In this document: in pieces, positions 1 to 64,000 of the stretch
Position numbering within the stretch: position 1 is the stretch's first letter
How the letters are laid out: each line of letters opens with the position of its first letter
Assembly (NCBI RefSeq): GCF_019649055.1
Contig: NW_026570236.1
Span: forward strand, 1,302,001 to 1,366,000
Direction of reading: 5' to 3'
Length of the DNA stretch: 64,000 nt
Source of the DNA: Paramacrobiotus metropolitanus
Taxonomy: Eukaryota; Tardigrada; Eutardigrada; Parachela; Macrobiotidae
Program-made: the position numbers and the translations under genes
The notes under the pieces: model-generated
Databases searched by the model: none
What the model saw: the letters and a program-made list of their open reading frames with translations, nothing else
Told to the model about the DNA's origin: nothing

Positions 1-298
1 GAAAGTAAACCAAACAAACATTTACTTCTTTCCCCTTACCCGTTATTCCGTTAGAGCTTGAAAGTAATTGGCTATCAATCCTGGTTAATCCATGGAATAG
101 TACAACAATATCATATCAACACCCGGTAAACAAATCAGTAGCAGTTGCAATGGTTCAAAAAAAGATTGGATAGTATACAATGGCCGAAAACAGTTTTCTT
201 CCGTAACTTTCAGATAGAATGCACACATGTTTGTAATTACCAACTAGATTTTCATAGGCCAATGCATATCTGTTATTATGCGACTGGTAGCTTGGCAC

Positions 299-372
299 CA
301 GGTACGCGTTACCATGGTAACGGTACCTGTACCATGTACTCTGGGCCATGTACCATGGTACATGGTACATTC
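299..372. repeat. Palindrome-rich GGTACC/CCATGG tract
   Basis: The tract is a dense mix of GGTACC, GTACC and CCATGG words that read almost the same on both strands, for example the run around 351-369. It can fold into several alternative short hairpins. Open frames over it on both strands are products of this low complexity and look non-coding. No function can be assigned. Confidence 0.6.
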
Positions 373-429
373 AATCACGACATACTGTGTTGTGGTCAGC
401 ATACAAATCAAATTTACAAAATTATTTCC

Positions 430-592
430 ATTTATCCACATATCCGTGCAGATGCACATGCACAGGTGTATCGTATACTTGTGCGCATGTGTGCAATTGC
501 AAATGCACTTATACATATGCGCATGTGTGCAAATCCTCATACACACTTGCGCATCCGTGCAAATGCAAATGCACATGCGCAGAATTGGCGTG
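430..592. repeat. Degenerate tandem repeat of TGCAAATGCAC/GCGCATGTGTGCAA words
   Basis: Three imperfect copies of a unit of roughly 45-65 bp are built from TGCAAATGCA, TATACNTNTGCGCATGTGTGCAA and similar words. One exact ATGCAAAT octamer (POU-type motif) lies at 563-570. Open frames across it in several registers come from the repeat. It may be a decayed minisatellite or a repeat with regulatory words. Only the repetition itself is certain. Confidence 0.55.
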
Positions 593-925
593 AGTTAAAC
601 AAACGTACTACTCGGTTCCGTTCTCACATAGACTGATAGTCTTAATTTCTGGGAACAGTTCACACCAGTTCCCGTAATTTCCGTTCATTCAGCTGACCTG
701 ATCAGTAGTCTCGTACTGCACAAACACAATGGGCAAACATTCCAGGGGCAGTTTTGGTGGTCGTGCTTCGTTTTCATACGCTCACGTGTCCCTTCCTTGT
801 CAGCAATTTTGCGCACATGCACCGAGAGTTTTTGATTACAGTAATTTGATCAGACAGTCGCAGTTTTCCACTCGCTTCCATCGAGCAGACGATGCGTTCT
901 CGTCTTCTGCTCATGTACGAAAGTG

Positions 926-962
926 TGCCGAAAATTTTAAAATGTGCCGAAAATTTTAAAAT
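926..962. repeat. 19-bp tandem duplication
   Basis: The word TGTGCCGAAAATTTTAAAA occurs twice back to back. This is a simple recent tandem duplication in non-coding DNA. Confidence 0.8.
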
Positions 963-1400
963 GCTTTAAAAGAATTGAGGGGTACGAAAGTCTCGTTATA
1001 GATCCAATCCAAACGATCCGATCGATCTTCTCCAAGTTTTGCAAGAAACGTATACGTAACTATGAGTAGCAGGTAGTACGTAAATGCAGGTCGTTTTCAC
1101 CGAATTAGAACGATTTCCACTATTTTGCTTTCAAAATATATCTTTGCAAATTTGTACGATTTAAAATTTACGATGAAATTATGCATAAGAACGCGCGAAA
1201 GCAAAAGTTCCCATGCGGTAAGCACACTAAAACCGGCCCCGGCTATGTATCACCGGCAGACTTCTCTTTAATTTACAAAGGATTCCGGGCGTTCCGGCGT
1301 GGTACAACTTCACGAAATTTGCAACTTTCAGTCCTGAAATCTATTTTAAAAAATTCAGTTTTTATTACTTACTACACTACTCTGTATTGGAATATTAACT

Positions 1401-1650
1401 GCTCTACGAAACAATATTTTAGAAAGTCTTTCAAGATCACGTTGAACTCATGTCTGTACCGGTACCGGCATCCGAACGATGGTCTCAGGGAAGATATTTT
1501 TGGAAAAAAAATGCATGTGGGACCCTTTTGGAACATGCTGGGTTTAATGGTGAAATCGGTTTTTTAATTTGCATAGTGGTTTTTTCTAGCCGCGTTCCAC
1601 GGGGCGGCCGATCATAATATAGATCTATTTCCTTGATATTTCCTTGATAG
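1401..1650. repeat. Dispersed repeat, copy 1 (second copy at 38134-38377)
   Basis: The stretch aligns over its whole length, with many substitutions and small gaps, to 38134-38377. Shared landmarks in the same order are a TTTCAAG-TCAC-TTGA block, TACCGGYACCGGC, AAATGCATGTG, ACATGCTG, and the end block TATAGATCTNT-CCTTGATA-CCTTGATAG. This is an old, diverged interspersed element. It shows no terminal inverted repeats and no coding capacity. Confidence 0.6.
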
Positions 1651-2563
1651 ACCGACTACATCTGCCATATGTTATATTAGGCCTGCCGGTTTCAACCGTG
1701 CGGCGGCTACGTAAAATGATGAGCCAAACTACGGAAATGTCTATAGGCGCCTTCTTCCACCCCTGTTTACTACAGGCACCCCCTTTTGCATTTGCACCGT
1801 TTTTCGGGTTTTCGGCCCTATTTTCTAACCATAAGCTTTAGGAATATTTTAGACATTGCAATACCGGGTTTGAAATATTTTTTCGCTTAGTTAAGATGAG
1901 AACTACGGAACTAGTATTCGTCGCTAGCATTCCTGATTGGGTCATGAAAATTACAAGCTTCCCTTATGCAGCCGGGTCACTTCCCTTATGCAGTATAGTG
2001 TATACTTACTACTTAGTGACGTTATTACAGTACTTACTTACTGACAAGGCAATTCCACGACCGTATCCGGTGATTCTGAAACACATGACGAGCTTGCTTT
2101 TAGCTTAATTCTAGATTCTGCGCGCATATTCCATCTTGAATCTACTGTGTATCCGGATGTTAGTGTAACCTTCGTTAGGGAGCTAGAGGTACTGTAGTTC
2201 TTTAGCGGACGCTGTGTGGATCAGCAAGTCCATCTGCTGATCGGGATCATTGAGTGTTCGTGTGTGTTTGGTGTTGTGTGTTTGGTCGTGATCGTGTTGG
2301 CTGGTACTACTAATAACAGATTATTAACAATAATTGTAAGACAGTAATATTCCCATGTGTTTCCACAAGTCAGTAGAAATTCTACTTTGATTGACGTGAG
2401 TCAGGTTGGTCATGAATGCAGTATTGTGAGTGCAAGTACTGCAGTTCATGTCACCACATACAAGTACATACTGCACAAAGTACGTGTGGTCATCACAGCC
2501 TAATCGGGCAGGGTATGGTCACAGTCTCACAGCATCCATCGGTCCTCGTGTTTTGCAGGTACC

Positions 2564-2847
2564 GTACGAAAAGGATTATAGTTGAGTCGGTAGCGCATAG
2601 CTGCTGCGAGTTAAACTGAACACCATTTCGGTAAGCTGTTGACGTAACAGCTAACCGTGGATGGTTGCACAAACCAATAGGTGCGGTTGATAAGTAAACA
2701 ATGCAACCCCCCACGGCTGACTGTTGTTCTGTTGTTGGAAATGCAACCATTCACGGTTGTCTGTTACGTTAATAGCTTACGGAACTGGTGTTCAGTTTAA
2801 CTCGCAGCAGCTATGCGCTACCGACTCAACTATAATCCTCCTCGTAC
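2564..2847. mobile_element. MITE-like inverted-repeat element (about 284 bp)
   Basis: Two arms of about 110 bp (2564-2674 and 2737-2847) are reverse complements with roughly one mismatch per 10-12 bases. The outermost block contains GGATTATAGTTGAGTCGG and the arm also carries GCGCATAGCTGCTGCGAG. The centre is about 60 bp. It has no coding capacity, so it is a non-autonomous foldback or MITE-type element. I could not identify a target-site duplication with confidence. Confidence 0.75.
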
Positions 2848-5265
2848 CATAACAACTATTCCCAATGATATAAGTACATTTTCAAAGAACTATGCACTTG
2901 TACTTATTTCCGCATTGCTAATTTAGTAATTACTATGGCGGCCGCCTAACGAATGATGGCCGATACGTATGGTTGCGGAATAAATGGTGGCCGAAATGAC
3001 AGGGAGCAACGATGCTGGTGTATGACTACGCAGCTACGCTTGCTGGCCTTCTGGACTGGTTAAATACAAGCGCTTGAATTGAATGCCAAAGGACTGATTT
3101 GCACTAAATAGCGGTATTGGTACAGGACTAAAGGCGGCCTCATAGTTCACCGAAAGCGGCAGTTTCGACTAAATGGTGTTGAGATTTCGAGCGACTATGA
3201 GGACACCGTTCCCCGACTCTCCGTCCTATTTTTACGGATGTCTATGAGGGGACATGATCGGGTTGAAACCGAATCGTCGGAATTCGTGCTTTCGACGACT
3301 TTGGTGTAGGAGAGGATGGCTCCTCCCTAATACAGTCTCCGTTTTTTTCGCCCAATCATACATAAGTTTGCCCGTTGCCTTCAACTTTGCCCAAATGGCC
3401 ACTGCCCACCTGGACGCCCAGATTGTTAATACACGATATTATGTACCTGTACATATGTCCATCTTGCTTATGATTTGTACCGACTAATTATTACATAAAT
3501 GCACATCTAACACAACCCCTTTTTGTTAACAGACATTTTAACTGCTGAAGTAATTACTTATATCTGTACGTATATTTTTTTCATATCTGTAAGTTAGGAC
3601 ATATTAGAAATCATTTTCCATCTGTGAGCCGTTTCGAAAATGTTACGTAAGTTTTACATCTACTTATTAAATTGTAGCAAAATGCCTCGTAAAACATTAG
3701 CAGCATAAAATAATTAATACAGAATAACTCGGAATTCAAAGCAGCTATGTGAAATATTGAAGGCATTTGGAGATAACAATAAATACTTTATGGAAAGCTA
3801 CTACATACTGAGGTACTTTGTGCCAAAAATTACCGTGAGTGGGTATAATGCCACATTGAAAATTAATGAAAAATTTAGTTTGTCAGATTTAACAAATTAG
3901 GCAGTAAGTGCACAATAACTTGTTGAAATATTGTTGACCTATTGCAAGGCGTGTACTCACTCATCCTACTCGTACGTACATCGACATGTACGAACTGTAC
4001 AATACTTTAATACCGAATTAGACTGTACTCGGCTTGCCATAAGCCTGATGCCGGCTTGCCATAATGCAGCCTTCAACCGCCCTGGGCGGTGACTTCCAAC
4101 CGTTGCAGCGGGCGGTTGCCCACTTGTCAAAAGGGTGCCGCTAATATAGCCGAAGCACGGACGACTATGACAACTTTCGGGCTACCACGACGGGAAGGTA
4201 AATCGGAGTGATCGTGTCGTGGAAAATCCGTGACCACGGAAACTCCGTCAGTACCGTCCCGTCGAGAAACTTTTTCTCCGTCTCAGAAAACGGTTGACGA
4301 TGGGGCTGCCTTAACGGGATATTTGGTAGCATTCGTGTGTGCCTGTGTGAGGCGTATAGTAAGCGGTACGTACGTGCGAGCTAAGAAAAAATAAGTTAAA
4401 GCCGGCACAAAGCCGCGTGTAGGGATTTCTGTTGGTATTAGCAAGTGAAACAGGTTTTCATTTTCTTCCTTTCATCGCTACGACGTTGATGTATTTGCAC
4501 AAGGGCCTAGCTGCAGCTGGTGGTAAAGCGTTGGAAGGCTATGAACGAACTTTGATCATTTTGAATATTATGCTCTTAGTACCTTCGCTCACGTCAACAT
4601 TGCGCATAGTTCAACGTTTGCGACTTATACTGGATTTATTTGAAATAATTGTTGACTACCTGTACCATGATGCAATAATTGCTTCAAGATTACCCTAGGT
4701 TGACATTTCTCAAACGTTTTCTCGTTCTTTGCATTGGTTCGGATGGCGGCCTAACACCTTGACTGTGCATCGTAACTGGATAAAGCTAGAAAAATTCCGC
4801 ATACATACGTAACACAAGATGTTTTAACGGTTTCACTGTTGAGCAGAGAAATGATACGACTGACTACTTTTGTTTGCCGTTAAGTGCGACGTCCCCGAAC
4901 ACCCGACACCGCTGGCGTATATCGCGCAGTTGAACTTTCTGCAGCTAGTGATGGGGACGGCCTTCGATCGGACTGGTCAAAATGTAAGTGTTATTTTTAA
5001 CTGCGGGTTTGTTTTGCATTGTGACGAATAGCGAAAATGCCAAATGGTAACGTACTAGCTTGCCCAGACAGTAGTATCTGTATGTGGTACAGAGTACTAC
5101 AGACGAAAAAAGCCAACCAAAAGGCACGTGATTTTGTTGGATGGGGCTTAAGGGAAACAAGTTTTCTTTTCCTTTCATCCGTCGACGCTGAGATGCTGGT
5201 GTGTTTGCTGAAGCACCGGTTGTACCTTATCGTTGTATTGCGCTGCCCAACGTGCCGGCTGCCAA

Positions 5266-5305
5266 TGCCGGAAATCACCTGCCGGAAATCGGAATGCCGG
5301 AAATC
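5266..5305. repeat. Short tandem TGCCGGAAATC repeat
   Basis: The 11-base word TGCCGGAAATC (first copy ATGCCGGAAATC) occurs three times at a spacing of about 14-15 bases. It is a short microsatellite-like array with no coding role visible. Confidence 0.6.
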
Positions 5306-6439
5306 AGTGACTTCCACTGCTACGGTTATCGGCATATAAGGATATCGGCATAGTATTCTACATAGTTGCCGCTGTTTTGTATCGTTGGGCTGGCTGCAAG
5401 CCTAGGGCTCCTCTTCTTGGATTATTATTGCACAATGACGCCAGTGTCAGCGGCAACTGTCGAGACTCTGCACTGTCCGCGACCCACAGTCAGCTGGCTT
5501 TTATTTACAGTTTACAATAATAACGCATCATTACAAATAACACATCTATAGTTTCTATATCCTATCAGTCTCATAAGCTGCACTAAGTTGCAGCATTTAT
5601 TCACGTCCTGTTACACGGGACCCGCGCTTTACGGTTGACCCTGACTGCTAAAAGTCTGAGTGTGACTATCAAATTTCGGGTCTTGTTGCTTTTTATTGCT
5701 GTTGTTAGGGTTTTCTCAATTTTGTTAGATTTCTTATTTTCGTTTTACTCTTGTAATTTTGTATCCTATTTTCTTAGCCGCAACGCATGACTGCTGGAGA
5801 ACGCTTTCGCGCTGCTTATACAAAGAATTCAGTACGTAGATTACCGGCTACTTCGTGAATGCAGTGGCGCGCATGATATATGCTGATTTTCAGAGGTTTA
5901 AACTGCATAACAATAATGGTACTGAATAATTATAAAACCCTACTCGTATACGTAGATCAAGATTGGTGCGTGTGGCTATGCGAGCGTAGTAAGCCGTACG
6001 TACGAGTTAAGCTTGAGGGTGAAAGCCAGCTCGCAAAGGCGTGTGTTTTTGTTAAAGCGAGCGAGGGAAACAGGTTATAATAGACAGTTTAAACATTATG
6101 CAAGTATAATGTCAGCTACATATAATAGCAAACCATAGCAATGACAAGCTGCAAAGCAGTTACGTTGCTCTGCAATGCGTTGTCGATGTACTGGGCATAA
6201 CATTAACAATGTATAATAATTAGAATAACAGGAAGTGCACAGTTACCACGCAAAGTACTTATTACAATCCAGAATATTATTATTGTTCATTGAGGTTCTG
6301 AATTAGCGTGAGTAACTTATTGATGCATAGAAATAAGGTGTAAGATGACGATAGACGATAAGCATGTGCAGAGGTAAGAAATACAGCAGGGAACGATTGG
6401 CGGAGAAGGTTAAAGCCGCCGCCTCACGGGGCGACACCG

Positions 6440-7006
6440 TTAGCGCTCGCTAACCGCATCCCTCTGGAAGGTGACAGATCTTTGAACATGAAACATGTAG
6501 GGCTGCTCCTGTTGACGTTGTTGCCGCTCGGGTTGGCTCTGGTCGAATCGCTGTGGCTGGGACTCGTCCTGTCGATGGCGTAAAGGCGCTGCTGGTTGTC
6601 GTAAAGGCGCTGGCTGGTTAGAATATGATGGTTGCGGCTCGGCCGGCTGGTGATGCTGACGTCTTATTGGCTCTGGCTGGTCAGGGTGTAATCGTGATGG
6701 TTCGGGCTGGTCCTGGGCGTTTCGTAGCGGCTCGAGCTGGTCATGCTGTTGTCCTTGCCCTTGTCGTCCGCGTCTGCGCCGCCCCACAAACCGGTATGCA
6801 GCTTGCCCGATGTTAATTAACACGCTAACAACAAAGAGGGCCGTAATCACGGCGATTGCTACATTTCGGTTAGCTACTTCTTCAGCACAGGATTGCTTAG
6901 GAGCAGGAGGACAGTCTTGAGTGGTAATTTTGACATCCCCATATCGGGAATGCCACGAACCGATTCCTTCCGTACCAACTGTGTTGTCGTGTGGAAAGGG
7001 CGCCAT
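6440..7006 (-). CDS. Single-pass membrane protein with Q/P/R-rich tail (188 aa)
   Basis: Single-exon open frame of 188 codons. The ATG at 7004-7006 sits in a good context (AAATGG) directly after an in-frame TAA, so no upstream coding exon can join in frame. Residues 1-47 form a short extracellular-like segment with two cysteines. Residues 48-70 form a strongly hydrophobic helix, followed by RRRRG at 76-80, a stop-transfer signal that puts the tail in the cytoplasm. Residues 81-175 are low complexity, with repeated DQPEP/SQPE motifs rich in Gln, Pro and Arg. I recognise no family. A spliced 5' untranslated exon is possible, because an acceptor-like TTTTAG lies just upstream of the ATG. Function is unknown. 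It could also be a chance frame, but the TM helix followed by basic residues argues for a real protein. Confidence 0.5.
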   Translation of the reverse strand: MAPFPHDNTVGTEGIGSWHSRYGDVKITTQDCPPAPKQSCAEEVANRNVAIAVITALFVVSVLINIGQAAYRFVGRRRRGRQGQGQQHDQLEPLRNAQDQPEPSRLHPDQPEPIRRQHHQPAEPQPSYSNQPAPLRQPAAPLRHRQDESQPQRFDQSQPERQQRQQEQPYMFHVQRSVTFQRDAVSER

Positions 7007-7985
7007 TTAAAAAAAGCATCTAAAATATTATTTAGCAAATTTTTAGAGTACTGAAAAGTGAAAGCAATACATTCGCCCAGGGCTTTTATAGCCAACGGAC
7101 TCCCAGTTTGTTGTTTTAGAGCCCGTAGTCGGCCCGGAACCCGGACCATTTCGGCGCAACAAACAAATAACAAGAAAAGAAGCTGCTTTCTTAAGTTGTA
7201 CAGAACCATAACGAGTAATACTTAGTATTACTAAAAGTAAACCGCACTGTCTGCAAGAACGACAATCCTGCGCGGGTGCGTTAATGGTGGCAATCATGGC
7301 ATTCAGTTCTAGCAGAAACAGCACAAAGGCTGTTTCAGCAAGTCAGTTTTGCGAACACGGTGGTGGTACTAGTGGGATTCGTTCCCTTTCTGAAAGGAAG
7401 ATCAATGCCGTTTTGTTGGGCGACCTTCACGGTGTTTGTTTTTAATCGTGCACCAAACTGTTCTTTTACAAACCTGTACAATGCAACAGATTTAAAAAGA
7501 TTTGTTGATCTGCGGCTAAGGGAGTTGAGTTATTAAAGGATGAATGACAAACAGTCTAATGTAAATAACCTCACCATATATTTTTCATTTTTCTTCACCA
7601 TATACTTAGGGCATTAAGAAATTATGGCTCTTAAACTCGTTTAAATACAGCACTAAGTACCAAGGTCTGACAATGGAAATACTGATGTATGAAAATCGTT
7701 CGCACACCTAACCAGAACTGGACCATATGTTACAAAGAATTTTTTAATTCGTTTTGAAGTTTGAAAAATTCAAAGGGCAAAGGTCACACGGGGAACCGAC
7801 GACTGGCGACTATGAGCGTCGGCGGCCAAACAGTCACCGCAAGCATGATCCACGAGATAGCACCGAGAAGCCTATACACCAATATCCGCCGAAATTTTGA
7901 TAATAATAGTTAATATAATAATAATTTCTGAAAGAATAATAATTAATAAAAGAACAATAACGTAATAATATAATATACGAGTCAT

Positions 7986-8022
7986 CTTCGGCTTCGCCTC
8001 AGGTGCTCTTGTGGTCTACAGT
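7986..8022. repeat. 37-bp dispersed repeat, copy 1 (second copy at 36688-36724)
   Basis: Both copies carry CGGCTTCGCCTC, then CTTGTGGTCT, then CAGT, with the same spacing and about 85% identity. They are fragments of an interspersed repeat of unknown type. Confidence 0.5.
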
Positions 8023-8284
8023 AAATTCCCTAAAAATTCCTAATCTTGTTCATTTACTGTATTATTTGAGTTTGGTTTTTGCGAGTTTTTTACATTATAG
8101 GATTACGCAATGAGTAAATCTAAGAGCGGTGCTACGTTTGTAATAAGTGCTCTGTATTACTGTTTTTTTTCAAAACAGTCTTACTGTTTTGGTCCCTTGT
8201 ATTAGTAAAACTGGGCTGCAAACATTTTTTTATCACTTTCCCTTTTCGTTGCTTTTTGACAGTTGAATCATGTTTTGATCAATT

Positions 8285-8638
8285 ATGTTCAGCCCTGAAC
8301 AATCATCCCTAAACACTGTTGTGGATTATATAATTATAGGTTGGTTCTTTCTGGATTATTTCAGAATCAGTGTTTCCGAAAACTTGCAACTGCAATTTGC
8401 ACAGATTCGAAACATCTTTATGACGGTTGCACTTGCATTTACTGCGAGCAGCAATTTTTGTAATTTCATTCTGATCATCCGTGTCTATGTTTTACCTGAT
8501 CTAAGAAATACTCGTATATATGAGTTCATTAGAAAGGATGCGCAGAGTCAAAACGCGGACTTACATCGATCATCTGCGACCTACATCGAAGCGAGAAATA
8601 GGCGTACCAAGTCCCAATTGGCTGCGCTTCGTTGTTAG
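8285..8638 (+). pseudogene. Possible fragment of a GPCR-like gene (very uncertain)
   Basis: Open frame of 117 codons with a hydrophobic segment (FMTVALAFTASSNFCNFILI) followed by VLPDLRNTR. The segment-then-PDLR pattern is loosely like TM7 plus the start of the cytoplasmic tail of the GPCR at 48118-49173, which ends its TM7 with VIVPDLR. There is no NPxxY-like motif and no upstream six-helix part could be found. The downstream half overlaps an inverted repeat fragment. It is probably either a decayed receptor remnant or a chance frame. Confidence 0.15.
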
Positions 8639-10330
8639 TCGCTTTTCGCTCGATGTCTGTCGGTGGGCGTCGACGAAAACCGTTACGAAGATGGGCGTAC
8701 CTTGTAACGGGTCTAAGCGACGCCCAGTTACTTATAAACTTCGCGTTTCCGCGATTTTTTGTGGTGGGTCAGCATTCTAAGTTAGATCGAGGCTGCCCAC
8801 CGCCAATAGCAAAATTCAAAACCACGTGATCGTTTCTCTATATTTTGACGGCGACGGTTAAACGATAAAATGATAGGGTTTTATGTCTGTTTTTGAGTTT
8901 CTTGTTTTTGCCTTCTTGTTTGTTTTTGAAATCAGAAGTGTAAAAACTGATAATCTTTTTGGCATTACTGGTGTATCTATAGCGCAGGGATGCTGCATTC
9001 TGCGAATCCAGATCAGACTGCGCAAGATCAGTGTTTGGCCAGGTGCGCTCGTGTTTACTAATTATTTGCTGCCTGATTATTGCTCAATTTACTTTTGATC
9101 ACATTGACTAGCGTATTACAAATTGATTCGACTTGCCAAAACGTTCACAAATCCTTGTGGCTGTCTCTAACAATTTGCGGTATGCTCGTCATGTATAACT
9201 GCCGTCGTATCGCAGGGAACCCTGCGCGCTGGCTACCCAGCTGCTGGTGCTTTTGACAGTACACCCAGTTCTGTGCTTGATTTTTAATCTGATTTAATAC
9301 CCCCCTACGATTAACACAGCTGGACAGCCTTCCATAGTAAGTCAGAAATTGATGTTTGATATCATGTTAGTTCAGCGAAGTATAAGTTGGAATAATCTGT
9401 TGGTCACATAAACATTTCCGATTTTTCGTCTGTATTTATTTTTAATGAAAACAAATTATATACTTGCTTAACCATGTGGCGGGTTCCCTCTTTGATCTGG
9501 CTACCCAGAAGTATATTATTAACCGCAGCCTTTTATTTGTTTTATCTAAAAACAATAATGCACAGCAATACCCAAGCGCACTTTGTTTTGATGCTTTTTA
9601 ACAGCTTATATGGCACAGAAATGTTGTGATACAATTTAGAAGCATAATGTCTGCACGCATATTAAATTTTGTATGTCTGTATGTCATGGCAGTTGTGCGC
9701 ATGCGGTCGAGTTTAGCCCGTACATAAGTACATACATGCAAGACGTGTAAACGGGCGCGGTTTTGCGTTCGATGTCTGTATGTCAAGGGTAAAAAACTTT
9801 GTAAGTAAGTCCGCGTTTGAACTTTGCGCATTTTATATATTGTTCGTATATAGATACGTGCGGATGTACAGATACTCGTACATGTACCGTACGTTTATTC
9901 GCCCAAGGTTAGCTCCGGTGATTTACATAAAACGGGTTTTCTTATTAAATATCTCACATCTGCTAACGACTTTGAATGTAGTGAGAGGTCGGCCTTTTTG
10001 ATTAAGAACATTAAGATTTTAACTTTTTGATCCTAGTTAATATAGTAGTTTCGATTAAATCTTATTAAATTTTATTCAGTTGTTTTTATTCAGAAGTTAC
10101 GGGGTTGTTGTAATATAGAGATAGGCAATTTAGCCAGTTAAGTGAGTCCTGTTTTGGCAGACACAGTAACTCGTAACAAAATAATCCATTTCATAACATG
10201 CGGACTTTATACCAAGCTGTACCGAAATTTCTGCATAAGGAGCAGCCTATACACGAAGATACATACAATCAATGCAAGGCTCATAAGCGTCAGATATGAC
10301 ACAGAAGCAGATGGAAAATGGGGCAAATAG

Positions 10331-10352
10331 CTTTATTGTGATAACAATAAAG
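10331..10352. terminator. Hairpin with poly(A) signal on both strands (3' end of ATG16 copy 1)
   Basis: CTTTATTGT (10331-10339) and its reverse complement ACAATAAAG (10344-10352) form a 9-bp stem with a 4-base loop, so AATAAA is presented on both strands. On the minus strand it lies about 390 bases past the ATG16 copy 1 stop codon, a suitable place for that gene's polyadenylation. No plus-strand gene ending here was found. Confidence 0.5.
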
Positions 10353-10728
10353 CAACAACACAAAAACCAACAGAAAACCCGATAGGGAAAAGCTGTGGAA
10401 AAAGTGGCTGCAAGCGCGCTCGTAAGAATCGTGATAATGATTCAGCGTGCTGCAGGTATGGAACAGCTGATGCCGCAAAGCATGGAATCGCTCGTAGGCG
10501 CTGGGCTACGCCCCCAAGAGTGCTGCGATGCGCTGATTGGTCAGCGAGACAAAGTGAACGCTGAGTAAGCAGCGTAATAACGCGGCACGAATGGCGTGGT
10601 TATGTGCGGGCGGGCGACAGAGCAAGCCACAAGAGGTGTCTACCGCCTCGAGGCAGCGGTCTCTGACATAAGAAAGCACATCTATGAGCTTTAAAGCTAA
10701 AGGCAATAAGCGAAAGCACCGAGAAAAT

Positions 10729-15071
<4,343 letters not shown>

Positions 15072-17058
15072 CAGAAGCGAAAACGAAAATTCTGAACGCC
15101 GAATATTACTGCAAAACTCGCTGCAGCTGGAGAAAAGGCTTACAAAACCAGTACCACGTACTCTATGGCGCAGACTGCGCTGTGTATGAAAATTTATATT
15201 TTGACCATGCAAGATATAAACTTTTGTGGCTGTATCAGAGAAGCAGGTATTGCACAAATGAAAACGCCATTATTGAAAGATAAACATAACGGCGAAAGAT
15301 GCTACAGAATTAGAAAAATTCAAATTACTGTGATGATAAAGAGTAGAGACTGCACTATGTCATACCATAATATACAAAGTACCGTACGTAGCAGAATGTG
15401 GTGTGTACTGTGTAATATGCCCCATATTCATTTTGATGTTTGTTTGTGCTAACCATCAATACGAGCACAGTGCAGCCGCTTTCGTGGTCACACATTTATC
15501 ACGCATGTGGGCAACTGGGCATGCAGCACAAGTACGACGGTATTTATCGTTAATACGTCTTGACTACTTGCGAATCTGTTTCTACAGTATGTACTTGCTA
15601 CTATTAAACCAGTTAAAGTCTTTAAGTACGTCGTACCATTTATTTTTGCATCCTGCCTTTGAGTACCTGTACGAGTCTTCGTCTGTGATTAATATAATTA
15701 TTACTATTGCGTCAGCCAGCTGTGAATCAGAATCTGAGCATTATTACCTGTTCTGACCGTCGCTTGAGCTTTGCCAAAATCAGCAGTTAAAACGCCAATA
15801 AATTTACGGGGTTAATGTACATACTAACTTCGATAACCAACCGGCTGCAATATATATTTTCCGCTACAAATTACGAAAAAACCACGCTAAGTTCACATTT
15901 TTTTGTAAAAGCTATAGTACCTCCTGATTACGGAATAAATAAGAAGCGTATCCCATGTTCGCCCGTTCGGTGCTCGTATGGTAAATTCCACAAGATACCG
16001 CTAAATGCTACACTCTACAGCACGGTACTTCGTACATAAAATTCTGAATGAAAATCAACGGCTGTTTTCACTGACAGCATCGATAAGATATCAGAGTAAA
16101 ACCGGCTGGTGATAAGATAAAACTCTTTTCTGCTACGTCATATTTGCCATATGGTTAAATGGTGAATGATATTAATGGGGACAGATATCTTTTTCCGAAA
16201 AATCTTTTCATAATTTTCAATTACACAGGCAGTGAGGCAGATTTAAAATAATAATTGTTACCGTATTGGGGTAGGTTCTGCACCCGCATAATGTAAGCAA
16301 CACGGTTATGAAGCAACCAAATCGGCTGTAGATTTTTGGTTTAACCGATTTTTTACCAAATGCGGACTGCCGATAGTACGCGCTATTTTGCCTTTAATTT
16401 CAGCTTAGCTTTTGCTAATACGTTCCTGGTGTTTTATGCGGAAAAGCATCTTCGAACTTTGATTGGAACTTGGAAGCAATTCGCAACCAGGTTTGCTCAT
16501 TGCAGATTTGCATATCACGGTACTTGTTGTGATTTTTTATTTCGGTGTTTTTGTCTGTTGTTTCCGGATCGATTTTGGTGTTAGGATGCTAAAGCATGTT
16601 GCCGATGGGGAGACGAGATTTTTGTTTTTTTGATACGTCACGGATGTGATAGTCTAACGGATAGTTTGATACGTCACAGATAGTCTAACCGTTCTCCCAC
16701 GTTATCACACTTTCTTGCAAATCATTACATATCATTACATAATTGCTACTGTCACGTTGCAGTGACGCTGACCAACTATCATCACCAGATAAAGGGTTCT
16801 TCTACAATATATTCTCACCGTATCTCAAAATTCAAATTATTAGTGACGTTTTTAATGCTGTTCTCAGCATGATCACATCCGTGACGTATCAAAAAAACAA
16901 AAATCTCGTCTCCCCATCGGCAACATGCTTTAGCATCCTAACACCAAAATCGATCCGGAAACAACAGACAAAAACACCGAAATAAAAAATCACAACAAAA
17001 ACGAGAAAGAGCATCGTCAAACAATCCACAGCCAGCCGCCGAACTACCGTTGTCGTGT
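15072..17058. other. Interval between the two ATG16 copies
   Basis: It should contain the promoter of copy 1 (near 15072) and the 3' UTR of copy 2 (below 17059). The only structure seen is the 475-bp perfect-arm inverted repeat at 16524-16998. No other gene was found. Confidence 0.6.
16524..16998. mobile_element. 475-bp foldback element with 127-bp perfect arms
   Basis: The left arm 16524-16650 and right arm 16872-16998 are exact reverse complements over 127 bases as read by eye. They start TTGTTGTGATTTTTTATTTC and end ACGTCACGGATGTGAT, enclosing a 221-base non-coding centre. No transposase is present and no clear target-site duplication is visible. It begins about 60 bases past the ATG16 copy 2 stop codon. 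On the minus strand an ATTAAA (16851-16856, centre) and an AATAAA (16536-16541, far arm) are the first poly(A)-like signals. If the latter is used, the ATG16 mRNA carries the whole hairpin. Confidence 0.85.
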
Positions 17059-22779
<5,721 letters not shown>

Positions 22780-23902
22780 TACGCGAGTATCTAGCAGTCA
22801 CGCATGCGACTGAATAAGATCCCACAACGAAAAACAATCACAATAATTCGAAAGCGGTATTCGCTGCAGTACTGATATCACAATTTGAAATCCGGGTAAT
22901 TAACTGAAAACGGCAAGATAAATTCTGGCATGTACTGAGTACTCTCATTAAACCAAAGCCTTCACTACAAACTGGAAGAGACCGTTTGAATGGATATCGT
23001 ATAAAGAAAACTGGATAAAATCATCATAAAAAGGAGTAGAATGGAGAGTTGAGATCGGAGATCCAGCACACTCTGCTCACTCGGATGCCAACGTTGCGCT
23101 GCCAAAATCACAACCATAACTAAAGCTGTCACAACGAGCTGCAAACAAGCCGTCCTATCTCAGACTATCTGCTCGTAAATGCCCCTGCAATCTTTGATCA
23201 GTCCGGGTTCTTTGGTAAAAATAAACAGGATAATCGATAATTTTTACTTTAAAGCATTGCAAACGATAGCGGAATTGCACTTTAAAAAAAATGTAAAACT
23301 TCGACAAAACATCATGCGATCGCAGAAGTTTCAACGCGCTACAGCAAATACAGTTGGCAGCTGCAGCGGATACAGAAAAGTTCATTTCCCGTGGTCACAA
23401 TGATTTTCAATGAGAACAGACCGATCTTTAAGTGGCGATAGTCATACCTTCCCTGCATCCTGCACTGAATCAGGCAGTTTCCGTTTCCGTTCTGCTGTGT
23501 TTCTTTAATCGTTCGCCGTTTTGTATTAAAAGTAAAACGGAAAAAAAATTCATGAAATTATGAGAATACGTCTGAATTCGTTTTTCATCTGATTTCTGTG
23601 GATTCTCGATTTGAAAATGAGATCCTGTAAAACCAGCTTTCAGTTTGTTTCCTAACATTTACAAGTTGTAGTGTTTTATGGTTTCTGAACCGGAAGTGCA
23701 GTTCTTCAAAAGTTATTCCATCATTTCGATTGGCGGAGCTTCCAAGTTTGTTTCATTTAAGCATTGTGACAACGATTTTTGTGGGATCGGTGTTGGATTA
23801 CGCATCTGCTTTAGTCGTGATATTTTTTGCGTGGATTATCTTCTATCAAGCGTGATAGCTTACTAGTTACTACGTACAGTTCTAAACGGGTTTATTGCTA
23901 TC
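22780..23902. other. Divergent intergenic region ATG16 copy 2 / CDC73
   Basis: This stretch of 1.12 kb separates the two divergent start codons, so it must contain both promoters. No TATA box at a plausible distance from either gene stood out, and no further gene was found. Confidence 0.5.
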
Positions 23903-26900
23903 ATGGCGGATCCGTTATCCATTCTCCGCGACTTCCACATCAACAAGAAGCGCATTGTGGAGCGCGACGATCTGATCATCTTCAACGACACCGCGTTCAA
24001 GAAGAACGCCAAAACCAACTACCTCCAATATGGGTATGATCTTACCTCTTCGATCAGCATTTTCTCAGCGCGAGCAGCGTAACGTACTTTGCAGAAGTGA
24101 GAAGGATTCCATCAACAAGGAGTACTACACTCTGGACTGCCTCGTGTTCTTTCTGGAGAACGAGAAAGTCAACCATCCCGCTTACGTCATCGCAGCCACG
24201 GTACAACACTCCTGTTGGGTCTTTGCGTGAGTATTGTGGGTACTAGTGTCGTTGCTGTACAGAACAGGAATCTGACGGTGGTGAAGCGACCAGATCGCAA
24301 GGAACTATTGGAGTATCTCAGTGGAGAAGCAGCGACTAGTGAACGCATCGATCGCTATGCGCCCATCGAACTGCATGTGCCCTTCAAGCGGACGGCCGAG
24401 GAGGCCCCGCAGCAGGCCCGTCGGCCCCGTGTGGAGACGGAGAAGAGCATCCGGGATCGGGAGAAACTCCAGGCGAGGTTGGAGGCCCCGCGGGATCAGA
24501 CAGCGACTGTCAGTACGGAAAAATTAACGTAAGTTCAAAATTCAATTTTGGTACCAGGTACAGTACTTCGGTACGAGTTTTGATTATTCACAATTTATTC
24601 GATGATTTGATTGTTTTTTCATTATTTATCGAAAATGCTCTTCCTTAACGATCAGGTTTCTTTCTGTTTGTTTGTTTTGAGAGTTCTTGCAGTACTCTGC
24701 CTTTTTATTCGATAACTCTACCAGCGCAGAAAACATTCAAAACAGTAAACCTGCGTAATATGATAACCATCCTAAATCGCTACTTAGTGTTAAATGTTAT
24801 TCATGAACAAGTAGAGTTTCTTACTCGTACTTCAAGCTACTGGTGGAAGTACCGGTGTTTTGTAGTGAAGTGACGATATGATAGTACTTGCCTAACTTCC
24901 TTATCCGTACATTGCAACGTTATCGAATGCTCAGTTTCTAATCTGTTTAAAAGAATTTGGTAATTTTTAAATGTTTTAAAATTTGTAAAAAATTTTTGCT
25001 CTACTTGAGGGTTGAGGCAATAAATTGTGAAGGTGGAATCTGAGATGAATTTGCAAACTTTATTCATATCAGTCTTATTAAAAACATATTTCTCTGATAC
25101 TCGTAAAGAGCCGTTCCTACATTCTACATTTCCAGCAACATATCCATTTTTTAAGTATATTTTTTCACTTAACAATTTTTCAAATTTTTTAGTAATGTGC
25201 ATAATCTTTAATCTGTTGAGTTTTATCGTGATATCTTACTTATGTTGTATTGGCTTTTATAATAGGATTTTACCGTTACGTTTACCGGTTTACGTATATA
25301 AAAGCATGAGACAAAAGATTTCTGAGGGAAATATGGTATGCTTAATTCTTTGAATACTGACAAGTGACAAACCGAGGATGTCAGGATGAAGTTCGAATGC
25401 TGTACATTTTTGATTTGTGTACAGGTCGTTATCGGACATGATTTCCGTGGAAAAGATCGCCGCAATCAAAGCCAAACGTCTAACCAACAAGCGCAACACC
25501 ATTCGCACCACGGATGACGACATGATAGCGACTAGTGATCTGCAGCCGGTGATGGACGCCGACGTGGATGCTCTGCGGGAAGTGGTTATCCGCGAGCGTG
25601 TCGGTCGGACCCGTGCCGATATAACGCGCGGTCCGAAGAATCTTACGGAGCGTTTGGCGCCCATATTCGCCATGATTAAAAACAAGGATGAGCGCAAGAA
25701 AACGGACGCGGCTAAAGTGGTACCCACAGTCAAAGTAAGTTTCCTGACAATGTCAGGAAAGGGCGCGATTCAGTTGGTGCACGAATCGCTCGGAACATGT
25801 ATTGTTGTGTACAGCCCTCCATTCCCGCGCCTAAACCCGCTGTGGCCCCGGTGTCGTACAACCGCTACGAACAGGAACAGCTCAATAAAGCCAGTGGTAA
25901 GAGCAAGTGCCTTGTGCTCATTAAGATTTCTCACCTGTTATAACGTACCGTATGCGTTGTCGGCAGGAATCAGTTTTTGGATCAGAAGCTTGAGTGCTGT
26001 AATTAATTTGACTTCTCTTGGTTGCCATTGGGTATCGATATTGGTGTAGTGTAATGGCAACAGAAAGTGTGACGTTTCTTAGTCAAGTTTGTAACTTTGT
26101 CAGTTTAATCAATTATCATAATGAGTTTATCATAACTGAAAACCAGTTAAACAATGCTTATATAGTAATTTTTTGTTAGCGGTCAGGATTACGTAGATGG
26201 ATAGGCTGTCTGTCTAGCAAAAAAGAAATTATGAAGGTCATATTTTTAAATGATTTTACTTTTAAAACATTTTGGCTTTTGGTTTACCTCATCTACAGTC
26301 TTTATCGCCGGCCTGTATTGCTGTATTATTCTTTCCGATGTCGCCTGTTATATGGTACAATTGTTGCATAAAGGAAAATTTATTATGTGTCAAGTGTACT
26401 AAAAAATATTTTGGATAAATTCTTTTCATGCTTTCGGTCACGGCTATTTATTGCAGGCTTGGAGTTCAATATCAACACTATGCAGTCATACCGTGCGGCA
26501 CAAGATGCCAAGGCAGCGGATGGATCTCCGGAGAAAATGTCAGGCAAAACGCAGACGGACGGCGGTACAGGACAGCGGAAAACCCCTTCCAAGACTCCAA
26601 TTATTGTTGTACCCTCGGCACCCACTTCCTTAATCACCATGTACAACTGTATGGATATCCTTCAAGACAACAAGTGAGTACTAAGTATATTCGTTTAAAG
26701 TTGAATATCGGTTAGCGAAGGACGTTATTCTGTACACGAACTATAAAAACGAAGAAATGCAGTGAAGGTACGACTAATGTAGAGCAGAACTGGCTACATT
26801 ATATAAAAGCCAGTAACATTCATTAGGCAAAGGATCTGCTGAACTGCCGGTACTTTGTAAGTTTGTTGGGTATTTTATTTGTCGCACATGATGCATAATT

Positions 26901-27939
26901 TTTGTTGGTAATCAGAAACGCAATATGTGTTAATAATGATGATTGTCGTAGATTTGTTCCGTCGGATACAAAAAAGAAGGACGGTACCAAATACGAAAGC
27001 GAGATGTTGATCCAGCGCAAGAAGCCGGACGGCACGACGGTGTCCATTCGTGTGATGGATAATCCCAGTAAACTGAGCATGGAGGATTGGGATCGCGTCG
27101 TCGCCGTTTTCGTGCAGGGACCGGCTTGGCAGTTTAAGGGATGGCCTTGGAGTGGCAACCCTGTTGATATCTTTGAGAGACGTAAGTTCTGATAGGTGTC
27201 CATCAGTTTTGAAAACTGATGTACTGTTCAGCGAAAAATGGCCTTTTGGCATAACATTATAGATTGTCTTGAATGAATATTTTGTAATAAAATAACTCTT
27301 GCACCCGGTAATGTAAAGTAAAGTAAGTCGCAGTGTAGTTAAAATTGCCGATGGACACACCGATGTTCTGGGTCAACATACTCACATTGGATGTCGATAT
27401 TGGGGTAGTACGGTGGCGGGACACAGGTGGTGCTTGGGCGTTGCCCAATTCAGTTCTCGCTTCTGCTTGGTAGATAGAAACGTTGATTAATGTCACAGTC
27501 AATTATTTGTAACGTAAATTGTTTCTGAGCGCTAAACGGTACCAAGAATATGTTGTTTTTGATAATTATTGTGGATTATATACGAGTATTTTGGTAGTTA
27601 TACATGCAGTACTGCAAAACTGTATGTACAATTATACGGCACAACTTTTTCGATTTCTGTATGCTGCGAAAATTATTTATCCTTCGTAAATGCATGCTTG
27701 GTTTCTTTAAATTTATATTCAATATTAATCGACCTAATCGTGTTTTTGTTGCAACTGCAGTTAAAGCTTTCCACTTGAAATTCGACGAAATGCCGACGGA
27801 TAAGAACGTGGCCGGATGGAACGTGCAGGTGGTACCGATTAATCGTACCAAACGCCACCTGGATCGCGCTAGTCTGCTCAAATTCTGGGAGAGCCTGGAC
27901 AAGTTTGTTGTAAAGAATCGACCCCATCTGCGCTGGTAG
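23903..27939 (+). CDS. CDC73: Parafibromin / CDC73, Paf1 complex subunit
   Basis: Nuclear subunit of the Paf1 elongation complex on RNA polymerase II. The model has eight exons: 23903-24033, 24095-24200, 24263-24528, 25425-25734, 25815-25896, 26457-26673, 26952-27181 and 27761-27939. All phases are consistent and give 506 aa (human 531). The N-terminus [16 protein letters not shown] aligns to human [29 protein letters not shown] and [18 protein letters not shown] follow. The middle has [12 protein letters not shown], the highly conserved core used for binding within the complex. The C-terminal Ras-like domain (from about residue 345) has [26 protein letters not shown] and the signature [20 protein letters not shown], ending RHLDRA...[10 protein letters not shown]. 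The start is fixed by the conserved MAD-LS--R motif. The gene looks complete and functional. A likely poly(A) signal is the AATAAA near 28293. Confidence 0.97.
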
Positions 27940-29828
27940 CTCGTACAGTTGGATGGATGCAGTTTCCCTTTAACCTTTTTAAAAAAAGTTTATTATTGTA
28001 TCAACATTGTGACAGACATACTTGTGGTTTTAGTTTCGAATAAGGAATGATTTTGTTCGATATATTGTATTGTTGCTTCACCCAAATGTTTGGTTTTTTG
28101 TTCTACTTGGGTGAACAGTGGACAACTGGACATTCTGTTGATACGTTAATGGAATTTTGTTTCGGTGTCTAAAAACCGCGATGGTTACAGAAATTCGAAT
28201 GACACGAATCGTTGTTTGCCTTTTAGTGACGAAATCTGATTCGAATAAAAGAAGTCTTGTAAAATTCGCCAGTGCTTTCCATACGGAAATAATCAATAAA
28301 TTCAGGCAATTACAGAGTATAAGATCTTGTGTTTGAGTTCATGCGCCATGCCAGTAAAATTTTTGCATGAACGTTTTCACATCTACTCGCGTTAATCAGA
28401 TCTGCTCCGGCTCCCGTTTAGTTTTGTTATGTTACAAAATCTCCATTGGAAAGAGTAATTATATATGTTTTACAGAATAATTAATATTTGAAAAATGTGA
28501 AGTTACCGTACCGGAAACCGGCGGCATATGATTTTCGCCGCGCGCCGAGCAGCAAGACCCGGCGAAAATGGTATGCCGCCACCGTGCAGTCGTACCCACC
28601 AATATAACGCTGCGGGATGCTGAAATTATGAAAATAAGAATCCACTCCTTTAGTGCTGACCTTGGTTTCCGCCTTCCGACCTGCTTAGTCTTGATCCATT
28701 AATTACGCACTTAATACCAACTACCAACCCATTTTCCAGTCTTATGGGAACATTTCAAAAGACGTGTACAGTGTATTTACAACAAACTGTTTTTACTACT
28801 TACGGCTAACTTACCGACGGCGACAACCAGTCAAACTGATTCACTACGCGCAAAAAAATGTGCCTATTGTATTGCACATCACAAGTTCAGAACTTTACCG
28901 TATCGGTGGGCGGTTGCAAAACCGTTTTATAGCCTGCGGGTTTTGCAACCTCCTACAAGTTTCCGGTTATTGTGAGCCGATGTTGATGTTACACTCGGCG
29001 TCATCCCGACCTCCCGTTGCGTCCAAAAATTCGTATTAGCCTTATGCACACTTAATTTCTTAATTTTGGTTTTTGCAGTTTTCTACTCAAACTGCAATGG
29101 CCAGATGGACATATACGTAGTATGACCGGTACAAATGTTTTCAATTTTTACGTTGCAAAAGCAAAAGTGAGTACGGCTTCCCGGAAATCTTAAGCATTGA
29201 AATTGTAGGCGGGTTCGGTGGTTGAGCGCGCATGACGTCGCCTCGATGACGCAGCCAGGTACCCAAGTGGGCGGTGCCTGGCGCGCTCTGCGCCGGTTAT
29301 GTCTGGTATCCGCTGATGTCATACACCGCTGCTCTTGCTGTCTCATGATGGCAAAACTTGTCAAACTGGATCCAACCGCAGCGCTGCGGTACAACTGCAA
29401 AATGTCGCACATCCGGTCATAGCCAAGTACTACCGCTGCAGCTCTTTCACGATCTTTTAAACCAACCAGAGAGGTACGTGTATACGCCGATCGATATGCA
29501 CGATAAAGTGTGAATATGAATTTTTATGACAAATGCAGGCAGACAGACGTGCTGGTATGCCGCATGCTTTTTAAATACACAGCATCGGTGGTGTTGCACA
29601 CTGTACAGTAGTGAGACGGATTTTTTCCTGCAGTGAGCTCATATCGATTTTTGTTATGACGGGATCAGTGCCTGTTTCCCACTGTTGAAGTTGTCTGTTA
29701 ACAAATTCTGTTCTCTTGTGGATCTTTATTCTTTAGTTGACAGACGGATTATTTTTGGTAGATTTTTGTTTTCCCGGATTACATAAACATTTTTCTTACG
29801 GAAGTGCGATTTTCCGACAGAATTCACA
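27940..29828. other. Intergenic CDC73 to four-TM gene 1
   Basis: It begins with the CDC73 3' UTR. It then holds the hairpin at 28520-28580 and a GC-richer block at 29200-29400 with TGACGTC and TGACGCA words, which may belong to the promoter of the gene starting at 29829. No gene was recognised. Confidence 0.5.
28520..28580. repeat. GC-rich hairpin, 21-bp arms
   Basis: GGCGGCATATGATTTTCGCCG (28520-28540) and the inverted copy at 28560-28580 pair with two mismatches around a 19-base loop rich in CGCGCC. It stands out from the AT-rich surroundings downstream of CDC73. It may be a small foldback element or part of a structured RNA. No flanking gene is known to use it. Confidence 0.6.
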
Positions 29829-32097
29829 ATGCCCTTAATGAGGAGTTGTGGCATGTTTGCCCTGAAAACGGGCTGTTATCTCGTAGCAGCCTACACATTC
29901 GTAAGTACTTTATACAGCAGTCCAACGGAATTTTAATGAACATTCCTTTTGGAATTTATTTTTCCCGTCCGGATCGATTAAATTATATGTTTTGGGTTTT
30001 TTTTAGATGGTGGCTATCCTGCTCTTTGCCTTCAACATTTACGATTACATTAACGCCGCGGATTATCTGGCCTGGTCGCGTATTGTCAGTTTTGTCGCCG
30101 CCAGCGGATTATTAATAGCTGCGTTATGCCTGGTTGTGGGACTTCGACTGGTGAGTTATTTTGAAACGCTTATGTGTGATCCTGTCGGAAGTGTTCTGTT
30201 TCGTATTTTATGTCCACTAATGTTCACAGTACAATGGTGGTATTGATAAAATTCTGACAGGCGGTTTCGATTTTTATGTCATGGTTGGTTTTATGCCGTT
30301 TTGCGTGTCGTGCATACTGCGTACTCATGTGCAAAGCATAGAAGTACCGTTAACGGTTAAACTCTTATCGGGAGAAACAATTAATTGAGCAGAATTTTTT
30401 GAATTATGGTGTACGGCTTATTTAACAGCTTAATTTACTTTTCGTGAGTTGCACTTTTCTTCTTAAAAAACATACGTTTTTGTAATTATTTTTGCTAAAA
30501 ACTAAGAAAATTCTGTACATTTCGAAATAATCATTAACAGGCATAATTAAATTTGTTTTTCCCGTGTACTCGAAAGGTCAGGTATATTCGGCAGCGTCAC
30601 TGCCTAATTTTGAGACGACTAACGGTGAATGAGTTCAGCAGATTTGTTAATCCATTTTTTTTGTCCGGCGTTACTCACTGTAAATTGACTCAAAATAATT
30701 CGGTTTAGTTGTTTGTGTTAGTAAAGTTAAGCGCCGATGCCGGGCGATTTTCACACTGCTGTAACGTAGTCATGCTACACTGCATATTAAAATAATTTGA
30801 TAAAATACGGTTCGATCTGTTAATTTGTGCGGAAGTATTGCCTTCGCATCGGAAATTGTTACATATAAATTTGACTCGGTTTTCAATTTTGTAATCATGG
30901 GCTCATGGCTGAAATGGCCCCCTGGTTCTCTGTTTTATTTTGTTGTGATTTATCCATCCACACGCCGTTTTTACTACAGCAATGTGATTTTATTTTTTCC
31001 AGAATTCGCCAGCACTTCATTTAGTGTGGCTGATATTGTTTGGATTCTACATGGTGTTCCAAATAACGGCTTTCGCATACACGTTGTTCTTTTACGCTGA
31101 CGACTCGGAACAGCCGGTAAGGCAGGATGATGTGGAAATGGTAATGTCTGATGGCGTCATGCTTCTGTGGTATTGCATGGCATGCCTTTTGTTGCTTGAT
31201 TTTTGCTTTACCGTTATGCTTCATAATTTGTTCATTTATTCCTTTAAACAGAATGGAGGTGTGTATTGCATATGGAAAGCAAACTTTTTCCGGTGTAGCA
31301 TGACTCTAAAGTGTGCTCCATCATGCATAATTTTACTAACAAGTACTAATTTTAAATTGCGTTTAATGCATATGACCTGCTAAAATATCCACTGCACTTT
31401 ATGGTCCTAGTTTCTATTTACTACTTATCTTCCAGTTAAATAATTTAACTGGCAGTCTCGCATACACAAAACCCATATAATTATACTTCGTAAAATTGTT
31501 AAATTATTTTGCATTTTTGTTAAGTACACTTACACGTCGGTGCCATGCATAGTTTGCGATTTGCTTCTGATAATGTCGCCAGTTATTTATCCTTCTTTTT
31601 TATTCTTATTATTTTGTTCAGTTACTGTTTTTTTATTGAAACTACTTTTGGTTTGTTATGTTATTAAATTTTATTTTCAGCATATTTTACATGCTGTGTA
31701 GTTTGATTACCGCCTTAAGAAAACTTAGTTTCCACTTTTGCTTTAATCCTGTAACTTGCATATCTCCATTCTAATGCGGAAAATTTAAAATTTTCGAATT
31801 AAGCCAACTAATTAGAACTGTTGTTTTATTTTACAGGTGCCACCATCGGTAAAAACATCAACCTTGGCGTATATCATCGTGTTCGGCATATTGACACTAG
31901 TCAATGTAAGTTGATGTGTCACTGTGTAATATTATGTGAATTGTGTAATGTTGTTGTAAATGTACAATGACGATGTTTTTCCTTGAATACCTTATCGAAA
32001 TTTGTATGTTCAAAATTGGTGATCATGTTTGCTTTTGCAGATCCTTTGCCTGATAGCCGTACAAAGCCACCGGGATTTATTATTCACTGGCATCTAA
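29829..32097 (+). CDS. Small four-TM membrane protein, tandem copy 1 (151 aa)
   Basis: The model has five exons, all joined in phase 0: 29829-29900, 30007-30150, 31003-31116, 31837-31905 and 32041-32097, giving 151 aa. The protein is almost wholly hydrophobic. TM1 spans the exon 1/2 junction (GCYLVAAYTFMVAILLF), TM2 is SFVAASGLLIAALCLVVGL, TM3 is LVWLILFGFYMVFQITAF, and TM4 is LAYIIVFGILTLVNILCLIA, followed by a short tail QSHRDLLFTGI. A four-helix bundle at the plasma membrane or an endomembrane is likely. I recognise no named family. The gene at 33634-35016 has the same exon layout and similar segments (see there), which supports the model. The start at 29829 was chosen as the first ATG; a second in-frame Met lies three codons later. 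Function is unknown. Confidence 0.65.
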
Positions 32098-33633
32098 ATC
32101 AGCCGAATATCCAGATATCCTACGCGATATTCCTTCCTTATGAGGATAATGCATTTTCTGCACAAAGTTGTCCTGATTTTTTATTGTTTAAATCTGTTGG
32201 CTGGATCCGATACTCCAGAGCTTGCGTTTTGTATGCACTTTCCTATAATTCCTGTGTAAATTATTAATTCTTTACCTTTGATGCGCTGTTTATACCGTGT
32301 ACAAAATGGCGGCGTTGTTAATTCGATGCGTTGTTACTATGCGATGATGGTGTAAAGCTTTTTACGATGTGTTTGTTGTCAGTTGTTGTAAAAACTGCAT
32401 GAAGTAAAGTATTATCAGCTTTAAAAGCACCGGCGCAGTAACGAAATACACTAACGTAAATTAGTGTTTAATAACTTATTCTGACTTTGTTCGATAATTA
32501 TGTCGTAGGATTAAAAAAATCATGAAGTATTATCCGCTTAAAAAACCGGCGCGGGACAAGATATACTATTAAAATTAATATTATTTAACAATCTAGGCGT
32601 CTTATGCGTTTATTGATTTAGTTAGGTGGTTGAGCAGAAACAAAATTTCAGTATTCACCAACACCTCATAATCTTGAAACAATACAAATTTATGTGTTAT
32701 ACATTTACAGATATTCTGTATTATAATCTAATAGCATATATATGTAAAAATTCGAACTACGCGTCGCTGAAATATTCTGGGATCGGAAATACTACCTTAT
32801 ATGGGCAATATTCAAACCGGCACTGCAAAGTGATGAACCACATGGTTGACCAGTCACCACTGTGCTATGCGGTCAGTTTATCGTGGTAACAAATCGTGGA
32901 AATACGCAGAAAAACAATTATTCATCCTCCGTACATGCGAGTGTACCCCAATACACTACACACATACCAATACGCATGTGCAGGCATGGACGGAAGCTAA
33001 GGAAACATTAAAATTTGTTTGTATTGCGTAAGTTACTGTTTTATCGCGATGGGCCTCTCGTGTACAACTCGTACATGTGCTCAATATTGCATACCGAGAT
33101 ATACCGCGATTACACTACAAATACGCATACGAACTTGGGCATTCTTCTTTCGGCTAGTGCGTGATCGGAAGTGACCACAAGGCCCACACCTTCGGCTGCG
33201 CGCTTATTCACCACACATGCTGACTCTTCATCCCTATAAATTACGTAGCTGTATTTAATTTTCCATTCGTGGTTCCAGCATAAACCTTTTTAGAGCAATT
33301 TTCGCATTTTAAGATTGTTGAGCATATTGCACACATTCGCACCCGGCCCAATATAATTTTGAATAGCTGAAGAAATTGCAAGAAGGTCTTATTCTGGCCA
33401 ACCTTTTATTTTACGAATACGCGCCGGGCTCAATCGCCCAATTTGTGTTTACTTCCTAAACCAGTACGCAATTTTTTATTGATGGATCGCGAATACAACC
33501 ATAATAATATTCGTCTCCATGGAATAATATAATAGTCGGTGCATCTTTGTTCATCCGGATATTATACCAGTTTTTCTGCTGTGGTTTCCGCGATTGTTAG
33601 TAGTTTTCTTCTAAATCTGTGTGAAAATACATT
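32098..33633. other. Interval between the two four-TM genes
   Basis: It contains the 3' UTR of the first gene, the direct repeat at 32398-32595, and otherwise AT-rich sequence without a recognisable gene. Confidence 0.5.
32398..32595. repeat. Diverged direct repeat, about 75 bp x2
   Basis: 32398-32475 and 32520-32595 share CATGAAGTA, ATTATC-GCTT, AAA-CACCGGCGC/CCGGCGCGG and TTTAATAACTT/TTTAACAATCT words in the same order. It is an old tandem duplication in non-coding DNA. Confidence 0.45.
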
Positions 33634-35016
33634 ATGGATACTGCTGCCGATGTCGAGAGACAGGCTAATGATGTGTCTTCCCCTTCCGGCAAAGGGACGT
33701 TCTTACGGCGGACATGCATTGCTGTTACTGTCTACACTTGTGTACGTAAATATGTTGACCTTTTTCGGTAGATATTTACAGTTAGCAATACCGGTAGATA
33801 TTATTTTTCGGTAGATATTTAGCAATTTAGAAATTTGTGGACCACTCGGTAACTGTACGGTAAAAGGCATTACAGCTTACGATTTGTGCTCTATTTATAC
33901 TGCAAGTAATAATCCCGGTATGCATCTAATCAAAATTGATACATAGTGTGCATAATTAGGAATTTAGGATACACACTACTCCGTCCACTGTTGAATGTAG
34001 ACGTGCATGCGCTTAGTGCGCCCGAAAAATCAATAAAATCATAGTTAATATAATATAATATTAGTAATTTAGTATCAAGACTTCGCGTTGTGTTAACCGC
34101 GCATTTATCAGTGTCTTTGCTTTTCTCCATGTAGTTTGTAGGTGCGTGGATGTTGAGTGATAATATGCATGATTTGCTCCATCATATGCTACTGGTGACA
34201 AGTGCGACAGCTTCTCCGCTACTGTTTCCACCGGAAGTATATCTTACTGAGTCCCGAGCGTGGAGTTTTATGTACGTATCCCTACTCTTAACCGGAGCAA
34301 TCGTGTTGGGATGCGGAATTAAAAAGGTACGCCTGTTACGGTAAAGCCAGCCCGCTCTGCTTCGGCTTGAGTTATTATTAATCGGTTTCATAGAATTTGT
34401 TGGTTCCCATGTTTTACGATAACGCGTAAATTATTCTATTGGTGTGTTAGTGAAAAACGAAGCATTTGTTGTAGCGCTCCACGGGATTGCATATAGTCTG
34501 GATTGTCCTGTTTGCACCATATTTAATTGGTCAGCTAAGGCTGTTCGTAATTACAGTAATGAAATTTGTGGACCACTCGGATATGTTTCCCATGCTGCAC
34601 AGCTTACATTCAGTGGAAAGCGGTGACTTTCAAAACGTTAGTGTGTTGTGTCCAACTACTACATAGTTTTCTGCTCCTTATGTCGTTCAGTTTTAACCTT
34701 GTTCTATGCACAGGAAATGACGCAAACTGTCTTTTGGTCCCAAGTTAAACTGATTCTCGAACTGGGATTGCTCGTTCCTCTTAATGTAAGTCAGCTTTAC
34801 GTGTACAATACATCGCGTGTATGGGTTATTTACTGTTTTTCGCAATTACAGTCGCTACTTAACTTTGCTTTAATTGCATTGCAGCTGTCATTTGTGGTAG
34901 TGGTATTCAGCCACTCGCAACGTCTCGGGACTTTGATTGCAAGTAATAATAATGGAAGTACATACATCGAAATGGTTGATGAAACGGAACCCGCGGAAGC
35001 TGGCAGTGAGAGTTGA
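33634..35016 (+). CDS. Small multi-TM membrane protein, tandem copy 2 (one exon unresolved)
   Basis: Exons identified, all phase 0, are 33634-33741, 34135-34326, 34714-34785 and 34885-35016 (167 aa as joined). They match the neighbour exon by exon. FLRRTCIAVTVYTC/FVGAWML parallels ALKTGCYLVAAYTF/MVAILLF across the first junction. AWSFMYVSLLLTGAIVLGC parallels the second TM. KLILELGLLVPLN/LSFVVVVFSHSQRLG parallels YIIVFGILTLVN/ILCLIAVQSHRDLL across the last junction. The counterpart of the neighbour's third exon (TM3) was not found with good splice sites between 34327 and 34713. PALLRLELLLIGFIEF at about 34351-34398 resembles it, but lacks a plausible intron before it. The C-terminal tail is longer (YIEMVDETEPAEAGSES) and acidic. 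Family and function are unknown. Confidence 0.5.
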
Positions 35017-36963
35017 CCTTTTGGATGGTAGTCGTAGGCTGCAACGCCACTGCCACGTTTCCATATTTTCTATGGGCGTTATACTGGGATCCAAAATGGG
35101 CCTCATAGAACTGAATTCTTGCTGCGCTTTTGGAGCTAACGGGGGGATCTTGTCCGGGATACAACATTCCAATAACATTTGCTCAACAAATCACGTGATT
35201 CCAGCACTTTATTTTGAAATCTCACAAGTTTTGTTTGGAGTATAATTATATATATAATTACTTGTTTCCGTTGGAAATCGCTTCTGAATCTTGAGCGTTT
35301 TTTTAATTTATTGACTACGGCGGCAAATAATTACATTAAAGTTTTGTACATTGTAGTGTTGTAATTCGTACGTACGTGTGCAGACACATTTATCATATCT
35401 GTATTATACGATGGCGATGGCCGCCGCGCTCGTAAATTTTATTGAAATCGCTGACAGTTAAATGAAAATAGCACGAAAAAGTAATTACAGTACATCACAT
35501 TATAGCAATGTAGCATCCAACAACCATAATTATAGAAAGTAAGAAGGTTATAGATAAAACCCTGCGAATTTCTTCTCCAGTTGACCGTTAGGTGATATTA
35601 TTCCCAGTACAGAGGCCGTGTTCTTTTCTCTGATTTCAAAATTTCTAGACGCTGTGCGATTAAGCGGTTAGCCTTCGGTTTGAAAGGTCAAGGGTTGCAA
35701 AACTTGGGATACGTACACAGATAGTCATCCTGTTTGCCCGTGTGTTGCAGTCAGCACTGCAGCTGCACTGCTGCAGTATACGATAAGGCCATCGTGCACG
35801 GACGCGATCGCGTTAACATTCTTCCTCTTTCCCATGTCTCTGCATGACGGCCTCGGCAAGGAGTTTGCTATCGGTTTATAATGTGCTACAGTAGGTGGCA
35901 ATATTGTCCGCGTAAATTCCTTAAGAATTTTCCCAAAAGCCGCATTTGGTGTTCAGCCAACTTGGCTAGACTTGAGACTAGTGTCATAATTATTGTGTCA
36001 TAATTTATTATTTTACAGCTGCTCATATCGGTCCATTCATATTCTGTACTATTACTGGACCGCGGTTCTGGAGCGATATATGCATGATTTGGCATAAGTA
36101 AGTGGATTTAAAAACGGTTTGTTTTTATTGCAAGTATTGTTCAAGTATTGTGTACAACGTGTACCATGCATGCACCAGAATCCGGAACTAATCACTCACG
36201 GATCGAACCGCTAGAACGCTGTTTACCAGTGTGTGTACCTATTTTTATTGTGAATTAAGGATAGCCCAAAAAACTTAAGAAGACAATTTAAGTAATAAGT
36301 TCTAGACTTAAATGACCTTGTCGGCTTGTACAATGCAGCCCGACATATTAATCTATAATTGTTATAATTAAAAAAGACGTAATATGTACCACGGACTTAC
36401 CGATACAAAGAAAGGGATTATCGTGCAAAGCACACGTCCTAAAATTATAGTATTTAAATTTTAATAAATCAGGAATTGCATAATAAATTTGTTCATAAAT
36501 TTGTTCATGTTTATCTGTTCTGCAGGGGATCGCAAAATTAGCTCTGCGAAGCGTAAACCGATCATGTCATTGCACGGAACCATGGCAAATCATACACCAC
36601 GTGTTGTGTTATGCCTTGACGGAACTGTATACGTACTTCATTCAGTACAGCATGTAACAGCTTTGTATACAATATTACAAGAAACAGCCTCGGCTTCGCC
36701 TCCGCTTTTCTTGTGGTCTCCAGTCTACGGCCGGTTTATTCAAATGATTTCGATCAGCTATTTAGTTAACATCTTATTCCTTCAACGAAACAAAATGAAT
36801 CCGAAAATACGCTAAAACGCAGATAGAATAAAAAGTGAATTTATGGCTTTTGTGCACTCAGACGCATTCAGTTTCACTCAGAAGGGAATTTTTGTTAACT
36901 TCTCCCTCCCGACTTTGATCGAGCCTACCAGGTACTACATTTCCACTAAAGGATGCTTACAAT
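35017..36963. other. Intergenic, no gene recognised
   Basis: Short open frames exist (35886-36095 minus, 36489-36815 plus) without recognisable domains or consistent splice partners. A 37-bp dispersed repeat lies at 36688-36724. Confidence 0.45.
36688..36724. repeat. 37-bp dispersed repeat, copy 2
   Basis: Partner of 7986-8022, described there. Confidence 0.5.
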
Positions 36964-37660
36964 AGATGCTGGTGGTAGTTCGGTCACTCGTTTACCTAGC
37001 GGGCTGTGTACTCTGGATAGTAGTGGTAGTTCGGTCACTCGTTTACCTAGCGGGCTGTGTACTCTGGATAGTAGTGGTAGTTCGGTCACTCGTTTACCTA
37101 GCGGTCTGTGTACTCTGGATAGTAGTGGTAGTTCGGTCACTCGTTTACCTAGCGGGCTGTGTACTCTGGATAGTAGTGGTAGTTCGGTCACTCGTTTACC
37201 TAGCGGTCTCTGTGCTCTGGATAGTAGTGGTAGTTCGGTCACTTGTTTACCTAGCGGGCTGTGTACTCTGGATAGTAGTGGTAGTTCGGTCACTCGTTTA
37301 CCTAGCGGTCTGTGTGCTATGGATAGTAGTGGTAGTTCGGTCACTCGTTTACCTAGCGGTCTGTGTGCTATGGATAGTAGTGGTAGTTCGGTCACTCGTT
37401 TACCTAGCGGGCTGTGTGCTCTGGACAGCAGCGGTAGTTCGGTCACTCGTTTACCTAGCGGTCTGTGTACTCTGGATAGTAGTGGTAGTTCGGTCACTCG
37501 TTTACCTAGCGGGCTGCGTGCTCTGAATAGTAGTGGTAGTTCGGTCACTCGTTCACCTAGCGGGCTGTGTGCTCTGGACAGCAGCGGTAATTCGGTCACT
37601 CGGTGAGCTAGCGGGCTGTGTGCTCTGGATAGTAGCGGTAGTTTGGTCACAGCTTGGCTC
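36964..37660. repeat. 51-bp minisatellite, about 13.5 copies
   Basis: A 51-base unit is repeated head to tail with few substitutions. The unit length is a multiple of three, so two plus-strand frames and one minus-strand frame stay open across the array. In the frame starting at 36953 the unit encodes DSSGSSVTRLPSGLCTL (17 residues). Another frame encodes a hydrophobic repeat, and the minus strand encodes a PLLSRAHSPLGKRVTEL-type repeat. Differences between units are partly at third positions of the 36953 frame (GGG/GGT, CTG/CTC, GAT-AGT-AGT versus GAC-AGC-AGC). They also include several replacements (CTG to ATG, CGT to TGT, TTA to TCA). No splice partner giving a start, signal peptide or conserved domain was found, so the coding status is open. 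Confidence 0.9.
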
Positions 37661-38445
37661 TGTGAAACTGAAACCGTCTGGCCAGGTTTTGGAATATGGG
37701 CATTCAGATTATGGAAATGGTTTCTGCTGATTCTATACGGGAAAGCTGGGTTCGTGAATCTCTTTTTATTTTTTGTGGTAATAAAGATCTAGAATGTACA
37801 GTAGATACCGTACTATTATTCCGTATTATACGAAATAATTTACGGACTGTAGATGCTGATTATCCTTTATCAATCACTGTCCTTAGTTTTGCTCGGACTG
37901 CAATGAAAGGTTAGCCCGTTTGAACGATTACTATGGTCAGTTTCTTCTACAGCTGCCTTCAAATATAAACGAAGCCATCCATTTAAACGATTTAAACTGT
38001 AAACGAAGCCATCCACTTGCAGTATCGTTTGTGCTACTGCTAATTGGCTTTTCTAGTTTTGTAGGATTAAAAGTTCAAACCTTTTTGATTTGTTGATCTA
38101 AAAAGGGTACCAGTTTAAATTTACTGATTTTTTGCTCCATGCAACAGGACTTTGAAATTGTTTCAAGGTCACCTTGAGCTTTCTTCTCTACCGGCACCGG
38201 CGTCTGTGCACGGAAGCCGGAGCAGATATTACCAAAACAAAATGCATGTGACACAGTTTCCAGACATGCTGAATCGAATGGCGTTAGCAGTTTTTCGATT
38301 AATTTTTTGGTTTGTTATGACCAGATCGTACGGGGTTTTCCGTTGTAATATAGATCTTTACCTTGATACCTTGATAGTACCTTTATTGATGAGTCTTAAG
38401 AATTATGGCTGTGGCATTTGTATTTAGAAATTGTAAAATTAAGCA
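37661..38445. other. Intergenic downstream of the minisatellite
   Basis: It holds the dispersed repeat copy at 38134-38377. It also holds a TTTATT at 38382-38387, which is AATAAA for the minus-strand gene ending at 38446. No gene was recognised. Confidence 0.5.
38134..38377. repeat. Dispersed repeat, copy 2 (first copy at 1401-1650)
   Basis: See 1401-1650 for the shared landmarks. The two copies lie in the same orientation. Confidence 0.6.
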
Positions 38446-38924
38446 TTAGGCAGCTTTCTGTGTAGTATTAACTACAGTTACACCAACTGCGCCCATTTCA
38501 GCTTCGATCTGTTTAATGTATTTATTAAAAATTTTATCCGGGTTCAGCGAGTCCGGCTCCGGGGTGGTTTCGTCGGCCATGACAGCTGTAAAATTATTTC
38601 GATGAGCACATAAAGCCATACTCTTATTATTAAGAATTTTTCCTAATTTGAGTATCAAGTACGAGTACAATCAGATGCCTGGGAAGAATTATGTATGTAT
38701 TTATGTCATAGAGCTTTAACCTTGTTGCACAAACGGTTGCCCATTCCACACTGGCTCTATACTGTAGTCATAATTATTTATGCACAAGTACTGCTGTAAA
38801 AAAAGTGTCACTGAAGTTATAGTTTTTCAAGGTTTTTCGTTGCTTTGCGTTGCGTTTACTTACCAGCCAAAACCATCAGGCCGACCAATGCGACCGCCAG
38901 AAATGTAATCCACAATTTGGCCAT
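38446..38924 (-). CDS. Small secreted peptide (66 aa)
   Basis: Two minus-strand exons, 38924-38864 and 38585-38446, are joined in phase 1 by GTAAGT and ACAG, giving 66 aa. Residues 1-21 (MAKLWITFLAVALVGLMVLA) form a clear signal peptide. The mature part is acidic at first (DETTPEPDSLNPDK) and then forms a probable amphipathic helix (IFNKYIKQIEAEMGAVGVTVV). It contains no cysteine, so it is not a disulfide-knotted peptide. An AATAAA on the minus strand lies at 38382-38387, about 60 bases past the stop. I know no homologous family. It may be a helix-forming secreted peptide, and its function is unknown. The signal-peptide exon split in phase 1 is shared with the secretory genes at 42929, 43700 and 45808. 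Confidence 0.7.
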
Positions 38925-40331
38925 TGCTGAAATAATTTAAAATCTAAATATAGTTATAGCAGCCTTTAAAGCTTAGCAAAAGGTCGAAACTCGAAACCTT
39001 GAAGCTTAAATTGACTTGTCCGTAGTTGCACAGTTAGGAATAGGCAAATTAAATTCTTGGTATGGTTCTTTTAAGATATCTCACCTTAAATATTAGCAAA
39101 ACTTCATGTACAGACTGTACGTTGAGGCTACCTTTTACAAGTTTTCGATGATTTAGTGACACAAGGAGACGTTCTGGTCGACAGGAATGCAGCTGAAAAG
39201 TTGAGATACAAGAGTAATCTGACTTGTATAATATACATACATGTAAGTCAAGCGAACATATATTATCCTGACCGAATGCTGTTTAACTTGATAATGCCGA
39301 TTCCGAACGTACGAGATTGTTTATTTCTGATAATAATATTAATTGCAAAACTGTTTCGTACTACTCTGCCTTCCTAGAAGTTCACCACAAATAACTGTCA
39401 TTATTTGTATTTCCTGATTTTGGCGCCGCATGAGGTACTGCATCGGCCAAACTACACCAACCAGGGTCCATTTAAATTCTGTATGTACAGTACGAGTATG
39501 TACTAAAGTTTGTGAAATGTTAGTTCTTTGGTTGAGATACAGATCAGAGTATAGCGGTCATTCAAACTACTTTTATATCACTCGTTCAATCGAAAAAAAA
39601 AATTTGAAGTTTGTACTCTGTAGTCGATTGCCGAATATTGTAGATATCCAGTTAACATAAATTATTTATTGTTAAAATAATACATGATACACGACCTACT
39701 CGAGTTTACAGATCTAAATTGTCAAAATTATGAGCTAGCTTATCAACACAACATAACCGGAGCTTTGTCAACAGCCTTTGTGCATTTGCATTTTGCATTT
39801 TGTATATATTGAAGTATACGATGAAAACGGTAGAAGTATAGATGGAAAGCGCAAAGCTTGCTTGTTTGTTAGAAGCGCTTGTCAGAATTTAAACACTTCT
39901 GCATAGTGCATAGTGACCAACCGCAGTGCAAGACGGCCAAGGAATAAGGAGCCTGGTGGCTGGTAAATGCACATGTCCAAATATAGATAAAGTTCCCTCA
40001 GTATCACTTTAGTTTTGCCTGTCCTTTTTACTTTGCACGAGAATTTACACATGCCTAAATCTTAACGCGAAGAAATGCAGATTCATCTTGCATGCATACT
40101 ATTATTTATTGTTTAAACGCAACACCAAACACAAACTGGACGGAACCGAGATGCAGCTGCAAGAAAGGATTATTACATGCATTATGTACACGAGCGTAAT
40201 TTACACGCAGTGATATAATAATTCCATGCACAGGTACATTAGAAAAATCGATAATCAAAGTCAATACCATTAACAATAAAACTTGGGTTTAGCAAAACGC
40301 CAACAGTATCCGCCAACTAATTCATACCAGA
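38925..40331. other. Intergenic, 66-aa peptide to lectin
   Basis: No gene was recognised. A TTTATT at 40105-40110 is a possible minus-strand AATAAA for the lectin gene, about 220 bases past its stop. Confidence 0.5.
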
Positions 40332-42929
40332 TTATTGCTGAACTCCAGTGAAACCGAAATTATTGAATCCCTGCTCGTTAAAATACCCACCCGGGAAATA
40401 CATTCCCTCTTGGTAAGGATACGTAGAATCGCGGTTCTCCCCGGTTCCGTACAGGAAACGGCGGTAGCGGCGACGGTAGTCGTTATGCTGATGGGTGCTG
40501 CAGAAATATCCCACGGTCAAACGGCCGCCACCGACGGTACCGAAGTACAGGTCACGAGCGCCCAGGACGCAGTAGGTGTTGCGGAAAGGCTCCGGGAAGT
40601 CAGTCTCACAGCGGTCGAAATAGCGGTTAGCCGTGACGTCCTCCTGAATGTAGCCGCCTCCGTAGAAGGCCTCCACGATGTTGATGAACTGTCCGTGACA
40701 GTCGATGGTGCCCAGGTAGTCATGATCGATAGTGATGTATTGCAAATCATTCCAGCGACCTGTAAAGGTCAAGCAGTGTAAGCGAAGACCGATGGAAAAA
40801 GATTGTCTAATTAAAGTTCAAGTTGTGGGAGTGCAAAAAAATGAAGAAAGATCAATAAACTTACGAGCACGGCATTGATAACCAATCGTCAAGTGCTTGG
40901 AGCCGCCGATGGGATTGAGGAAGAGGTCGTTGTTGGCCCAGAAGTTGCAGTTGTGGTGGTTCTGGCACTTGCTCTTGACGACCACGCCCACATCGGCCTG
41001 GTATCCGCCGGCACCGTAATAGGCGAAATCGATGTCCAGGATGCGGCCTTCCAAGCAGGACAGGTTCACTTCCTGACCGCCCTCCACGTAGAGGTAGTCC
41101 AGCTGCCCTGGGGTATTTAGTTCTGAAAAATAAACCAACACCACTGAATTTTTGTTGTTCAGGCAGGAACAGATTTTGTTTAAGCTGGTTACATGATCCT
41201 GCTAACCGCGCGTGCTTAAGCATTTTCGTAAAAATTTAATAATAAAACTGAGCCTGTATTTTAATGCTTACGGTTGTACCTACCGTTTGAGCAGTAATAG
41301 TAGACCACAGCAAAATCCCAGTTTCCATCAAAATCGGAGAATTCCGGGATCCACGGCTTATAGGTGCACTTGTATCCGGGCTGTCCTGAGCAGATACCAC
41401 GCACGGTCACTGTGGCATCATCAAACAGATCCCCGTATCCGTAGTATGCGCGACGGATGAAAAGGCGCTGGTTGTTGTTGCACGTTAAGGTCATCTCTTC
41501 GTTGGCGGGAGTAACCATGAAAAACTCCTGACCTTCCTTGGGAACTGCAGAATTAGAAACAGGATTGCTGTTACTTTCAAAATGAAGGGATCAGCAAAAT
41601 TTGCTTAATTAATTTGACACTATATACTTACTAGCTTCGCAGGAATACTGCACATTAAGTTGCTTGTCGTTGCCGGGGCATTTGACTCCATAGTAGTAGT
41701 CGTAGGTGAAGAACGTGCTCTGTCCATAAGCGGCAGGATTAAGGTCACACGAGTGCTTGCGCCCGCAGAGACCGTCGACAGCCACGTGGACATTGTAAAA
41801 GCACGTATCGCCTTGGGTGTAGTTGGCCGAGTGGATGTAGATGACCTTATCGTTGCCGCAGTTAATCAGCTGATTGCCGCCCTGCTTCACGGTTACAAAT
41901 TCCAGTGCTGTGTCTGAAAGCGTAGTATGATGGCTTATCCTATCATTTTCTTCGTCTAATGCTTGCTGGTAATAACTAATAATCATAAGACTACGGAAAC
42001 TTCAATCAACGAACATCGACAGAATGATTTTTTGAATACTGCAATTTTGCGGTGTACATGTTATAACACTATAAATCAGTTCGCATGGTATCACGGTAAT
42101 GCATTACTGTAATTTTCTTGTGATATTTCGATTATTCAAACACCCGGCCTGCTTTCATCTTTTGGCCCACCGTGAAATGTTGAAAGAAAGGAAGCCGTAA
42201 ACGTCCTTTTTGTTTACAACCGCGAGAGTGTATATGTTCAACTTATTTTTACAATAATTAGCAGAAAATTTGACGTACTGCGGTTCTTAGCGTGCTTAAA
42301 CTTTAAAATAATTTGTGAATTTCAAAATAATTTCGAACACGTACGTTGTTACAATTGTTTTTCTGTGTGCACGCATAACTACATACGTCTATTAAATTGC
42401 AGACTTTTTGAATAAGTTAAGTTGCAATGGTGATGGAGAATTCAGATTTAAGCAAAAAAGATCTACCGTTAATGCAAGTGGCTTGGTAGTACAAGGTCGG
42501 ACGTCCTTCCTTGTGGCAGCCAAAATTGGTTGGCGTCAGGGAGCGCAGGTCGCACGTGTTGCGGCCTTCGCAGATCTGTCGGTACATGTCCGTCACGGTT
42601 ACGGTGCAGTTGCCGGATGTCCATCGCACTTCCTCCAGGTGGATGGTGCGCGTGTTGCCACAGTCAATGCGACCTTTACCTTCCGCGAATTTCGGCGACC
42701 ATTCCACTCCAGTTGGGAGTGCAGCTATAAATAAAAAGGTCAGTTCAAACTTCGAAGCAAAAACATATTCAAATTCTAGCATTAAAATCTGAGGTGACCT
42801 TTGCAAAACTGGGAGCATTTCCTATGCAAGATACTTTTGCAACGAAATTAACCCAAATACTGATTGTGAATTTTGTACATTCTTACCGGTACACGCTATA
42901 AGCAGCGTTAGCAGTATACAACTCTTCAT
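40332..42929 (-). CDS. Secreted multi-domain SUEL-type (galactose/rhamnose-binding) lectin-like protein
   Basis: Six minus-strand exons (42929-42887, 42724-42467, 41913-41632, 41544-41284, 41122-40865 and 40759-40332) encode 509 aa. Exon 1 is a signal peptide (MKSCILLTLLIACT). Each of the next five exons encodes one domain of about 86-95 residues, and every intron is in phase 1. The best domain is the second (exon 3): INCGNDKVIYIHSANY, then CGRKHSCDL and KQLNVQYSC. It follows the C...I.I..A.Y...C...C.G...C...L.V.Y.C pattern of SUEL/Gal_lectin domains. Domains 1 and 2 have six cysteines each. Domains 3-5 have four each and are more divergent, keeping the central YYG and the final L.V/I.Y.C. 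After the fifth domain comes a tail of about 45 residues rich in Tyr, Gly, Phe and Arg. It is likely a secreted carbohydrate-binding protein. Which domains still bind sugar is unknown. A TATA box lies at 42998. Confidence 0.8.
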
Positions 42930-42997
42930 TTTTGGCAAAACTTATCAAAGCAAAACAATAAAAATCTTTCGCTTGCCAAATGCAAATTCAAATAATA

Positions 42998-43004
42998 TTA
43001 TATA
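42998..43004 (-). promoter_or_regulatory. TATA box of the lectin gene
   Basis: On the minus strand the bases read TATATAA, about 70 bases upstream of the lectin start codon, leaving room for a short 5' UTR. An ATGCAAAT octamer (42980-42987, plus orientation) lies between the TATA box and the start codon. Confidence 0.55.
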
Positions 43005-43527
43005 GAAAAATTTGGCTGGCCAATGTTTTGACTGATTTCGTTGGCTGTGCGTACTGTTAATAATCGCTTACTTCTCTTGGAAGAAAGCAATCAGATGTTT
43101 CCCATCTTTGTTGCTATTCTCAGCGTCCTGCCATAAATCGTTCCGATTCTCTCTTGCCTCTGACAAAACTCTTCAGAACAAAGACATCTCTTTGTTTTGG
43201 TTTCTATCAGCCAATCACCGCACATGCACCTGTTCCATCGTCCGAACAAAGACGTCTCCTCCGCACCACGGGGAACACCGTCTCTTCCCTCCTGATGATT
43301 TCCTTGCTCTCTTTCTTGAACGAGAATTATGCTGGCGCCGGTGCCCTCTGATTCTTAATGGCTTAACTACATCGTCAGGAAAGTGACAGGCACAAAGGAA
43401 CAAAGGCATCGGTCTCTAGTTCTGTATAACAGGAAATTACCGTCAGAATTCTCAGCAGACAAAGAAGAGAAGGTGCAGCATGGTAAGTACATCAGCCGAT
43501 TCTCATGACGCCCGAAGCTGGCTGGTT

Positions 43528-43535
43528 TATATAAG
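43528..43535 (+). promoter_or_regulatory. TATA box of the cysteine-rich secreted protein gene
   Basis: TATATAAG lies about 165 bases before the start codon at 43700. A candidate initiator (TTCGTTAGTC) follows about 20-30 bases later. Confidence 0.55.
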
Positions 43536-43699
43536 CTGCTTCCCGGAACGATCAACTTCGTTAGTCGCCATTTCCACTTCCATGAGCGGTTTCGAACTTT
43601 CTTCGTCACTTTTCTAAAAACAGTTTAGCCGTACATCAACAGAAGTAAAGCATTCGTTTTCTTTGTTTGAAACATTTTGCCATCATAACAACTTTTACT

Positions 43700-44306
43700 A
43701 TGGCCAGACTGTGGATCCTCCTTGCCGTTGCCGTGCTGTTCGGTAAATTTCTTTTTACATAATTAACTTATTTTAATTGTTTTATACGGAATATTCGCAC
43801 ACAAACAACTAAACGTTTAGTTATTTAAAAAATTAGTGACGACAAACAAAAATCCTCGACTTAGCATTTGCTGGTTTTTGAAGAAAGGTCATGAATTGAT
43901 ATGGGTATATTTTTTGCGTGATGATTATGGTAATAACTGTACTGTTGTACAGATACATGTACTGCATCATAAACATGTTATATTCAGTTTTATATACTGC
44001 AGCTGTAGCGATTTGTAACTGAGTAATACATTTGTCCGAGTAGTTGCCCTAAGCGAGACGGAAGCGGTGTGTTCCGCCCATAAGAAATGCGGCTGCTATC
44101 ACGGCTGGTGCTGGGCATATGCCGACTGGGAGCACATGAAGAGCGGTGACCCTTGGTGCTTCACCCAGCGCCTGGGAGTTACCAATGGAAAGCAGTCCTT
44201 TGCCTCCTGTCTTGCCGATGACGACTGCCAGATCGAAATGACGTGCGGAGAAAAGGCCACCCACACTGGAGATGACGGTGGCCGTCCCGGGTTTGCCCCG
44301 TTTTAA
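43700..44306 (+). CDS. Small cysteine-rich secreted protein (101 aa)
   Basis: Two exons, 43700-43742 and 44044-44306, are joined in phase 1 and give 101 aa. Residues 1-22 (MARLWILLAVAVLFVALSET) form a signal peptide. The mature part has eight cysteines: VCSAHKKCGCYHGWCW, then DPWCFTQRLG, then FASCLADDDCQIEMTC. A Gly-rich tail ends GGRPGFAPF. The C-x-C-Y-H-G-W-C-W cluster and WCFTQ are the distinctive parts. A general likeness to small secreted proteins of arthropods comes to mind, but I cannot name the family. It is likely a disulfide-stabilised extracellular protein, since eight cysteines would allow four bridges. AATAAA at 44332-44337 is 26 bases past the stop. It is divergent from the lectin gene, and each has its own TATA box. 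Confidence 0.8.
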
Positions 44307-45807
44307 GTTGGCTAATGTTGCGCAAACTGTAAATAAATGCATATCGCGCCTAATTATGCCTTGGTTTTGCACTTTTGCCATTACCGTGACCTTTTACTAA
44401 TGCTTGACCTTGATTTGCGTCATTTATCCGTATGTTGTGGTGAAGGGATAAAAGGTGGAAAAACTGTGAAACAAGAAAAACATTTGCAACCGGTTGAATA
44501 TTCTCTATTCGTTTTAACGAACAGTACAATCCTTTGTAAGGGAACAAATAGCACATCGTAATTCGTGACCGGTTATAAGTCACAGCACAATTTAACGTTT
44601 ACCAGCGGTGGTTGTTAAACCAGATCAGTGCACCAAGCGAGCGCCAGTACCACTGGAAAACGGTATTATATTAATTTTGTGGAATTGGAAAAGCGTGACG
44701 TACGCACTTCTTCGTGGCGTCAGACAAATTTTATGCTCTTAACTCGAAGACTTGATAGTAGCATCTCGCTGCGCTCGATGCAAATTAAGCTGTAAAAAAC
44801 TCACAATTTCAGCTCGTCGTTCAAAGATTACTACTTTGTAATCAAACATTTCTTGTTATAACTTGCACACAAAAAACACCATCCTACAAGAGCGACCTCT
44901 GTTACCGTATGGTACCTTGAGTAAATATTTGTCAGGAAGGCATTTTAATTAATTTCAAAGCCCCCATTCTGGCGTTATCTGTGGCTCGACTCAACACGAA
45001 TTGCAGAATGCTACAGCAGCCGCCACAAACAATTTTTCTTAATTACAAAATTTATGACCAGGAGAGGATTTGCTTAAATCACAATCATAGTAATTATTAA
45101 TATTATTAGTACTCTGTACACGTATTACCGTGCTACGTGCGCGCGTACGTTACTTGATAGAGGAGGTTTATGGCCGTAACTTTTATGCATCAGTCGTTGT
45201 ACAACCACTTTGTACAATATTTGTGTAGCATTTTTGAGGCATCATCATATATAAAATTAATGGCATGTACCGTAAAAATCGAATTATAAGCCCTGGGCTT
45301 CAAAAGTTGGAACGCCCTGCGGAGGGGCTTTAATTACGGGCATGGGCTTGTATTTTGGGGGGGCTATTATATTTCAAATGTGTTTTATTGGCAGCATTTG
45401 TGTGCATTTTATATAGCCCATGGGCATCTACATATTTCGGGGGAGCTCATAAATTTCGAACCACCTTAAGGGGGGCCCCAATTACGGGGAGAGCTTCTAT
45501 TGTGGAGGGTCCTATAATTCGATTTTTACGGTATATTGTTATTTGCTCAAATACACAGGAAATTCGCATACAACAAAAAGTATGTGGGGAAAAAGCATCG
45601 AGCATTACGGTATATGGGTTAGTGCAGCTAACCAATTTAATGCAAATATGACAGTTGTTTTTCCTAAGGCAGTAATGAATATAGTTATGAATTTTATTAC
45701 ATTCCACGTGAGATCTAGCTAAGCTGTAGTAATTTCACAGTGCTATAAGAAATTAGACCTCACATCGATAAATATTTGTCATTGTGCAAGTAGCATCGCC
45801 GTACGTT
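44307..45807. other. Intergenic with one MITE
   Basis: It begins with the short 3' UTR of the cysteine-rich gene. The only structure seen is the element at 45268-45533. No gene was recognised. Confidence 0.55.
45268..45533. mobile_element. MITE with 19-bp perfect TIRs and probable TA target duplication
   Basis: CCGTAAAAATCGAATTATA at 45270-45288 is exactly inverted at 45513-45531, and both ends are bordered by TA. The interior is rich in GGGGGCT and GCCC words and is itself partly self-complementary. It has no coding capacity. The CCGTAAAAATCG...TATAAGCCC termini resemble a MITE type that I recall as widespread in invertebrate genomes; I do not assign a superfamily. Confidence 0.8.
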
Positions 45808-47743
45808 ATGGCTGTAATCTGCCTGCAATTTCTGCTCTACATTTCGGTGGCAGGTAATTGTTACAATATTCTTATCAGACCATGTATGTCCACGATAATT
45901 TACATTTTTAGGCACTGCTTCTTCTGCCATAATTACCAACCATTCTTCTACGATCCCTGTTGTTACAAATGAAATATTCAGTGTTCCACAAAGTATTAGA
46001 ATTACTACCGCAACAATGCAAGAGCGCGATGCTGTACTAGAAACTCAAATTAAACCGATCTGGAGAAACATATTAGGTACAGTTAAGTACACTGCCAATA
46101 CTACTGTTATAAAATAATACCTACTACAGACAGCTGTGCATATTATTTTCAGCCGCTATTCTTAAGGGCGACTTGGATTTATTTATAACAAGCGATTCCG
46201 CTCCCGCGTCCGACCCACTGGCCACACCCAACGGAGAACTCATCCGCGAGATTTCTTACAATGTCAACGGGATCGCCAATGGTACACTGAACGCGAAGGA
46301 AACGAATGATCGATTTGATCGTTTGGTAAAGGCCAACACTCCGCCGGACCTATGGGCAGTCCTTACTGCCGATGGGCACTGGGAAGTTGTGTACAATTTC
46401 ACGGAATCCGCGAATCTGACGGTTCCTGACACCAAGCAAGGAGCTCTTCCTTTATCTGACGAGATTTCTTCTAGCAGACTGATAACTGATCTAGAATGGA
46501 AAAATTTAACGGATGCTGAAACGCCGAGTGGTGTAATGTACTGTTACAACCAAAGTGGCGGGAACTTTATACGTTACTGGGATCCTCATACAGTGACAGT
46601 CGGTAACGCCTCAACAAATTTTCAGACAAGACAAAAGCGAGCAGAAGCTTCGGAGGCCGATTTGATTTCGGCACTTTTGAGCATCAGTTCACAGAGCAAG
46701 ATGATTGGTGCACCGCAGTGTGACGACTGCATCTGTGGACTGCGAGGGTACAGTGTTTTGTTGAAAGGTCGTGTTCCTTCTGAACAGCTGCAGAATGTCA
46801 GTACCGAGATGGGCAACGTGTGGAAGTCCGTGTACGACGAAACACTGCAAAACCAAACGGGAGATATCATCCAATGGGAAGCGCATCCAGTAGACGATAC
46901 GCCGGATATAAGCTTAATTGATCCGTTATAGTAGGTCGAATTCTTTGTACCGTTGTTTGAAATGTGTTAATTGCGCAGTATTTGTTTACTGACCTATGCT
47001 GACTTACTACTGTACTTATTCATTATTGTATTGCAGCGGAAATCTAACACATCTTACCTACGCGGTTATTGTGAACGGCGTTTCACCTGAAGAATTTGGT
47101 CTCCCGGAAATTACGGAGAACGACTTGAAGCGCTACGGAACCAGTTTAACATACCCACCATGTTTTCGATGCCGGCCCTTTTTTAATGACTGGATGTTTG
47201 TGAGTGGTTTGGGCAATTCGACGAGCGACACTGCAGCAGTGAACTTGAAGAGAGCGCTGGATAATAGTTTCAATGAATGGAATAAAAAAATCGCGCGCCG
47301 AGGCCCTTTGTCCATCGAACCCGAATATCTGACCACCCGTAATTTTTCAACTGGGTAAATCTGCCTGAGCGCTTTAAGATTTATGTAAGAAGTCTCTGGC
47401 TTCTCATTAAACTGACTCCGTGCTATGTGCTTCCCAGTAAAGACACTAATCTAAAACGAGACCTTGCTGATTACTGACCAATACGTTTTATCCCGCATAT
47501 AGGAACATTTCGCTGCACATGGTATTCTATGTAATGCGCGTACCGTCCGGAGTCAGCTGGAATATGCTGCAGGATCTGGACACGCCGTCCAAGGAGGTGC
47601 TAGAGCGACACTTCCGAGCGGAAGTGGGACCTAATATTACCGTGTACCCGAGTATGCAGGACGTAGCGCAGTTTTTATCCGAATCATTCGCCGTATCCCT
47701 ACCTCAACTGGCTGCCATTGTGCAGGATGATCGCGATCAGTGA
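45808..47743 (+). CDS. Orphan secreted glycoprotein (458 aa)
   Basis: Exons 45808-45853, 46153-46924, 47037-47354 and 47503-47743 are joined in phases 1, 2 and 2 to give 458 aa. Exon 1 is a signal peptide (MAVICLQFLLYISVAG). The body has about a dozen N-x-S/T sequons, a dibasic KRAE site near residue 170, a CDDCICGLRGYSVLLKG segment and a PPCFRCRPFF segment in exon 3. Exons 3 and 4 contain LTYAVIVNG and LHMVFYVMRVPSGVSW, which look like strands of one repeated fold. No TM helix or GPI-like tail is visible. The donor of exon 2 (GTTATA) is weak, but it is the only one that keeps the frame, and the frame otherwise closes at a TAG two codons later. I recognise no family. It could be an extracellular or secretory-pathway protein processed at KR. 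Confidence 0.65.
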
Positions 47744-48117
47744 TTGCTGTTTGCGACATTCTGTACTCCCTACGAGTAGTTACAAATATAAAGTATGTAT
47801 AACGATAATTCTATACAGAGCGAGAGATTGCAAATACGAGTACAGTATATAGATAAAATATAAGCTAAGTATTGTCATTAATGTGATGATAAGTAATCAT
47901 AGTATATGAACTGTATTTAATTTGTCATCGCGTGATAATGTTGTTTATTTAATCAGGCAGTGTGCACAGCCGATGTGTCTGTACAATTATTGCAGCAAAT
48001 GTGTTACTCGTGAATTTGTTCTATGACTCTCGTTTTCTGTTTCAAGGTTTTACGAATTTGTACATCGGATCAGTCGAAAACGTTCAGTAGAAAAAAACAA
48101 TTCAAGCAGTTGTAATG
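47744..48117. other. Convergent 3' region, glycoprotein / GPCR
   Basis: The two genes converge here. AATATAAA near 47786 (plus) and TTTATT at 47944-47949 (minus AATAAA) are possible poly(A) signals. Nothing else was seen. Confidence 0.5.
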
Positions 48118-49173
48118 CTATGTCCTAAAACAAAACCTTCGAAACAACGCAGCAATGTCAGATCTTAAGTCCGGTACAATAACTGCAAAGAAAACAGGAT
48201 CTAGTGCCGCTTGTAAAACGTATAATCCTTGGCAGACTTCAAGAACGGTGGTATACGATGACAGATCGACAAAGCACCATACCGTGTAGAACGTATCCAA
48301 CGGTGTCCATGTCACCACCACGCTCAACGTCAACGCGGTAAAAACAGCAAACGCTTTGGTGCCTTTGCGGGGCGCAGCCGGACGTTTGATTTTCGTTGAA
48401 CCATTCGAACTGGACTTTGATAACTTGGTATGATTCGGCCCGGTATTTCCACCGGTTTCTTCCAGTTCCACTTTTAGTCCTACCTTGCGCTGGCGTTTTA
48501 TCATATATAGTAAATACGGATACGTAATAACAATCAAAACGTTGGGTAGCGCGTAAATCATCATCTGCATTGTTATGTTCCACACCGGCATTTCCGCATT
48601 GTTGAGGATGCAGCCGAAAGTTTCCACAGGAAGCCGGTATAGTAAAACATCCAAAACAACACCAGGCAGTGCGACAATGTGAACATACAACCATGTAAAA
48701 ATCACCAAAACCCATGCGCAGCGCACCGAATGGTGTTGACGATAGGAATGCGGAAAGGTCACCGCCCAGATACGGTTAATTGTAATGAGGATATGAGAGT
48801 ACATCACTAAACCGGCAGCGACGGTGATTCCGTACTGGTATACGGTGCATAAATCATCGCCCAGACACCAGTATGGCGAAATAAAATTGAGGATATCCAG
48901 CGGGTTATCGAGAATGGCAAAGCAGATATTCGCTACGAGAACGCTGGTTAAATAAACGTTAAAAGGAACCGTCAGCCGTTTGCTGCTGATAAACGCTGCC
49001 AGTATTAAACTGTTGAAGATAACCGCCCAGGGGAGTATTATGACTTCCAGCGCCGGAATAACACGCCACTGGAACTGCCACGCTGTGGAATTGTCAGTAA
49101 GATTAGAAAGTTCAGTTTGAGTACGATCGCCGTAAGTTGAGTTGTCACTGGAATTCACTAACTGCATTTGCAA
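48118..49173 (-). CDS. Rhodopsin-class (class A) GPCR, intronless, 351 aa
   Basis: Single-exon frame of 351 aa with seven hydrophobic helices and an N-terminus carrying four N-glycosylation sequons. Helix 1 begins with LEVIILPWAVIFNSLILAAF. The conserved disulfide pair is present: Cys at the top of TM3 (DDLCTVYQYG) and Cys in extracellular loop 2 (FGCILNN). Core motifs are altered. The TM2 Asp is Asn (LVANICF). DRY is replaced by NRI (ITINRIWAVTFP). CWxP is TWTP. NPxxY is DPVFF. Intracellular loop 3 is Ser/Lys-rich (KLSKSSSNGSTKIKR). This is a seven-pass plasma-membrane receptor of unknown ligand, perhaps peptide. The style reminds me of the large lineage-specific receptor expansions of tardigrades, but that is an impression only. 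The start ATG is the first in frame before the glycosylated N-terminus. Confidence 0.85.
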   Translation of the reverse strand: MQMQLVNSSDNSTYGDRTQTELSNLTDNSTAWQFQWRVIPALEVIILPWAVIFNSLILAAFISSKRLTVPFNVYLTSVLVANICFAILDNPLDILNFISPYWCLGDDLCTVYQYGITVAAGLVMYSHILITINRIWAVTFPHSYRQHHSVRCAWVLVIFTWLYVHIVALPGVVLDVLLYRLPVETFGCILNNAEMPVWNITMQMMIYALPNVLIVITYPYLLYMIKRQRKVGLKVELEETGGNTGPNHTKLSKSSSNGSTKIKRPAAPRKGTKAFAVFTALTLSVVVTWTPLDTFYTVWCFVDLSSYTTVLEVCQGLYVLQAALDPVFFAVIVPDLRSDIAALFRRFCFRT

Positions 49174-50647
49174 AAACGGTTAATCACATTATTGTGAAAT
49201 ATGCAGATCGTCCGCGTCGTGTCTAAGGGTTTTCCTTATAGAGGACGCTTCGTGAAAGTGAAACTCCGACATATAGCTGCATTACTGTACTACGTAGATA
49301 GGAGTTATAGCCAGCCAAACTTTTTCCCCATTTCCGATCTACCCTGTATCCTGTGAAGTGTGAACCTGTCTTTGCAACTAGAGCAAACAGGTTAAGGGTA
49401 TCTGATAACAAAAGTAAACAGATTTTCTTCCTGGGTTAATTAGACCCTGCCTTAAAAGAGCGTTTTTTCATATTTGTTTTACGGCAACATGATCCCGTGC
49501 AGCCACCTGCAGTAGCAAGCCCACACTTATTGCAACGTGACGCAACCTGCAAAGTGACGTTTGATGCCATGGCCAGGCTTTGCTGGTGAGACAACTTAGT
49601 CGGTAAATGACTAAATGCGATATGGCAATGTGCGATTATGGTAGTGAATTCAAATTCAACCGGAAACCTATCTACGCAAAAGTCCGCTTGACATCAGAGT
49701 TCAGAATTCATATCTACGAGTTTTTGTTAACCTTCGTTTTTTAAAATACTCTCCGCTTAATGGCCTCAGACATTAAGCGAATAAGCACAATTGTAGTTAA
49801 CATCGTAAGAATGAGGAGTAAAGAAAATTACAGTAATTATCGCTTTTGCTGAATAAAATCAATCAGGGCGACATTTAACAATGCAGCTGTAGTTACTAGT
49901 GTCTGTATTACCATAAACATACAGACATGGCGACATTTGGTAAGGGTAAGAAACTAAGCAAAATTAACGATTTTATTTTTATCATAGGTTGGTATAATTA
50001 CAGCATATTATTTGATTATTTGAATGACGAAAGCCGTTATATCTTTACGCTCTGTGTTACTTGCTCCGTTGTTCGTAATTTTAGACGGGAAAAACATATA
50101 ATAATTATAATTATATGTATGGTATATACGAGTACATATGTTGACGATACATATAATTCATGTATGTATTCATTCGCGGGTAGTCTTTGTGTGTTATACG
50201 TCAAGGCGGTCAAGCTATATCCTAATGCGACTGTAATTAGTTTTTTCGTATTTTTGCAGTATTCAGTTGGATTATACCTCTTCGGTAAACGATGCTTTTC
50301 TAAGAATTTTTGGAAATTTTAATAGCGCATATCACATAAAGTTTTCATTAAGGTCGGCATAAACCAGTTAATTTGCGTTTTCGCTCCGGCCCGGTCTGCA
50401 ACAGTATAATATATTATGGCATAAACCTTGGTGTTCTATACCCTAGCTAGTGCTTATATTGCCAACCCTGGGTACTTTTCTTCCAATACCGTTGTATTCC
50501 TTTATAGTACTTCCCTCAGGGTATTCCCTTGTACACGATTTATCGATTACTATCCCAACATCGTATAAAAGCATGACAGATCTAAGCGGCCTGACTGGCA
50601 ACATTGTTGTTTCAAATTTCGTTATTTTCTTAAACCACTGGTCGGCC
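49174..50647. other. Intergenic GPCR / cyclase-like gene A
   Basis: It contains the promoters of both divergent genes. A 131-codon open frame at 49927-50322 shows no recognisable domain and is AT-rich in composition. It could hide a short 5' exon (ATGGCGACATTTG followed by GTAAGG), but nothing confirms it. Confidence 0.45.
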
Positions 50648-53600
50648 ATGTACGGCATCCTGCTAGAAAGTATTGTGACCTTTATCAAAAAGGCATACAG
50701 CGAAGAGAAATGGGAGCTGATCCGCAAAAGTGCCCGGGTAGATCAGGAAAACTTTAGCGCGCACCAAGTGTACGCGGAAACGGTCATTCCACGTATTGTC
50801 GATGCGTGCCACAACCACCTTGGGATACCAAAAGAAGACATCCTGATTTCCTTTGGGAAGACGTACGTGGACTTTATCTCGCACTATGGCTACGATAAGA
50901 TTCTGAAAGTTGTGGGACGGAACTTCCGGGATTTCCTCAACGGACTGGACAACATCCACGAATACCTGCGCTTCTCCTATCCCAAACTGAAACCACCCAG
51001 CTTTTTCTGCGAACAGGAAAGTCGCACGGGTTTGGTACTGCATTATCGCAGTCGGCGGCGGTATGATGGCTATACCCATTATGTCATGGGAATTGTCAAG
51101 TCCGTGGGGAGGACTTTCTACAAACAAGATATTTCAGTCAGCGTTTTAAAACAGGAAACTACCGGCAACATGGTGCATGTCACCTATCAGCTCAGCTTTG
51201 ATAATTCGGGTAAGTTTGTTGTCATATTCCTGTACGGAATTCTGAAAATACGCCGGCATAGCGATACAAACAGACAGACGAATTTAATGGGCTTCGTGTC
51301 ACTGTATTTCGCGGATCACTCGACTGCCTAGGGTAGACAGTCTGCCTCTGCAGATTCGTTACTGCAGTGCAAAGGAGGTTCAACGTTCATTTCTTAGCAT
51401 TGACCAATGCCAACTACATTATTAAATTCAAAACTCTTGATCTCGTGGGTTGCACTGTAAAAAACCTGCGAACAAAAAGATGAATTTAAACCGAAATAAA
51501 GGAGTATTTCTTTCAAGTCAGATTAACAGTACATTTTGAAGGTTATCCAGAATAACGAAATTTTTTTCCTGTCTCCACTAAACGAAAGGCGTCTTCTGCG
51601 GTTTTTTCTGCCAAAAATCTCATTTTTGGGTAAAAGGAATTATCTTTTAAGGTCTGCTAAAATAGACTATAATTATTACACAGATATCGTTTAAGTGTGT
51701 AACCGTCTGATGTTTCTATCTATTTACGGGAAAATCCTGGCGCCCGTGATAATGTGCTGCCTATCCCGGGCGTTCCCAAACACACGTTCAGTGAAGCGTA
51801 TACGATAGGATAAACCACTCGTTATTTATCAGCCCACGACAATGTGCGTGTTATTGGCGCTAACATTCAGCACATAATAGCCCAAATTGCTTGACAGCCA
51901 GCTTATTAAGTTTATTGATTTAGCCAGGTACGTATACACTTGTGAATATTTATTCATGTCGGCTGTAGCGGCAACGCACTCAGGATGCTGCGTTTCAAGA
52001 CTAGGTCGCATAAAAAGGAACGGGAAGAGATATGATGGCAAATCAAACCATTGCGATTACGCAAACGCCTTCGTTACGCTCACGATGATCTGTTTTCGGA
52101 CACGATGTACACTGCCCAATCAAACCGGCCAGATGAAACTTTACGGGGATTTCACTAACAAAGCAAAAACCCTGATTAGGAATAACCCAAACATTATGCC
52201 CGAGTGTAGAAATGGCCTTTTTGCAGTTTGCGTCGTTTAATTAATAAAAGACGTATATACTTCACGTGCACGTCATTCAGAGCTTGTTAATGCTATCCAG
52301 CCATGTATACCGTATTCGCACTCGCTCGTGCATGATGGGGAGAACCTTACCGACGCAATGCAAAACCGCGCCGGAAATTAAAAAATGGTCACTTTGGCCT
52401 TGGCATTTTATTGCATGAGTGTGCGAAAATTCCACTCGAAAATACGTGTTACGTAACGGTATTACCCTTTTTCTTGTAATATTAGCCGAGACAACTATGT
52501 AAATAGTGCCGCAATTAAATTACATTAAACTTGGTGGTGCACAATGCGGATTAACCTTATTTATCGCAAGCAAGCGGAGGGCAATTACTCCAGTCTATAT
52601 AGCTACCAACGAACTAGGTTGGTCGATACAGTAAATACAAAACGTAATTTTCGAATCCAAAAATCAAGAGACCCATCCGAATTCCTTGATGAAAAGGCGT
52701 CGAACCAAAGAAATGCATAAAGTGTGGCAATGTTTCGTAACCGTATTGGCGTTTCGGTCACTGTAAAATTAGATAACTTTATGATAGTCCTTTCAAATTG
52801 TAATAGTCACATTTCATGCTCACTTAATAAATTGCGCCTAATCATTTTCCATCCTAGTTTACAAGGTTTTCTTTTGTTTCTGTAGCTTATCAAGAAGAGG
52901 AAAAGCGAGAAAACACCCAGAATCTTCCACTGCGTATGGATGTGTTTTATGACCTTTTCCCCTTTCACATCCTGTTCGACCGTGACATGATTATCCGCAG
53001 CATCGGTAAAAGCCTGCGGGCCACCATTGATGAGATCACCGGGTACGATGTTACTCAAGTGTTCTCATTAAAGAAGCCCCTGGTTGATTTTTCCTGGGAT
53101 GCGGTAAGTGTGGGATCGGGCCAGATTGTTTGTTTACCTGTTACTTAAATAAAGTAGATAAAAGATTTTCAGGGTCATTAATCAGGTATCCTCGATCACT
53201 GTACGCAAAAGTGCCGCTAGGCATTTGTTGATTGTACCTGTACGGCTGTACGCAAATTCAAAGAATTTGATGAGTTAGGGATATTTTCAAACACCAGCGA
53301 TGCTACTATACACCGAGTTTCTGTGGGGCTGTGAGAGTGACTTTGTTTACAAGCTCCATGTGCTGTCTTTGTGCAATAGATCATTGGGCGTACCAACACA
53401 ATGTTCGAATTGGCAACGATTGATCCCATCCGGGGACGGGAAGAGACCGGGGATGAGGACGAAGCATACACGTGGACAGATACCAACGGTAAATAGTGCA
53501 GTTAGTTACTCGTACGTAATAAATCTCTTATTTAATACCCCTTAGTTTTAATCCCGTCAGGCTAATAGGAATTTTTAATTCAACGATAATTACCGTTTGC

Positions 53601-56600
53601 TAAGATTCAACCAGAATATGCTTAAAAGTTTGAGTGATTGTTTATTGCCGTAATTTTTTAAAATTATTTGCCGCCTTTAAGTTATGTGTAATTTTAACAT
53701 AAGAGATAAGAGATTGATCGCGTTATTTATGTATATAATAAATAGGAAAAAAGCGCACATCCGTGGTATCCATCTCACAAGACGATGATTCCGGTACATT
53801 TCTCCGTCTGAAAGGTCAAATGTTGTTTGTCAGAGAATGGGAGTCCATGCTGTTTCTGGGCACGGCTGTGTAAGTTAATTTCTTCCGCTGCCGTAATGAA
53901 TGGCGCAATCCTGGCCGCTCGATTAAACTTGAAAAACATGACCCGGCCATCCATTCTCACAGTTGAATGGCTGTTATTACGGCCTTTACACGCATGCAAC
54001 GCTTATAACTGTCACATTATGCAGATTGCAGGATTTGGATGCACTGTGTCAGACGGGATTGTACCTGAACGATTTGAGTATGCACGATAATAGCCGGGAT
54101 TTAGTGCTGGCTGGAGCACAGCAAGGCATCGAAATGAAATTGATTTTAAAACAGGTAAGTGAATGGAGTCGTCAAAAGTAAATGGTTCGTAAGAAAACGG
54201 ATAGAAAAAACCTGGCACATTTGGCGGGAAATTAATCAAATCTGATGTCGGATGTCCGTGTGGTGCAGTGAACTTTGCAGTTGCTGCCCTGTGACCTTGA
54301 TAAACGCTTATTACAAGTCTGATATTCATGAATCGCTGCACAAATGAATTAAGTATTTCAGCATGTGAGCGTCGTTTTTCGCCTTAAAAATGAAAGGTAC
54401 AAATACAGACAGTTTTCAGACACAATTCAAGTACAGTACAGATAATGCAGTACAGTACAGTCCCTACAGATACAATAGATATACCATAGCCGTTGCTCTA
54501 GGAGTGCGAGAGTCATTCCTCTCGCGCTCCTAGAGCAACGGCAATGGACATACAGATATTATTAGCAATACACAAACAGATAAGTAAGTACAATACACTG
54601 TAGAGATACATGTCCCTGGTTATTTACTGTACATCCACAACTCAAAGTAGAAGGATCTACCCAAAGTCCATGTATATGCCCAGTATAGTTGGATACACCG
54701 TTTATCTGCAAAAGCAAAACAGAACATGGACAAGTTTACAATTTAAAAACCGAACAAACTCATAAACGATAAAACTTCGAATGGCTAAGTTCTAAAGTTT
54801 TGCAAAGCATATTATCACATGTGCCAGTTAAAAGCGCGCCGGCTACAACAAAATAGCATCCCGAAAATCTTGAAATGCCTGGCACGCTCACTCATTCATG
54901 CATTCATTCATATACCAGGAGCAGACAACCCGTTTAACAGGACTTCAATGTCAGGTCGGTAAAAATGCAGCAAAAAATTACAGAAGAGATTATTTAAACA
55001 GATCAACAGTTTTCAGAGTGAACTTAAACAGCTCACACCGCTAGCATTGAGTATCTGTGAATTAACTTTTTGAATCCGCTCAAAAACGTTCTGTAACCGC
55101 AAGGCCAGCGTGCTTTCTCCGGTTTTCTGTTTCACTCTGGCTTGGATTCGTTTCGGCTTCCGGAGATTGTACTGCGGTGATGCAAATCGTGACGGATAAA
55201 ATAATTTTCGTTTTGTATAATTGTATTTAGGAGCAATCACGTACAAAGCAGCTGGACGATACGCTCCGTCAATTGGAATCGGAAAGGCACCGCAGCAAGG
55301 AGCTGCTGTATAAAATGCTGCCCAAAGCACTTGCCAATGTACTGATTTCCCGTGCGGAACAGAACGGTCTGGAGCTCGTACCGAACGATACGATGGACTT
55401 GGCCCAACAAGCCACTCTCTTTGTCTGTTCTATCCAGACACTCGATGGCCAGCCCGGTCCCCTGGAGACGGCGCAGTCCGACAATCTCCAACAACTAATA
55501 CAGCTGCAACGCCAGATGGAGATGTTTTCCGAACGATTTGGTTATTACAAGGTACCCTATTTATGATTTCATGGTGCAAGAGAATGCCAGTACATGTACA
55601 TTTGATTTTCCTACTGTTTCCTTTCTATTACAAGCTGGACTTTATTTTATCGTCAATAGCGTGATAACAATATCAAGATCTAATTACGTTTAAGCGAAAC
55701 AGCATTCTCTATTACAAGTAATGTTACCTTCTTTAACTTGTTTTTTTGTCCATTATACGTAAACTGGTAGAATATTCGCAGTTCACAATATGGTACGTTG
55801 TACAGATACCATTTAAAACGCAAAAAGAAAGAAAAACTTTCTCTGACAATCCGTTAATTTATCTGTAGATGCAAAAGGTGGCGCATGTTGTGTTAAAAGT
55901 GGCGGCGTAATAAGCAGTGAAATATAGCCAGTTTAATTTTTTTACCATACATAATATACTAACAGTTTCTAGCGCAAAAATTGTTTTGGTAGATTGAAAC
56001 TACACGACATCATTTCATGGCAGCCAGTGGCATTCCAACTGGTACCGAAGTCACCGAAGAGAACGCCTGCTTTTTGGCCAAAAAGGTCTTCCGCTTTGCC
56101 AGTGGATTGTCGCGGCTGAGAGTCTGCATGGGTAAACAAGCTAAAGAATTCTTCAATCCCAAAACAATGTGTGCTCTCTATAGTTTAAATTTGGTTGATC
56201 ATATAGCGATTTGCACGGGTCCAACGGTCTTCGCAGTGATTGGTTCCCGGTTTCCGCGGATGTGCCTTTTTGGACAAACTGTGGCTACTGCCAATGCCAT
56301 GGTCGAACTCATGAAAGTAAGATATACAATCTATGTAGTTCTATTTTACAAATCAAGTTGCGAAAGCTTCCTGGAACCCACAAAAGAATATATGTAATAT
56401 TATTAATGTGTCTGGTCGTACATTTTTATATTTTATTCAGCCTACAGAAAACCAGCCACAAATTCTGGTATCGGAAACGACTAAATTGCGCCTGCCCAAA
56501 GATACCGGACAAAAATTTGTACATGGTCCACCGATTGCTGGAAAGGTTGCTGGAAAAGTAAGAGCTTCGATTACAGTATTAGCAATTAAGTATCTAAATA

Positions 56601-56656
56601 AGTGGTCTTTGCAGGAGAAAGACATCAAGACCTACGTTTTACAGCAGCAGCAGTAA
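50648..56656 (+). CDS. Atypical soluble guanylyl cyclase-like gas sensor, copy A (cyclase site degenerate)
   Basis: The model has ten exons: 50648-51209, 52886-53103, 53380-53488, 53746-53869, 54025-54154, 55231-55551, 55993-56131, 56207-56316, 56441-56557 and 56615-56656. All phases agree and give 623 aa. The family is the insect Gyc-88E/89D type: MYGILLES at the N-terminus, the HNOB heme domain (1-187), the HNOBA/PAS-like domain (about 200-370, with [20 protein letters not shown]), a signalling coiled coil (382-408), and a cyclase fold (409-600). Heme features are kept: His104 in NIHEYL and Y133-x-S135-x-R137. In the cyclase fold the residues needed for catalysis are replaced: Asp of LFSDI by Cys447 (LFVCSI), Asp of IGDAYM by His494 (TRHHFM), and Asn and Arg of TVNTASR by Ala561 and Ala565 (TVATANA). 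It is therefore predicted to sense a diatomic gas but not to make cGMP. An in-frame upstream ATG (50573) exists; MYG was chosen from family consensus. Confidence 0.88.
51210..52885 (+). other. Intron 1 of cyclase-like gene A
   Basis: Intron of 1676 bp between GTAAGT and TGTAG. No repeat or nested gene was recognised. The same intron in copy B is only 65 bp. Confidence 0.6.
54489..54542. repeat. Hairpin with 24-bp arms in intron 5 of cyclase-like gene A
   Basis: GCCGTTGCTCTAGGAGTGCG (start of the left arm, 54489-54512) pairs with 54519-54542 with a single mismatch across a 6-base loop (TCATTC). The arm is far more GC-rich than the intron around it. It lies on the transcribed strand of the gene. 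Confidence 0.75.
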
Positions 56657-57718
56657 TCTAAACGTCACAGTAAATAGTTTCTCGAATCACTAATCTTGCC
56701 ATCTAATACCGACCTTCACATCCGAATCGCACTATAAACTGCATGTCATTGAGTATTATGCATTATTCCTAAGAAGTCATTCATTACGTGTTCCGTACCT
56801 TTAATTTAAGTGTCGTATTCAGAGAAAGATGGCTTTGCTTGCTCGTTCATTTTCAGATATGTTTATTTTATTTTTAGTACAAAGACTGTTTTATTTTTGC
56901 CTGGCGAAACAGACATTTGCATGATTTAACGGGGCTTATTCGGAAGTGAGAAAGAAATAAAGAATTTCACATTAAAAGTCAAAGAAAAGCGAATTCTATA
57001 ATGTTAAAGTTAGTAAAATCGGTTGCGCTTGGTTAAAACTGAAACCTGGCAGACAAACATTTGTGCAGATATTTTAAGCGCAAACTCAACAAATTCAATA
57101 CAGTATACATACAACAGTGCAGAGAATGTTGTACTGGTACGAACGTTTAGATGAGTTTAGCACGCGACCAAGCACGCAAAGCATTGTATACTGATTTTAC
57201 GGTGAATTTCTAAATATTGTAAAGTCATTTTATACAAAAAAAATCAGCTTCCGAAGTGGAATAGTACATTTTGATAGCGTTACATTGTTTATTGGGAAAA
57301 TTGTGCGTATCAACCCCGTTACCCAGTCAATTATGGATCGCGGCCTTCGCGGGTGGGTATCGCGCTATCGGCATTGTGAAACGGCAGCGGAGTTCCGGGA
57401 ATGCTGAGACATGCTGGCCGTGGCGCAGCTGATTTCATATATGCGCATCGTCGATGTCTCCTGCACCGGAATAAAATATGCATTGTTGCCCTCCTGTTCA
57501 TATAGTTAATCAATACTGCAATGTTTCACACCTATCGCCCACTCACGGCCTGCTCATTGAGTAGTTTATCAACTTTGACACCGCATAATGGTTATCCATA
57601 CTCCATTGTCGATGAGAACTACAAAAGCCAGACACCGCAGCGGTTGACAAGTGTTCCCACATTTTAGTCTCTTTCCGCGCGCCGAGTTGTCTGCTCCCCT
57701 TTAAACCATCTAACCACC
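56657..57718. other. Interval between the two cyclase-like genes
   Basis: AATAAA at 56956-56961 is the likely poly(A) signal of copy A. The rest should contain the promoter and 5' UTR of copy B. No gene was recognised. Confidence 0.6.
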
Positions 57719-60700
57719 ATGTACGGTATTCTCTTAGAAAGCATTGTGACCTTTATAAAGAAAGTCTATAGTGAAGAGAAATGGGAGCTGATCCGCAAGA
57801 GCGCTCGTGTCGACCAGGAGAACTTCAGCGCTCACCAAGTGTACGCGGAAACGATCATCCCGCGCATTGTCGACGCTTGCAACAAACATCTGGGTTTGCC
57901 GAAGGAGGACATCCTGATCTCCTTTGGGAAGACGTACGTGGACTTTATCTCGCACTATGGCTACGATAAGATTCTGAAAGTGGTGGGACGCAACTTCCGG
58001 GATTTCCTCAATGGACTGGACAACATCCATGAGTACCTGCGCTTCTCCTATCCCAAACTGAAACCACCCAGCTTTTTCTGTGAGCAGGAAAGTCGGCAGG
58101 GTCTGGTACTGCATTATCGCAGTCGGCGCCGTTATGATGGTTTCACTTACTACGTCATGGGAATTGTCAAATCCGTCGGGAGGACTTTCTACAAACAGGA
58201 TATATCTGTCAGCATTATAAAGCAGGAAACTACCGGCAACATGGTACATGTCACCTATCAGCTTAGCTTTGACAATTCGGGTAAGGTCGATACCATCTTC
58301 GGTAATGTTGTGCTATAAAAACATCGACAGTTTTTTTTCCCGTAGCGTATTTCGCGGAAGAGGCGAAAACGGAGAACACCCAGAACCTTCCATTGCGAAT
58401 GGATGTGTTTTACGATCTTTTCCCGTTCCATATTTTGTTTGATCGGGAGATGATTATTCGCAGCATTGGCAAGAGTCTGCGAGCGACGGTTGACGAGATC
58501 TGTGGTTACGATGTTACCCAAGTGTTTTCACTCAAGAAACCATTGGTAGATTTCTCTTGGGATGCGGTAAGTCTGGAAGCAATGACACGCTAATAACGCG
58601 CTCTTCGCTAATAACGATTACTGTAACAAGTACTAAAAACGTCAGCGATGTCGGTATTTTTTCATAAAATGTATTTTTAGCAACTTTGCCATAAACTGTA
58701 GACCTACAGAGGAGCTCCCAGTTGCAGAATTTGCACATACATGTAATACAAAGCATACATATGCAGTTTATCACACATAATTATACGAGGGCAATGCATA
58801 TGGTCATAAATTATTAATGTTAGTACTTAATGCATACGTACAATATAATAATCAAGGCGTACGCACAAAACAGGTTATTGGCCGAACCAACACGATGTTC
58901 GAACTGGCGACCATTGATCCCATTCGTGGTCGGGAAGAGACCGGCGAAGAGGACGAATCTTATACATGGACGGATACAAACGGTATATATTCAAGCAAGC
59001 GCCCAAAAATGGTTTTTTTAACGAACTGAGTGAAAAGTAACATGTACAGTACATGTACTAAATATAATTTACATAAATTCAACCACTCTACAGTAGTGCA
59101 GATTAAATTTTAAAGACTGAAGAAACAGTTCAGTCCAACTAGTGTCGTGCGGTAATGATACAACCGAATTATCTCTCGTACTAACAAATGCCCATCAATT
59201 TCCTAATTCCATATACATACTGTAGGCAAGAAACGTACGTCAGTCGTGTCCATCTCGCAAGACGACGATTCTGGGACGTTCTTACGCCTCAAAGGTCAAA
59301 TGTTGTATGTCCGGGAATGGGAATCAATATTATTTTTGGGAACGGCAGTGTAAGTTTTTCAGTTATAGCATGCTATGCAGTATTGCCTTCATTCATACAT
59401 ACTTTTTAAAAGGCATCTGCAAAAAAATAGCTTATCTATGTCGCTTTTACCACGTAGGCTGCAAGATCTGGATGCGCTGAGCCAAACTGGATTGTATCTA
59501 AACGATCTAAGTATGCATGACAACAGTCGCGACTTAGTGCTTGCGGGCGCCCAACAGGGTGTGGAAATGAAACTGATTCTAAAGCAGGTAAAGTACACGG
59601 CGTCATGGCCCATGCCTAATTACTTACCTATAGATACACATAGGTACACAACCACGAATTGCTCTTACCGTTTTTTTTTTATTGTTTTATGTTATGCGAT
59701 CCTGTAGAGTAACAAATGGGGAGCCTAAATGAATACTTTAAATATGTAATTTAAAGTTAAAAAAAGAAGTGGAAAACGAGAACATTTATATCAGTAGTAA
59801 AAAATGATTTGGCCATTTTGGTGGATTGAGCGAGATTTGTACGACTAAAACTGCATGTAATCCGGTCGTCGGATTTGAAAAACACACCATTTACCTCGAC
59901 TATTCAGCCATTTACGTATACTGCAGTTATGAATTATTATTTTGGGAGTTAAGCATATTTCCATAAATGCCAATTAGCTATCACAATTGTCACCGCATAC
60001 GAGTGGCTAAGACATACCAGGTGTTTATTGATACTTTATTGGTCGATAGCTTTGGATATATCGAGTATCGACATTGTGTTTAATCCCAAGGTAAAACCCG
60101 TTAGTGCGATCAATTCCGAAATGTCATCGATCGATCGTCCATGACCTTGACATTCAGCGAGAAAACGCGCAGTTCGAAGTAGCGTACGTTGTAGTTGCAA
60201 CGTTAGCTGCACAGAGCACAGAACATGGGAAAGCAGCGGTCAATATAAAAATCAAGTGTATACCGGCAGTTATGCAATTTTAATCAAGTATTTACCGGGT
60301 GGCTGGCGTATTTAGGAACAATCGCGCACGAAACAGCTGGATGATACACTGCGTCAGCTGGAATCCGAGCGGCATCGCAGCAAAGAACTGATGTACAAAA
60401 TGCTACCTAAACCCCTGGCGAACGCTCTAATGGCCCGTAGCGAAAACAAAGATGTCGAACTGACTCCGAATGATGTTGTTGACTTGGCCCAACAGGCCAC
60501 CCTGTTCGTTTGCGCCGTCCAATTGGTGGACCTTGGTCAACAGGCTGCTGACTCACCACAATCGGACAATCTGCAGCAGCTGATCCAACTGCAGCGCCAG
60601 ATGGAAATGTTCGCCGAACGATTCGGCTACTACAAGGTTGTCACGCGCTTTCCCGCCAAATTAAAAATTAATCGTCGACGTTAAATAAAATTAAAACTGC

Positions 60701-61501
60701 AGAACATAATTTATGTGTTTGTATATGATGCTGTGCTTGTAATTATTGCAACTGTTAATGCAGTATACATTTCTGTTAAAACTATTGATAGATCGAGACT
60801 TCTCGCAATCATTTCATGGCAGCCAGTGGAATCCCAACCGGCACGGAAGTGACCGAAGAGAACGCCTGCTTCTTAGCCAAGAAAGTTTACCGCTTTGCTG
60901 CCGGATTGTCCCGGCTTCGCGTCAGCATGGGTGCGATAATATTAACATATTCCGATAGATATGGCATTCGAGCGAAATATTAATTATTCAATGCATATTT
61001 CATAAAATATCAATAACCAGGTTGCCACATGAATTTGTTGTTTTTTAGCGGTATGCACCGGACCGACTGTGTACGCCGTTATTGGGTCGCGGTTTCCGCG
61101 GCTTTGCTTGTTCGGTCAAACTGTCGCCACCGCAACGCAAATGATCGAGCTATGCAAGGTAATTAAGTTAAAGACTTTATAAGAGGATAACATGACAAAA
61201 CAGTATCAGAAGAAGCGCTTCGGCCATCCGACAAGAACATTTTACGTTTCGCCACAAACTGCCAAATGTACTTTATTTTAACAAATATTTTTCTGCGTAG
61301 CCAACAGAAAATCAACCTCAAATTCTGGTATCGGAATCAACACGGGCTAAATTACCCAAAGACAGCGGGCATAAGTTTACAGCAGGGCCTCCGGTGTCCG
61401 GAAAGGTACAAGTTTCCGTTTGCAACATTTGAATTATTGTTTAGCTAAATCAAATCGGATCTTAGGATAAGGACATCAAAACCTACGTCTTGCAACAATA
61501 A
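57719..61501 (+). CDS. Atypical soluble guanylyl cyclase-like gas sensor, copy B (cyclase site degenerate)
   Basis: Tandem paralog of 50648-56656 with the same ten-exon structure: 57719-58280, 58346-58566, 58874-58982, 59226-59349, 59458-59587, 60316-60636, 60792-60930, 61049-61158, 61301-61405 and 61466-61501, giving 618 aa. The ATG has a strong context (CCACCATGT). HNOB keeps His104 and the Y133-x-S135-x-R137 heme motif. HNOBA keeps [17 protein letters not shown] and [20 protein letters not shown]. In the cyclase fold the metal Asp positions are Cys448 (LFVCAV) and Asn495 (SRNHFM), and the Asn/Arg pair is Ala562 and Gln566 (TVATATQ). So the active site is lost here too, with partly different replacements from copy A. 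The fold itself looks preserved (KIET...[23 protein letters not shown]). Introns are shorter than in copy A. It probably acts as a cytosolic dimeric sensor or as a partner of another cyclase subunit; this is inference. Confidence 0.88.
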
Positions 61502-64000
61502 TCAACGAGCTCTTAATTATGGATTTGGATATTTAAATATCATTGTTTAATGTTAGTGTATTGTGTGTTGTGAATTACCATTGTGCAATCCGCGAGTGGA
61601 TTACTACGGCAACACCTACAGTTTGTACTGTAGTGAAATTAACGGTAGTGGGTATAACCAGCCCACTTTTATGCCCTACTTCTGCGTTTGAATGTTGATA
61701 TTTATTGCGGTGCGTGATTTTAAATATAGATATTATGCGAGTACCTATGCAAATATCGACTACTGATGCGTCACTTTGTTCTTTCGTTAATTACACATAC
61801 AGTGTGCAATGCCATACAGTTGTTCTTCCGGCACTACTGCGGCAAAGGGATAGAATCTGGCCTGGAATAATTTAATGCCATCCACAAATTTTGTTTTTGT
61901 ATCGTATACAGGTTAAGAAAGCATACTGCCTTCTGTAACAAATCACTATATATATAATATAATATAAAATAATACTGTATGAAGTTGAAAATGCAAAGTT
62001 CAATGTTTTCTGCAGTGCCACGACGGTTTTCTATCCTCAAACAAATAGAGTGTACGAGGTACTTTATTTTGTAGCATTTGGTCTAAATGGTGTCTCGTAA
62101 GCTGGAGGATACAGTAACTAAACCAATAACAAAGACAGTTCTCAAGGGTAGTCCACAGAAATATTGTAAGTAGAAAAGTGTTCAGCACAATCCTAATTGA
62201 AATATAACTAAACAATATCGCACTTGGCATTTGCTTATTAAATAAATAGATGCAAAGTAAATTTATTCGATATGAATTTAAAATTGGGAAAATAAAGCAT
62301 CAGAGATAAAATTAAAAGTGTCCCTTTTGACATGTACTGTAGATTACGGTTTCCAAAGGGTATACTAAAATATATCTCTGACATTTTAAACTCGAATATT
62401 TCCAAAGGAAAAAATTACTACTGTACTCTGTAAAACTAAAAAAATTACTAATATAAAAATTTTACTACTGTAAAAATTGATGTAATAGTTATACAAACTT
62501 ACAATAGGAAATTTCTTGAAGCAAGTTTTAAAGCACTCATATAATGGATCATCGGTAAAGGTCACTACGACGCCGGTTAATACAGGATACAGAACATTGC
62601 CAAATTTGCAACGGACGAAAACGGAGAAAGAATAGTCTATTCGTATGTTTGTCATTAACGTTCAAGAGCCGAATGCAATTTGCCACAGTTGGTGAAATTG
62701 ATTGAAAAATACTCAGCAGTATTAATTTCGAAGTAGCATAGCTATTAGCTGATGACTGATGTTGTATATCGATAGCAGGAATGCTAAGTGATAAGTAAGT
62801 ACATTGCCCGGCTGTTGTATTATACCGTATCTGTAGGTGTGCGTCTTATGCAATGTTGCCAACTGATTTATATACACTTCGTGGCTGTGCAAAGAAATGT
62901 AATGTATGTCGCGAAATTTTGCGATACCGATACGCAAATCACAAATGTGTTTAATTTGACATGACAGTGGTGATCTTGAACTTTGAATTTGTGCGACCAT
63001 GCTTCTTTTCGCGCCGATAAAGTGCCAATTTTCTTATCCAATCGGCGCCAACAAATCACCGCAAGATGTGATTTTTTACCGCACTAAACTGGCTGACAGA
63101 GCGTGTACCACGTTTTAAATTAGCGGTGGAGGTCATTTCACTTTCCCCGTGCATGGCATGTGCCGTTGTTATTGTTGCTGAGAGACCATTGACACTTGCA
63201 GTTTCCTCATCGAACAACCATTGTCCATACGCTTATTATTTAAAACTTGGTAAAAGTTTTCTGCACGATGAGGCTATCAGGCTTGTATTAAATAAGAATT
63301 CTGTAGAAATTAATCGTCTTAATCCTCTCCAAGTGCCGCTGACAAACTTAGAACACAAATGTGCCGAAAACTGAAAACTGTGAGATCTTCGACTTTTTCT
63401 ATAAGGAAAGATATTGGTAAACAAGTTCAAATCAATATTATTACTGGTTGGCAGACGTTCAATACAAGTTAGATACACAATTAGTTTGAAAATAAAAGCC
63501 ATTGTAGCAAGATGTATATAAATACAAATAAAAGCGGTAATAAAATGGTGCTGATTCGGCACTTAAGCTTTACTCCTGTAATAAAACCATAACGATCTTT
63601 GTTATGATTACAAAAAGTGCCCATAGGGATAGCCGCTTTACAGCTTTATAGCCCAAATAAAATTAGGTGACTTATTGTCATGACAGAACTGGTATCGCGT
63701 TCTGATAGCTCAACTGTCGGATCGACGATTGATGGAGGAACTTCCCGTCACTAAGCTAGCATATGTGTATCAGCGTAACATTTTCCGCCGAAATAACTAA
63801 AGTATTTTCTGTACTATCTAACTCTGGGTATTAATTACAATAAGCAATCGTAATATATACAGCACAATTCCAAAAAAACCAACAACTTGTTTACTGGATT
63901 TTGAAACGAGCGTTGGTAAAATTTTTGATGCAGTCTGTCGATGCACAGATATTGTCTAAATTTTGACACGATACAGAGTTTGTTTTGCAGAACTCTTTGA
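61502..64000. other. Gene-free right end
   Basis: After the 3' UTR of copy B no coding region with recognisable domains, no RNA gene and no strong repeat was seen. It is AT-rich (for example 62270-62520). Exons of a gene lying beyond the window cannot be excluded. Confidence 0.5.

Follow-up and report, generated by a model that had tools for sequence, protein, structure and literature searches.

Two tandem genes of Paramacrobiotus metropolitanus, here called A and B, encode proteins of the soluble guanylyl cyclase (sGC) family that have stayed intact under long selection yet have lost most of the residues that make cGMP, and for this reason their signalling probably works through effects on other proteins. 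The explanation that we prefer, and to which we give slightly less than even weight, is that A and B are paralogues of an atypical O2-type sGC that turned into a pseudoenzyme before it was duplicated, and that they now serve as regulatory partners of a catalytic atypical subunit.

Gene structure, domain layout and heme sensor

Genes A and B lie on the forward strand of the window, by which we mean the whole 64-kb stretch of DNA that was analysed, and have 10 exons each. Gene A (50648-56656) encodes 623 amino acids and gene B (57719-61501) encodes 618; an earlier note on this DNA had given 50648-61501 for the pair, and both coordinates are exact, the first being the ATG of gene A and the second the end of the gene B stop codon. 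The frames and splice sites, described there as intact, are so: the introns are GT-AG and internal stops are absent from both genes. Intron phase is identical between A and B at 9/9 junctions, and spliced alignment of each gene with the protein of the other copy gave exon boundaries that agree, except in the last codons and, by 12 bases, at the donor of exon 9. Exon 1 (50648-51209 in A; 57719-58280 in B) encodes the H-NOX (heme) domain, which comprises residues 1-187 in A. Exons 2 to 5, placed by spliced alignment, carry the HNOBA domain: exon 2 (52886-53103 in A, where Pfam also places the start of the domain; 58346-58566 in B), exon 3 (53380-53488; 58874-58982), exon 4 (53746-53869; 59226-59349) and exon 5 (54025-54154; 59458-59587), the last of which holds the HNOBA end and the signalling helix. 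The coiled coil and the first part of the pseudo-cyclase domain follow in exon 6 (55231-55551; 60316-60636), and the domain continues through exon 7 (55993-56131; 60792-60930), exon 8 (56207-56316; 61049-61158) and exon 9 (56441-56557; 61301-61405), the last with a possible alternative donor 12 bases upstream in A and 12 bases downstream in B. Exon 10 (56615-56656; 61466-61501) encodes the C-terminus and the stop codon.

In the layout of H-NOX (HNOB), HNOBA, coiled coil and cyclase that had been proposed for both proteins, Pfam confirmed the three domains in order, with HNOB/HNOBA/Guanylate_cyc scores of 168.3/212.6/52.2 bits in A and 166.4/212.3/49.0 bits in B, all above the curated cut-offs (25.5/23.4/21.9 bits). 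The Guanylate_cyc match begins at residue 467 and runs from profile position 31 or 32 to 182, leaving the stretch of the first metal-binding Asp (D1) outside it. This layout, together with the heme His, is that of the atypical O2-sensing sGCs, Gyc-88E and Gyc-89Da/Db of Drosophila and GCY-31/GCY-33 of nematodes; the same domain layout is found in the sGC beta1/alpha1 heterodimer (human 6jt0, Manduca 6pas), and the best PDB match for B is human beta1 (E 1.5e-72). As had been claimed, both proteins contain the heme His104 (codons 50957-50959 in A and 58028-58030 in B) and Y133-x-S-x-R. Both also have a distal Tyr145 (51080-51082; 58151-58153), where human beta1 has Ile; this is the position given for the O2-sensitive sGC clade in PMC1435932, and A and B resemble that clade in this respect. 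At the sensor columns that are invariant in nine other sGCs (seven from the P. metropolitanus genome and two human), A and B carry the invariant residue at 21/21. Exons 1 and 6 were modelled with AlphaFold as separate fragments, and the model of gene A exon 1 resembles H-NOX structures (query TM-score 0.83 to the top match, 9oxn_B; 0.65-0.84 to sGC beta1 chains among the matches listed). Judged by these residues the heme pocket of A and B is of the O2 type, and we infer that their H-NOX domains bind O2 via His104 and Tyr145.

Loss of catalytic residues

Residue roles in the cyclase active site were assigned after PMC2576301. The earlier note had all four key catalytic positions replaced in both proteins, and this stands for three of them: the second metal Asp (D2) is His494 (56008-56010) in A and Asn495 in B (exon 7), the ribose Asn is Ala561 and Ala562, and the transition-state Arg is Ala565 and Gln566 (exon 8). 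The triphosphate Arg, a loss absent from that list, is likewise replaced, by Cys533 in A and Ser534 in B (exon 7). The guanine-contacting residues are retained as Glu490/Glu491 in exon 7 and Cys554/Cys555 in exon 8 (A/B), and nucleotide binding would therefore still be possible, although the pair could equally have been kept for structure. The proposal that A and B can supply neither complete catalytic half is supported by the sequence. Normal sGC subunits each lack one half, alpha1 holding the metal Asp and beta1 the Asn/Arg, whereas A and B hold neither pair whole. Of the four positions whose loss is firm, one has the same residue in A and B and three have different residues, compared with 109/131 identical residues from YKVET on, so that the former active-site positions look free to vary and the surrounding frame less so. 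Where cyclase columns are invariant in the nine other sGCs, A and B match at 19/26, namely at 14/17 from YKVET on, where the alignment is good, and at 5/9 before YKVET, where the register is doubtful. A new Cys/His metal site in A was considered and is disfavoured: the residue corresponding to the His is Asn in B, and the copies differ at the position of the triphosphate Arg as well (Cys in A, Ser in B).

The fourth replacement, D1 to Cys in both proteins, is less firm and depends on the alignment register. Alignment by hhalign against four canonical sequences placed D1 at Cys447 (55426-55428) in A and Cys448 (60511-60513) in B, HMMER with a profile of nine sGCs and 60 control exons placed it at Ser448 and Ala449, and MAFFT at Gln; hhalign against nine sequences gave Asp434 and Asp435, in the contexts VPND and TPND. 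Because this Asp register would require 7 residues to be deleted and 16 inserted in comparison with L003, a related sGC model of the same genome, and because the hydrophobic strand before the Asp is absent, we judge that D1 has probably been lost in A and B, in a stretch too diverged for the loss to be safely placed. With a sliding 11-residue D1 profile (the L003 and human alpha1 pieces are long, so the profiles extend further upstream), the best window in A was ATLFVCSIQTL, with Ser at D1 and a score of -5.2, and the best in B scored -8.7 with Asp at D1, followed by a window at -11.4 with Ala. The ATLFVC window ranked first in both proteins once the D column was masked, and no window in either scored positively, compared with +32.8 for the true L003 motif. 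AlphaFold, run on the exon 6 fragments (A with B), gave a low-confidence model (pLDDT 67, pTM 0.46) made up of four helices, without any strand. Since the cyclase domain is strongly changed at its start and no strand was predicted in exon 6, the dimer face of A and B may be altered.

Selection, age and relatives of the pair

Synonymous divergence between A and B was obtained from a pairwise codon-likelihood fit, because the Nei-Gojobori method gave infinite dS for several domains, and amounts to a dS of 2-3 outside exon 1. Over the cyclase part, for which a dN/dS estimate had been proposed as a check, omega is 0.050 with a 95% upper bound of 0.094 (likelihood ratio against omega = 1, 164), which is far from neutral, and across all domains it is 0.013-0.058. 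Strong purifying selection has thus acted on the altered cyclase domain after duplication. With frames intact and this level of constraint, the earlier statement that the genes are not plain pseudogenes is borne out, and the sequence supports its description of duplicated, intact and constrained proteins of the gas-sensor type. A haplotype or assembly duplicate was rejected, as synonymous differences are near saturation over most of the gene outside exon 1 and 0/9 introns align (blastn, E 0.001). Nor did we find near the genes an exon that would restore LFSD or GDAY. A tblastn search of the window with the cyclase parts of L003, L004 and L012 gave E < 0.001 at the known exons only (best elsewhere 0.19), and a six-frame scan of 50000-63000 contained no LFSD-type or VNTASR-type motif. 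The scan did return one VNDAF at 50285, upstream of gene A, one GDA at 55176 and five FSD strings (52093, 54413, 55839 and 56850 on the forward strand and 53837 on the reverse), none in canonical context.

In the tree, A and B cluster with L003 and L004 (98/97), nearest to L004 (82/80), and the A/B group stands apart from the alpha1 and beta1 types (100/99, with a midpoint root and in a tree without insect or nematode atypical sequences). L011, of which only the first H-NOX part is available and which was omitted from the tree, is an incomplete copy that belongs to another sGC class. L003 and L004, on contig C20, share the O2-type pocket with A and B but differ from them in having both metal Asp, the triphosphate Arg and the Asn; the transition-state Arg is present in L004 and is Lys in L003, against Ala/Gln in A/B. 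The coiled coil of A and B aligns to that of L003 and L004 without gaps (16/38 identical for A), with 26/38 identities between L003 and L004 and 35/38 between A and B. Branch lengths were estimated without L002 and L005-L009 on a topology set manually, in which L001 was paired with human beta1, and the A/B stem measured 3.01 for the cyclase (2.55 for its well-aligned part) versus 0.48 for the sensor; by this run the catalytic loss is older than the A/B duplication.

In this genome it is not unusual for a metal Asp to be lost: one is missing from 14/60 control cyclase exons and both from 0/60 (L048 and L049, identical in translation, were both counted), and both are missing from a clade of five soluble models, L005-L009, on contigs C59, C1 and C81. 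These models, which begin at residue 'AGIP..' (that of L006 has no coiled-coil exon), resemble A and B in having the heme His and distal Tyr. They differ in that their metal Asp have become Arg and Glu while Asn and Arg are retained, so that they could act as a beta-like half, and their clade, distinct from that of A and B, sits on a long stem of its own (1.41). Of the 14 soluble models surveyed in this genome, only A and B combine the metal and the Asn/Arg losses.

Possible outputs of A and B

In the mechanism that we prefer, the HNOBA, coiled-coil and pseudo-cyclase domains of A and B would still dimerise, and each protein would pair, as a non-catalytic regulatory subunit, with a catalytic atypical cyclase, for which L003 and L004 are the best candidates. 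One composite site of such a mixed dimer would lack Asn/Arg and the other a working metal site, and with both sites defective the catalytic partner would be switched off or much reduced in activity, depending on O2. The clustering of A and B with L003 and L004, in which the metal Asp and the ribose Asn are intact, supports this model, as do the gap-free alignment of the coiled coils and the description of fly atypical subunits as heterodimer partners in PMC9075734. Two further papers describe Gyc-88E as active alone and enhanced by 89Da/89Db (PMC11344882), and the Drosophila atypical subunits as mostly inactive singly and enhanced together (PMC11568450). By these descriptions the Drosophila subunits produce cGMP, at least when combined, whereas A and B are without most catalytic residues. 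Receptor guanylyl cyclases offer a parallel, since according to PMC1435932 their kinase homology domain, a pseudokinase, is catalytically dead and has been retained for regulation, although there the dead domain is the kinase and in A and B it is the cyclase itself. Against the partner model, the coiled coils of A and B are nearer to each other than to those of L003 and L004, and A-A, B-B and A-B dimers would fit equally well. The possibly altered dimer face, the single register that leaves Asp at D1 and the ambiguous meaning of the retained guanine pair count against it too.

Homodimers or an A-B heterodimer could have an output other than cyclic nucleotide synthesis, for example as a scaffold that is gated by O2 and holds another protein through the remodelled pseudo-cyclase, which is possible but on the unlikely side. 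The coiled coil common to A and B and diverged from L003 and L004, the strong remodelling of the cyclase domain at its start, and the long cyclase stem followed by constraint, a pattern of changed function, all speak for such a scaffold; however, the second part of the domain retains its cyclase frame and guanine pair, for which a free scaffold has no obvious need, and our literature search, which covered titles and abstract openings and few subscription papers, returned no precedent for such an output or for an sGC lacking both catalytic halves. The wider proposition that no dimer containing A or B makes cGMP, the dead and partly remodelled cyclase domain having become a gas-gated switch, is one that we take seriously while leaning against it.

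We consider it improbable that A and B retain some weak or atypical catalysis by contributing the purine-binding half to a dimer with a metal-donating subunit of this genome, L003, L004 or the alpha-type L012. Such donors exist, guanine Glu and Cys are retained, and in class III cyclases loss of Asn/Arg may lower activity rather than abolish it, but in both copies Asn and Arg are replaced and the triphosphate Arg is gone as well, and all four beta-type models (L001, L002, L013 and L014) retain Asn and Arg. That the genes are functionless, decaying remnants, or that the replacements are gene-model artefacts, is very improbable. The frequency of metal-Asp loss among the control exons and the existence of the partial copy L011 fit such a reading, which is nevertheless largely contradicted already by open frames and shared splice sites despite the synonymous divergence, by low omega in all domains and by the absence of a hidden canonical exon in the tblastn search and motif scan.

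Sensors of the sGC type are textbook converters of gas signals to cGMP, and tardigrades are known for surviving drying and oxygen lack. If the output of A and B is indeed not cGMP, they would be a kind of gas sensor that did not appear in the titles and abstract openings searched on the sGC family. A long-constrained pair without most of the active site would make non-catalytic roles within the sGC family, such as dimer partner, decoy or scaffold, directly testable. Since a second soluble clade is without metal Asp and 14/60 sampled cyclase exons are without one, division of labour among half-dead cyclase subunits may be widespread in P. metropolitanus.

Structure and heme pocket of the tandem genes

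The genome searched is a 169.8 Mb assembly of 533 contigs, and the window lies within contig C16. Gene A (50648-56656, plus strand) and gene B (57719-61501, plus strand) each consist of 10 exons with GT-AG introns and no internal stop, and their intron phases are identical at 9/9 junctions, which bears out the earlier note's claim that frames and splice sites are intact in both copies. Reciprocal spliced alignment of each protein against the other gene reproduced the exon structure except for the last codons and the exon 9 donor, where spliced alignment and model differ by a 12-base choice. HNOB, HNOBA and cyclase domains were found in both proteins, all above the curated Pfam cut-offs. The single-sequence fold predicted for exon 1 of gene A (pLDDT 72, pTM 0.65) resembles H-NOX structures, with the beta1 chain 9oxn_B of soluble guanylyl cyclase (sGC) as its best structural match (query TM-score 0.83) and TM-scores of 0.65-0.84 against the sGC beta1 chains among the matches listed. 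By descent and layout, A and B are members of the sGC family. Both retain heme His104 and the Y-x-S-x-R motif, as claimed from the sequence earlier, and both have a distal Tyr145. According to an excerpt of PMC1435932, a distal Tyr is linked to the O2-sensitive sGC clade and an Ile to NO-binding beta subunits; judged by its residues, the heme pocket of A and B is of the O2 type, and the proteins would probably bind O2.

Upstream of gene A, on the opposite (minus) strand, 48121-49179 holds a rhodopsin-type GPCR reading frame of 353 codons. Matches to ATG16 (autophagy) lie in two separate minus-strand reading frames (12362-12871 and 19087-19560), alongside a WD40 frame at 11232-11561, and these are possibly a second tandem gene pair. 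At 36949-37788 several frames are open, one of which contains repeated SSVTRLPSGLCTLDSSG-like units.

Loss of catalytic residues

We aligned A and B with human alpha1 and beta1 and with a further 12 sGC models from this genome, taking residue roles in the class III cyclase site from an excerpt of PMC2576301. The second metal-binding Asp is replaced by His494 in A and Asn495 in B, the triphosphate Arg by Cys533 and Ser534, the ribose Asn by Ala561 and Ala562, and the transition-state Arg by Ala565 and Gln566; the guanine-contacting Glu and Cys are retained in both. Around the first metal Asp, divergence is too great for safe alignment: hhalign placed Cys447 (A) and Cys448 (B) there against four canonical sequences and Asp434 and Asp435 against nine sequences, MAFFT placed Gln, and HMMER, with a profile of nine sGCs and 60 control exons, placed Ser448 and Ala449. 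We prefer the two registers in which ATLFVC occupies the VTVLFSD strand, since they require just 6-7 additional residues on one side and 2-3 on the other; compared with L003, an atypical sGC of the same genome, the Asp register costs a deletion of 7 residues and an insertion of 16. The earlier note held that four key positions are replaced in both proteins; this stands in the alignment for the second Asp, the Asn and the Arg, whereas Cys/Cys at the first Asp is only one of several registers, one of which gives Asp. Going by sequence, most catalytic residues are gone, and A and B lack several of the residues that define an active cyclase. A search of the introns and flanks of both genes for a canonical cyclase exon found none, which speaks against alternative exons restoring the canonical motifs, an outcome the earlier note had set against its own reading.

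When exon 6 of A was modelled in AlphaFold together with the B sequence, the prediction had four helices but lacked strands (pLDDT 67, pTM 0.46); it is a weak model of a fragment without its partner strands, built from two sequences. Taken with the failed register at the first Asp, it suggests that the first part of the domain, before the YKVET motif from which alignment is good, has been remodelled, and the dimer face is to that extent less certain than the second part alone would imply.

Constraint and history of the pair

Identity between A and B is 88.3% across the 617 codons aligned. Codon-likelihood comparison of the two gave an omega (dN/dS) of 0.045 with dS 0.60 for HNOB, 0.013 with 2.78 for HNOBA, 0.058 with 2.09 for the linker and 0.050 (95% upper bound 0.094) with 2.81 for the cyclase part, dS estimates above about 2 being imprecise. 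Amino-acid change in the cyclase part is about 4-5 times that in the sensor parts (dN 0.142 vs 0.027-0.036); its omega lies far below 1 (likelihood ratio 164 against omega = 1), which excludes neutral decay of this part after duplication and so removes another objection foreseen earlier. In exon 1, dS is 0.60, far under the 2-3 of other regions, and stretches of 62 and 47 identical bases surround the heme region (50849-51009 vs 57920-58080), the longest such run in the six other equal-length exons being 22. This low divergence would be accounted for by gene conversion across the heme domain, which is the likely cause, or by unusual codon constraint.

In the 16-sequence tree, A is sister to B (support 100/100); L004, a second atypical sGC, joins this pair (82/80), and L003 completes a group of four (98/97). 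With branch lengths estimated on a hand-fixed topology, the A/B stem comes to 0.48 for the sensor half and to 3.01 for the cyclase half, or 2.55 when the latter is restricted to the part from YKVET on, and the branch of L004 itself measures 0.41 and 0.55. The long cyclase stem indicates that the active site was lost before the duplication, with a burst of cyclase-domain change, and that constraint followed. Among columns invariant in nine other sGCs, 21/21 in the sensor and 19/26 in the cyclase domain are unchanged in both A and B, the latter divided into 14/17 from YKVET on and 5/9 before it, where the register is doubtful. From YKVET on, A and B are identical at 109/131 residues, and A shares 31/106 with L003 and 31/102 with L004, which share 57/108 with each other; at the four catalytic positions whose loss is firm, A equals B at one and differs at three. 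We read these small numbers as pointing to a second-part frame that is probably constrained, with the former chemistry positions released.

Other cyclases and the proposed role of A and B

The 22 HNOB exon matches in the genome represent 15 loci. Besides A and B, one is alpha-type (L012), four are beta-type (L001, L002, L013 and L014), and two, L003 and L004, are atypical and retain the two metal Asp as well as the ribose Asn; in L003 (contig C20) the transition-state Arg is Lys, as in alpha1. Six loci (L005-L009 and the partial L011) form a separate clade, with L005-L010 on contigs C59, C1 and C81 and L009 and L010 being one gene. The five modelled members, L005-L009, carry Arg at the first and Glu at the second metal Asp position, keep the Asn and Arg and have the distal Tyr; they look like beta-type halves that would need a metal donor. 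Two copies look damaged: the L006 model has no coiled-coil exon, and L011 is the first H-NOX part alone. The cyclase profile has 200 exon-level matches across the genome, indicating a very large guanylyl cyclase repertoire. As a control we took the first 60 qualifying rows (start at or before profile position 4, reach of at least 63) among the 150 of these 200 matches that were listed, a choice that favours well-conserved domains. The first Asp was not Asp in 9/60 and the second in 5/60, with one more unreadable; both were lost in 0/60, and the 14 exons that had lost one indicate that single loss is fairly common in this genome. The Asn/Arg pattern was found in 0/60 because the matches stop short of these residues, and the uniqueness of the combined loss in A and B accordingly extends no further than the 14 soluble models aligned. 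Two control exons, L048 (C65) and L049 (C474), have identical translations, as a recent duplicate or an unmerged haplotype.

Pseudoenzymes in general are already known; in the literature searched (titles and abstract openings, with partial coverage) we found no description of an sGC in which the metal-giving and the Asn/Arg-giving halves of the site are both missing. The excerpts consulted state that class III dimers take metals from one subunit and Asn and Arg from the other (PMC2576301), and describe fly atypical sGC subunits as heterodimers (PMC9075734, PMC11568450, PMC11344882). A and B presumably dimerise and would have a signalling output. Pairing A or B with L003 or L004 would give a dimer in which one site has no Asn/Arg and the other no functional metal site; such a dimer should be silent or weak. 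We regard residual catalysis with a metal-donating partner as improbable. Decay, against which the constraint on the cyclase part speaks, or an artefact is very improbable. An A/B dimer with an output other than cyclic nucleotide synthesis is a more serious contender, if still an unlikely one. Coiled-coil positions are shared at 35/38 between A and B, 16/38 between A and either L003 or L004, and 26/38 between L003 and L004; this similarity decides nothing. Overall, we favour as the likeliest, at somewhat short of an even chance, the reading that A and B act as an O2-gated regulatory partner, because the mixed dimer should be silent or weak and the fly atypical subunits are described as heterodimers, followed by the A/B dimer, residual catalysis and decay or artefact in that order.
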